From Alphaproteobacteria bacterium (GTDB lineage Bacteria > Pseudomonadota > Alphaproteobacteria > Thalassobaculales > Thalassobaculaceae): a DNA stretch of 35,344 nucleotides. Numbering within the stretch: the stretch's first letter is position 1; every line of letters begins with the position of its first letter. A program made the translations under genes and the position numbers. Below are positions 1 through 35,344 of this stretch, piece by piece. The notes beneath the pieces are model-generated. The model had not been told where the DNA came from and did not search any database. It saw only the letters and a list, made by a program, of their open reading frames with translations. Where the stretch lies: contig JANSYC010000039.1 of the NCBI GenBank assembly GCA_024742605.1, positions 1-35,344 on the forward strand, in the 5' to 3' direction.

Positions 1-40
1 GCTGACCGAGACCCACCTGCCGGTTCTTCGGGCCCACTGA
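1..40 (+). CDS. C-terminal tail of an upstream gene (partial)
   Basis: Reading from base 2 the frame encodes LTETHLPVLRAH and stops with TGA at 38-40. It is followed within eight bases by a long GC-rich palindrome, as expected for the end of a transcription unit. Only 12 residues are visible, so no family can be named. The frame beginning at base 1 has no stop here, so this call rests mainly on the position relative to the palindrome. Confidence 0.3.
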   Translation, partial: LTETHLPVLRAH

Positions 41-47
41 AGCCGCG

Positions 48-81
48 CCGGCCGCCCGGCGATCGATCGCCGGGCGGCCGG
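48..81 (+). terminator. 34-bp perfect palindrome, probable terminator-like hairpin
   Basis: Bases 48-81 form a perfect inverted repeat with no unpaired centre in duplex DNA; the middle is GATCGATC at 61-68. As RNA it would fold into a very GC-rich hairpin. It lies directly after the upstream stop and before fabI. No run of T follows, so it is not a classical rho-independent terminator. It could instead stabilise the 3' end or be a protein-binding site. Confidence 0.4.
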
Positions 82-155
82 TCCCGAGTCCCGACGCCTC
101 GATGCCACGGCTCCCCACCCCTCGGTCAGGCGATCCGTCGAAGACCGGGGAAAGC

Positions 156-183
156 TTGCGGCACCCACCTGTTCGTGTAGGAT
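156..183 (+). promoter_or_regulatory. Candidate sigma70-type promoter for fabI-aroC
   Basis: TTGCGG at 156-161 and TAGGAT at 178-183 are separated by 16 bp. Transcription would begin near 190, about 30 bases before the fabI start. The placement supports the internal fabI start at 222 over the longer frame from 102, which would put the promoter inside the coding region. Confidence 0.42.
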
Positions 184-221
184 GCGCCACCCTTTTTAAC
201 ACGCAATTGGCGGGGCGGAGC

Positions 222-1034
222 ATGACCGACGGAACGCGCATCATGGCGGGCAAGCGGGGCCTGGTGATGGGCGTCGCGAACGACCGTTCGATCGCTTGGG
301 GCATCGCGAAAGCGGCTGCCGACCATGGTGCCGAGATCGCCCTGACCTTTCAGGGGGAAGCGCTCGAGAAACGGGTCCGCCCGCTTGCCGAGAGCATCGG
401 CGCCAAGCATGTGCTGCCCTGCGACGTCACCGACGACGGCAGCGTGGAGGCGGTATTCAAGACGCTTGAGAAAGACTGGGGCAAGCTGGACTTCGTGGTG
501 CACGGGATCGCCTACTCCGACAAGGAAGAGCTGAAGGGCAAGTATCTCGCGACGACGAAGACCAACTTCCTGCGGACCCTCGACATCTCCTGCTACTCGT
601 TCACCACCATCGCCCGCCATGCCGCGGACCTGATGCCGGACGGCGGCAGCCTCCTCACGCTGACCTACTACGGCGCGGAGCGGGTCATGCCGCACTACAA
701 TGTGATGGGTGTCGCCAAGGCGGCCCTCGAAGCCAGTGTCCGCTATCTGGCGGTCGATCTGGGTGATAAGGGCATTCGCGTGAACGGTTTGTCCGCCGGT
801 CCGATGAAGACCCTGGCCGCGTCCGGGATCGGCGATTTCCGCTATATCCTGAAGTGGAACCAGTACAACTCTCCACTCCGACGCAACGTGACACTGGAAG
901 ATGTCGGCGGCTCCGGCCTCTATCTGCTGAGCGATTTCTCAACCGGCGTGACCGGCGAGGTTCATCACGTGGACTGCGGCTACAACATCGTCGGCATGAA
1001 GGCTGTGGACGCGCCTGATATCGCGACCGTCTGA
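222..1034 (+). CDS. fabI: Enoyl-[acyl-carrier-protein] reductase (NADH), FabI type
   Basis: This cytoplasmic enzyme reduces trans-2-enoyl-ACP in the last step of each fatty-acid elongation cycle. The 270-residue protein has the family length and the divergent SDR layout: N-terminal nucleotide-binding stretch KRGLVMGVANDRSIAWGIA (residues 11-29), catalytic Tyr159 and Lys166 spaced Y-x6-K, and a second conserved Tyr149 near the substrate. The frame is open back to 102, but homologues begin close to the MAGKRG segment. I chose ATG 222 (MTDGTRIMAGKRG); ATG 243 is the alternative. The ribosome site is poor for both (GGAG one base before 222; GGA ten bases before 243). aroC follows 12 bases after the stop, an arrangement seen in other alphaproteobacteria. 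Confidence 0.95.
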   Translation: MTDGTRIMAGKRGLVMGVANDRSIAWGIAKAAADHGAEIALTFQGEALEKRVRPLAESIGAKHVLPCDVTDDGSVEAVFKTLEKDWGKLDFVVHGIAYSDKEELKGKYLATTKTNFLRTLDISCYSFTTIARHAADLMPDGGSLLTLTYYGAERVMPHYNVMGVAKAALEASVRYLAVDLGDKGIRVNGLSAGPMKTLAASGIGDFRYILKWNQYNSPLRRNVTLEDVGGSGLYLLSDFSTGVTGEVHHVDCGYNIVGMKAVDAPDIATV

Positions 1035-1046
1035 CGGACCCGAATC

Positions 1047-2153
1047 ATGGCAAGCAATGCTTTTGGAGAGATTTTTCGCGTCACCACCTGGGGCGAGAGC
1101 CACGGGACGGCCATCGGCTGCGTGATCGACGGGGCCCCGCCGCGCATCGCCCTGTCGGAACTGGATATACAGCACGACCTGGATCGTCGGCGTCCCGGCC
1201 AGTCCCGCCACACCACCCAGCGGCGCGAGCCCGATCAGGTCAAGATCCTGTCCGGCGTCTATGACGGCATGACCACCGGCACGCCGATCTCCCTGATGAT
1301 CGAGAATGTCGACCAGCGATCGAAGGACTACGGCGAAATCCAGCATCAGTATCGGCCGGGCCACGCGGACTATACCTATGACACCAAATACGGCATCCGG
1401 GACCACCGGGGCGGCGGACGGTCTTCGGCCCGGGAGACCGCCATGCGGGTCGCCGCGGGCGCCGTCGCCAAGAAGGTCCTGGCCGGGCGCCTCGGCAACG
1501 CCTTCGCCGTCCGCGGCGCTCTGGTGCAGGTCGGGTCGCACGGGATCGACCGGGACAACTGGGACTGGGACGAAGTCGGCCGCAACCCGTTCTTCTGCCC
1601 CGACGCCAAGGCCGCCGCCCATTGGGACGGGTTTCTGGACGAGGTCCGCAAGTCCGGTTCCTCCGCCGGTGCGGTGGTCGAAATCGTCGGAAGCGCGGTG
1701 CCTGCCGGATTGGGAGAGCCGATTTACGGCAAGCTCGACACCGACCTTGCCGCCGCGATGATGAGCATCAATGCGGTCAAGGGGGTTGAGATCGGCGCCG
1801 GCTTCGGAGCGGCATCTGTTCCGGGCCATGAGGCGGCGGACGAAATGCGACTGGACGGCGACAAGCCGGTCTTTCTGTCGAACAATGCCGGCGGCATCCT
1901 CGGTGGCATCTCGACCGGCCAGGACGTGGTCGTGCGGTTCGCGGTCAAGCCGACCAGTTCGATCCTCTCACCGCGCCAATCGATCGATCGGTTCAGCAAG
2001 GAGGTCGACGTGATCACCAAGGGCCGACACGATCCTTGCGTCGGAATCCGCGCGGTTCCGGTGGGCGAGGCCATGATGGCCTGCGTGCTGCTGGACCATC
2101 TGATGCGTCACGAAGCGCAGTGCGGTCCCCTGGCATCCCGCTCCACCTCCTGA
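1047..2153 (+). CDS. aroC: Chorismate synthase
   Basis: Chorismate synthase converts 5-enolpyruvylshikimate-3-phosphate to chorismate with reduced FMN, the last step of the common aromatic pathway. The protein has 368 residues, normal for bacteria. It shows the N-terminal TTWGESHG signature with His19, and the second signature [18 protein letters not shown] with His120; these two histidines are the conserved active-site pair. The C-terminal half keeps [16 protein letters not shown]-like sequence (written here as [17 protein letters not shown]). It sits 12 bases after fabI on the same strand, so the two are probably co-transcribed. The last ~15 residues are variable. Confidence 0.97.
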
Positions 2154-2307
2154 ACGGAGCGCCGCGCGTGCAGGCCCCGTCATACGAGAGCGGCCTGCAG
2201 CGGGCAAAGGACTCTCTGGCCCAGACGGAAACAGTCCTATCCGGCCGCATTCCGGGCAAGGCCACGTGCAAGCAAGTCTCGTGCGTCCGCAACCAGACGT
2301 CCTGCCA

Positions 2308-2339
2308 TTGTTTGTGCCGTCGCTCAAAAGGAATATGAT
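2308..2339 (+). promoter_or_regulatory. Candidate promoter for sppA
   Basis: TTGTGC at 2312-2317 and TATGAT at 2334-2339 are separated by 16 bp; the -10 hexamer matches the consensus at five of six positions. It would give a leader of about 75 bases before the sppA start at 2420. It lies in the 266-base gap after aroC (2154-2419), in which I see no gene and no clear terminator. Confidence 0.42.
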
Positions 2340-2419
2340 TGTTCATAGCGGCTTGGCTCGGCAGGCGTCGAGCTAAGTGCGCCGTAACGAAGACTGTGCA
2401 ACACGGAGAGAGCGGCGCT

Positions 2420-4165
2420 ATGCGACGTATTTTGGTCGGGATCCTGGCAACGGTCGGAGTGGTTTTCCTGATCTCGACAGCCGGTCTTGTTGCCGGTCTC
2501 TGGTGGGCGTTCGGCGCATTCCTCGAAGACGCCCCGCTGCCCGACAGCTTCGTTCTGGCGCTCACCATCTCCGATGAGATTCCGGAAGCCTCACCGAACG
2601 ATCCGATTGCAGCGTTGTGGCCGTCGGAAGCGGAACTGGGCCTTGTCGACATGGTCGACGCGATCGACCAGGCCGCGGGCGACGACCGGGTGAAGGGATT
2701 GATCGCCGACCTGTCCGGCGCCGCCCCCGGTTTCGCACAGACCCAGGAATTGCGGGCGGCGGTGTTCCGGTTCCGGGCGACCGGCAAGACCGCCGTCGCC
2801 TTCGCGGACAGTTTCGAATCCGGCGCCGGCGGCTACTATCTCGCGAGCGCATTCGACCAAATCTTGATGCAGCCCTCGGGACTGCTCGGGCTGACCGGGC
2901 TTTCCATAGAACTGCCCTTGGCGCGCGAATTGATGGAGAAGGTCGGACTGCTGCCAGAATTCGAAACCCGATACGAGTACAAGGGCGCCATGTCGTTCCT
3001 GACCGATCGTGAATTCCCCCCGGCGCTGCGGGAGAACTACACACGGATCGCAGAGTCCCTCTACGCGCAGATGGTCTCGGGGATCGCCAGCGCACGGCGA
3101 ATGAGCGGCAGCAATGTCTCCGACGTGATCGATGGCGGTCCGCTGTTGGCGGACGAAGCCGCCAACAACGGGCTGATCGATGGTCTGGGCTACGCGCGCG
3201 AGGCCAAGCTATTGGCAACCGGAGGCTCGCTTGAGACCGTCGATGCCGGTCAGTACCTGGCGACGGCCGGACATCCGCATGAGGAAGGTGTTCGGATCGC
3301 TCTGTTGCACCTGGACGGGCAGATCGATCGCGGCGATGACGGTCCCCTGCAACGCCAGCATTTCGCCGGATCCGTCAATTTTGACCGCGCGGTCGACGGA
3401 ATTCTGGAAGATGACGAGGTTCGGGCGGTCATCCTGCGGATCTCCAGCCCGGGCGGCAGCTTTGTCGCCTCTGACACCATGCGTCGCGCGGTCCTGCGAC
3501 TGCGGGAAGCGGACCTCCCGGTGATCGCGAGCTTCGGGGACATGGCCGCGTCCGGGGGCTACTACGCAGCCCTGCCCGCCACCCATGTCTTGGCCCATCC
3601 GGGTACCCTGACCGGATCGATCGGTGCCGTCGGCGGAAAGGTCAGCGGCGCCGGGCTGCTGGACGAACTGGACGTGGCGATCGGCCGCGTGGAGATCGGC
3701 GACAATGCGGGGATCTACTCGGTCACCCGACCGTTCACCCAGAGCCAAAGCCTGCGGATGAAACGGATCCTCGATTCGATCTACGACGACTTCGCGAGCA
3801 AGGTCGGCGCCGCCCGGAACCTGAACCAGGACGAGGTCGACGCCGTTGCCCGCGGTCGGGTCTGGACCGGAGAGGATGCCCGGCGGGTCGGGCTGGTCGA
3901 CGGGTTGGGCGGGTACTCCGAAGCGCTTCAGCTTGCGCGGCAAGCGATCGGCATCGCCCCCGATGCCCCGGTCGAGCGTGTCCGGTTCCCGCGCGACGGC
4001 TACGATACCGAAGCCCTGTTGGGCGCTCTGGCAGATGGAGACATCACGAGTGCAATCCTCTCGTTGGGAGAGGTTGCGCGGATGGCTGCGGTCATCCTGG
4101 ACACCCAGCGCCTCGCGACAGGGCCTTTGATCCAGGCCGAAGCCCCCTATATGCGCGTTAGATAG
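2420..4165 (+). CDS. sppA: Signal peptide peptidase SppA, 67K type
   Basis: This inner-membrane serine protease (family S49) degrades cleaved signal peptides. The 581-residue protein has one N-terminal membrane segment (about residues 4-34) and two tandem S49 domains, the long type found in E. coli. The Ser/Lys dyad is split between domains: Lys188 in TRYEYKGAMSFLTDREF of the N-terminal domain, and Ser378 in GDMAASGGYYAA of the C-terminal domain. The C-terminal domain also has ISSPGGS and LTGSIGAVGG. The frame is open from 2339, but ATG 2420 has a good GGAGAG at 2405-2410 and places the membrane anchor at the N-terminus, so I start there. A small secreted protein follows 47 bases later. Confidence 0.93.
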   Translation: MRRILVGILATVGVVFLISTAGLVAGLWWAFGAFLEDAPLPDSFVLALTISDEIPEASPNDPIAALWPSEAELGLVDMVDAIDQAAGDDRVKGLIADLSGAAPGFAQTQELRAAVFRFRATGKTAVAFADSFESGAGGYYLASAFDQILMQPSGLLGLTGLSIELPLARELMEKVGLLPEFETRYEYKGAMSFLTDREFPPALRENYTRIAESLYAQMVSGIASARRMSGSNVSDVIDGGPLLADEAANNGLIDGLGYAREAKLLATGGSLETVDAGQYLATAGHPHEEGVRIALLHLDGQIDRGDDGPLQRQHFAGSVNFDRAVDGILEDDEVRAVILRISSPGGSFVASDTMRRAVLRLREADLPVIASFGDMAASGGYYAALPATHVLAHPGTLTGSIGAVGGKVSGAGLLDELDVAIGRVEIGDNAGIYSVTRPFTQSQSLRMKRILDSIYDDFASKVGAARNLNQDEVDAVARGRVWTGEDARRVGLVDGLGGYSEALQLARQAIGIAPDAPVERVRFPRDGYDTEALLGALADGDITSAILSLGEVARMAAVILDTQRLATGPLIQAEAPYMRVR

Positions 4166-4212
4166 GGATGTCTGACACCCGGCGCGGGAACCTTTGAGAC
4201 TGGAGAGGGATC

Positions 4213-4725
4213 ATGGGCTGCTTTCATCGACTCCAACGGATCGGACCTCTGCTGCGCGGCGCGTCGGCGCTGGCTGTGGCAACGCTGCTCCTCATGCCGG
4301 ACGGCACGGTTTCCGGAAGCCCCGCTCTCGCGGCCGAGGCGGAATCCACCAAGGACCGGAAAGAGCAGGAGAAAGTTCAAGAAAAGAAGGACAAGGAATT
4401 CAATCGCGAGATCCAGTTTCGCCGGGTGATCGGTCCGAAAGTGCTCGCCTTGGGTCCCTACAGCGTGTCCCTGTTCGTACAGGGGCAGCCGGTCGAAGGC
4501 CGGGTCAGGGTCGCGGTCCAGGCCAAGTCCGTGTCCGACAAGACGACGATGGATGCGCAGAAATGGGCGATCAACGGGATCATTTATCCGCTCGCAGTCC
4601 GCATGTTCGAGAGCGGACGCCCCACGCCCAATGCCATCCGCGACTTCAAAGGCTCCGCCTATGAGCTGCTGTCGAAGCGGTACCCGGGCATGGTCGACGA
4701 AGTCTTCATCGAGTCGCTGATCTAG
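4213..4725 (+). CDS. Small exported protein with a FliL-like C-terminal region
   Basis: 170 residues. A hydrophobic stretch at about residues 12-41, ending SPALAAEA, looks like a signal peptide or anchor. A highly charged linker rich in Lys/Glu (about 43-63) follows, then a compact domain (about 66-170). The pattern of that domain recalls FliL: a strand LGPYSVSLFV, a second strand VRVAVQAKSV, a helix containing INGIIYPLAVRMF, and a final helix-strand ending VDEVFIESLI. This is my pattern reading, not a family match I can confirm. No flagellar genes are near, so a flagellar role is not supported. The start has GGAGAGGGA at 4202-4210. It may be co-transcribed with sppA. Confidence 0.75.
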   Translation: MGCFHRLQRIGPLLRGASALAVATLLLMPDGTVSGSPALAAEAESTKDRKEQEKVQEKKDKEFNREIQFRRVIGPKVLALGPYSVSLFVQGQPVEGRVRVAVQAKSVSDKTTMDAQKWAINGIIYPLAVRMFESGRPTPNAIRDFKGSAYELLSKRYPGMVDEVFIESLI

Positions 4726-4786
4726 GATTGAGCCCAACTCATCGGCGCGCGCGGACTTCCGTGCCGGAATGGAAACACCGTAACCC

Positions 4787-4815
4787 TTGCAGGACGGTGG
4801 TGCAGCGGCTATTCG
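4787..4815 (+). promoter_or_regulatory. Candidate promoter upstream of the gamma-glutamyltransferase gene
   Basis: TTGCAG (4787-4792) and TATTCG (4810-4815) are separated by 17 bp, with transcription expected about 55 bases before the start at 4878. It lies in the 152-base gap after the FliL-like gene. Both hexamers are moderate matches. Confidence 0.33.
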
Positions 4816-4877
4816 AACGCTTTCCAAGTGGGAGTGCCCGATGCCCCACCCGCGTTCCTGATACCGGAGTATCCCCG

Positions 4878-6461
4878 ATGCGAGATCTTCATCTTCCAGG
4901 CCGTTCGCCGGTCTATGCGCCGAACGCCTGCATTGCCACCTCGCATCCGCTGGCCAGCCAAGCCGGTCTCGAGATGCTGAAATCCGGCGGCAACGCGATT
5001 GATGCTGCAATTACGGCCTGTGCGGTGATGTGCGTGGTCGAGCCGCACATGACCGGAATCGGCGGCGATTGCTTCGCTCTGGTCGCCCCCAAGGGTGCCA
5101 GCAAGCCATTCGCCCTGAACGGGTCGGGCAAGGCACCGATGGCGGCGACGCTCGATTGGTTCAAGGAAAACGGCATTACCGAGCTCAAGGGCACCGGCGA
5201 CCCGCACACCGTCACCATTCCAGGTGCCATCGCGGGCTGGGCGGCTCTGTTGGAGCGGTTCGGCAGCAAGACCTTCGCCGAAGTCCTGGCGCCCGCCATC
5301 GCCTATGCCGAGGGCGGCTACCCGATCGCGCCGCGCGTCGGCGCGGATTGGGAGGACGAGGTCGAGCGTCTGTCGGCCCACCCCGTGTCCAGGGCCACCA
5401 TGCTGGTCGACGGGAAGGCGCCGGAGATCGGCTCCCTGCACCACCAGCCGAAGCTGGCCGGCACGCTGCGAAAGATCGCGGCACAGGGACGAGACGGGTT
5501 CTACAAAGGCTCGGTCGCCGACGATATCGTCACCCATCTGCAGTCGCTAGGCGGCTTGCACACGATGGACGACTTCGCCGCCGCGTCAGCCGACTGGGTC
5601 GAGCCGATTTCCGCCAACTACAAAGGCTATGACATCCACGAGTGCCCGCCGAACGGCCAGGGCATCTGCGCGCTGATCATCATCAAGATTCTGGAGAAGC
5701 ATGACATCGCGTCGCTGTCCGAGGTCGATCGGGTCCACCTGATCGCCGAGGCAACCAAGCTCGGTTATGCCACCCGCGACCGCTATATCAGCGACCCGAG
5801 CCAGGTCGCCGTTCCGGTCGACTGGCTGCTGTCGGACGCGCACGTCTCGCAGCTGAACGCGATGATCGACATGACCAAGGCCGGCGCGTTCGCCGAAAGC
5901 GACTTCCCGGTTCACAAAGACACAATCTACCTCTCCTGCGTCGATGCGGACGGCACCTCGATCAGTTTCATCAACTCCCTGTTCAGCGGCTTCGGCAGCG
6001 CGATCATGGCGCCGGAAAGCGGCGTGATGCTGCACAACCGCGGCCAATCCTTCAACCTGATCGAAGGTCATGTGAACGCGATCGCGCCGGGCAAACGGCC
6101 GATGCATACGATCATTCCCGGCATGCTCTCCAAGGACGGCACGATCCTCGGTCCGTTCGGCGTCATGGGCGGCCAGTATCAGTCGACCGGCCACGCGAGC
6201 TTCCTGACCAATGTGATCGACTTCGGCATGGACCCGCAGGAAGCCATGGACGCGCCCCGCAGCTTCGCGCTGAAGGGAGAACTGCAGGTCGAGCGGACCC
6301 TGGCCCCGGAAACCTATGCCGCCCTCGAGGCGCGCGGCCACGTGCTCAAGCATATGGACAAGCCGATCGGCGGCAGCCAGGCGGTGATGATCGATCCTGA
6401 CACGGGTGTCCTGACCGGTGCCTCGGACCCCCGCAAGGACGGCTGCGCGCTCGGCTACTGA
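4878..6461 (+). CDS. Gamma-glutamyltransferase family hydrolase
   Basis: Member of the Ntn-hydrolase gamma-glutamyltransferase family, which self-cleaves to form a large and a small subunit. At 527 residues the length fits. The likely nucleophile is Thr349, in DTIYLSCVDADGT, the position of the new N-terminus in E. coli Ggt; cleavage would give pieces of about 348 and 179 residues. Conserved family blocks include SGGNAIDAAIT (near residues 35-45), GIGGDCFALV and PGAIAGW. The frame is open from 4728, but ATG 4878 has CCGGAG eight bases upstream and the family-typical N-terminus. No signal peptide is visible, unlike classical periplasmic Ggt. That leaves other family activities possible, such as amide or acylase hydrolysis. 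A Gfo/Idh/MocA oxidoreductase follows 23 bases later. Confidence 0.9.
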   Translation: MRDLHLPGRSPVYAPNACIATSHPLASQAGLEMLKSGGNAIDAAITACAVMCVVEPHMTGIGGDCFALVAPKGASKPFALNGSGKAPMAATLDWFKENGITELKGTGDPHTVTIPGAIAGWAALLERFGSKTFAEVLAPAIAYAEGGYPIAPRVGADWEDEVERLSAHPVSRATMLVDGKAPEIGSLHHQPKLAGTLRKIAAQGRDGFYKGSVADDIVTHLQSLGGLHTMDDFAAASADWVEPISANYKGYDIHECPPNGQGICALIIIKILEKHDIASLSEVDRVHLIAEATKLGYATRDRYISDPSQVAVPVDWLLSDAHVSQLNAMIDMTKAGAFAESDFPVHKDTIYLSCVDADGTSISFINSLFSGFGSAIMAPESGVMLHNRGQSFNLIEGHVNAIAPGKRPMHTIIPGMLSKDGTILGPFGVMGGQYQSTGHASFLTNVIDFGMDPQEAMDAPRSFALKGELQVERTLAPETYAALEARGHVLKHMDKPIGGSQAVMIDPDTGVLTGASDPRKDGCALGY

Positions 6462-6484
6462 TTACGGCTAACAGGGGCGGAAAC

Positions 6485-7453
6485 ATGACACATAAAACCG
6501 CGATCATCGGCCTCGGCATCATGGGTCGGCGGATGCTGGACAATCTGCTGGTGCATCCGGAGTTCGAGGTGACGGGCCTTTGGGATCCGTCCTCCGATGC
6601 GCTCGCCAAGGCTCGGGAGATCGCTCCTGGCGCGCCGAGCGCCGAGACCGCGGAGCTCGCGATCGCGGGCGCCGACATGGTCTACCTCGCCTGCCCTCCT
6701 GCCCCGCGCAAGGCTTATGCGCTGGCAGCGTCCGCCGCCGGCAAGGGCGTGTTCATGGAGAAGCCGCTGGGCGTCGACAATGCCGAAAGCCGGGACCTCA
6801 CCGCGCGACTCAAGACAGGTCGTCTGCCGAGCGTGGTGAACTTCACCCAGGCCAGCTCACGCGGCTTCGAGGAACTGCACCGCGCAATCGCCGCGGGCGA
6901 GACCGGCGATCTGGTCGGCATCGACATCGTGGTAACCTATCCGTCTTGGCCGCGCGCCTGGCAAGTCGAGGCCGACTGGCTGCGCTTCAAAGCGGAGGGA
7001 GGTTACACCCGCGAAGTAATCTCCCACTTCCTGTTCCTGGCTGGACGCTTCCTCGGCCCGCTGACCTTGAAGCATGCGCGTCCGAGCTACCCGTCAAACC
7101 CGGCTCTTTGCGAGACCGACATCATCGCGCGGCTGGAGACGGCGGACGGTAGGCCGGTGAACGTGATCGGCACGGTCGGCGGCGCACAGCCCGACCGGCA
7201 GGAGGTCACCGTCAAGGCCGCGAGGCAGAGCCATCAGTTCCGGGAGTTCTACCAGCTCTGGCGTTCGGACGGCGGTGACTGGAAAGAGGCGCTCGACTGG
7301 TCGACCGGCGAGGACCCCCGCCGCAGCGCCCTGCAACGCCAGCTCACCCAGGCCGACCGATGGCTGCGCGGCGAAGCCCACGAGCTCGCCAGCGTCGAGG
7401 AGGCTCTTGCTGTGCAGGAACTGGTTGAGGGCATGCTGGCGGGCCGAGGCTGA
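6485..7453 (+). CDS. Gfo/Idh/MocA-family NAD(P)-dependent oxidoreductase
   Basis: 322 residues. The N-terminal Rossmann fold begins KTAIIGLGIMGRRM (GxGxxG). The family Lys is in MEKPLG near residue 96, which normally contacts substrate and cofactor. The remaining two thirds form the typical C-terminal sheet domain. Members oxidise or reduce sugars, inositols and related polyols; the substrate here cannot be told. The start ATG at 6485 is preceded by GGGGCGGAAA. It lies 23 bases after the gamma-glutamyltransferase gene, so the two probably share a transcript. It ends four bases before the convergent nitronate monooxygenase gene. Confidence 0.88.
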   Translation: MTHKTAIIGLGIMGRRMLDNLLVHPEFEVTGLWDPSSDALAKAREIAPGAPSAETAELAIAGADMVYLACPPAPRKAYALAASAAGKGVFMEKPLGVDNAESRDLTARLKTGRLPSVVNFTQASSRGFEELHRAIAAGETGDLVGIDIVVTYPSWPRAWQVEADWLRFKAEGGYTREVISHFLFLAGRFLGPLTLKHARPSYPSNPALCETDIIARLETADGRPVNVIGTVGGAQPDRQEVTVKAARQSHQFREFYQLWRSDGGDWKEALDWSTGEDPRRSALQRQLTQADRWLRGEAHELASVEEALAVQELVEGMLAGRG

Positions 7454-7457
7454 CGCC

Positions 7458-8471
7458 CTACTCAGCCGCGCGCCTCGCCGATGCGGCCAGTGCGCCCAAC
7501 CGGCCCGTCGCGGCCGCCGCCTCGTCGACCAACCGGTCCATGATCGCGTCGACGGGCTCAATCCGGTCGGCGAAGACACAGGCCTGTCCCATGGACAGGA
7601 TACCCTTCTCAGGATCGCCCTCGGTATAAGCCTCTTTCTGCGCGGTGCCCATGACGTAGGGGCGATAGACTTCGAAATCGGTCACGCCCGACGCCTCGAG
7701 CTTCGCGATCGCGCGGGTGGTCTCGTTGTCGATGCCTCGGAAGGTGTTGCGCATGGAGGCGAGCACCAGGGCCGTTTGGGTTTCATCCGCGTCCACAACC
7801 CGTTGCTTGATCCGGTCATGGGACCAAATCTCGGAGGCGACCAGGAAGCGCGTGCCGAGCAACACACCCTCCGCTCCCATGGCGAGCAACCCGGCGATCT
7901 GCCCGCCGGTGCCGATGCCGCCGCCGATCACAACCGGGATCGATACCCGCGCGACGGCCAGCGGTGCCTGAACGATCGAGCCGACCAGATTCAGGCCCGG
8001 ATGTCCGCCGCATTCCGAGCCCACCACCGCGATCGCGTCGAGCGGCAGTTTGCCGGTGGCCGAGATCGCGTGTTTGACGGTCGCCACCTTGTGCATCACG
8101 ACCGCACCGGCATCCTTGATCCGTTCGACGAGATGCGCGGGCGGGAGACCGGCGGTTTCGAAATGCCGGACGCCCTTGTCGAGCGCTATCTCAAGCTGGG
8201 CGGGCAGGTCCGCATTCTGCTCCGGGCGGACCGACATGTAGAGATTGACGCCGAACGGCTTTCCGCCGGTCAGCCGCTGGGCCTTGTCGAGTTCCGCCTC
8301 GAAATCCTTGAAGTCCGGGAAGGTCTTGGCGGTGATGAAACCCATCCCGCCGGCGTTCACCACAGCGGCGACGTAGTTGGCGTCCGCCAGCCACATCAAA
8401 CCGCCGGCGAGGATCGGATGCCGTATGCCGAACAGCTCGGTAATCCGGGTCTGAAACAGCGCGTCCCTCAT
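7458..8471 (-). CDS. Nitronate monooxygenase / 2-nitropropane dioxygenase family FMN enzyme
   Basis: 337-residue TIM-barrel flavoprotein. Family marks are IRHPILAGGLMW near the N-terminus, GSECGGHPG at residues 151-159 (His157 is at the position of the proposed catalytic base), and the FMN-phosphate loop VIGGGIGTGGQIAGLLAMGAEGV with GTRF from about residue 181. Characterised relatives oxidise alkyl nitronates; many family members have other, unknown roles, including steps on acyl-CoA-like substrates. Its ATG overlaps the stop of the upstream acyl-CoA synthetase gene (ATGA, 8468-8471), so translation is probably coupled. That places it as the third enzyme of the cyclase operon rather than a stand-alone detoxification gene. 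Confidence 0.92.
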   Translation of the reverse strand: MRDALFQTRITELFGIRHPILAGGLMWLADANYVAAVVNAGGMGFITAKTFPDFKDFEAELDKAQRLTGGKPFGVNLYMSVRPEQNADLPAQLEIALDKGVRHFETAGLPPAHLVERIKDAGAVVMHKVATVKHAISATGKLPLDAIAVVGSECGGHPGLNLVGSIVQAPLAVARVSIPVVIGGGIGTGGQIAGLLAMGAEGVLLGTRFLVASEIWSHDRIKQRVVDADETQTALVLASMRNTFRGIDNETTRAIAKLEASGVTDFEVYRPYVMGTAQKEAYTEGDPEKGILSMGQACVFADRIEPVDAIMDRLVDEAAAATGRLGALAASARRAAE

Positions 8472-10606
8472 ATCTTCGCTCCCAGCACCAGGGCATCCAG
8501 CGCCACCACTCCGTATCCCTTTGGCAGCACCCGGACCGGGTTCAGGTCCACGCTCTCGATCCGGTTCGCCTCGGCCGCCGCGAAAACCGACACCTTGGCC
8601 AGCAGCTCCGCCAGCGCATCCACATCGGCAACCGGCGCGCCCCGGACGCCGTCGAAGATCTTCGCCCCCTTCAACTCGCCGATCATCCTCCGGGCTTCCT
8701 CGACCCCGAAAGGCGCCAATCGGAAGGCCACGTCCTCCAGCACCTCGACCAGGACCCCCCCCAGCCCCACCATCACCACCGGCCCAAAGGTCGGGTCCCG
8801 CTGAACGCCGACCACGGCCTCGACGCCCTCGGGCGCCATTTCTGCCACCAGCACACCCTCGATCCGGGCGTCCGGAACCTGTCCGCGGACCCGATCCAGC
8901 AGGGTGCGGTAGGCGGCCCGGATCTTGACCTCGCCATCCTCACCGCCGCCGACGCCGATCATCACGCCGCCGACCTCGGTCTTATGGAGAATGTCGGGCG
9001 AGGCGATCTTCAGAACGACCTTGCCGCCGAGTTTGGACGCCGCCTCCGCCGCCGCACCGGCGGACCCCGCCAGCCGGTGCCGGACGAATGGCACGCCCCA
9101 TTTCGCCAGCAGGCTCATGGCCGCGGGCTCGGACAAAGAGGCGGTCGGAACCTGCGGTGCGTCCTTGGGGGCTTCGGGCGGGGCGCCGGTCCCGCGACGG
9201 GCGAAGAACCGGCCCAGCTTCATCAGCGACGCCGCAGCAGAGACCGCCCGGGTCGGATCCTCGAACACCGGGTAACCACCGTCCTCGTAGTAGCGCACCA
9301 TTTCAGGCGAGCCGATCAGGGACAGCAGGATAACCTTGTCGGGAAACTGCTCCCGGGTCGTGGCCAGGGTCTTGATCAGATCGTCGGCGATGTATTTCGA
9401 CGACGCGATCATGGTGAAGAAGGCGACGATCGCGTCGTAGTTTCCCTCCTCCAGCATGATCCGCAGGTTCTCGGAGATCAGGCTGACATCGTTGAAGGCC
9501 TGGGCCGTGATGTCGACCGGATTGCGCACCGCGGCGAACGGCAGCAGCGCCTTCAGCTTGGCCTGGGTCGACTCCGGCATCGGCGCCACGTCCAGGCCCA
9601 GATCGTCGGCCGCGTCTGCCATCTGCACGCCCACGCCCCCCGAGATCGTCATCAGTCCGATCCGGTTTCCCGACGGGAACCGCCCGCGCGAGGCGGCATA
9701 GGCCGCGTCGAGCAGCTGGTCGGTGCTGTCGACCCGGATGACGCCGTATTGCCGGAACAATGCGTCGTAGACCCGGTCGGAGCCGGCCAGGGCGGCCGTA
9801 TGGGAGGCGGCGGCGGCGGCCCCGACCTCGGACCGGCCGACCTTCATCATGATCACCGGCTTACCGGCATCGGACGCCTTGCGAAGTGACTCGCGCAGGG
9901 CGTCCCCGTCCCGAATCCCCTCGGCATAGGAGACGATCACTCGGGTTTGCTCATCCTCGGCCAGATAGCCGATGGCATCGGCCAGATCCACATCCGCCTC
10001 GTTGCCGGTGGTGATCCAGATTCCGGTGTTCACACCCGACTTGCGCAGCAACGCGAAGACGTGACTGCCGTAGGCGCCGGACTGGCTGGCGATCGCAACC
10101 GGACCCGGTTCCGGCAGGAAATTGTCGACCGAGGACGAGAACGTCGCCATCCATCCGGAATGGGCGTTGAAGATCCCCAGACAGTTCGGACCGAGCAGGC
10201 GCAGGCCGCCGTCCCGGGCGATCCGCCGGATGCGGTCCTGGGCCGCCTGCCCCTCCGCGCCCATTTCCGCGAAACCGGACGAGAACAGCACCGCCGCCTT
10301 CACCCCTTTGGCCACGCAGGCCTCCAGCGTCTCAGGCACGATCGGCGCCGGAACCGCGATGATGCAGGCTTCCGGCGCCCGCGGCAGGTCCGCGACACTT
10401 GGATAGGCCTTCAGGCCTTGGACCGAGTCCCGCTTTGGGTTGACCGGGAAAATGTCGCCCTTGAACCCGGCCCGCTGGATGTAGGCGAGCGGACGCCCGC
10501 CGATCCGCGCGGGATCGTCCGAAGCGCCGATCACGGCTATGGACGCCGGGTCGACAAGGGATTTCAGGGTCGAGACGGCAGGCCGATCGTTAAAGGGTTT
10601 CGACAT
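8468..10606 (-). CDS. ADP-forming acyl-CoA synthetase (acetate-CoA ligase family)
   Basis: 712 residues, fused alpha-beta form. An N-terminal CoA-binding Rossmann domain (about 10-145, IAVIGASDDPARIG) is followed by succinyl-CoA-ligase-like domains (about 150-480). These carry SQSGAYGS and the phosphorylatable His269 in SHTAALAGSD. A C-terminal ATP-grasp domain (about 490-712) includes GGKVVLKIASPDILHKTEVGG. The reaction is interconversion of acyl-CoA plus ADP and phosphate with acid, ATP and CoA; the acid is unknown. The frame is open to 10768, but ATG 10606 overlaps the cyclase stop as TGATG and gives the family N-terminus, so the upstream 54 residues are rejected. The downstream monooxygenase also overlaps it by 4 bases. 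Confidence 0.93.
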   Translation of the reverse strand: MSKPFNDRPAVSTLKSLVDPASIAVIGASDDPARIGGRPLAYIQRAGFKGDIFPVNPKRDSVQGLKAYPSVADLPRAPEACIIAVPAPIVPETLEACVAKGVKAAVLFSSGFAEMGAEGQAAQDRIRRIARDGGLRLLGPNCLGIFNAHSGWMATFSSSVDNFLPEPGPVAIASQSGAYGSHVFALLRKSGVNTGIWITTGNEADVDLADAIGYLAEDEQTRVIVSYAEGIRDGDALRESLRKASDAGKPVIMMKVGRSEVGAAAAASHTAALAGSDRVYDALFRQYGVIRVDSTDQLLDAAYAASRGRFPSGNRIGLMTISGGVGVQMADAADDLGLDVAPMPESTQAKLKALLPFAAVRNPVDITAQAFNDVSLISENLRIMLEEGNYDAIVAFFTMIASSKYIADDLIKTLATTREQFPDKVILLSLIGSPEMVRYYEDGGYPVFEDPTRAVSAAASLMKLGRFFARRGTGAPPEAPKDAPQVPTASLSEPAAMSLLAKWGVPFVRHRLAGSAGAAAEAASKLGGKVVLKIASPDILHKTEVGGVMIGVGGGEDGEVKIRAAYRTLLDRVRGQVPDARIEGVLVAEMAPEGVEAVVGVQRDPTFGPVVMVGLGGVLVEVLEDVAFRLAPFGVEEARRMIGELKGAKIFDGVRGAPVADVDALAELLAKVSVFAAAEANRIESVDLNPVRVLPKGYGVVALDALVLGAKI

Positions 10607-11655
10607 CAGACGGTTGCAACCGGTGTGGCGGGCGATCCCACGGCGCCGGGCAAGCGCAGCGGCGGGGCGGTCAGCAGGAAACGGCTGCGTCCGTTGGCGG
10701 CCAGCCACTCGGCCAGTTCGGTCAGATAGAACATTTCCCCCAGATGAATCCCCAGCTTGAACAGGCATAGCTCGTGGATCGGCATCAAAGGTGGCTTGCC
10801 GGTCTTGGAGCGCGGGTTGGGGATCTCCTCGACCGCGTAATTGTCCCCGATCAGGACGGACAGACCGCTGACGCGAATCCAGTCCTGCAGTCGCGGGTCT
10901 CCGCCGTCGAGGGTGGCGCAGCCCTTGTGCAGCACCTCCGGGTCGGGATTGCCGCCCATATCGATCAGCCGTTGGGAGAAGCCGGTGTGGATGCAGACCA
11001 TGTCACCCTCCTCCACCACCACGTCATCCTCTGCCATAATCTTCTCCAGCATCGCGAAATCGACCACCGTCCGGTCGTCGCCCAGATGCTTGCGCAGATT
11101 GATCATCACGCCGCGCCCCTGGACGCAGGTCTCCGCCATGGTCTCGATGCCCAGCGCCTTCGCCCGCACCCCCGGGAACCGTTGCAGCGGGTCCGCCTCA
11201 GGGTCTTCGGTGGGCGCGATCAGATGCTCCAGCCCGCTCCAGCCGTTGTAGTAGACGATCTCCGCAATGCCGTCGCCGTTGGCATCGAACTGCGATCCGA
11301 CATGGGCGAAACTGTCCCACTGGGTCGAATATTGCAGGCACATCAGAACCGCGTCGTCGGAGACCACGTCCGTCATGCCGGGCGATTCGGAGGAGGCTGT
11401 GAAGTTGTAGTTCGAAAGCCCGGTCCGCTCGCGCGCGGTGGCATAAAGCTTGGGCGGAAAGCGTCGAGGGTTCAGGATTCGGCCGCCCGGCAGGTCCAGG
11501 GGCAGGGACAGGCAGAACGACGTGCCGGTCTTGACCTCCTTGACCGCTTCGACCACCCGCTCAGGGGTCAGAAGATTGATCCGCCCCAGCTGATCATCCG
11601 GTCCGAAATCGCCCCAGTTCGACCCTTCAGGCCGGTTGGTCCACCGCGCCGCCAT
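10606..11655 (-). CDS. Cyclase-family metal-dependent hydrolase (kynurenine formamidase-like)
   Basis: 349-residue member of the cyclase family (PF04199), metal-dependent hydrolases of amides, lactones or cyclic substrates. The start ATG at 11655 has GGGAGGA close upstream. The metal-site motif, normally HxGTHxDxPxH, appears here as STQWDSFAH (residues 110-118). Asp114 and His118 are kept, while the first His position is Gln112. Similar Gln variants occur in the long branch of this family as I recall it, so a changed metal site rather than a dead protein is likely. It is first in a tightly overlapping operon with the acyl-CoA synthetase and nitronate monooxygenase. A ring or amide opening that yields an acid for CoA activation would make sense, but that is inference. 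Confidence 0.88.
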   Translation of the reverse strand: MAARWTNRPEGSNWGDFGPDDQLGRINLLTPERVVEAVKEVKTGTSFCLSLPLDLPGGRILNPRRFPPKLYATARERTGLSNYNFTASSESPGMTDVVSDDAVLMCLQYSTQWDSFAHVGSQFDANGDGIAEIVYYNGWSGLEHLIAPTEDPEADPLQRFPGVRAKALGIETMAETCVQGRGVMINLRKHLGDDRTVVDFAMLEKIMAEDDVVVEEGDMVCIHTGFSQRLIDMGGNPDPEVLHKGCATLDGGDPRLQDWIRVSGLSVLIGDNYAVEEIPNPRSKTGKPPLMPIHELCLFKLGIHLGEMFYLTELAEWLAANGRSRFLLTAPPLRLPGAVGSPATPVATV

Positions 11656-11770
11656 CGCATCCTCCCAAGATAATTTTGCCCGGCCTCGACTGGGCGGGTT
11701 CGATCAGGACGAATTGTTGGCATGGCAACGATGCCCTGTGAAGGGGTGAGGTCGCCGTCCGGCCGACGGG

Positions 11771-12367
11771 CTAGAGATTGTCCAGACGCGCCTTGCGACC
11801 CAGATAGCCTCCGTGATGGCGCAGGCCGTACTCGTCCCGGGTGACGCCCTTCTTCTCCATCAGGACCAGGGTCAGGGCGTCGGAAATCGCGCTCATTGCG
11901 GCGATACTGGCGGAGGGCGTCAGACGCAGCGGGCACGGCTCTTCGATCGCCCCCATATTCAGAACCACATCGGCGAGATCCCGCAGGCCCGAATCCGGAT
12001 GCGAGGTCACGGCGATGACCTTCCCCGTCCCGTTGATGTGCCGGGCCAGCTTGATGAACTCGACCACCTCAACCGTCTTGCCGGAGGTTGAGAACGCGAT
12101 CATACAGTCGCCGTCTTCCACATGCCCCAGATCACCATGCGCCGCCTCGCTGGGATGGACGAAGAAAGCTGGCGTTGCGGTCGAGGCCAAGGTCGCCGCG
12201 AACCGGCGGCCCACATAGCCCGCCTTGCCCATGCCGGTGATGATCACTTTCCCCGGTGCCGTGAACATCAGGTCGATCGCCTCAGCGAAACTGTCATCCA
12301 CCTGAATGGCGCTGATCGCCTGGGCTTCAGCGTCCAGAATGCTGCGGATACGGGCTGCAATGTCCAT
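11771..12367 (-). CDS. Single-domain KpsF/GutQ-type sugar-phosphate isomerase (SIS domain only)
   Basis: 198 residues. It covers only the SIS domain of the arabinose-5-phosphate isomerase family, with IITGMGKAGYVGRRFAATLAST, the FVHPSEAAHGDLGHV block and the C-terminal YGLRHHGGYLGRKARL. Full-length KdsD/KpsF/GutQ are about 320 residues with two CBS domains after this point; here the frame stops with TAG right after the SIS domain. Natural CBS-less forms are known, so this need not be a truncated remnant. The expected reaction is ribulose-5-phosphate to arabinose-5-phosphate for Kdo synthesis, but no Kdo gene is nearby. The start has GGAGA with 8-base spacing. It is divergent from the AtuA gene across 132 bases. 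Confidence 0.88.
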   Translation of the reverse strand: MDIAARIRSILDAEAQAISAIQVDDSFAEAIDLMFTAPGKVIITGMGKAGYVGRRFAATLASTATPAFFVHPSEAAHGDLGHVEDGDCMIAFSTSGKTVEVVEFIKLARHINGTGKVIAVTSHPDSGLRDLADVVLNMGAIEEPCPLRLTPSASIAAMSAISDALTLVLMEKKGVTRDEYGLRHHGGYLGRKARLDNL

Positions 12368-12499
12368 CAGTCGGTCTCCATGGGGTCGCCGGCTGGGAAT
12401 AGGCCGTTCATGCGATCAGCGCAAGGCGGCATCGCCGACAGACGCCCTACCGAAAGCGGCCGCTGCCCGCTAGAGTCTGAGAAAATCGGAGGAAACCAA

Positions 12500-13876
12500 A
12501 TGGCAAAAAGAACCGTCTACATCGGCTGTGGCGCTGGGTTCGCGGGTGACCGGTGGGATGCCGCAGTACCGGTTGTGGCGACCCTGGCGCGCCGGGACGG
12601 CCCGCGCTATCTGATGTTCGAAACCCTGGCCGAGCGCACGCTCGCGCTTGCGCAACAGGCCCGCATCGAGAACCCGGAGGCGGGCTACTCCCAGTACCTG
12701 GAACGCTATGTCCGCCCGGTGATGCGGGACGCGAAAGCGGCGGGGATTCGAATCGTCTCGAACTTCGGAGCCGCCAACCCCTTGGGCGGCGCGCGGAAAC
12801 TGCTGGCGATGGCCCGCGAGGAGGGGATTGACGGCCTGAAGGTGGCAGTCGTGGACGGAGACGACCTGACCGCCGTCATGACCGAGGCCGAGATCCGCGA
12901 CCATGCCCCGGTCGAAGGCCTCGACATGCCGGAAGGCAAGATGGTGGCGGCGAATGTCTATCTGGGGGCGCAGCCGATTGCCGAGGCCCTGGCTCTGGGC
13001 GCGGACATCGTCGTGGTCGGACGCTGTTCCGACCCGGCACTGGCACTGGGGCCGCTGTTGCACGAGTTCGGCTGGCCGCTGGACGACTTGGACCGGATTG
13101 CGGCGGGAACGCTGGCCGGACATCTCCTGGAATGCGGCGCGCAGGTGACCGGTGGGTATTTCGCGGATCCCGGCTTCAAGGATGTGCCAGATTTCGGCCG
13201 CGTCGGATTTCCGATCGCCGAGGTCACCGCAGACGGGGCGATCACGATCACCAAGGCGGACGACACTGGCGGGCTGGTTTCGCACCGCACGGTCAAGGAA
13301 CAGATCCTCTACGAGATGCATGACCCGAGCGCCTATCTGACGCCCGATGTGACCCTGGATATCACCGGGGTGACCGTGAAGGAGGTGGGTCCGGACCGGG
13401 TATCGGTCACCGGCGCGCGGGGCAAGCCGATGCCGCCGACCCTGAAGGCCACCCTCAGCTTCGAGGGCGGCTGGCTCGGCGAAGGGGAAATCACCTATGC
13501 GGGGCCGAACGCGCGGCGGCGGGCCGAACTGGCGATCGACGTGCTGCGGGAAAGGGCTCGGGGCCTGGGAACCAATTGGCCGCTGCGCTTCGACCTGATC
13601 GGGACCGTCGCAACCTTCGACGGGGATGACGGCGACCTGAGAGCCGGACGTGACTATTCGTCCGACGGCGAATACCGGGTTCGCATGGCGACCCGCGGAC
13701 CGGACAAGCAGATGGCGCAATGGATCGCCGATGAAGTGCTCTCGCTGTATTGCTCCGGGCCAGCTGGCGGCGCCGGTGTGCGCCACCGAATCGCCCCACA
13801 GGTCACCACCGCTTCCATTCTGATCGATCGCGCCCGTGTGAACCCCACGGCCCGTCTGGTCGAGGAGACCGCATGA
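12500..13876 (+). CDS. AtuA-family protein (acyclic terpene utilisation, DUF1446)
   Basis: 458 residues matching the AtuA family (PF07287), named for a gene needed for acyclic terpene (citronellol/geraniol) use in Pseudomonas; its biochemical role is not established. Seen here are VYIGCGAGFAGDRW at the start, RIVSNFGAANPLGGARKLLA, and VVVGRCSDPALALGPL with the following HLLECGAQVTGGYFADP. The frame is open from 12122, but ATG 12500 carries an excellent GGAGG (12488-12492, 7-base spacing). The stop overlaps the next gene's ATG. No other atu genes (for example geranyl-CoA carboxylase) are in the window, so terpene use is not implied by context alone. Confidence 0.9.
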   Translation: MAKRTVYIGCGAGFAGDRWDAAVPVVATLARRDGPRYLMFETLAERTLALAQQARIENPEAGYSQYLERYVRPVMRDAKAAGIRIVSNFGAANPLGGARKLLAMAREEGIDGLKVAVVDGDDLTAVMTEAEIRDHAPVEGLDMPEGKMVAANVYLGAQPIAEALALGADIVVVGRCSDPALALGPLLHEFGWPLDDLDRIAAGTLAGHLLECGAQVTGGYFADPGFKDVPDFGRVGFPIAEVTADGAITITKADDTGGLVSHRTVKEQILYEMHDPSAYLTPDVTLDITGVTVKEVGPDRVSVTGARGKPMPPTLKATLSFEGGWLGEGEITYAGPNARRRAELAIDVLRERARGLGTNWPLRFDLIGTVATFDGDDGDLRAGRDYSSDGEYRVRMATRGPDKQMAQWIADEVLSLYCSGPAGGAGVRHRIAPQVTTASILIDRARVNPTARLVEETA

Positions 13877-14223
13877 TGTCGAACACCGTCACCACCAAGC
13901 TGCATGCGGTTGCCCATGGGCGCACCGGCGACAAGGGCAACCGGGTCAACATCTCGGTCATTCCGTATCACGATGAAGCCTGGCCGTATCTCCTGGACCA
14001 GCTCACGCCCGCCCGAATCCAGGCCCATTTCGCGCATAAAGGCGCGGGAGAGGTCACACGGTACGAACTGCCCAATCTGCCGGCGATGAACTTCGTCATC
14101 GACGACGTCCTGCAGGGCGGAGTAAACGCGTCGCTGAACCTGGACGGCCATGGCAAAAGCCTGGCGTTCCACCTGCTGGATCTGGAGGTCACGGTCCCAG
14201 CGAGTTGTGTAGTGAGTGGGTAG
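13873..14223 (+). CDS. AtuA-related small protein
   Basis: 116 residues. It resembles the small AtuA-related module that in some organisms is fused to the C-terminus of AtuA: KLHAVAHGRTGDKGNRVNISVIPY, then RYELPNLPAMNFVIDDVLQGGVNASLNLDGHGK. Two adjacent ATGs (13873, 13876) are possible; the first gives a 4-base overlap with the AtuA stop, the second a 1-base overlap. The coupling indicates a 1:1 partner of AtuA. It ends 12 bases before the convergent histidine kinase gene. Confidence 0.85.
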   Translation: MMSNTVTTKLHAVAHGRTGDKGNRVNISVIPYHDEAWPYLLDQLTPARIQAHFAHKGAGEVTRYELPNLPAMNFVIDDVLQGGVNASLNLDGHGKSLAFHLLDLEVTVPASCVVSG

Positions 14224-14240
14224 AGCCAGATCCGCTCACT
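14211..14240. terminator. Candidate bidirectional terminator between convergent genes
   Basis: Arms 14211-14219 (AGTGAGTGG) and 14232-14240 (CCGCTCACT) pair over nine positions with one G-T wobble and a 12-base loop. The hairpin spans the stop codons of both the AtuA-related gene and the convergent histidine kinase. There is no T-tract on either strand, so efficiency is uncertain. Confidence 0.3.
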
Positions 14241-16779
14241 TCACCCCTTCTCCGACCGGTGATCGCGCGAAGACCAGAGTGAACTTGGACCCCGCGTCGG
14301 GATTGGATCCCACCACCAGCTTTCCGCTCATGCGACGCATCAGGCGGCTTGTGATCGCAAGGCCCAGCCCGGCGCCCTGCCCTTCGGCGACCAGCGCATT
14401 TTCACGCCTCAGGAAGGGTTCGCCGATCCTTTCGATCATATCCGCGCTCATCCCCGGCCCACGGTCCAGAACCGAAATCATCGGGCGCCCGTCCTCCCGC
14501 GTCGCCTCGACCAGGACCGCCGAGCCGGGTGCGGAGAACTTCACCGCGTTGGACAACAGATTCAGGAGACACTGATGGGTCGACCGACGGTCCGCCGCGA
14601 TCACCAGATCGTCATCGATCCGTGCCTCGACCGATACCCCGTAGCGCTCGGCGATGGGATGAATGGTCTTCAGCGCGCGCGCGACCAATTCGGAAGTCGC
14701 CAGACGCTCCGGCGTGAGTTCGACGGAGCTGCTCTCGATCGTCGAGATCTCGAGGATGTCGTTGATCAGGTCGAGAAGCTGGCTTCCGCTGTCATAGATA
14801 TCCGCCGCATAGCCTTCAACCTTGGACTCGCCCAGAGATTTAACACCGAAAGTCTTCAGCATTTCGGAGAACCCGATAATGGCGTTCAGCGGCGTGCGCA
14901 ACTCGTGGGACATGTTCATCAAGAACTGGAGCTTGGCGTTGTTCGCCTCTTCCGCCTGCTGAAGCTTTTCCTGAAGCTCCTCCGACAAGGTCGAGAGTTG
15001 CTCGTTCGCCAACATGATTTCAGTCATGTCGTGGGCGCTGACGGCGACCGAAATCTTCCCGCCGACCTCAAACCGCGCCAGCGAGACCATGGCCGGAAAC
15101 GTCGAGCCGTCGCGGCGCAAAGCCTGAACGATCCGCGAACTGGAGGACATCGGCCCGGCTTTTGACGCGGCGTCCGCGATATACTTGTCCATGAGACCGG
15201 CGTGCCGGCCCCTGACGAACTGCGGCACCAGAACATCGATCGGGGCGCCGACAAGATCCTCCTTGGTCCATCCGAACAGATTTTCCGCCGCCTCGTTCAC
15301 CATTTCCACCCGCTGGTGCTCTGAGACCGTCAGAATCGCATCCGGCACCGCGCGCAACACGGCTTCGAAGTGATCGCGGAGAGTCGCGAACGCGTTCTGG
15401 TCTTCGATCTCTCGTGTCACGTCGGTTTGGATACCGACATAGTGGGTCAAACCCGCGTCCGCATCGAAGATCGGTGCAATGCGGAGCTGATTCCAAAACC
15501 GGGTACCGTCCTTCCGCCGATTGCGCAGGGTCACCGAACAGGCCGTACCCTGTTCAAGCGTCTCTCTTATGACAGCCAGTTCCTCCTGGTCGCGCTCATC
15601 GATATTGAGAAAGCGACAGTTTCTGCCGACGACCTCGTCATACGCATAGCCCGTCATTTCCAGGAAGCCCCGGTTGGCATAGACCAGCGTGTGATCGGGC
15701 CCCGCGGTGGTCACCAGGACCCCGTTCGTCGCCGACTCCAGGGCCGCACTTTTCAGCGTCAGATCCAGGTCGAGCTCCACGTCGCGGGTAACGTCGATGC
15801 TGACGCCAAGAACAGTAACGCCTTCAGGACGACCCCGATTCGGCACAAACTCCGCAATAAAGCGAATGTACCTCCTATGCCCAGAGGGGGTGCGAACGGT
15901 GAGGGTCCGATCCCAGCGCGAGCGGGTCGACTTGGCGGTCTCGAAATCGGCAAGAATCGTACCCCGCGCACCGTCGACGAGCATCCCATCGAACTCCAAC
16001 ATCGTCTTCGGCGCACCGTCGGTGCCGAATATGTCGCGCTGAACGGGATCCCAGATGAACCGATCGGTATCCAGGTCGTATTCCCAGATGCCGATCCCTG
16101 CAGCGCTGCGGGCCAGGCGCGACTGCTCGGTGATCTTACGGTAGAATTCTCCCTCATCCGCGATCCGGAACATGTTCTCCAGGATCAGTCCGAGAACAAG
16201 AACCCCGATCAGGTTGCTTGAAAGCAGAATCCAGCCGAAGGACGACAGAATCGCTAGTCCTGTGGACACATCGACACTTAAGAAGAATGACGGAATCACC
16301 GTGACCGTCGAGAAAACCGCCAACGCCACGAAGCCTAGGACACCGTAGGCCTCACGGTGGAGAGCCCCCATGATCCAAACCGCCATCAATCCGGACACCC
16401 AATAGAGATAGAGGCTGACGACGCCCCCCAGGACAACCGGCCCGCCGACTTCGTAGCGGGCGATGGCTCCGAGGGTGGCCGCGATCAGGCCGGCAAGAGG
16501 CCCACCGAAAACCGTCGCCATCACCACCGGCGCCGAACGGGTATCAAAGGTCGCCCCGTATGGCGTTACGATCGGCAGTTCCACCACGACGACCGAAAGC
16601 GCGCCGAGCACCAACCCGAACATCGCCTGATTTCTCAAGCCGTTCCTTTTTTTTCTGGGGCCGTGCCACTTTTTGAACTGGTCCGGCGCGAGCCGGAATT
16701 GAGATGCCATCAGGAAAACGAGCGTGGCACCGCCGCACAGCACGAGCAGATTATTCAGGAGCGAGAACCCCAAATTCAT
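14236..16779 (-). CDS. Membrane LOV/PAS sensor histidine kinase
   Basis: 847 residues. About six hydrophobic segments (residues 5-200) include FGGPLAGLIAATLGAIAR, typical of the 5TMR-LYT sensor. Then come a PAS fold (about 220-335), a LOV domain (about 345-458), a third PAS (about 466-590), a short coiled coil, HisKA (His625 in MNMSHELRTP) and HATPase (Asn744, DRGPGM at 772, GAGLGLA at 802). The LOV call rests on GRNCRFL with Cys388, the flavin-adduct cysteine, plus Arg389, Asn420, Asn430 in FWN and Gln451 in GIQTDVT. The usual Gln after FL is Asn392. LOV domains sense blue light through FMN. It has no receiver domain and no response regulator gene adjacent. Its ATG overlaps the diguanylate cyclase stop (ATGA). 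Confidence 0.93.
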   Translation of the reverse strand: MNLGFSLLNNLLVLCGGATLVFLMASQFRLAPDQFKKWHGPRKKRNGLRNQAMFGLVLGALSVVVVELPIVTPYGATFDTRSAPVVMATVFGGPLAGLIAATLGAIARYEVGGPVVLGGVVSLYLYWVSGLMAVWIMGALHREAYGVLGFVALAVFSTVTVIPSFFLSVDVSTGLAILSSFGWILLSSNLIGVLVLGLILENMFRIADEGEFYRKITEQSRLARSAAGIGIWEYDLDTDRFIWDPVQRDIFGTDGAPKTMLEFDGMLVDGARGTILADFETAKSTRSRWDRTLTVRTPSGHRRYIRFIAEFVPNRGRPEGVTVLGVSIDVTRDVELDLDLTLKSAALESATNGVLVTTAGPDHTLVYANRGFLEMTGYAYDEVVGRNCRFLNIDERDQEELAVIRETLEQGTACSVTLRNRRKDGTRFWNQLRIAPIFDADAGLTHYVGIQTDVTREIEDQNAFATLRDHFEAVLRAVPDAILTVSEHQRVEMVNEAAENLFGWTKEDLVGAPIDVLVPQFVRGRHAGLMDKYIADAASKAGPMSSSSRIVQALRRDGSTFPAMVSLARFEVGGKISVAVSAHDMTEIMLANEQLSTLSEELQEKLQQAEEANNAKLQFLMNMSHELRTPLNAIIGFSEMLKTFGVKSLGESKVEGYAADIYDSGSQLLDLINDILEISTIESSSVELTPERLATSELVARALKTIHPIAERYGVSVEARIDDDLVIAADRRSTHQCLLNLLSNAVKFSAPGSAVLVEATREDGRPMISVLDRGPGMSADMIERIGEPFLRRENALVAEGQGAGLGLAITSRLMRRMSGKLVVGSNPDAGSKFTLVFARSPVGEGVK

Positions 16780-17909
16780 ACGGGCTGGCCCGCCTGAGCA
16801 CGAAGTCCGAGTGCAGGTTCAAGCGGAACCAGATCATCGACGATCGAACAGTTCCGTCCCGATCGTTTGGCGTCGTAGAGGGCTTGGTCCGCGCGGCGCA
16901 GCAGCTCGCCGACCGACAGTTCCCGACCAAAGGAGGATGTCAGCCCAGCACTGACCGTCACTAGCAGATCGACGCCGGTCGAAATTGGAATCGGCGTCTC
17001 CGAAAATGTCGTTCTCAACCGCTCCACGATGCTGAGCGCGTTCTCGCAGGAGGTTTCCGGCAACAACAGGATGAACTCCTCTCCGCCGAAACGGCCCAGA
17101 ATATCCGTATCGCGGATCTGGTTGTGACACAGATCTGCAAACCGGCGGATAACCTCGTCTCCGACCGAATAGCCGTGGCATTCGTTTACGGCTGACAGGC
17201 GATCTAGATCGAGAATCGCAAAACTCAATGGGTTTCCGTATCTCGCGGTTCGGCGCAACTCCGCCAGCGCCCTGGCTTCCCAGGTGGCCCGCGTGAACGC
17301 GCCGGTCAGGGAGTCGAGATCTCCGACCGTGCGCGACTCAAGCTCGTTCACGATTACCTTCGCGAAATCCGACAGGATCTTCACCTGCCGTTCCGTGAAA
17401 CTCCGCGGCTTGGTGTCGACCACACAGAGACTGCCGACGGCATACCCCTCGGGGGTCATCAGCGGAATGCCAAGATAACTCCGTATTCCCGGCTCTCCCG
17501 TGACCAAGGGGCTGTCCGAGAACAATGGATCCCGGAGTGCGTCGGGCACCAGGAACGGGGCCGGCCGTTCAACGGTATGAGTACAGAACGAGATCTCCCG
17601 GGGCGTCTCCGAGACCGAAAGTCCACGCTGTGCCTTGAACCACTGGCGCTCACGGTCGACCAGAGAGACCGCGCAGATCGGAACGTCCAAAATCTGCTGC
17701 ACCAAATTCATGATGGTCTCGAACGCATCCTCCTCCTGCGTATCGAGAACTTCATACCGCTCAAGGGCACGCGCCCGGCCTTCCTCGTCATCGCCCTTGA
17801 AGGTTTGCACCATCAAACGCTCCGACTGGTGTCTGCCGACCATTAACCGACCGCTGTCGTCACGGACAACGGTTCTAGATGTTTGTTCGTTCGCGGGGGG
17901 GTTGATCAT
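16776..17909 (-). CDS. GAF-domain diguanylate cyclase (GGDEF)
   Basis: 377 residues: an N-terminal GAF domain (about 45-190, starting ERYEVLDTQEEDAF) and a C-terminal GGDEF domain (about 195-355). The active loop is GGEEF (275-279), so c-di-GMP synthesis from two GTP is expected. An allosteric I-site RDTD (266-269) sits exactly five residues upstream, implying product inhibition. The substrate helix reads DLDRLSAVNE where the consensus is DLDxFKxxND, so Phe, Lys and the last Asp are changed; activity may be reduced. The start at 17909 is weakly supported (GAGAGA upstream); Met23 or Met33 would still keep the GAF domain. It is the first gene of an operon with the LOV kinase. Confidence 0.9.
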   Translation of the reverse strand: MINPPANEQTSRTVVRDDSGRLMVGRHQSERLMVQTFKGDDEEGRARALERYEVLDTQEEDAFETIMNLVQQILDVPICAVSLVDRERQWFKAQRGLSVSETPREISFCTHTVERPAPFLVPDALRDPLFSDSPLVTGEPGIRSYLGIPLMTPEGYAVGSLCVVDTKPRSFTERQVKILSDFAKVIVNELESRTVGDLDSLTGAFTRATWEARALAELRRTARYGNPLSFAILDLDRLSAVNECHGYSVGDEVIRRFADLCHNQIRDTDILGRFGGEEFILLLPETSCENALSIVERLRTTFSETPIPISTGVDLLVTVSAGLTSSFGRELSVGELLRRADQALYDAKRSGRNCSIVDDLVPLEPALGLRAQAGQPV

Positions 17910-18239
17910 CTCTCACTCTTACCGACTGCTTAAACAGCGAAGTGAGTATCAAGCGAACGTATTAAGGATTTCTTACGACGCGGACGCGAAGGATTTCGTC
18001 TCCTTCATCGACTCTTTCCTCACTTCGACAGATGTCAATGGAAAGGCATTTTTCTACTGGAAAGGGTCTTAACTCCGACGGATCGGCGGATTTCGAGCCC
18101 TTGCGGACATTTTCAGCACCGCCCTGCCCGGGCCCGAACCTAAGGCGCTGAGCTTGACCGTCCTCCAGCGCATTGAGTCAGGATTATTTATACGGGGCGC
18201 CGAGAGCGTGACCCCTGTTCCGCACGCCCGATTCGCGGT
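17910..18239. other. 330-base intergenic region upstream of the diguanylate cyclase
   Basis: I see no gene here. It must hold the promoter of the leftward diguanylate cyclase-LOV kinase operon, but I find no convincing -35/-10 pair: a good TTGACA on the minus strand near 18035 lacks a -10 at the right distance. An inverted repeat GCGCTG/CAGCGC (18145-18150 and 18166-18171, 15-base loop) could be the 3' hairpin of the 131-residue gene that ends at 18240. An AT-rich patch lies at 18181-18193. Confidence 0.5.
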
Positions 18240-18635
18240 CTACGCCCGCCGGCCGCCCACCGCGCGTTCAGCCTGGTTGGACGCCGCAATTCGGGACGCC
18301 AGAGGTGCTGGCGCAATTGTGGAGGACAGCAGATTTGAACCCGAACCGGCGGAATACGAGGCTTCCGGCACGGGGTCCGAACTCCGTTGCTCCCAATAGC
18401 CGCTCATGACATTAACCAAGGTGAGCTGGCTTTCGGCGAACCGGAGGTGGCCCCGCTGACGCGACAGCGCCGAACTCAGTTCGTCCCGGGCGATCGGATC
18501 CTTCGCCAAGTCAGGGTCAGTCTCACCGAGAGCCGCGAGCTGAGAGACGGCATCCTCGGCCGTGTCCCTTTGGGCCGTATAAATGCGACGCAAGGTAGAC
18601 CAGAGCTTCTGATTGGTTTCCGGAATAGTTGCCAT
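18240..18635 (-). CDS. Hypothetical helical protein, 131 residues
   Basis: I do not recognise this family. The first 85 residues are strongly helical and charged (KLWSTLRRIYTAQRDTAEDA, then LSRQRGHLRFAESQLTLVNVMSGYW), without membrane segments or cysteines. The last 45 are Ser/Ala-rich and look disordered. The start has GGAGAG five bases upstream, and the opposite strand frame is compositionally poor, which supports this as the real gene. The gene is isolated, with AT-richer flanks on its 5' side. Confidence 0.6.
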   Translation of the reverse strand: MATIPETNQKLWSTLRRIYTAQRDTAEDAVSQLAALGETDPDLAKDPIARDELSSALSRQRGHLRFAESQLTLVNVMSGYWEQRSSDPVPEASYSAGSGSNLLSSTIAPAPLASRIAASNQAERAVGGRRA

Positions 18636-18835
18636 CGGTTCTCTCCATTTGAAGTCCTGACTCTACGGAGGAGAACGGTCGATTCACAAGCGACAATTAT
18701 TGACAATTTGCATCTGTTGGAACGCAAATAAATTTTTGGCTACGATCTGAAAAGGAAGGCGAATATGCATTACCGCTTCCCACCCAAAAACCGGAAGGCC
18801 CAATATCAGCTGGTGCATAAAAGGCTATTTAGGGC

Positions 18836-19150
18836 TTAGCCAGACCCAAGCTTCGCGGACTTGGCTCGGATGTCTTTGAGTCTGGGATCCGGGCTCAGCT
18901 CGTCGATCGGATCGCTGTAGTCACCGAAATCCCTGTAAAGTTCTGCATTTTCGATGGCCGTATCGCGAACCTTTTTGCACTCGCGGGGATTCAGCATGCG
19001 GAATGCGCGATCGGCCTGGCTCACATCGGTGCTTTCAAGCGTAGACGCGGCGCGCGTGATTGCCGCATGAACGAACCCGGTTCCAACGGTCCGGTCCACG
19101 GCGTCAGCCAGAATGCCCAGCGCAACCTTTTCGATGCTCATCTCACTCAT
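18836..19150 (-). CDS. Hypothetical protein, 104 residues
   Basis: Unknown family. The protein is a small, mostly helical soluble one: MSEMSIEKVALGILADAVDRT, then a helix with ADRAFRMLNPRECKKVRDTA, and an acidic tail containing DYSDPIDELSPDP. The frame extends to 19192, but ATG 19150 has GGAGGC/GGAAAG just upstream and a more natural N-terminus. Flanks on both sides are AT-rich compared with the rest of the window. No neighbour suggests a job. Confidence 0.6.
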   Translation of the reverse strand: MSEMSIEKVALGILADAVDRTVGTGFVHAAITRAASTLESTDVSQADRAFRMLNPRECKKVRDTAIENAELYRDFGDYSDPIDELSPDPRLKDIRAKSAKLGSG

Positions 19151-19313
19151 CTTTCCGCCTCCAGCCCCCTCAAGGACCAGACAACCATCCAAGTCTAAGA
19201 ATCCCAGGTTTTACCCAACAAATCAATAGACAGATCTTTTAGATTCAATTCATTCATTTCCAAAGATCTGATTTCGCTTTAAAAATGAAAGGTTAGAGGG
19301 AACCGTTCGAATC

Positions 19314-19343
19314 TTGTGCCGCGACGTCGATTCCGAGTAGCGT
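19314..19343 (+). promoter_or_regulatory. Candidate promoter for the membrane-anchored hypothetical gene
   Basis: TTGTGC (19314-19319) and TAGCGT (19338-19343) are 18 bp apart, 40 bases upstream of the ATG at 19383. The -10 hexamer is identical to the one proposed upstream of the TPR gene. The match to consensus is modest. Confidence 0.28.
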
Positions 19344-19382
19344 TTCCGGATCGACACACCGGCTGAGGGAGCCCTGCGAATC

Positions 19383-19820
19383 ATGTCGGTCCAGACCCTT
19401 CTCGTGCTCGGCATATTCGGCCTGTTGATTTGGCTCGCGGTTCGGATGACCCGGAGCACGCTGCGGCATCTTTCGGAGCAGGAAGCCCTGATCGATCAGG
19501 GCGGCATCGGGCGCCTGGTAGTGGAGATGAATCCAGGAACCGGCGCCGTCGACGTGGTCAGCGACCATCTGGCCGACATGCGCGCGAGTTGGCATCCAAT
19601 TCGGTTTCCGGAATCCTGGGAATCCCGTTCGGCAGGGTTTCCGCCCGAGAAGGTCGAGTTCGACGGCAGGCTCAGCGGGCGGCGCAAATGGTGTGAGGCC
19701 CACTGCAAGGGCCGCTGGCGGGTGGAGGCCCCAGCCAGCCTCGCACCCGTGTTCTGGTTCGAACGGCGCGACGATGCCGATGGCTTTTCGCTCGCCTGGT
19801 TCCCGTTCAAATGCCTTTAG
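19383..19820 (+). CDS. Hypothetical membrane-anchored protein, 145 residues
   Basis: Residues 5-20 (TLLVLGIFGLLIWLAV) form a single N-terminal membrane anchor, followed by a basic cytoplasmic-type stretch and a soluble domain rich in Trp and Arg, with WCEAHC (two cysteines) and a final WFERRDDADGFSLAWFPF. I do not recognise the family. GAGGGAG lies 11 bases before the ATG. The last 14 bases overlap the end of the convergent gene on the other strand. The alternative minus-strand frame 19293-19703 has no ribosome site and less natural composition. Confidence 0.55.
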   Translation: MSVQTLLVLGIFGLLIWLAVRMTRSTLRHLSEQEALIDQGGIGRLVVEMNPGTGAVDVVSDHLADMRASWHPIRFPESWESRSAGFPPEKVEFDGRLSGRRKWCEAHCKGRWRVEAPASLAPVFWFERRDDADGFSLAWFPFKCL

Positions 19821-20370
19821 GGGCCGGACGGCTCTTCAGATTTTCCAGAGCGACCAGAACATCCGCGCCGTAGGCTCCTCGTGCCGGGACGGCGGTGGCG
19901 ACGAGGTCCTGCCGTTCAATCAGCGTTTCGAACGCCTCCCGCTGCACGACCGGGCGTCCGGTTCGTATCAGATCCTCACAAATCTGCTCGATCCAAGCGA
20001 TCCGTTCCGGGTCCAGATCCGGGAGAGCGTCGATCTTCGGCGCGTCGATCAGAACATGCCGCGCCCGCCGCCGCTCCCCCTCGCCAAGCATCTCGAACGC
20101 CATCAACCTGGACCGGGTCGGACGGAACGCGGCCAGCCCCTCTCCCGCATCCGGGCGGCGCCAGGCTCCGAGCAGACGGTCACCGTCCCGGACGACGCCC
20201 TCGGCCCCCGTGCGATTTCGCTGCGAAACGGGGGCCGTCACATCCGCCATGAACGACGCCGGACCGGGACGACGGGAGGCCTTAGGCGTAGTGCGTGTCC
20301 CTCCCGCCCGCGGATCGATCCCGAGCAAGGACGCGGCCAAACTGTCATCCGCCTTGCCGGACGCCTTCAT
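19807..20370 (-). CDS. Hypothetical third gene of the ParA-RHH operon
   Basis: 187 residues, unknown family. The N-terminal 45 residues are basic and Pro/Ala/Gly-rich, probably disordered. The rest has predicted helices (RSRLMAFEMLGEGERRRARH; ERIAWIEQICEDLI; REAFETLIERQDLVATAV). No catalytic motif is visible. Its ATG overlaps the stop of the ribbon-helix-helix gene (ATGA at 20367-20370), so it is translationally coupled and likely acts with ParA and the RHH protein, for example as a cargo adaptor. That role is inference. Confidence 0.75.
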   Translation of the reverse strand: MKASGKADDSLAASLLGIDPRAGGTRTTPKASRRPGPASFMADVTAPVSQRNRTGAEGVVRDGDRLLGAWRRPDAGEGLAAFRPTRSRLMAFEMLGEGERRRARHVLIDAPKIDALPDLDPERIAWIEQICEDLIRTGRPVVQREAFETLIERQDLVATAVPARGAYGADVLVALENLKSRPAPKGI

Positions 20371-20681
20371 TTGGGATTGGCCTCCCGGGCCAGCCAGGCA
20401 GCAAGGGCTCGGGTCAACAGACCGTTCGCGCTCGTACCCTCCCGCTCCGCCCCAAGCCTGAGCGCTGCATGATCCTCGACACTGAGCCGGAAGGTGAAAC
20501 GCTTTCGGTCCACCACGGGGTCCCTGCGCGGCGATGGCGATCTGGTGGCGGCCGGAGTAAGATTGGCAGCAGGCTGCAAGCGCAGCACCGGCACGGGTCT
20601 CGACCGGCGCGGGGGCTCAGAGGGGCGCGCCTCCCAGCCCTGCGACGGGCTCGCCTGACCTTTCATGACGAACAATCCCAT
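20367..20681 (-). CDS. Ribbon-helix-helix DNA-binding protein (ParG/CopG-like)
   Basis: 104 residues. The C-terminal part (about 59-100) fits a ribbon-helix-helix fold: strand RKRFTFRL, helix SVEDHAALRLGAERE, turn GTSANG, helix LLTRALAAWLARE. The first 55 residues are basic and Pro/Ser-rich, probably a flexible tail. ParG-type centromere-binding proteins have just this layout, a mobile N-terminal tail that acts on the ParF ATPase plus an RHH dimer that binds DNA. It lies 18 bases after parA, as expected for such a pair, with GGAAGG upstream of the ATG. A plain CopG-type repressor is the alternative. Confidence 0.82.
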   Translation of the reverse strand: MGLFVMKGQASPSQGWEARPSEPPRRSRPVPVLRLQPAANLTPAATRSPSPRRDPVVDRKRFTFRLSVEDHAALRLGAEREGTSANGLLTRALAAWLAREANPK

Positions 20682-20699
20682 GGTCCATTCCTTCCCGGA

Positions 20700-21383
20700 T
20701 CACGCGGCGCCGATCAAGGGCGCCGGGCGGGCACGCAGGTCGGGCGCCAAGCGGGTAGGACGCCGCCCTTCGAGGCGATCCGACAGATAGGTCCAGAGCC
20801 GTCGGACCTCGTCTGCCGACCGCCCGGACGCGTCGACTTCCATGACGGTCCGACCGTCGATCATGCTCGCCGCGAAATCGGTGCGCTGATGAATGGTGAC
20901 AGGTGCCACCGTGCCATGCTGAGACAGCACAATCGCTGCTTCACCGGTTATGCGCGCGCGGGGTGTGGCACCGTTGACCACGAAGACCAGCGGCTTTCCC
21001 AACCGTTCGACGATCTCGATCGTAGCGCCTGCGGCTCTCAGATCGTGCGGGCTGGGCCGTGTCGGAATGGCCACGAGGTCGGAGGTCGCGACAACCCGTT
21101 CGATCGTTTCGGTGATGGCGGGCGGCGTATCGATCACCAGCAACTTGATGCCCTGACCGCGCATCTGTGCCACATCCTGCTCAATGCGAGACACATAGGT
21201 GTGGGCGAATACCGGCACTTCGCTGATCCGTTCGTTCCACCAATCCGACAAGCTGCCCTGCGGGTCGGCGTCGAGAATCGCAACCGGTCCGGCGCCGGCG
21301 CGTTCGGCCGCCACCGCCACATGTCCGGCAAGGGTGGTCTTTCCGCTACCGCCCTTTTGCGAAGTAAAGGTCAGTATCTGCAT
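20700..21383 (-). CDS. ParA-family partition ATPase (ParF-like, no HTH)
   Basis: 227 residues. The deviant Walker A is KGGSGKTT (Lys10 signature, Lys15), switch LDADPQG (Asp40) and Walker B LLVIDTPP (Asp85). It begins directly with the ATPase fold and has no N-terminal HTH, the small 'type Ib' form. Such ATPases move DNA or protein cargo over the nucleoid. The frame extends to 21419, but ATG 21383 has GGAGGAG just upstream. The downstream partner is an RHH protein rather than ParB. The chromosome's own parAB would normally sit near gidAB, so this looks like an additional, plasmid-type or cargo-positioning system. No replication gene is nearby. Confidence 0.93.
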   Translation of the reverse strand: MQILTFTSQKGGSGKTTLAGHVAVAAERAGAGPVAILDADPQGSLSDWWNERISEVPVFAHTYVSRIEQDVAQMRGQGIKLLVIDTPPAITETIERVVATSDLVAIPTRPSPHDLRAAGATIEIVERLGKPLVFVVNGATPRARITGEAAIVLSQHGTVAPVTIHQRTDFAASMIDGRTVMEVDASGRSADEVRRLWTYLSDRLEGRRPTRLAPDLRARPAPLIGAA

Positions 21384-21502
21384 AATTCTCCTCCCGCTCA
21401 ACCAATCACCACGAATCAAACGCCAATTCTCTTAATAACTATTGTGCGTTACTGAAATACCGATCCGGTTATCTGTCAATATATAAATACAGTTATTCTT
21501 TG

Positions 21503-21531
21503 ATCCTAAAATATCATAGTTTTTCAATCAA
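21503..21531 (-). promoter_or_regulatory. Candidate promoter for the parA operon
   Basis: On the minus strand, TTGATT (21531-21526) and TAGGAT (21508-21503) are 17 bp apart. The start would be near 21497, giving a leader of about 115 AT-rich bases before parA at 21383. The region 21420-21540 is markedly AT-rich for this genome. The palindrome pair lies just upstream of this promoter. Confidence 0.42.
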
Positions 21532-21573
21532 ATGCCGATCTTCGGAAACTGCCTATCAAACAAAGGAAAAAGC

Positions 21574-21617
21574 CGCACCTGGTGCGCCTTACCGCTTGAA
21601 AAGCGCACCAGGTGCGC
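21574..21617. repeat. Two copies of a 13-15 bp palindrome (operator or centromere-like)
   Basis: Copy 1 is CGCACC-T-GGTGCG at 21574-21586 and copy 2 is GCGCACC-A-GGTGCGC at 21603-21617. Each is a perfect palindrome around one central base, and the copies are inverted relative to each other, identical over the 13-base core. Centres are 30 bp apart, roughly three helix turns. Together they can also form a 14-bp stem (21574-21587 with 21603-21616) with a 15-base loop. They lie between divergent parA and TPR genes. A repressor operator, a partition site for the RHH protein, or an RNA hairpin are all possible. Confidence 0.65.
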
Positions 21618-21624
21618 GTAGCGT
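21596..21624 (+). promoter_or_regulatory. Candidate promoter of the TPR gene with an operator in its spacer
   Basis: TTGAAA (21596-21601) and TAGCGT (21619-21624) are separated by 17 bp, 21602-21618. The second palindrome (21603-21617) fills that spacer almost exactly. A dimeric regulator bound there would block RNA polymerase or, like MerR, remodel the spacer. The -10 is a weak match, so the promoter itself is tentative. Confidence 0.38.
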
Positions 21625-21666
21625 GACACTTCAATGACACTCCCTAGAAACCGAAGCGAGTCTCAG

Positions 21667-22206
21667 ATGAAGCTTATGTCCCATCCAATTTCGCGCGGAC
21701 CCCGGTATTTCGGGCTTCTGGCGGCGACACTGTTCGCGCTGGCGCTGTCCGAGCCCCGGACTGTCTCCGCAGCATCAGTGCCTGGGAGTCAGTCATCCGG
21801 TTCTGGGAACTCAACCTCGGTCCAGCGGCATCCGGACCCGGTCGCCGCCAGCGTGGACGACGCGATCGCCCACTACAGCGATGGAAATTTTGAGATGGCG
21901 GAACGGCTGCTGACAACCCTCGCGGCGACCGAGTCCTTGCCACGCTCCGTCAGGACCCTGGTCCTGTTCAATCGTGGCGCGGCCCGCCTGCAGTTGAACC
22001 GCTTCGAGGCAGCGATCACGGATTTCGAGGACGCGGCGCGCCTGGACTTCCCGAAGCCGGCGCAGTTGTTCCTGGCGAAAGGGGTGGCGTGGGAATACCT
22101 CGACCGGCCGGATATGGCGGCGGAAGCCTTTGTGGACGCGCTCTCCGCCGACCCAAATGATCCGGTGGTCCAGGCAAAAATCAGAGACTTCTTCAACAAG
22201 CCGTAA
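21667..22206 (+). CDS. Exported TPR-repeat protein
   Basis: 179 residues. A signal peptide (about 1-34) ends in SEPRTVSAAS; a Ser/Gly-rich linker follows, then three TPR-like units: AIAHYSDGNFEMAERLLTTL, VLFNRGAARLQLNRFEAAIT and LAKGVAWEYLDRPDMAAEAF. TPR proteins of this kind act as periplasmic scaffolds; no specific partner is evident. The frame is open from 21634; I chose ATG 21667, with 21676 (MSHPISRG) also possible. It is divergent from parA across a region with strong palindromes, and ends 46 bases from the convergent nuclease-like gene. Confidence 0.82.
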   Translation: MKLMSHPISRGPRYFGLLAATLFALALSEPRTVSAASVPGSQSSGSGNSTSVQRHPDPVAASVDDAIAHYSDGNFEMAERLLTTLAATESLPRSVRTLVLFNRGAARLQLNRFEAAITDFEDAARLDFPKPAQLFLAKGVAWEYLDRPDMAAEAFVDALSADPNDPVVQAKIRDFFNKP

Positions 22207-22252
22207 GCCCGGCTCTACCAGAGGGCCAGGACTTCGTCACTTGCGTGCCGGC

Positions 22253-22795
22253 CTAATTCGGCGCGTTCTCGGACCGCCAAAGTTCGGGGTCCTGGAAGAT
22301 GAACTCCCAAATTCCGGTCTTGTCCCGTTTCGCAAGGGACTCCAGTTGTGCGTAATCGGGGCGCTGCGCCGGACGTGCGACCGCCCAGCCGGTCCGGACC
22401 ATGCGGCTGTTGATGTTCATATCCCCGACATAGCAGACCGCCAGAACGCGATTCTGGTCATCCACCCCTTCCGGCACACAGGAGATGGTGTTGGGGCCGA
22501 CCATCCGCTTGAGCTCGTCCAGGGCCATCACGCCACAGCGGTAAGGACGCCCGTACTCATTCTCGCAGTACTGATCCATTTCGGGAGCATCCAAACCGAA
22601 CAGGTGGACCTCGGTCTTGCCGATCCGCAACTGGTCACCGGACAGGACCCGCGGCCGGCCCTGAATGTTGCCATCCGCGAACGCCGGCCCCGCCGTCAGC
22701 AGGAACAAGCTGAGGAAGAGCAATGCCGAACAGACGGTTCGGAAGGTCGAATCGGCTCTTGGATCTCCCTTTTGTGGTCCGCCTTGGAAATCCAT
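22253..22795 (-). CDS. Exported thermonuclease-fold (SNase) protein with a changed active site
   Basis: 180 residues: a signal peptide (about 18-41, ending GPAFADG) and a staphylococcal-nuclease domain. Compared with S. aureus nuclease, the motif RLLLVDTPE reads HLFGLDAPE here, so Arg35 is His while Asp40 and Glu43 remain; Arg87 is kept in NRVLAV. The calcium loop DGDT reads SGDQ, keeping Asp21 but losing Asp19. Four extra cysteines (YCENEYGRPYRC and two later) suggest disulfides in the periplasm. Nuclease activity may be weak or lost. The start has GAGGAGGCGG upstream. Confidence 0.85.
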   Translation of the reverse strand: MDFQGGPQKGDPRADSTFRTVCSALLFLSLFLLTAGPAFADGNIQGRPRVLSGDQLRIGKTEVHLFGLDAPEMDQYCENEYGRPYRCGVMALDELKRMVGPNTISCVPEGVDDQNRVLAVCYVGDMNINSRMVRTGWAVARPAQRPDYAQLESLAKRDKTGIWEFIFQDPELWRSENAPN

Positions 22796-22942
22796 TCGGG
22801 CCGCCTCCTCGTTTCGGTAGCATAGTCTCGGTGGAATTCAACGTTTGTCGCGTCCAGGAATCCGAAACAAGGTTAACACGCGCGATAGACGAGAGCACGG
22901 GGCGATATCCCGACCGGGGCAAATAAACATGTGAAGGACGGC

Positions 22943-23773
22943 TCAGAGGATCTCCAGCGGCTGCTTCCGGCGCGGCGGAGAAAAGGCACCATCCAGATCC
23001 GCCAGATCCTGCTCGGTGAGACGCAGATCGAGGGCGGCGCGGTTCTCACGGACATGGGACGGATTGGAGGCCTTCGGAATTGCGATCACCCCCTCGCGCC
23101 GCAGCACCCAGGCCAGGGCCACCTGCATCGGCGAAACATGATGCCGGGCGGCAATTCTCGCCAACGTCCGGTCCCCGGAGAGCCGGCCCTGTTCCAGGGG
23201 GGAGTAGGCCATCACCGGCATACGGCGCTCGGCGCACCATGGCAACAGATCGAATTCCGGCCCCCGACGGGTGAGATTGTAGAGAATTTGATCGGTCGCA
23301 CAGGCAGCTCCTCCGGCGGCGACCAAATCCTCCATCTCGTCGGTGTCAAAATTGCTGACGCCCCAGTGCCGGATCTTGCCCGCCTGCCGAAGCTCTTCGA
23401 AGGCCGCGATCGTATCCTTGAGCGGGTGGGGGCCGGGCCAGTGCAGCAGATACAGATCGATGGTCTCGGTCCCCATCCGGCTGAGGCTCTCCTCGCATGC
23501 GGTGACGGTTCCTTGGCGGCTGGCATTGTGCGGCAGGACCTTGGAGACCACGAAGGCGTCGTCCCGACGGCCGGTCAGCGCGTCGCCCACCACCCGTTCG
23601 GCGCCGCCGTTCGCGTACATCTCCGCCGTGTCGATCAGGGTCATTCCCAGATCGAGACCGAGCCGCAGCGCGTCCGCTTCCGCCGCATGGTCGGAGCCTC
23701 GGTCGCCCATATACCAGGTCCCGAGCCCAAGGGCCGGAACCGTCTCTCCGTCCGGTAAGGTGACCGTGCGCAT
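22943..23773 (-). CDS. Aldo/keto reductase
   Basis: 276 residues, a (beta/alpha)8-barrel NADPH-dependent carbonyl reductase. The full catalytic tetrad is visible: Asp48 and Tyr53 in [11 protein letters not shown], Lys78 in VVSKVLP, His111 in YLLHWPG. Also present are [13 protein letters not shown] and a C-terminal cofactor region [17 protein letters not shown]. The protein is the short, YeaE/DkgA-like form. It starts five bases after the upstream dehydrogenase stop, with GGAG close by, so the two are co-translated. The substrate is unknown. Confidence 0.92.
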
Positions 23774-23778
23774 CGCCG

Positions 23779-24843
23779 CTACTCCGGAAGGATCGCGCGG
23801 CTGATCGCGAGACCCGCCTCCTGGGTCGACGCGGAGCCCCCAAGGTCGGCGGTCAGCGCGCCGCCGGAGGCGAGCGCCGCATCCACCGCCCGTTCCATCG
23901 CATGGGCCGCCAGGATCGCCGCCTGGTTCTCCTGCCGCTTTCCGATCCAGCCGATCAGCATGGCGGTCGACAGGATCAGCGCCACCGGATTGGCGGTCCC
24001 CCGTCCGGCAATGTCCGGAGCCGACCCATGGCTGGCCTGGGCGATCGCGAACCCGTCGCCCGCGTTCAAGGATCCGGCGACCCCGAGACCGCCCGCCAGT
24101 TCGGCGGCCAGATTGGACAGAATGTCGCCAAACATGTTGGAGGTGACCACAACGTCGAACCGTTCCGGCTCACGCACAAGAAGCGAGGCCATGGCGTCAA
24201 CCAGCACCTCTTCTACCTCGATTCCCGCATAGTCGCGGGCCCCCGACTGCGCCGCGTTCCGGAACAGTCCATCCGTCATCTTCAGCACGTTTGACTTGGT
24301 CACGATGGTCATTTTGTTGCGGCGACCATCGGCAATCGAGGCGCCCGCGCGGCCGATCCGCTCGGAGCCCTGCCGGGTGATCTTGCGCACCGCCAGGGCC
24401 ACGTCGGCCGTCGGCATGAACTCGCCCGAGCCCTGAAACATGGTCCGGTCGGCGTAGAATCCCTCGGTGTTCTCCCGGACGATGACCAGGTCCATCTCCT
24501 TCACCGAAGCCGGCACGTTCGGTCGGGTGCGCGAGGGGCGGATGTTGGCATAAAGATCGAAGCGCTTGCGAAACTCGGCTGACGGGTTCAGCCCGCCCTT
24601 CTCCTTCGGTGGGTAATCGACCGTCGAGACCGGCCCCAAGATCACCCCGTCGACCGCCCCAGCGTCCGCGAAGGTCTCGTCGGTGACCGTCACTCCATGC
24701 TGCTTCAGTGCCTCCAGGCCGACCGGCTGGCGGAACAGCTCGAGGCCAAGACTGTGGCGCTTGTCCAACGCCTCCAGCACGCGCTCGGTCGCATCCGCGA
24801 TTTCGGGGCCGATACCATCACCAGCCAACAGCATGAGTTTCAT
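23779..24843 (-). CDS. Isocitrate/isopropylmalate dehydrogenase family enzyme
   Basis: 354 residues. The family oxidatively decarboxylates beta-hydroxyacids with NAD(P). Signatures seen are [11 protein letters not shown] at the start, [22 protein letters not shown] (residues 122-132), [13 protein letters not shown] with the catalytic Lys, and the metal/cofactor segment [25 protein letters not shown] favours isocitrate, tartrate or homoisocitrate-like substrates over isopropylmalate, but the sequence cannot decide. The frame is open to 24930; ATG 24843 has GGAGAAG at 5-base spacing and the family N-terminus. An aldo/keto reductase follows after five bases. phoX is divergent across 190 bases. 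Confidence 0.9.
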
Positions 24844-24951
24844 GATCTTCTCCAGATGTCGCCCCACACCCTGCTGAACGCGGAATGCTAAGTCTAGGGG
24901 CTGCACGGGCTTTTCAATCGCCGGGTCCATCTTAAAGCCTCCATCATATCA

Positions 24952-24969
24952 CAGTCACGAAGCTGTCGC
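24952..24969 (+). promoter_or_regulatory. Candidate Pho box upstream of phoX
   Basis: CAGTCAC (24952-24958) and CTGTCGC (24963-24969) are separated by GAAG, giving the 11-bp repeat unit of PhoB sites (consensus CTGTCAT-N4-CTGTCAT). Each half matches five of seven positions. It lies 65 bases upstream of a phosphatase gene expected to respond to phosphate starvation. I see no clear -10 at the ideal distance. Confidence 0.42.
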
Positions 24970-25033
24970 GAAAGCCGGCTACTGGTCGTCGGGAGCCAGA
25001 ATAAACCCCGACCGCGAAATACGGAGATCCGTC

Positions 25034-26920
25034 ATGCAGACCCGAGATCATGATTTGTCCTTCGATGCGTGGGATGAGGTGCACTCGCCCCGCGCTGAGC
25101 GCTGCGATTTCGACGCCGTCGTCGATCGCGCCATCTCCCGCCGTGGAATTCTTGGCGGCCTGGCGGCCTTCGGCGCCGTGGCGCTGCTCGGCAGCACGGC
25201 CCTGGCACCCGCCGCCCGCGCCGCGTCCCGTCTGGGGTTCGAGCAGGTCGCCGCCAATAGCCTCGACACCATCACGGTGCCGACCGGGTACTCTTGGCAT
25301 CCGGTCGCGACCTGGGGCGACCCGTTGTGGTCGGCCGCGGCCGAGTTCGATCCGGCAAGCCGCGGGACGGGCGTCAGCCAGGAGGCCGCATTCGGCGACA
25401 ACAATGACGGCATGGCCCTGTTCGTGGACGGCGACAGTCTGGTGCTGGCGGTGAACAACGAATACACCAATCGCCCGATCATCTTCGGCAACCGGGACAG
25501 CAAGCTGCCCGAGACCGCCGACGACGTTCGCAAGGGCAAGGCCGCCCATGGCGTCTCGGTGATGGAGATCGCCGAGACAGACGGCAGGTGGCACGTGGTG
25601 AAGGACTCCGCCTACAACCGCCGCATCACCGCCGACACCCCAATGGAGATCACCGGCCCGGCACGGGGACACGCCCTGCTGAAGACCGCGGCGGACCCGA
25701 CAGGCACCACTTCGCTCGGCACCTGGAACAATTGCGGCAACGGCCGGACCCCCTGGGGCACCTACCTGGCCTGCGAGGAGAACTTCAACGGCTATTTCTC
25801 GTCCAGCGACGCCGACTACAAGCCCAGCGCCGAGCTGTCGCGCTACGGTGTGAAGACCGAAGACTGGGGCTACGCCTGGGCAATGACGGACGAGCGCTTC
25901 GACATTTCCAAGCATCCACAGGAGCCGAACCGCGCCGGCTACGTGGTCGAGATCGATCCGCTGGACCCGCACTCCACGCCGAAGAAACGGACCGCCCTGG
26001 GACGCTTCAAGCACGAGAACGCGGAACTGGTCGTGAACGGCGACGGGACCGTCGCCGTCTACATGGGCGACGACGAGCGGGGCGAGTTCCTCTACAAGTT
26101 CGTCTCCTCCGGCAAGTACGCGGTCGGCGCGGACAATTCCGACCTGCTCGAGGACGGCGACCTGTTCGTCGCCAGGTTCAACGATGATGGAACCGGCGAG
26201 TGGCTCGCCCTGACACCGGAGACCACAGGGATGAGGGACAAGGGCGAGATCTCGGTCCACACTCGCATCGCAGCCTCAGCGGTGGGTGCGACGACCATGG
26301 ACCGTCCGGAATGGGTGGCGGCCAATCCCAAGACATCCGATGTCTACTGCTGTCTGACCAACAACCGGAACCGGGGCGTGAAGCCGAATGCCGGCGGCGA
26401 CCAGACCCCGGTCAACGGCCCGAACCCGCGCGAGAAGAACAACTACGGCCAGATCGTCCGCTGGGCCCCGGTCGACGACGACCACGCCGGACCAAACTTC
26501 ACCTGGGACCTGTTAGTCGTGGCCGGAAATCCAACCGTGCACAGCGATGCCTATGCCGGCTCAAGCAACGTCACGGCCGAGAACATGTTCAATTCGCCGG
26601 ACGGGCTGGCGTTCGACAGCACCGGCCTGGCGTGGATCCAGACCGACGGCAACTACTCGAACGAGGGCGACTTCGCCGGGATGGGCAACAACCAGATGCT
26701 GATCGGCGACCCGGCAACGGGCGAGATCAGACGCTTTCTGGTCGGCCCGAAGGAATGCGAGATCACCGGCATCACCTGGGCGCCGGACCGCCGGACGGTT
26801 TTCGTGGGGGTCCAGCATCCGGGCGAGAAAGGCGGCAGCGCCTTCCCCGGAGGCGGCCAGTCGGTCCCGCGCTCCTGCGTGATCGCGGTCAAACGCGAGG
26901 ATGGTGGACTGATCGGCTGA
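25034..26920 (+). CDS. phoX: PhoX-family alkaline phosphatase, Tat-exported
   Basis: 628 residues. A twin-arginine signal (Ser35-Arg36-Arg37 in SRRGILGGLAAFGAVALLG) ends around ALAPAARA at residue 63. PhoX enzymes are calcium- and iron-containing periplasmic phosphatases that release phosphate from many monoesters. Conserved PhoX regions visible are VNNEYTNRP, GTWNNCGNGRTPWGTYLACEENFNGYF, FKHENAELV with MGDDERGEFLYKF, and PDGLAFDSTG. The long N-terminus before the RR motif is usual for PhoX. A candidate Pho box lies 65 bases upstream. The gene converges on a porin gene that could serve phosphate or ester uptake. Confidence 0.93.
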   Translation: MQTRDHDLSFDAWDEVHSPRAERCDFDAVVDRAISRRGILGGLAAFGAVALLGSTALAPAARAASRLGFEQVAANSLDTITVPTGYSWHPVATWGDPLWSAAAEFDPASRGTGVSQEAAFGDNNDGMALFVDGDSLVLAVNNEYTNRPIIFGNRDSKLPETADDVRKGKAAHGVSVMEIAETDGRWHVVKDSAYNRRITADTPMEITGPARGHALLKTAADPTGTTSLGTWNNCGNGRTPWGTYLACEENFNGYFSSSDADYKPSAELSRYGVKTEDWGYAWAMTDERFDISKHPQEPNRAGYVVEIDPLDPHSTPKKRTALGRFKHENAELVVNGDGTVAVYMGDDERGEFLYKFVSSGKYAVGADNSDLLEDGDLFVARFNDDGTGEWLALTPETTGMRDKGEISVHTRIAASAVGATTMDRPEWVAANPKTSDVYCCLTNNRNRGVKPNAGGDQTPVNGPNPREKNNYGQIVRWAPVDDDHAGPNFTWDLLVVAGNPTVHSDAYAGSSNVTAENMFNSPDGLAFDSTGLAWIQTDGNYSNEGDFAGMGNNQMLIGDPATGEIRRFLVGPKECEITGITWAPDRRTVFVGVQHPGEKGGSAFPGGGQSVPRSCVIAVKREDGGLIG

Positions 26921-26944
26921 AATCTCCGCCAGGCGGACGGCGGC

Positions 26945-26965
26945 GGGCGATCATCATGGTCGCCC
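26945..26965. terminator. Hairpin between convergent phoX and porin genes
   Basis: GGGCGA at 26945-26950 pairs with TCGCCC at 26960-26965 across a 9-base loop. It lies in the 72-base gap between the two convergent stops, so it could terminate both. Only short T runs follow, so strength is uncertain. Confidence 0.38.
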
Positions 26966-26992
26966 TTCGTCGTATAATCGGCGGCACCCTCT

Positions 26993-28114
26993 TTAGAACG
27001 ACAGTTTCACCATTGTGACACCGAAGATCGCCGTGCTGTCCTCACCGAAGCCGCTGTCGTCGGTGATCTCGGCGGCTCCAAGGGACCCGGCCAGAGTCAC
27101 GCCGGGGCCGAGTGCGTAGGACATGTCGAACTGGACCGTGTCCAGATTGGCCGCCCGGGCTCCGGTCCCGCCGGCATTGGCACTGGGCGAGCCATCTCGT
27201 TCGGAGAAGAAGCCCAGCAGCGCGAACTTCATCGCGCCCTCCGGCTCATAGGCGAGACCGACATTCAGACCGGACATATCGCCCAACGACGTGTCGTCGA
27301 AGGACTCCGCATAGGACGCTGCGACCGAGACCGCTCCGTAGCTGACCGACGCACCCAGATTGTAGGAACTGGGATCGTCGCCGGACACATTTTCACCCAG
27401 GGACATGCGGCCCCACCCGCCGGACAGGGCGAAGCCGAAAGCGCCCACCGAACGCTTGTACTGAGCGCCGAAGGTGACGCCGTCGTGCAGGCTGACCTTC
27501 CGGTCGATCAGAGGGCTGCTGTCCTCGACCGCGTCCGGAACGTAGGAGGCGCCCACCCGGAACCCACTGATGGAATGGCTGAGATAGGTGATCCGATTGG
27601 TGTCATTCACCCGGTTGGGTTCCACATAGGTCGACCCGAACGCACCGCGGAACAGTCCGTTGTTGCCACCGATACCGTCGAAGGCCATCCACTCGATATT
27701 GTCGCCGGAGTTCACGCCGAGCCCGAAACTCTTCGGGGCCACGTGCAGCTTGTACATGGCAGAGTTTTCACTGCCGAGGATGACGTCACCGTACTCGTGG
27801 GTGAGCGTCATATAGCTTTCGTCGATCTGGTCGCCGGAGGTGTTGCCTTCGAGTTGGACGTCAATAGCGATCTTCAGGCCGTTATCCAGCGTGGTGGCGC
27901 CGAGGAAATGGATCTCGGTATCCGATTTCACATCGAAGCCGTCCACATCCACGCTCGACAGGTCCTGACTGACGTAGCCGACGAACTGCTCCATATAGCC
28001 GCCGACCCGAGCACTCAGCTTCTCGGCGGCATATGCGGAGCCGATCGGCGCGGTCGCGAAAGCCGCCATCGACAGGGCCGTGGTCGCAAGAAGTGTCCGT
28101 CGCATGGTCTTCAT
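26993..28114 (-). CDS. General porin (Gram-negative Porin_4 type)
   Basis: 373 residues: a signal peptide ending SAYAAEK (about residue 29), then alternating short amphipathic strands, no cysteines, and a C-terminal VKLSF whose final Phe is the outer-membrane insertion mark. The N-terminal strand LSARVGGYMEQFVGYV and the loop MYKLHVAPKSFGLGVNSGD are typical of alphaproteobacterial trimeric porins. The frame is open to 28204; I use ATG 28114, with 28105 (MRRTLLATT) also possible. Neither has a strong ribosome site. It is convergent with phoX. Confidence 0.9.
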   Translation of the reverse strand: MKTMRRTLLATTALSMAAFATAPIGSAYAAEKLSARVGGYMEQFVGYVSQDLSSVDVDGFDVKSDTEIHFLGATTLDNGLKIAIDVQLEGNTSGDQIDESYMTLTHEYGDVILGSENSAMYKLHVAPKSFGLGVNSGDNIEWMAFDGIGGNNGLFRGAFGSTYVEPNRVNDTNRITYLSHSISGFRVGASYVPDAVEDSSPLIDRKVSLHDGVTFGAQYKRSVGAFGFALSGGWGRMSLGENVSGDDPSSYNLGASVSYGAVSVAASYAESFDDTSLGDMSGLNVGLAYEPEGAMKFALLGFFSERDGSPSANAGGTGARAANLDTVQFDMSYALGPGVTLAGSLGAAEITDDSGFGEDSTAIFGVTMVKLSF

Positions 28115-28207
28115 CCCGGATGTGGCGGATCCCGATCCGCATGTCTTCCCCTGCAACCGCGCTGAAGACAACCTGCCCCGCCCACGATTTGCACCTACCC
28201 GCAATCT

Positions 28208-28225
28208 GACAGTTCCACGTCTGTC
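28208..28225. promoter_or_regulatory. Inverted repeat GACAG-N8-CTGTC upstream of the porin
   Basis: GACAG at 28208-28212 and CTGTC at 28221-28225 form a perfect 5-8-5 inverted repeat about 95 bases before the porin start. A second inverted repeat ATACAA-GCTT-TTGTAT sits at 28227-28242, between it and the end of the upstream hydrolase gene, and may act as that gene's 3' hairpin. Short repeats like these can arise by chance. Confidence 0.25.
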
Positions 28226-28247
28226 GATACAAGCTTTTGTATGCGCC

Positions 28248-29093
28248 TCATGACTCCGACAGAAGATTTAGCAGGACGCCGTTGAAGGTCTCGGACGCCT
28301 CGTACTGCGCCCAATGGCCAACCCCGTCGAGGATCACGATACCGGCGTCCGGATGATGGCTGCGGAGGTGATCGTGTCGCGGCTCGAAATAGCCGACCGC
28401 CGTGATGTCCTCCGCTCCCCAGACCCGATTCATCCGCCCGGTGACATTGGGGATCTCCCGACGCAGCCGGTCGGAGAGCGAGATCGGCCGGGAGCGGATG
28501 CGGTTGCGCGTGGTATTGATCCGCTGGATGTGCAGCGCCAGCGGATCGATATTGGCCGGATCGGCGAACATCAGAAGCCCCAGATTGTGGCGCATGATCT
28601 GCTCCCGCTCATCTGGGGTCATCTCCGGGGTGGCGCGGATCATCTGCTGGGTCATCGGCCCGCGCTCTCCCAGACCTGCCGCGCCGACACCCGTGAACGA
28701 GATCACCCGATCACCCAGACCCGCAGCGAGCACGCCGCCGATGATGGAGCCGAAGGAGAAGGCCGCGATTCGCACCTGCTCCGCGCCCACTATGCGATCG
28801 AGCCCGTCCCGCAGTATCGCCGCCAGACTGTCCGCATCGAACGGATGCGGCGGATCATCACTATCCCCCTGTCCAGCCATGTCAGGTGCGATCACCCGGT
28901 ACCGCGCGGACAGGGCCTCCACATTGCGCACCCAATGGTTCCAGGAGCCAAACCCGCCGTGCAGCAGGACCAGCGGCTCACCGCTCCCCCAGCAGCGCCA
29001 CACCACATGATGGCCGTCGGTACCGGCAATCGGGGTCCGGATGGTTTCGGCGGAGGATTCGAGGGCGGCAAGTATTGCGGCGGCGTCAGTCAT
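28248..29093 (-). CDS. Alpha/beta hydrolase
   Basis: 281 residues. The catalytic triad can be placed: Ser113 in AAFSFGS (the first Gly of GxSxG is Ala), Asp229 in VWGAEDITAV, His260 in DGVGHWAQYE. The oxyanion region is LLHGGFGSWNHW and the strand-4 loop PDMAGQGDSD. The layout matches MhpC/epoxide-hydrolase-like enzymes that cleave C-C or ester bonds. The frame extends to a TTG at 29117, but ATG 29093 gives a natural N-terminus. It is the last gene of the operon flavin monooxygenase, MFS exporter, hydrolase. Confidence 0.88.
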   Translation of the reverse strand: MTDAAAILAALESSAETIRTPIAGTDGHHVVWRCWGSGEPLVLLHGGFGSWNHWVRNVEALSARYRVIAPDMAGQGDSDDPPHPFDADSLAAILRDGLDRIVGAEQVRIAAFSFGSIIGGVLAAGLGDRVISFTGVGAAGLGERGPMTQQMIRATPEMTPDEREQIMRHNLGLLMFADPANIDPLALHIQRINTTRNRIRSRPISLSDRLRREIPNVTGRMNRVWGAEDITAVGYFEPRHDHLRSHHPDAGIVILDGVGHWAQYEASETFNGVLLNLLSES

Positions 29094-29126
29094 CTGGGTT
29101 TCACTCTCGGTTATCAAGGGTCCTGA

Positions 29127-30398
29127 TCATCGCCGCAGTTCCGGGACGCATACCAGCAGAACGGCAAGTGCTATCAATCCTTCGACCGCGATCACCGCCA
29201 GGGCCGTGGAGCCGCCCAGCATGCTGGCGAGCCACCCCACATGCATCACACCGATCGGGCCGGCACCGATGCAGACCGACAGCACGCCCATCAGCCGCGA
29301 CCGGATCTCGGGAGGAGCTTCGGAGAACATGATGGCCGATTGCATCGCCGCGAACCCTGCGATTCCGAACCCTCCGACAATCAGGATCAGCACCGCCAGC
29401 CCGTAGATATCGACCAGCGAAAACAGCAGGATGCAGAGGATGAACAGGCCGGACCCCAGGACATAGATCCGGCGGAACCGAGCCGGCGTCGCGAGGAAGG
29501 CCAGCATTGTGGCACCGACGAAGGCCCCGGCTCCCTCGGACGCCATCATCAGGCCGATCAGCACCGGGCTGACGGAAAAGGTCTCACTGCCGACCACCGG
29601 CGCCATCGCCGCGTAGGGGAAGGCGAACAGATTGACGATGATGGTCACGCCCAGATGTCCCATCAGCGCGCGGTTCTTGCGCAGATAGGCGATCCCCTCT
29701 CCGATATCGGCGAACAGTTTGGTGCTGCGGGGCGGCCGCTTGGCCTGACGATAGATCAGCGAGATCGAGAGCAGGCCGGCCAGCGCGTAAAAGACAGCCG
29801 CCACTGCATAGGCTCCGGTCATGCCGACCGCCGCGAACAAGGCTCCGCCTGCCAGCGGGCCGATCATCCGGGTCGCGTTGTTCGACGCGCTGTCCATCGA
29901 CATGGCGGGTCCCAGACGCCCCTGCCCCACGCTCTCGCCCAAGATCGTCCGACGAACCGGGAAATCGGTCGACCAGCAGAGCCCGTTGATGAACGCCCCC
30001 AGTCCGACCTGCCAGATCTCCAGCATCTCGAACCACGCGAGCATCGACAGCAGCGCGGTCACCGCCGCCATTGTCATCATGCAGCCGATCAGGATCAGGC
30101 GCCGGTCGATCCGGTCGGCGATCGCACCGGTGAAAGTGCCGAACATGGCCATCGGCAGCATGCGCAGCACCGTCATCAGCGCCACCAGCACCGGAGACGC
30201 GGTCTCGGCATAGACCCAGACACCGATCGCCAGCATCTCGAGCCAGCGCATGGCGCCCATCAGCACGCCGATGGTCCACAGTTTCTGGAATTCGCGATCG
30301 ACGACGAGGGACATCACACCGACCGGTTGAACCGGCATGCGATCTCCCGCCTCGTCGACCCGTGCTCCGGGGTTCGAAGGCGGATCTGGAAGGGTCAT
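29127..30398 (-). CDS. MFS transporter (DHA3/EntS-like)
   Basis: 423 residues with about 12 hydrophobic segments. The MFS signature between TM2 and TM3 reads GAIADRIDRRLILIG. The motif DFPVRRTILGESVGQGRLGPAMSMDSAS, after TM4, is characteristic of the MFS_3/EntS exporter group. The protein probably exports a small molecule. The frame is open to 30440 but that would overlap the upstream gene by 35 bases; ATG 30398 lies seven bases after the upstream stop, with AGGACC beside it. The hydrolase gene follows. Confidence 0.9.
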   Translation of the reverse strand: MTLPDPPSNPGARVDEAGDRMPVQPVGVMSLVVDREFQKLWTIGVLMGAMRWLEMLAIGVWVYAETASPVLVALMTVLRMLPMAMFGTFTGAIADRIDRRLILIGCMMTMAAVTALLSMLAWFEMLEIWQVGLGAFINGLCWSTDFPVRRTILGESVGQGRLGPAMSMDSASNNATRMIGPLAGGALFAAVGMTGAYAVAAVFYALAGLLSISLIYRQAKRPPRSTKLFADIGEGIAYLRKNRALMGHLGVTIIVNLFAFPYAAMAPVVGSETFSVSPVLIGLMMASEGAGAFVGATMLAFLATPARFRRIYVLGSGLFILCILLFSLVDIYGLAVLILIVGGFGIAGFAAMQSAIMFSEAPPEIRSRLMGVLSVCIGAGPIGVMHVGWLASMLGGSTALAVIAVEGLIALAVLLVCVPELRR

Positions 30399-30405
30399 AA
30401 AGGTC

Positions 30406-31524
30406 CTATTCGGCGGCGGCGGAGCTTCCCCGACGGTCATCCATATAGCGCGTCAGGGCCGGGCCAACCTCCTCCGCCATCACGGTAAAGGAGTTCATCC
30501 AACTGTCTTTGAGGCCATCCATATCGTGTCCGGTCAGCATCAGCACGCCGAAATCGCCGATCTCGTCCCGGAACGCCACCAGCTTGTCGAGCACGGTTTT
30601 CTTGGTGCCGGCGATGATCAGATCCTTCGACTTCGCGACCGCCGCGGCCTTGACCTGGTCCCAATCCACATCGGTCGAGAAATCGCCACCCGCGAATTTT
30701 CCCTGCAGATTCAGATAGCTGTAATAGAAGGCGAAGGCGCCATCCGGGTCGTTCAGCAGCTCCTCCGCATCGGCATCGGTATCGGTGATGAGGACCGACC
30801 GCCCGACCCGCCAGACCGACGGATCCGGCCGCAATCCCGCCTGCTCCGCACCCGCCGCATAAGTCGGCCAGTGGGTCGCGATATCGACCGCCGGAACGAA
30901 GTTTCCGGACATCGGAATCCAGCCCCGCATGCCCGCGAACTTGGCCGTCATCGAATTCGCGCTGCGCAGCGAGACGGCGATCGGCGGGTGCGGATCCTGA
31001 TAGGGCTTGAGGAACCGGCCGAGGCCGATCTCCGGGAACACCCGGTCGGTGAGAGAGACATTGAAGTATTTGCCCTCATGGCTCCAAGGCGGCTCGTCCC
31101 GCCAGACTTTCTGGATAACCTCAATTGCCTCGACCATTTTCATCGTCCGGTTCTTGCCGTCGAGATTGTCGAAGATCTCCCAGTCGCTCGACAGACCGCC
31201 GGCGCCAATCCCGAACAGACACCGGCCCTGGGACAGATGGTCGAACAGGGCGACATGGCTTGCCACCACCACCGGGTGCTGCTGCGGCAGGGAGATCACA
31301 CCGGTGCCGAACTTGATCCGGGTTGTCTCGGCGATCAGGGACGCGTTGAACAGCAGCGGAGAGGTCACCGGCTCGGCCGTGGAGGTGTAATGCTCCCCCA
31401 TCCAGGCCTCGGCATATCCAAGTTTATCAGCCAGTTTCACAAGGTCCCGATCGTCTGCCAGAACGTCACCGAACTTTCGCGCCGGCGGATGCAACGGCAT
31501 CATGAACAATCCGAGATCTGGCAT
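30406..31524 (-). CDS. LLM-class flavin-dependent monooxygenase
   Basis: 372-residue luciferase-like (bacterial luciferase/limonene monooxygenase type) TIM barrel. Family blocks seen: GLFMMPLHPP, LADKLGYAEAWMGEHYTS, IKFGTGVISLPQQHP, GRCLFGIGAGGLSSDWEIF and GTKKTVLDKLVAF. These enzymes use FMNH2 from a separate reductase and oxygen; no reductase is adjacent. The start ATG 31524 has a strong AGGAGG at 8-base spacing, which decides it over the frame's 31566 start. First gene of a three-gene operon. The pairing with an alpha/beta hydrolase suggests Baeyer-Villiger or hydroxylation chemistry followed by hydrolysis (inference). Confidence 0.92.
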   Translation of the reverse strand: MPDLGLFMMPLHPPARKFGDVLADDRDLVKLADKLGYAEAWMGEHYTSTAEPVTSPLLFNASLIAETTRIKFGTGVISLPQQHPVVVASHVALFDHLSQGRCLFGIGAGGLSSDWEIFDNLDGKNRTMKMVEAIEVIQKVWRDEPPWSHEGKYFNVSLTDRVFPEIGLGRFLKPYQDPHPPIAVSLRSANSMTAKFAGMRGWIPMSGNFVPAVDIATHWPTYAAGAEQAGLRPDPSVWRVGRSVLITDTDADAEELLNDPDGAFAFYYSYLNLQGKFAGGDFSTDVDWDQVKAAAVAKSKDLIIAGTKKTVLDKLVAFRDEIGDFGVLMLTGHDMDGLKDSWMNSFTVMAEEVGPALTRYMDDRRGSSAAAE

Positions 31525-31556
31525 CGGTCGGTCCTCCTGGAACGGCAGACAAGGCT

Positions 31557-31566
31557 TTGTATACAA
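31557..31566. promoter_or_regulatory. Palindrome TTGTATACAA upstream of the monooxygenase operon
   Basis: A perfect 10-bp palindrome 33 bases before the monooxygenase start. The form TNGT-N2-ACNA resembles GntR-family operators, and TATACA inside it could double as a -10. No regulator gene is adjacent. A 10-bp palindrome is expected by chance many times in 35 kb, so only its position makes it notable. The rest of the 254-base divergent gap (31525-31778) shows nothing else I can support. Confidence 0.25.
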
Positions 31567-31778
31567 TGAGGCTAGAGGGAAATCCGGTCATTTGGAAGCA
31601 CCTCGCGCCGCCGTCGTGGCGGTCGTCATTCCGCCGCCCGGCAATAGCCAACCGAACCCCCGGCGACCTGCGGAAAACCGCCGGTGTTTCCTTCACGGAA
31701 TTTCACAACGCCGCTTGGGATCGACCTGCTCTGAAAGGAACCCTTGTCGATGCCCCGGCGCAGTGATAGCGGAACCCC

Positions 31779-32900
31779 ATGAACATTTTAGACGCAATCC
31801 CCAAAACCTTCGGATCCGATTACGCCGCATGCCGGCACCTGTTCCTGGAGGGTGCCAAAGCGGCGGGCGGAAGTCTCGAAGCCCACGACAACCCCAATTC
31901 CGGTCCAAAGGGCGAATCCCTGACCTGCGACACCGCCTGGTTCGGTCCGGCCGATGCCGGGCGGGTGCTGGTGGTGGTCTCCGCAACCCACGGGGTCGAA
32001 GGGTTCTGCGGCTCCGGCATCCAAAACGACTGGCTGCTGACCGGCGGTCCGTCCGGCCTGCCCCGCGACACCGCAATCCTGCTGATCCACGCCCTGAACC
32101 CGCACGGGTTCGCCTGGCTGCGGCGTGTCACCGAGGAAGGCTGCGATCTGAACCGCAACGGCATCAATTTCAACGAGCCGCTGCCGGAGAATGCGGGCCA
32201 CGACGCCTTGGTCGACTGCTTCGTGCCGGCGGATCTGAAGCCGGACACCATCACCGCCGCCGACGCCCGCATCCAGGCCTTCCGGGCCGAGCATGGCGAG
32301 AAGGTCTATCAGGCCGCCCGCAAGGCCGGACAGTACGCGCACGCCCATTCCATTTTCTTCGGCGGCTTCGGGCCGACCTGGGCGCGCCAGACGCTCGAGA
32401 CGATCATTGAGCGCTACGAGCTGGCGGAGCGGCGTCTGGTCACCATTCTCGACGTGCATACCGGCCTCGGCCCGCACGGGCACGGTGAGCCGATCTGCGG
32501 CCACAAGCGCGGGACCGTCGGCTTCGATCGGGTGCTGGAGATGTACGGCGACACGGTCGGCCTGCCCTCCGAAGGCACCTCATCGTCGATTCCGCTGCAT
32601 GGCACCCAGCGGGAAATCTGGGGCCCGCGCCTGGGCAACAACTACACGTACGTGGCGCTGGAATTCGGCACCTACCAGCCGGACAACGGCACCCGTGTGC
32701 TGCGCGCCGATCACTGGCTGCACCATCAGGCCGAGTTGGCCGGCTGCACCGTCGACTGGTCGGATCCGCGCACCGTCGAGATCAAATCCGCCATCCGCAA
32801 GCACTATCATCCGGACAGCGACACCTGGAAGGAAATGGTCTTGTGGCGGGGCCGTCAGATGATCCGGCAAAGCCTTGAAGGCCTGGTCAGGTTCGGCTAG
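31779..32900 (+). CDS. DUF2817 M14-like metallopeptidase
   Basis: 373 residues, DUF2817 (PF10994), related to M14 zinc carboxypeptidases. The whole expected active site is visible: zinc ligands His71 and Glu74 in ATHGVEG and His227 in LDVHTGLG, the Asn-Arg pair in DLNRNGINFNE (residues 123-133), and the likely general base Glu295 in VALEFGTY. There is no signal peptide, so it is cytoplasmic. Substrates are unknown; peptide or amide carboxyl ends are expected. GCGGAA precedes the ATG. An N-formylglutamate amidohydrolase follows after 91 bases, another enzyme of the same broad zinc-hydrolase relationship. Confidence 0.88.
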   Translation: MNILDAIPKTFGSDYAACRHLFLEGAKAAGGSLEAHDNPNSGPKGESLTCDTAWFGPADAGRVLVVVSATHGVEGFCGSGIQNDWLLTGGPSGLPRDTAILLIHALNPHGFAWLRRVTEEGCDLNRNGINFNEPLPENAGHDALVDCFVPADLKPDTITAADARIQAFRAEHGEKVYQAARKAGQYAHAHSIFFGGFGPTWARQTLETIIERYELAERRLVTILDVHTGLGPHGHGEPICGHKRGTVGFDRVLEMYGDTVGLPSEGTSSSIPLHGTQREIWGPRLGNNYTYVALEFGTYQPDNGTRVLRADHWLHHQAELAGCTVDWSDPRTVEIKSAIRKHYHPDSDTWKEMVLWRGRQMIRQSLEGLVRFG

Positions 32901-32991
32901 CGGCGGGACACCCCGATCGTCTCGAACGCTCGATTTATGGCATTTCGTGTATTAGAACGTCGTCACGCACCAGCCAAACCGGATCCCCGCC

Positions 32992-33849
32992 ATGCCGACG
33001 GTCACCCAGGATATCCCACAGGTTCTGCGCCGCACCGACCCGGACGGCACACCGGCGCCGCTGGTCTTCGACAGCCCGCACACCGGCATGGCGTTCCCGG
33101 ACGACTTCGACCCCGTCATCCCCATGGAAATGTGTGAACGCGTCTCCGACTGGTTCATTGAGGATCTGTTCGGCGAAGCACCTGCTCATGGGGCCGTGTT
33201 CCTGGAAGCCCTGTTCCGCCGCGCCTATCTGGATCCGAACCGGGATCCGGCCGATCTGGATGTCACGATGATCGAGGGCGGCTGGCCCGACCCGGTGGAA
33301 GCGACCGAGAAGACCGCCCGTGGGGCGTCCCTGATCTGGCGGGTGATCGACGGGGAAACGCCAATCTACGGGCGCAAGCTGACGGTCGGCGAGGTGCGCT
33401 CACGGATCGAGACCTATTGGCGCCCCTATCACGCCGAACTGAAGGCCGCCCTCGACGAGGTGCACGCGCTGCACGACCGGGTGTTCCACGTGAACTGTCA
33501 TTCGATGCCGGAATGGGGCGATGCACGCTGGGGCGATCAGGGCACCCGGCGCTCGGATTTCATCGTTGGCACCCGCGACGGCACCACCGCCTCCGACGCG
33601 TTCACGGAGGTGGTGGTCGAGAGCCTGCGGGCATCGGGATACTCGGTGACCGTCAATGACCGCTTCAAGGGGGTCGAACTGATCCGCCGCTATGCCGACC
33701 CCGCCAACCGGCGGGAGAGCCTGCAGATCGAGGTCAACCGCGGGATCTACATGGACGAGGCAGCGATCACCCGCAGCGAGCGCTACGGCGCGACCAAGGC
33801 CGCCATCACCCGGATGATTCAGGCGCTGCGCGATTACGCAGTCGGCTGA
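32992..33849 (+). CDS. N-formylglutamate amidohydrolase
   Basis: 285 residues, FGase family (PF05013). Family marks are LVFDSPHTGMAFPDDF at residues 24-39, VSDWFIEDLF, RAYLDPNRDPADLD, the zinc/substrate segment VFHVNCHSMPEWG and LQIEVNRGIYMDE near the C-terminus. It hydrolyses N-formylglutamate to formate and glutamate in one version of histidine degradation. No hut genes are in the window, so another formyl or acyl amino acid is possible. The start has a weak ribosome site. It converges on the Rid gene 23 bases away. Confidence 0.92.
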   Translation: MPTVTQDIPQVLRRTDPDGTPAPLVFDSPHTGMAFPDDFDPVIPMEMCERVSDWFIEDLFGEAPAHGAVFLEALFRRAYLDPNRDPADLDVTMIEGGWPDPVEATEKTARGASLIWRVIDGETPIYGRKLTVGEVRSRIETYWRPYHAELKAALDEVHALHDRVFHVNCHSMPEWGDARWGDQGTRRSDFIVGTRDGTTASDAFTEVVVESLRASGYSVTVNDRFKGVELIRRYADPANRRESLQIEVNRGIYMDEAAITRSERYGATKAAITRMIQALRDYAVG

Positions 33850-33872
33850 TCCGGCCCTTGTCTTTCTTCGCT

Positions 33873-34286
33873 CTAGCGGCTGTCATCGTGCTGGCTGATC
33901 CCGCCGGCGTGCAGCTTGGCGGTGACCTCCACCTCGACCCGCATGCGCGCTTCCGCCAGTTCGGCGAGAATGGTGGTGTTGGCAGGTCGGGCCGCCTCGC
34001 AGTGCTTCTTGATGATCGGCTTGATCCGGTCGAACTCGTCCCGCGTGGCGACGAAGATCCGCACCCGGATCATATGCGATAGATCCGATCCCGCCTCCGC
34101 CAGCGCCAGTTGGATGTTCCGAAAGCAGTTCTCCGCCTGTGCCTCGACGTCCTCGGGGATCTCCTTGGTGTCGGGGTCGAAGCCGACCGTGCCCGAGACG
34201 AACACATAGGGCGGATCGATCACCGCCCGGGAGTACCCCGCCATGTCCTCGAACACCGAGCCGGAGAAGATGCGTTTACCGATCAT
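33873..34286 (-). CDS. Rid-family protein (YjgF/UK114) lacking the RidA arginine
   Basis: 137 residues with the Rid fold: VFVSGTVGFDPDT, then ENCFRNIQLALAEAG, VRIFVATRDEFD and the C-terminal block PANTTILAELAEARMRVEVE. Aligned without gaps to E. coli RidA (PARSCVEVARL...EIE), the imine-deaminase arginine Arg105 falls on Asn103. Rid subgroups without this Arg do not show the RidA enamine/imine deaminase activity, so the job here is unknown. Its ATG overlaps the stop of tag by 4 bases. It is last in the operon isovaleryl-CoA dehydrogenase, tag, rid. Confidence 0.9.
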   Translation of the reverse strand: MIGKRIFSGSVFEDMAGYSRAVIDPPYVFVSGTVGFDPDTKEIPEDVEAQAENCFRNIQLALAEAGSDLSHMIRVRIFVATRDEFDRIKPIIKKHCEAARPANTTILAELAEARMRVEVEVTAKLHAGGISQHDDSR

Positions 34287-34909
34287 ACCTGAGCCATTCC
34301 TTTCTTGAGCGCAGGAGGCGCGAATGCCGCCCGCTCCGCTTCGCAGATTTCGCGTGCCACACAGCCCTCCACATGGTCATTCACCATGCCTTCCGACTGC
34401 ATGAAGGCGTAGATGGTGGTGGGGCCGACAAAGCTCCACCCGCGCTTCTTCAGCGCCTTTGACAGCGCCACCGACGACGGTGTCTGGGTGATGGCGCGCA
34501 GGCTTTCCCAGTCGTAGCGCGCCGGACGTTCCTTCGGTTTCGGCGCGTAGCTCCACAGAAACGCCGCCAGTGATCCAGCCTCTTCGATCAGGTCAAGCGC
34601 CCGGTTGGCATTGTTGATGGTGCTGACGATCTTGCCCCGATGCCGGACGATGCCCGCATCGCCGAGCAGCCGCTCGATATCCTCGGCGCCGAACCTGGCG
34701 ACCTGGTGGAAGTCGAACCCGGCGAAGGCCGCCCGGAAATTCTCCCGTTTGCGCAGGATGGTCAGCCAGGACAGGCCGGACTGAAACCCCTCCAGACAGA
34801 TCTTCTCGAACAGGTGGACATCGTCCCCGCTCGGCCACCCCCATTCTTCATCGTGGTAGGCGACATAGAGCGGATCCTCTCCGCACCAGGAACAGCGATC
34901 ACCCGCCAT
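34283..34909 (-). CDS. tag: DNA-3-methyladenine glycosylase I
   Basis: 208 residues. It removes 3-methyladenine from alkylated DNA, the first step of base excision repair. The zinc snap of the Tag family is intact: Cys6 near the start, His19 in AYHDEEWG, and His/Cys in DHVEGC near the C-terminus. Other conserved stretches are FEKICLEGFQSGLSWLTILRKRENF, DAGIVRHRGKI and ALKKRGWSFVGPTTIYAFMQ. ATG 34909 overlaps the acyl-CoA dehydrogenase stop as TGATG; a GTG three bases earlier is possible but less likely. A repair gene inside a catabolic operon is odd but tightly coupled here. Confidence 0.96.
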   Translation of the reverse strand: MAGDRCSWCGEDPLYVAYHDEEWGWPSGDDVHLFEKICLEGFQSGLSWLTILRKRENFRAAFAGFDFHQVARFGAEDIERLLGDAGIVRHRGKIVSTINNANRALDLIEEAGSLAAFLWSYAPKPKERPARYDWESLRAITQTPSSVALSKALKKRGWSFVGPTTIYAFMQSEGMVNDHVEGCVAREICEAERAAFAPPALKKGMAQV

Positions 34910-35344
34910 CACATCGTCTCGTTGAACAGTTCGCGCCCGATCAGCATCCGACGGACCTCTGAGGTGCCGGCACCGATCTCATAGAGCTTGGCGTCACGCA
35001 GAAGCCGGCCGGTCGGGTAGTCGTTGGTGTAGCCGTTGCCGCCCAGGCACTGGATCGCCTCCAGGCACATCCAGGTGGCCTTCTCGGCGGCGTAGAGGAT
35101 GGCCCCGGCAGCGTCCTTGCGGGTCACCTCGCCCCGGTCGCAGGCCTTGGCGACGGTGTACACATAGGACTTGGTCGCGTTCATGATGACGTACATATCG
35201 GCCAGCTTGCCCTGCATCAGCTGGAAGGTGCCGATCGGCTTGCCGAACTGTTCGCGCTCATGGACATAGGGAATCACCACATCCATGCAGGCCTGCATGA
35301 TGCCGGTCGGCCCTGCGGCCAGCACGGCGCGCTCATAATCCAGC
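34909..35344 (-). CDS. ivd: Isovaleryl-CoA dehydrogenase, C-terminal part (cut by window edge)
   Basis: About 144 C-terminal residues are visible; the gene continues past 35344. Acyl-CoA dehydrogenase marks are [23 protein letters not shown] and [20 protein letters not shown]. Two features single out isovaleryl-CoA dehydrogenase. LDYERAVLA carries the Glu used as catalytic base on helix G, and [12 protein letters not shown] has Gly where medium-chain enzymes have their catalytic Glu. The enzyme oxidises isovaleryl-CoA in leucine breakdown using FAD. It overlaps tag by one base. The carboxylase genes usual for this pathway would be expected outside the window. Confidence 0.9.

Follow-up and report, generated by a model that had tools for sequence, protein, structure and literature searches.

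The membrane sensor histidine kinase encoded in the window (the whole 35,344-nucleotide stretch of DNA, from an alphaproteobacterium of the family Thalassobaculaceae, that was analysed) unites in a single polypeptide (Table 1) a membrane domain resembling an S-component, a LOV domain and a PAS domain resembling that of FixL, and this stack, rather than the diguanylate cyclase encoded beside it, is the chief interest of the locus. Blue light is very probably one of the signals that the kinase senses; oxygen and a small molecule may be others. The explanation that we favour as a whole, to which we give slightly better than even chances, is that of an S-component-anchored LOV kinase that signals to an unlinked receiver and is co-expressed with the cyclase. 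The cyclase pairing matters less because it is not conserved.

Table 1. Features of the kinase–cyclase unit, in positions of the window; residue numbers refer to the respective protein.
Feature	Position	Strand	Description
Diguanylate cyclase	16776..17909	(-)	377 aa; GAF residues 60-188, GGDEF residues 198-353
ATGA overlap, cyclase stop / kinase start	16776..16779	(-)	4 bases
Membrane sensor histidine kinase	14236..16779	(-)	847 aa, without receiver domain
Membrane domain PF07694	16174..16653	(-)	residues 43-202; modelled ECF S-component fold
First PAS-like domain	15775..16110	(-)	approx. residues 224-335; placed by homologue alignment
LOV domain	15406..15753	(-)	approx. residues 343-458; PDB sequence matches, motif residues
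Third PAS, FixL-like	15001..15384	(-)	residues 466-593; His526, Arg549
HisKA + HATPase_c	14266..14937	(-)	HisKA 615-683, His625; HATPase_c 730-837

The middle PAS domain of the kinase is a canonical LOV domain, and it gives the strongest Pfam match in the protein (PAS_9, residues 354–455, 5e-37). Comparison of this stretch (residues ~340–466) with PDB sequences returned 160 matches, of which the best 60 are nearly all LOV photoreceptors or LOV fusions. The match is specific to the middle domain, because in the same search the flanking PAS domains, used as a control, gave no match in the case of the first and haem PAS domains only in the case of the third. The motif GRNCRFL at residue 385 supplies the adduct cysteine, Cys388, and is accompanied by the flavin contacts Asn420, Asn430 and Gln451 and by the FMN-phosphate arginines Arg389 and Arg405. 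With the adduct cysteine in a GxNCRFL context, the flavin-contact Arg, Asn and Gln residues present, and LOV structures nearer than other PAS structures, the domain is a LOV domain rather than a generic PAS domain. The sequence-only reading had proposed this from Cys388 and the Asn and Gln contacts, all of which were found, and the two arginines can be added to its list. The motif deviates slightly in having Asn after CRFL, where Gln is the usual residue, and GRNCRFLN also occurs in LOV proteins from many genera. For YtvA and CrLOV1 the flavin-contact comparison used what we take to be their sequences, while the other references came from the PDB-search alignments. The domain, the single LOV domain detected in the genome at E ≤ 1e-20, is predicted from these residues to bind flavin.

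The membrane domain matches PF07694 (5TM-5TMR_LYT, 3e-12) with a profile score of 46.8 bits, above the curated cut-off of 24.6, and is preceded by an extra N-terminal helix. Its structure model aligns with RibU at a Z of 11.6 (152 residues, 2.8 Å), whereas chains outside the S-component/CbiM group reach a Z of at most 6.5, which suggests that the membrane part has an ECF S-component fold. Proteins of the PF07694 family have been described as having this fold and more than five helices, with PAS, GGDEF and kinase outputs frequent among them (PMC11109136). The family assignment behind the label “5TMR” used in the sequence-only reading thus stands, but the label itself is outdated. RibU is also the best sequence match of the domain, although a weak one (E 0.012). 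Riboflavin was considered as the membrane ligand and set aside, given this weak lead and the presence of ThiT and others within 1 Z unit of RibU, and no ligand is claimed. At the place of the first PAS-like domain, orthologues have PAS_3 matches. At the C-terminal end, SHELRTP at 624 carries the phosphoacceptor His625 of a HisKA domain, followed by HATPase_c. Pfam and the domain searches together support the proposed order 5TMR-LYT, PAS, LOV, PAS and HisKA. The general stress response (PhyR) is not favoured as an output, the kinase being of the HisKA type and the alphaproteobacterial pathway being coordinated, according to one account (PMC12148442), by HWE/HisKA2 kinases.

The third PAS domain is FixL-like, a point absent from the sequence-only reading. 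Its best PDB sequence matches are haem PAS domains only (FixL-like, E 1.8e-17). In a Foldseek search with its structure model (mean pLDDT 84), the top 32 matches are all haem PAS structures, with LOV structures following, and a second structure aligner likewise places haem PAS domains in the lead (Z about 17, against 14–16 for other PAS domains). His526 aligns with FixL His200 and Arg549 with the distal FixL Arg220, a position marked directly in the alignment by the R220A mutant entry 1y28. The F-alpha histidine, His200 in FixL, was identified in a survey of PAS domains as the main haem-binding determinant of the FixL/DosP cluster (PMC10468136). Both the F-alpha histidine and the distal arginine of FixL-type haem PAS domains are therefore present, in a common class of domain for which haem binding has been shown for some members and not for every one. 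Sequence and model together lead us to predict that this domain binds haem, and the kinase may in consequence respond to a ligand, to light and to oxygen. When a sample of LOV proteins was scanned for motifs rather than with a profile, LOV and the FixL-like motif occurred together only in the present kinase subfamily, and a search of the open-access literature yielded no description of a kinase that carries both a LOV and a haem PAS domain.

It could be that oxygen or redox state is what the kinase chiefly senses, through the FixL-like PAS domain, with LOV as a secondary or vestigial input. The third PAS adjoins HisKA, as in FixL, and neither His526 nor Arg549 varies among eight homologues, one of which has lost the LOV cysteine. 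Haem binding, however, is a prediction here, and all flavin-contact residues checked are kept in the present kinase and in three Thalassobaculum proteins, pointing to maintained flavin chemistry. We consider a mainly oxygen-sensing role unlikely and retain the blue-light receptor as the better description.

The cyclase gene comes first in the unit and the kinase gene second. The GGDEF domain of the cyclase scores 113.6 bits and bears the GG(D/E)EF signature of active cyclases as GGEEF at 275, together with an RDTD inhibitory-site motif at 266. Among solved structures, PDB 4zmu is the closest relative across the two domains (residues 41–354, E 2.8e-56). The protein is predicted to make c-di-GMP. 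The kinase ATG overlaps the TGA of this GAF-GGEEF cyclase in the four bases ATGA (sequence at the junction, GTATGAAT), exactly as the sequence-only reading had it. Co-translation of the two genes is plausible yet not special, because four further gene pairs in the window overlap by four bases (7458-8471/8468-10768; 19807-20370/20367-20681; 33873-34286/34283-34912; 34283-34912/34909-35325).

No receiver domain (Response_reg) was found by Pfam in the kinase or the cyclase, nor in the twenty neighbouring proteins scanned. The sequence-only reading had concluded that no response regulator stands between kinase and cyclase. The lack of an adjacent one does not imply direct kinase-to-cyclase signalling, because 41 receiver domains above the family cut-off are encoded elsewhere in the genome, several of them in open frames of 128–144 codons that could be stand-alone receivers. 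In the mechanism that we propose, the protein would be a blue-light receptor histidine kinase anchored by its S-component-like membrane domain and probably tuned by the FixL-type PAS as well. Light would produce a Cys388–FMN adduct in the LOV domain, and the third PAS and a coiled linker would relay the signal to HisKA/HATPase, with a change in the phosphorylation of His625 as the result. From there the phosphate would go to a receiver protein whose gene lies elsewhere in the genome. The cyclase, encoded just upstream and presumably made from the same transcript, would synthesize c-di-GMP under the control of its own GAF domain; kinase and cyclase would therefore be co-expressed rather than directly wired.

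Alternatively, the two proteins could form a dedicated pair in which the kinase directly controls the REC-less cyclase, by binding or by unusual phosphorylation, so that a single operon would convert both blue light and a membrane ligand into a c-di-GMP signal. The four-base overlap, the common strand and the lack of a nearby REC are consistent with such a pair, and the first two, as points against an unlinked receiver, would allow that this lineage has come to link the genes functionally. Precedents can be cited in the LOV kinase–cyclase wiring of Erythrobacter, which does use a REC, and in an Oleiphilus metagenome-assembled genome (MAG) where a REC-GGDEF gene adjoins that of a LOV hybrid kinase. 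Direct control is conceivable because the Erythrobacter phytochrome kinase BPHP-15570 reportedly interacts with DGC-0450 and activates it (PMC12172448). The frequency of four-base overlaps in the window alone, the separate GAF sensor and missing REC of the cyclase, and the absence of the pair from all relatives readable at the locus nevertheless make a dedicated pair, in our estimate, quite unlikely. We regard as very improbable the fullest form of this idea, in which the kinase integrates an S-component ligand, blue light through FMN-LOV and oxygen through FixL-type haem and, co-translated with the receiver-less cyclase, drives it directly. Signalling to an unlinked receiver is most likely, with direct control of the cyclase as the minority reading.

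Full-length kinase homologues with the same architecture and 42–45% identity are found in three Thalassobaculum genomes (T. litoreum L043/L028; L029; L030), the genus being assigned through the T. litoreum contig that matches. All three adjoin ahcY and are flanked on their opposite side by the gene of an Lrp-type regulator (gene names by sequence inspection). A fourth homologue, from another family (G131, L031:8917-11469), has 36% identity and the same architecture, with GRSLKIL in place of GRNCRFL. Lacking the LOV cysteine motif, it could represent a counterpart that is naturally blind to light, or else a pre-LOV state. No cyclase gene lies beside any of these four kinases, and in Thalassobaculum the kinase therefore works without an adjacent one. 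In a search of 398 genomes of the phylum with the LOV-PAS-HisKA core (E ≤ 1e-90), only the present genome was found, so the kinase subfamily is narrow. Two further genomes bearing the same genus label as Thalassobaculum (G012 and G020) are 1.5-Mb single contigs, rated 99% complete, compared with 4.7–5.6 Mb in their genus mates; they contain almost no histidine kinase candidates and are possible reduced-genome symbionts.

Cyclase homologues of about 50% identity occur without this kinase beside them in five other genomes and as one more copy in the present genome; it is the neighbour of none of these six, whose flanks were examined. Of the 36 genomes of the order that were searched, no other shows the kinase–cyclase pair. 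In the sister species, two contigs (C714 and C705) end just outside the corresponding spot, one on each side, and no close cyclase match was found in its assembly, which breaks off at the unit on both sides. A conserved kinase–cyclase operon is thus rejected for the readable relatives, none of which has the two genes adjacent. Of the proposal that blue light and a membrane ligand are joined to c-di-GMP output, the absence of a receiver from the two proteins and the scanned neighbours and the likely co-translation hold up; a conserved circuit does not, since the pair is missing from every readable relative, an outcome that the sequence-only reading had itself named as refuting; the unit also lies at a synteny break. 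The neighbourhood of the two genes has the look of a local rearrangement and not of a conserved device for turning light into c-di-GMP.

The rearrangement could also have joined by chance two genes that are functionally unrelated. The unit is located where the gene orders of relatives diverge, with the AtuA gene region on one side and a separate conserved block on the other; its region has a G+C content of 58–61%, compared with 62–67% for most of the window outside 14–23 kb; and the kinase is away from the ahcY locus used by Thalassobaculum, the ahcY of the present genome being on a different contig and having no kinase for a neighbour. Overlapping start and stop codons, however, normally signify co-translation, on which selection can act, and we hold a purely accidental association to be highly doubtful; co-expression of the two, with the kinase signalling to an unlinked receiver, is preferred. 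A search of a plasmid collection gave no record covering 80% of the region. Also within the stretch of uneven G+C, positions 19807-21419 (-) encode in a row a small ParA-like ATPase (VirC1 profile match), a weakly HicB-like protein and an uncharacterised protein.

The closest characterized system is that of Erythrobacter flavus 21-3, in which LOV-1477 activates DGC-2902 and blue light raises c-di-GMP (PMC12172448). Both systems comprise a LOV histidine kinase and a diguanylate cyclase. In Erythrobacter the HK domain is on the sensor and a REC on the cyclase (PMC12172448), whereas the present cyclase has a GAF domain and no REC, and the present kinase adds the S-component-like membrane domain and the FixL-like PAS. 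In the Oleiphilus MAG (L048:5089-9681), a MASE1-LOV-PAS-HisKA-HATPase-REC-REC kinase directly precedes the REC-GGDEF gene. This locus, possibly a membrane LOV phosphorelay to c-di-GMP, resembles ours in its membrane-anchored LOV kinase and immediately adjacent cyclase gene, but differs in its MASE1 anchor, hybrid kinase, REC on the cyclase and kinase-first gene order. The claim of novelty for a split, 5TMR-anchored arrangement is accordingly weakened: activation of a cyclase by a blue-light LOV kinase has been published (PMC12172448), the Oleiphilus MAG has an adjacent pair, and the kinase itself is a variant of known sensor kinases.

LOV-GGDEF fusions (PMC10396304) place LOV sensing and GGDEF output in one polypeptide, whereas here LOV is on the kinase and GGDEF on a separate protein. 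Fusions of this kind, about 630 aa long and with the LOV motif preceded by ~340 residues, were also seen in Marinobacter, Halothiobacillus and Haliea (L046:5152-7047, L053:5140-7020, L055:5095-6993). PDB 4zmu shares the GAF-GGDEF layout of the present cyclase and, judging from its PDB entry, stands alone as an enzyme. The Thalassobaculum kinases are the same 5TMR-PAS-LOV-PAS-HisKA-HATPase protein, differing in their ahcY and Lrp-type neighbours and the lack of a cyclase. FixL is similar in having a PAS domain adjoining HisKA, equivalents of His200 and Arg220, and the best match in both fold and sequence; in the present kinase, LOV and the S-component-like membrane domain precede this PAS, and haem binding is predicted. 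Most LOV receptor kinases are soluble and cytosolic (PMC6798134). Man-made LOV-FixL chimeras are already in the PDB, and nature appears to have placed LOV directly before a FixL-type PAS-kinase unit as well. A natural LOV kinase fused to a membrane domain resembling a vitamin transporter and to a FixL-like PAS would be a small, self-contained system for examining how light, oxygen and a ligand are weighed against one another within one kinase.

Follow-up and report, generated by a model that had tools for sequence, protein, structure and literature searches.

The chromosome examined here carries a three-gene operon that, judged by comparison of its protein sequences, is a new arrangement: a ParF/ParG-like chromosomal pair, consisting of parA and a ribbon-helix-helix (RHH) gene, joined to a PAS_5-like third gene, inside a wider alphaproteobacterial family. 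No earlier description of a ParA-RHH-PAS_5-like module was found in the open-licence PMC literature, and a search of the same literature for the ParA family together with PAS_5 returned nothing related. The window, i.e., the whole stretch of 35,344 nucleotides that was analyzed, is an entire contig of a 4.47-Mb draft genome in 187 contigs. A reading made earlier from the letters alone (the sequence-only reading) had proposed a three-gene operon at 19807 to 21383 with its last two genes overlapping, and the open reading frames (ORFs) confirm this on the minus strand: the parA stop lies 18 nt from the RHH start, and the start codon of the third gene lies within the RHH stop, giving a 4-nt overlap. 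The module and its immediate surroundings are as follows.

20700-21383, minus strand: parA, encoding a ParA/ParF-type Walker ATPase of 227 aa without an N-terminal HTH domain (ORF, family scans, ParF match).
20367-20681, minus strand: RHH gene, encoding P0002, 104 aa, with an N-terminal tail and a C-terminal ribbon-helix-helix (ORF, family scans, family alignment).
19807-20370, minus strand: third gene, encoding P0003, 187 aa, with the motif ASLLGIDPR at residues 13 to 21 and an apparently eroded PAS_5-like domain in the C-terminal half (ORF, family alignment).
21384-21566, minus strand: AT-rich operon leader, missing in the sister species, with a 14-nt direct repeat at 21414 and 21526.
21569-21617, no strand: two near-identical palindromes GCGCACCWGGTGCG, outside the module; the boundary of the swap described below adjoins them.
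19383-19820, plus strand: flanking gene of 145 aa, unknown, kept in the sister species and outside the module (ORF, sister-species comparison); it is convergent with the third gene, and the 3' ends of both overlap.
21634-22206, plus strand: flanking gene for a TPR protein with a signal-peptide-like start, divergent and outside the module (family scan, sister-species comparison).

On its sequence, the gene at 20700-21383 is beyond doubt a ParA. Family scans gave CbiA at 42.3 bits and VirC1 at 47.8 bits, both over cut-off, and the Walker A motif (KGGSGKTT) starts at residue 10, which leaves no space for an N-terminal HTH domain, in keeping with the small HTH-less ParA that had been proposed. The ParF-ParG layout that the sequence-only reading had recognized also stands, as the only two matches at E ≤ 1e-8 in a PDB sequence search were TP228 ParF (63 bits, E 2.2e-16, the nearest among solved structures) and a ParA entry of the same score. 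Across 21 ParAs of loci with a PAS_5-like third gene (PAS-type loci), the window included, the Walker A lysines K10 and K15 are invariant, as are D38 and D40. The best family for the window ParA and for eight relatives scanned was NF041546 (ParA_partition, NCBIfam), against which the window ParA scored 160 bits. All nine fell under the cut-off of 180, with 158 to 168 bits for the window, six chromosomal ParAs, and one plasmid ParA and 123 bits for a second parA copy, which by sequence score makes the window ParA and these relatives a sister group of the curated family. Such a second, shorter copy (KGAAGKTT) lies directly upstream of parA at L047:4948-5610 and also in L049, L056, and L061, all four being PAS-type loci.

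The best chromosomal relatives of the window ParA are 72 to 74% identical to it, and plasmid records hold ParAs that are at most 62% identical, e.g., adjoining trfA or near repC. Among the matches listed, chromosomal relatives are closer than plasmid ones, belong to many families, and in some cases have the same third gene. In the class sample, 62 ParA places, the window included, were found in 52 of 385 genomes at E ≤ 1e-50, with a best identity of 74%; among 36 genomes searched from the window's own order, no other one has a ParA better than E 1e-37. From genome_contigs, the best 80 of at least 493 confirmed loci were taken, and these 80 named loci plus the 61 class-sample places other than the window form a set of 141 loci, from which a parA ORF was obtained in 139 (L200 and L209 gave none). 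All four sampled genomes of one genus (g53) keep the ParA locus, and related operons occur in named Sphingomonas, Novosphingobium, and Pelagibius genomes, the locus of one Pelagibius strain (L048) being of the PAS type. In a ParA tree of 87 of 140 rows, from which 53 rows of the sphingomonad type, picked at random, and 4 loci lacking a clear Walker motif were left out, the window pairs with the PAS-bearing L218 (support 80/53) and falls in a group of seven rows (84/88, not starred) with the PAS-bearing L218, L220, L224, L229, and L230 and with L232. Branches in this tree are long, and the PAS label is scattered over several groups.

The second protein, P0002, had been read as an RHH protein with a tail. 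Taken alone it is weak (PF05534 HicB at 20.3 bits against a cut-off of 21; an Arc-like PHROG at 1.8e-5); the assignment is borne out by its alignment with the RHH proteins encoded behind parA in 127 of 139 related loci. That family has an N-terminal motif, ASLTxxLLARKGxAxP, present in strict form in 103 of the 127. P0002 starts with MGLFVMKGQASPS, a shortened form of the motif as in L230 and L232, and its tail contains GLFVMKGQASP, a short form of the family's LLARKGxAxP in which the lysine of KG is invariant (12 of 12 aligned rows). P0002 had no match among the sequences of solved RHH chains, solved ParG included, or in 72,556 plasmid records. The pair of 14-nt direct repeats in the leader (21414 and 21526) could be an operator for the RHH protein or could be due to chance, and a comparison of shared k-mers found no common upstream site for RHH across 68 regions before parA in relatives. 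The k-mers that those regions do have in common were considered as a conserved operator and rejected, as they match c-di-GMP riboswitches of other clades rather than an RHH site. An Rfam scan of the window gave no match near the gathering score, including no c-di-GMP riboswitch.

The third protein had been called the novel part of the operon, which holds in one sense and not in another. As a single sequence, P0003 has no trusted match: none in Pfam (none at E ≤ 1, with the PAS_5 cut-off not reached), NCBIfam, PHROGs, or PADLOC, none confirmed in genome_contigs, none in plasmids, weak matches only in the 36 order genomes, and in the 385 class genomes one weak match (E 6.7e-4), away from that genome's parA. 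However, P0003 looks like a divergent member of a PAS_5-like third-gene family that lies behind parA-RHH in other Alphaproteobacteria, with its central PAS motif eroded. The gene that follows in L044 and others codes for a protein of 195 to 391 aa, and the third proteins share a YWxxLRxGRxxPxRxDIDP...WPN block and a C-terminal WIxxLGRxVxxxGxP...FP...LPL...HVLCH block. When seven third genes were scanned with Pfam PAS_5 (PF07310), two were over the cut-off and four under it, the match covering the start of PAS_5, and for one nothing was found. A separate Pfam scan found nothing in L220. An iterated HMM recovered 21 PAS_5-like ORFs downstream of parA, which reduce to 19 distinct loci once L190 (gene 2.8 kb off) and L219 (which repeats L046) are dropped. 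The family had no match in the 72,556 plasmid records. The sequence-only reading had made its proposal depend on the third gene recurring beside homologous parA-RHH pairs; it does so in the 19 distinct related loci and, weakly, in L232, but most parA-RHH pairs have another next gene or none recognized. Separately, a PAS_5 gene of MopJ size occurs at L190:424-996 (minus strand), 2.8 kb behind the stop of a parA of another branch.

P0003 shares with this family its third position, the N-terminal ASLxxIxIRR motif, and a C-terminal W...G.P...F...LP block. It aligns with the PAS_5-like third proteins in ASLLGIDPR and in WIEQICEDLIRTGRPVVQREAFETL...AVP; the central block aligns poorly, and the central YW..GR..P..WPN motif is mostly lost. 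The HMM search that had been suggested for the 187-residue protein gave a divided outcome. A first HMM, built from nine third proteins and run under default filters, and the iterated HMM both missed P0003, and hhalign put the probability of a match between the nine-row family and P0003 at 1.6%. At full sensitivity, however, P0003 scored 14.0 bits against the family HMM, compared with a maximum of 9.5 in 5000 shuffles, and membership was decided by such full-sensitivity scoring against shuffles. Among 1405 ORFs of 140 to 240 aa, P0003 ranks next after 11 PAS_5 ORFs. L232 likewise has a short RHH and a third gene that starts within the RHH stop, and its third protein scored 18.6 bits (0 of 3000 shuffles); with L232 added to the profile, P0003 reached 16.3 bits (0 of 5000 shuffles). 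All 21 third proteins, including P0003 and L232, have the ASLxxIxIRR motif, by a pattern written with these in view; of 20000 P0003 shuffles, 102 had it within residues 1 to 60, and of 159 control ORFs, 1 had it within residues 1 to 110. The codon-position GC of the third gene is like that of a real gene.

Structure prediction for P0003 alone gave no usable model (AlphaFold, all helical at a mean pLDDT of 41). When a 10-row alignment was supplied, AlphaFold2 gave a mean pLDDT of 59, rising to about 85 over residues 121 to 160, in a model steered by the PAS_5 rows of the alignment. This model has strands at 87-95 and 102-107, a helix at 121-137, and strands at 141-148, 152-162, and 171-182, in a PAS-like order. 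Foldseek ranked the SrrB PAS domain first (E 5.4e-3; no match reached 1e-3), ahead of LOV, PAS, and CACHE domains as well as some unrelated rows, and the best VIA-align Z was 8.6, near a value that its own note calls common. As predicted with that steering, the model agrees with a PAS fold.

The setting of the module is chromosomal, with housekeeping neighbors and syntenic flanks in a congener. The chromosomal surroundings and the lack of a visible replication gene had both been claimed from the letters; family scans confirm fabI, aroC, and tag on the contig and, across the 18 window ORFs put through them, turn up no gene for replication, and there is no tRNA within the window. The G+C of the module, in 500-base steps, reaches 0.69 and is within the range of the surrounding DNA (up to 0.70 in window 15000-26000). 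In the congener, a sister species whose genome is 87% complete in 950 contigs and covers the module site itself, the DNA flanking the site is syntenic and 81 to 87% identical on both sides, and between the same two flanking genes a 536-aa gene (L251:5769-7379) stands instead of the module. It is a fusion of a solute-binding-like part (SBP_bac_3-like, under cut-off) and a Gly_transporter (UPF0126-type) membrane part (over cut-off), and a search of the window's genome found no match to it. The divergent TPR gene at 21634-22206 was considered as a partner of the module and rejected, because it holds its position in the sister species that lacks the module. The palindrome GCGCACCWGGTGCG, present twice at 21569-21617 and also in the sister species, recurs at G000:C113:3920-3933, has few other copies in the window's genome, and could act as a terminator or regulator site.

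Neighbor genes of PAS-type loci vary among families, and the operon has no linked cargo gene. From their sequences, we take these neighbors to include malic enzyme, NAD kinase, a sulfatase-like protein, and others. Together, the swapped site in the congener and the differing neighbors show that the module travels as a unit, a cassette that is dispensable in at least one species and sits in different chromosomal places across families; it can be gained, lost, or swapped.

Other branches of the ParA family have other attachments. In 63 of the 80 named loci, a TPR/SPOR gene lies behind the RHH gene, at a distance of 0.6 to 2.6 kb from the parA start; its product is a TPR protein that carries a SPOR domain at its C-terminus (e.g., L045:7986-9821), and L045 has both kinds of gene, PAS and then TPR/SPOR. 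SPOR domains bind septal peptidoglycan. A c-di-GMP-I riboswitch (RF01051 or RF03167, over the gathering score) precedes parA on the same strand in 14 of the 61 loci from the class sample, with counts by batch of 12/20, 1/20, 1/20, and 0/1; it lies 10 to 148 nt upstream of parA in L202, L246, L189, L201, L245, L234, L207, L199, L197, L242, L203, L244, L209, and L241. None was found in PAS-type loci or in the 11 named loci scanned. The riboswitch matches suggest that these ParA operons are under c-di-GMP control. A search of open-licence PMC for literature tying a c-di-GMP riboswitch to ParA found no relevant title, and none of the c-di-GMP-I-GGC literature there concerned ParA, going by title or start of abstract.

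Among known systems, the closest is type Ib plasmid partition as in TP228 ParF/ParG. Like it, the window has an HTH-less ParA of ParF size, with a deviant Walker A and closest to ParF, followed by an adjoining RHH gene with an N-terminal tail; unlike it, the window module is not carried on a plasmid, given its chromosomal neighbors and syntenic congener flanks, has no rep gene among the 18 ORFs scanned, shows no centromere repeats beyond the one 14-nt pair in the leader, which may be due to chance, and has a third gene. From chromosomal ParABS (Soj/Spo0J) it differs in its partner, the window ParA having an RHH protein and not one with a ParB_N domain; the genome's strong ParB_N match lies on another contig (C80), beside its best CbiA match. 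MopJ of Caulobacter is described as a small, cytoplasmic, polar PAS_5 protein that acts on the cell cycle (PMC4432633). The third genes of the relatives match the start of PAS_5 (PF07310), and P0003 itself has no PAS_5 match. We know of no parA neighbor of MopJ, and its N-terminus lacks the ASLxxIxIRR motif as far as we are aware. Chromosomal ParA/MinD ATPases place many cargos (PMC10241942). McdA and PpfA/ParC are described there as chromosomal ParA-type cargo positioners, as is proposed for the window unit, but they are encoded with their cargo genes, and the window module has no cargo operon nearby and an RHH protein as partner.

Given the observed gene order, family relations, chromosomal setting, and swap, the reading we tentatively prefer, at somewhat less than even chances, is that of a chromosomal three-gene ParF/ParG-like positioning unit, for which we infer the biochemistry, the cargo, and the signal. 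ParA-ATP would bind the nucleoid nonspecifically, as is known of ParA and ParF, and would cycle on it. The C-terminal domain of the RHH protein is a putative DNA binder, acting on its own operator and/or a chromosomal site. In ParG, the N-terminal tail binds ParF and stimulates its ATPase, and the RHH domain binds the centromere (PMC7308502); by its position and conservation, the KG-containing N-terminal peptide of the window RHH protein may stimulate ParA in the same manner and drive its release. P0003, with its own conserved N-terminal motif, would be a signal-responsive adaptor linking the motor with either a protein cargo or some polar or cell-cycle cue. The module probably places something other than a plasmid, and the suggestion that it positions a protein cargo or a chromosome region is plausible. 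Against this reading stand the varying neighbors without a linked cargo gene, the low hhalign probability and the default HMM searches that missed P0003, the unusable single-sequence model and the steering of the aligned one, the patchy Pfam calls for PAS_5, and the unstarred tree support, as well as the facts that most relatives work without a PAS gene and that the sister species lacks the module.

The main rival is a unit for signaling and gene regulation in which nothing is transported, the RHH protein regulating chromosomal genes, ParA governing how active or how clustered that protein is, and the PAS-like protein serving as sensor. Matches of the RHH protein to repressor families, the lack of a nearby cargo operon, and the ties of relatives to signals (a PAS_5 third gene or, in 14 of 61 loci, a c-di-GMP riboswitch) argue for it, but ParA retains all ParF-type motifs and the conserved RHH tail motif is placed where ParG has its ParF-contacting peptide; we regard this alternative as unlikely, if a serious one. 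An ancient plasmid ancestry is possible. That the module is a plasmid remnant, however, an integrated par locus of parA and a centromere-binding RHH gene with a hitch-hiking third gene, now idle or stabilizing its region, strikes us as distinctly unlikely: plasmid ParAs reach 62% identity, some by trfA or near repC, and the module is missing from the same site in the sister species and, at that likeness, from the rest of the order, yet there is no replication gene in the 18 ORFs scanned and no tRNA, neither the third-gene family nor the RHH protein matches any plasmid record, and the closer ParAs sit on chromosomes across many families and come with the same third gene, one genus keeping the locus in all four sampled genomes. 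Improbable too in our judgment is that P0003 is an unrelated or decaying ORF behind a parA-RHH pair, its PAS likeness being due to chance. The failure of database searches, the weak matches in order and class genomes, and the hhalign probability all point that way; they are opposed by the results on shuffles, ORF rank, motif, gene order, and the ParA tree, by the 4-nt coupling to the RHH gene, as in L232, and by the codon-position GC.

Among the cargos of ParA-type ATPases are plasmids, chromosomes, carboxysomes, and chemoreceptor arrays. If the positioning reading is true, the chromosomal ParA-RHH pair and its PAS-like third subunit would make up a positioning system that carries its own sensor, and the riboswitch-led relatives would tie ParA-type placement to c-di-GMP. 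More speculatively, and with considerable doubt, Alphaproteobacteria may have a chromosomal ParA-RHH positioning module wired to signals clade by clade, through a PAS_5-like sensor or adaptor third gene in the window clade, a c-di-GMP riboswitch before parA in another, and a TPR/SPOR lipoprotein gene behind it in Sphingomonadales, so that PAS-sensed cues, c-di-GMP, or division state would set cargo placement. The cultured, named relatives (Sphingomonas, Novosphingobium, and Pelagibius) make the question testable.

A role as a defense system was rejected, as it would rest on one PADLOC match to mad8 (E 0.0075) that we judge to reflect general ATPase likeness. A ParA-binding peptide common to the RHH and PAS proteins was seen by eye and in weak HMM matches; a PSSM test did not bear it out as a whole, finding it in 5 of 21 (p ≤ 0.05) against 3 of 60 controls, with neither P0003 nor P0002 among the five, so that it is a weak lead at most. 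As a separate observation, a large sensor histidine kinase with PAS/LOV-like domains is encoded near the module, at window 14236-16779 on the minus strand.
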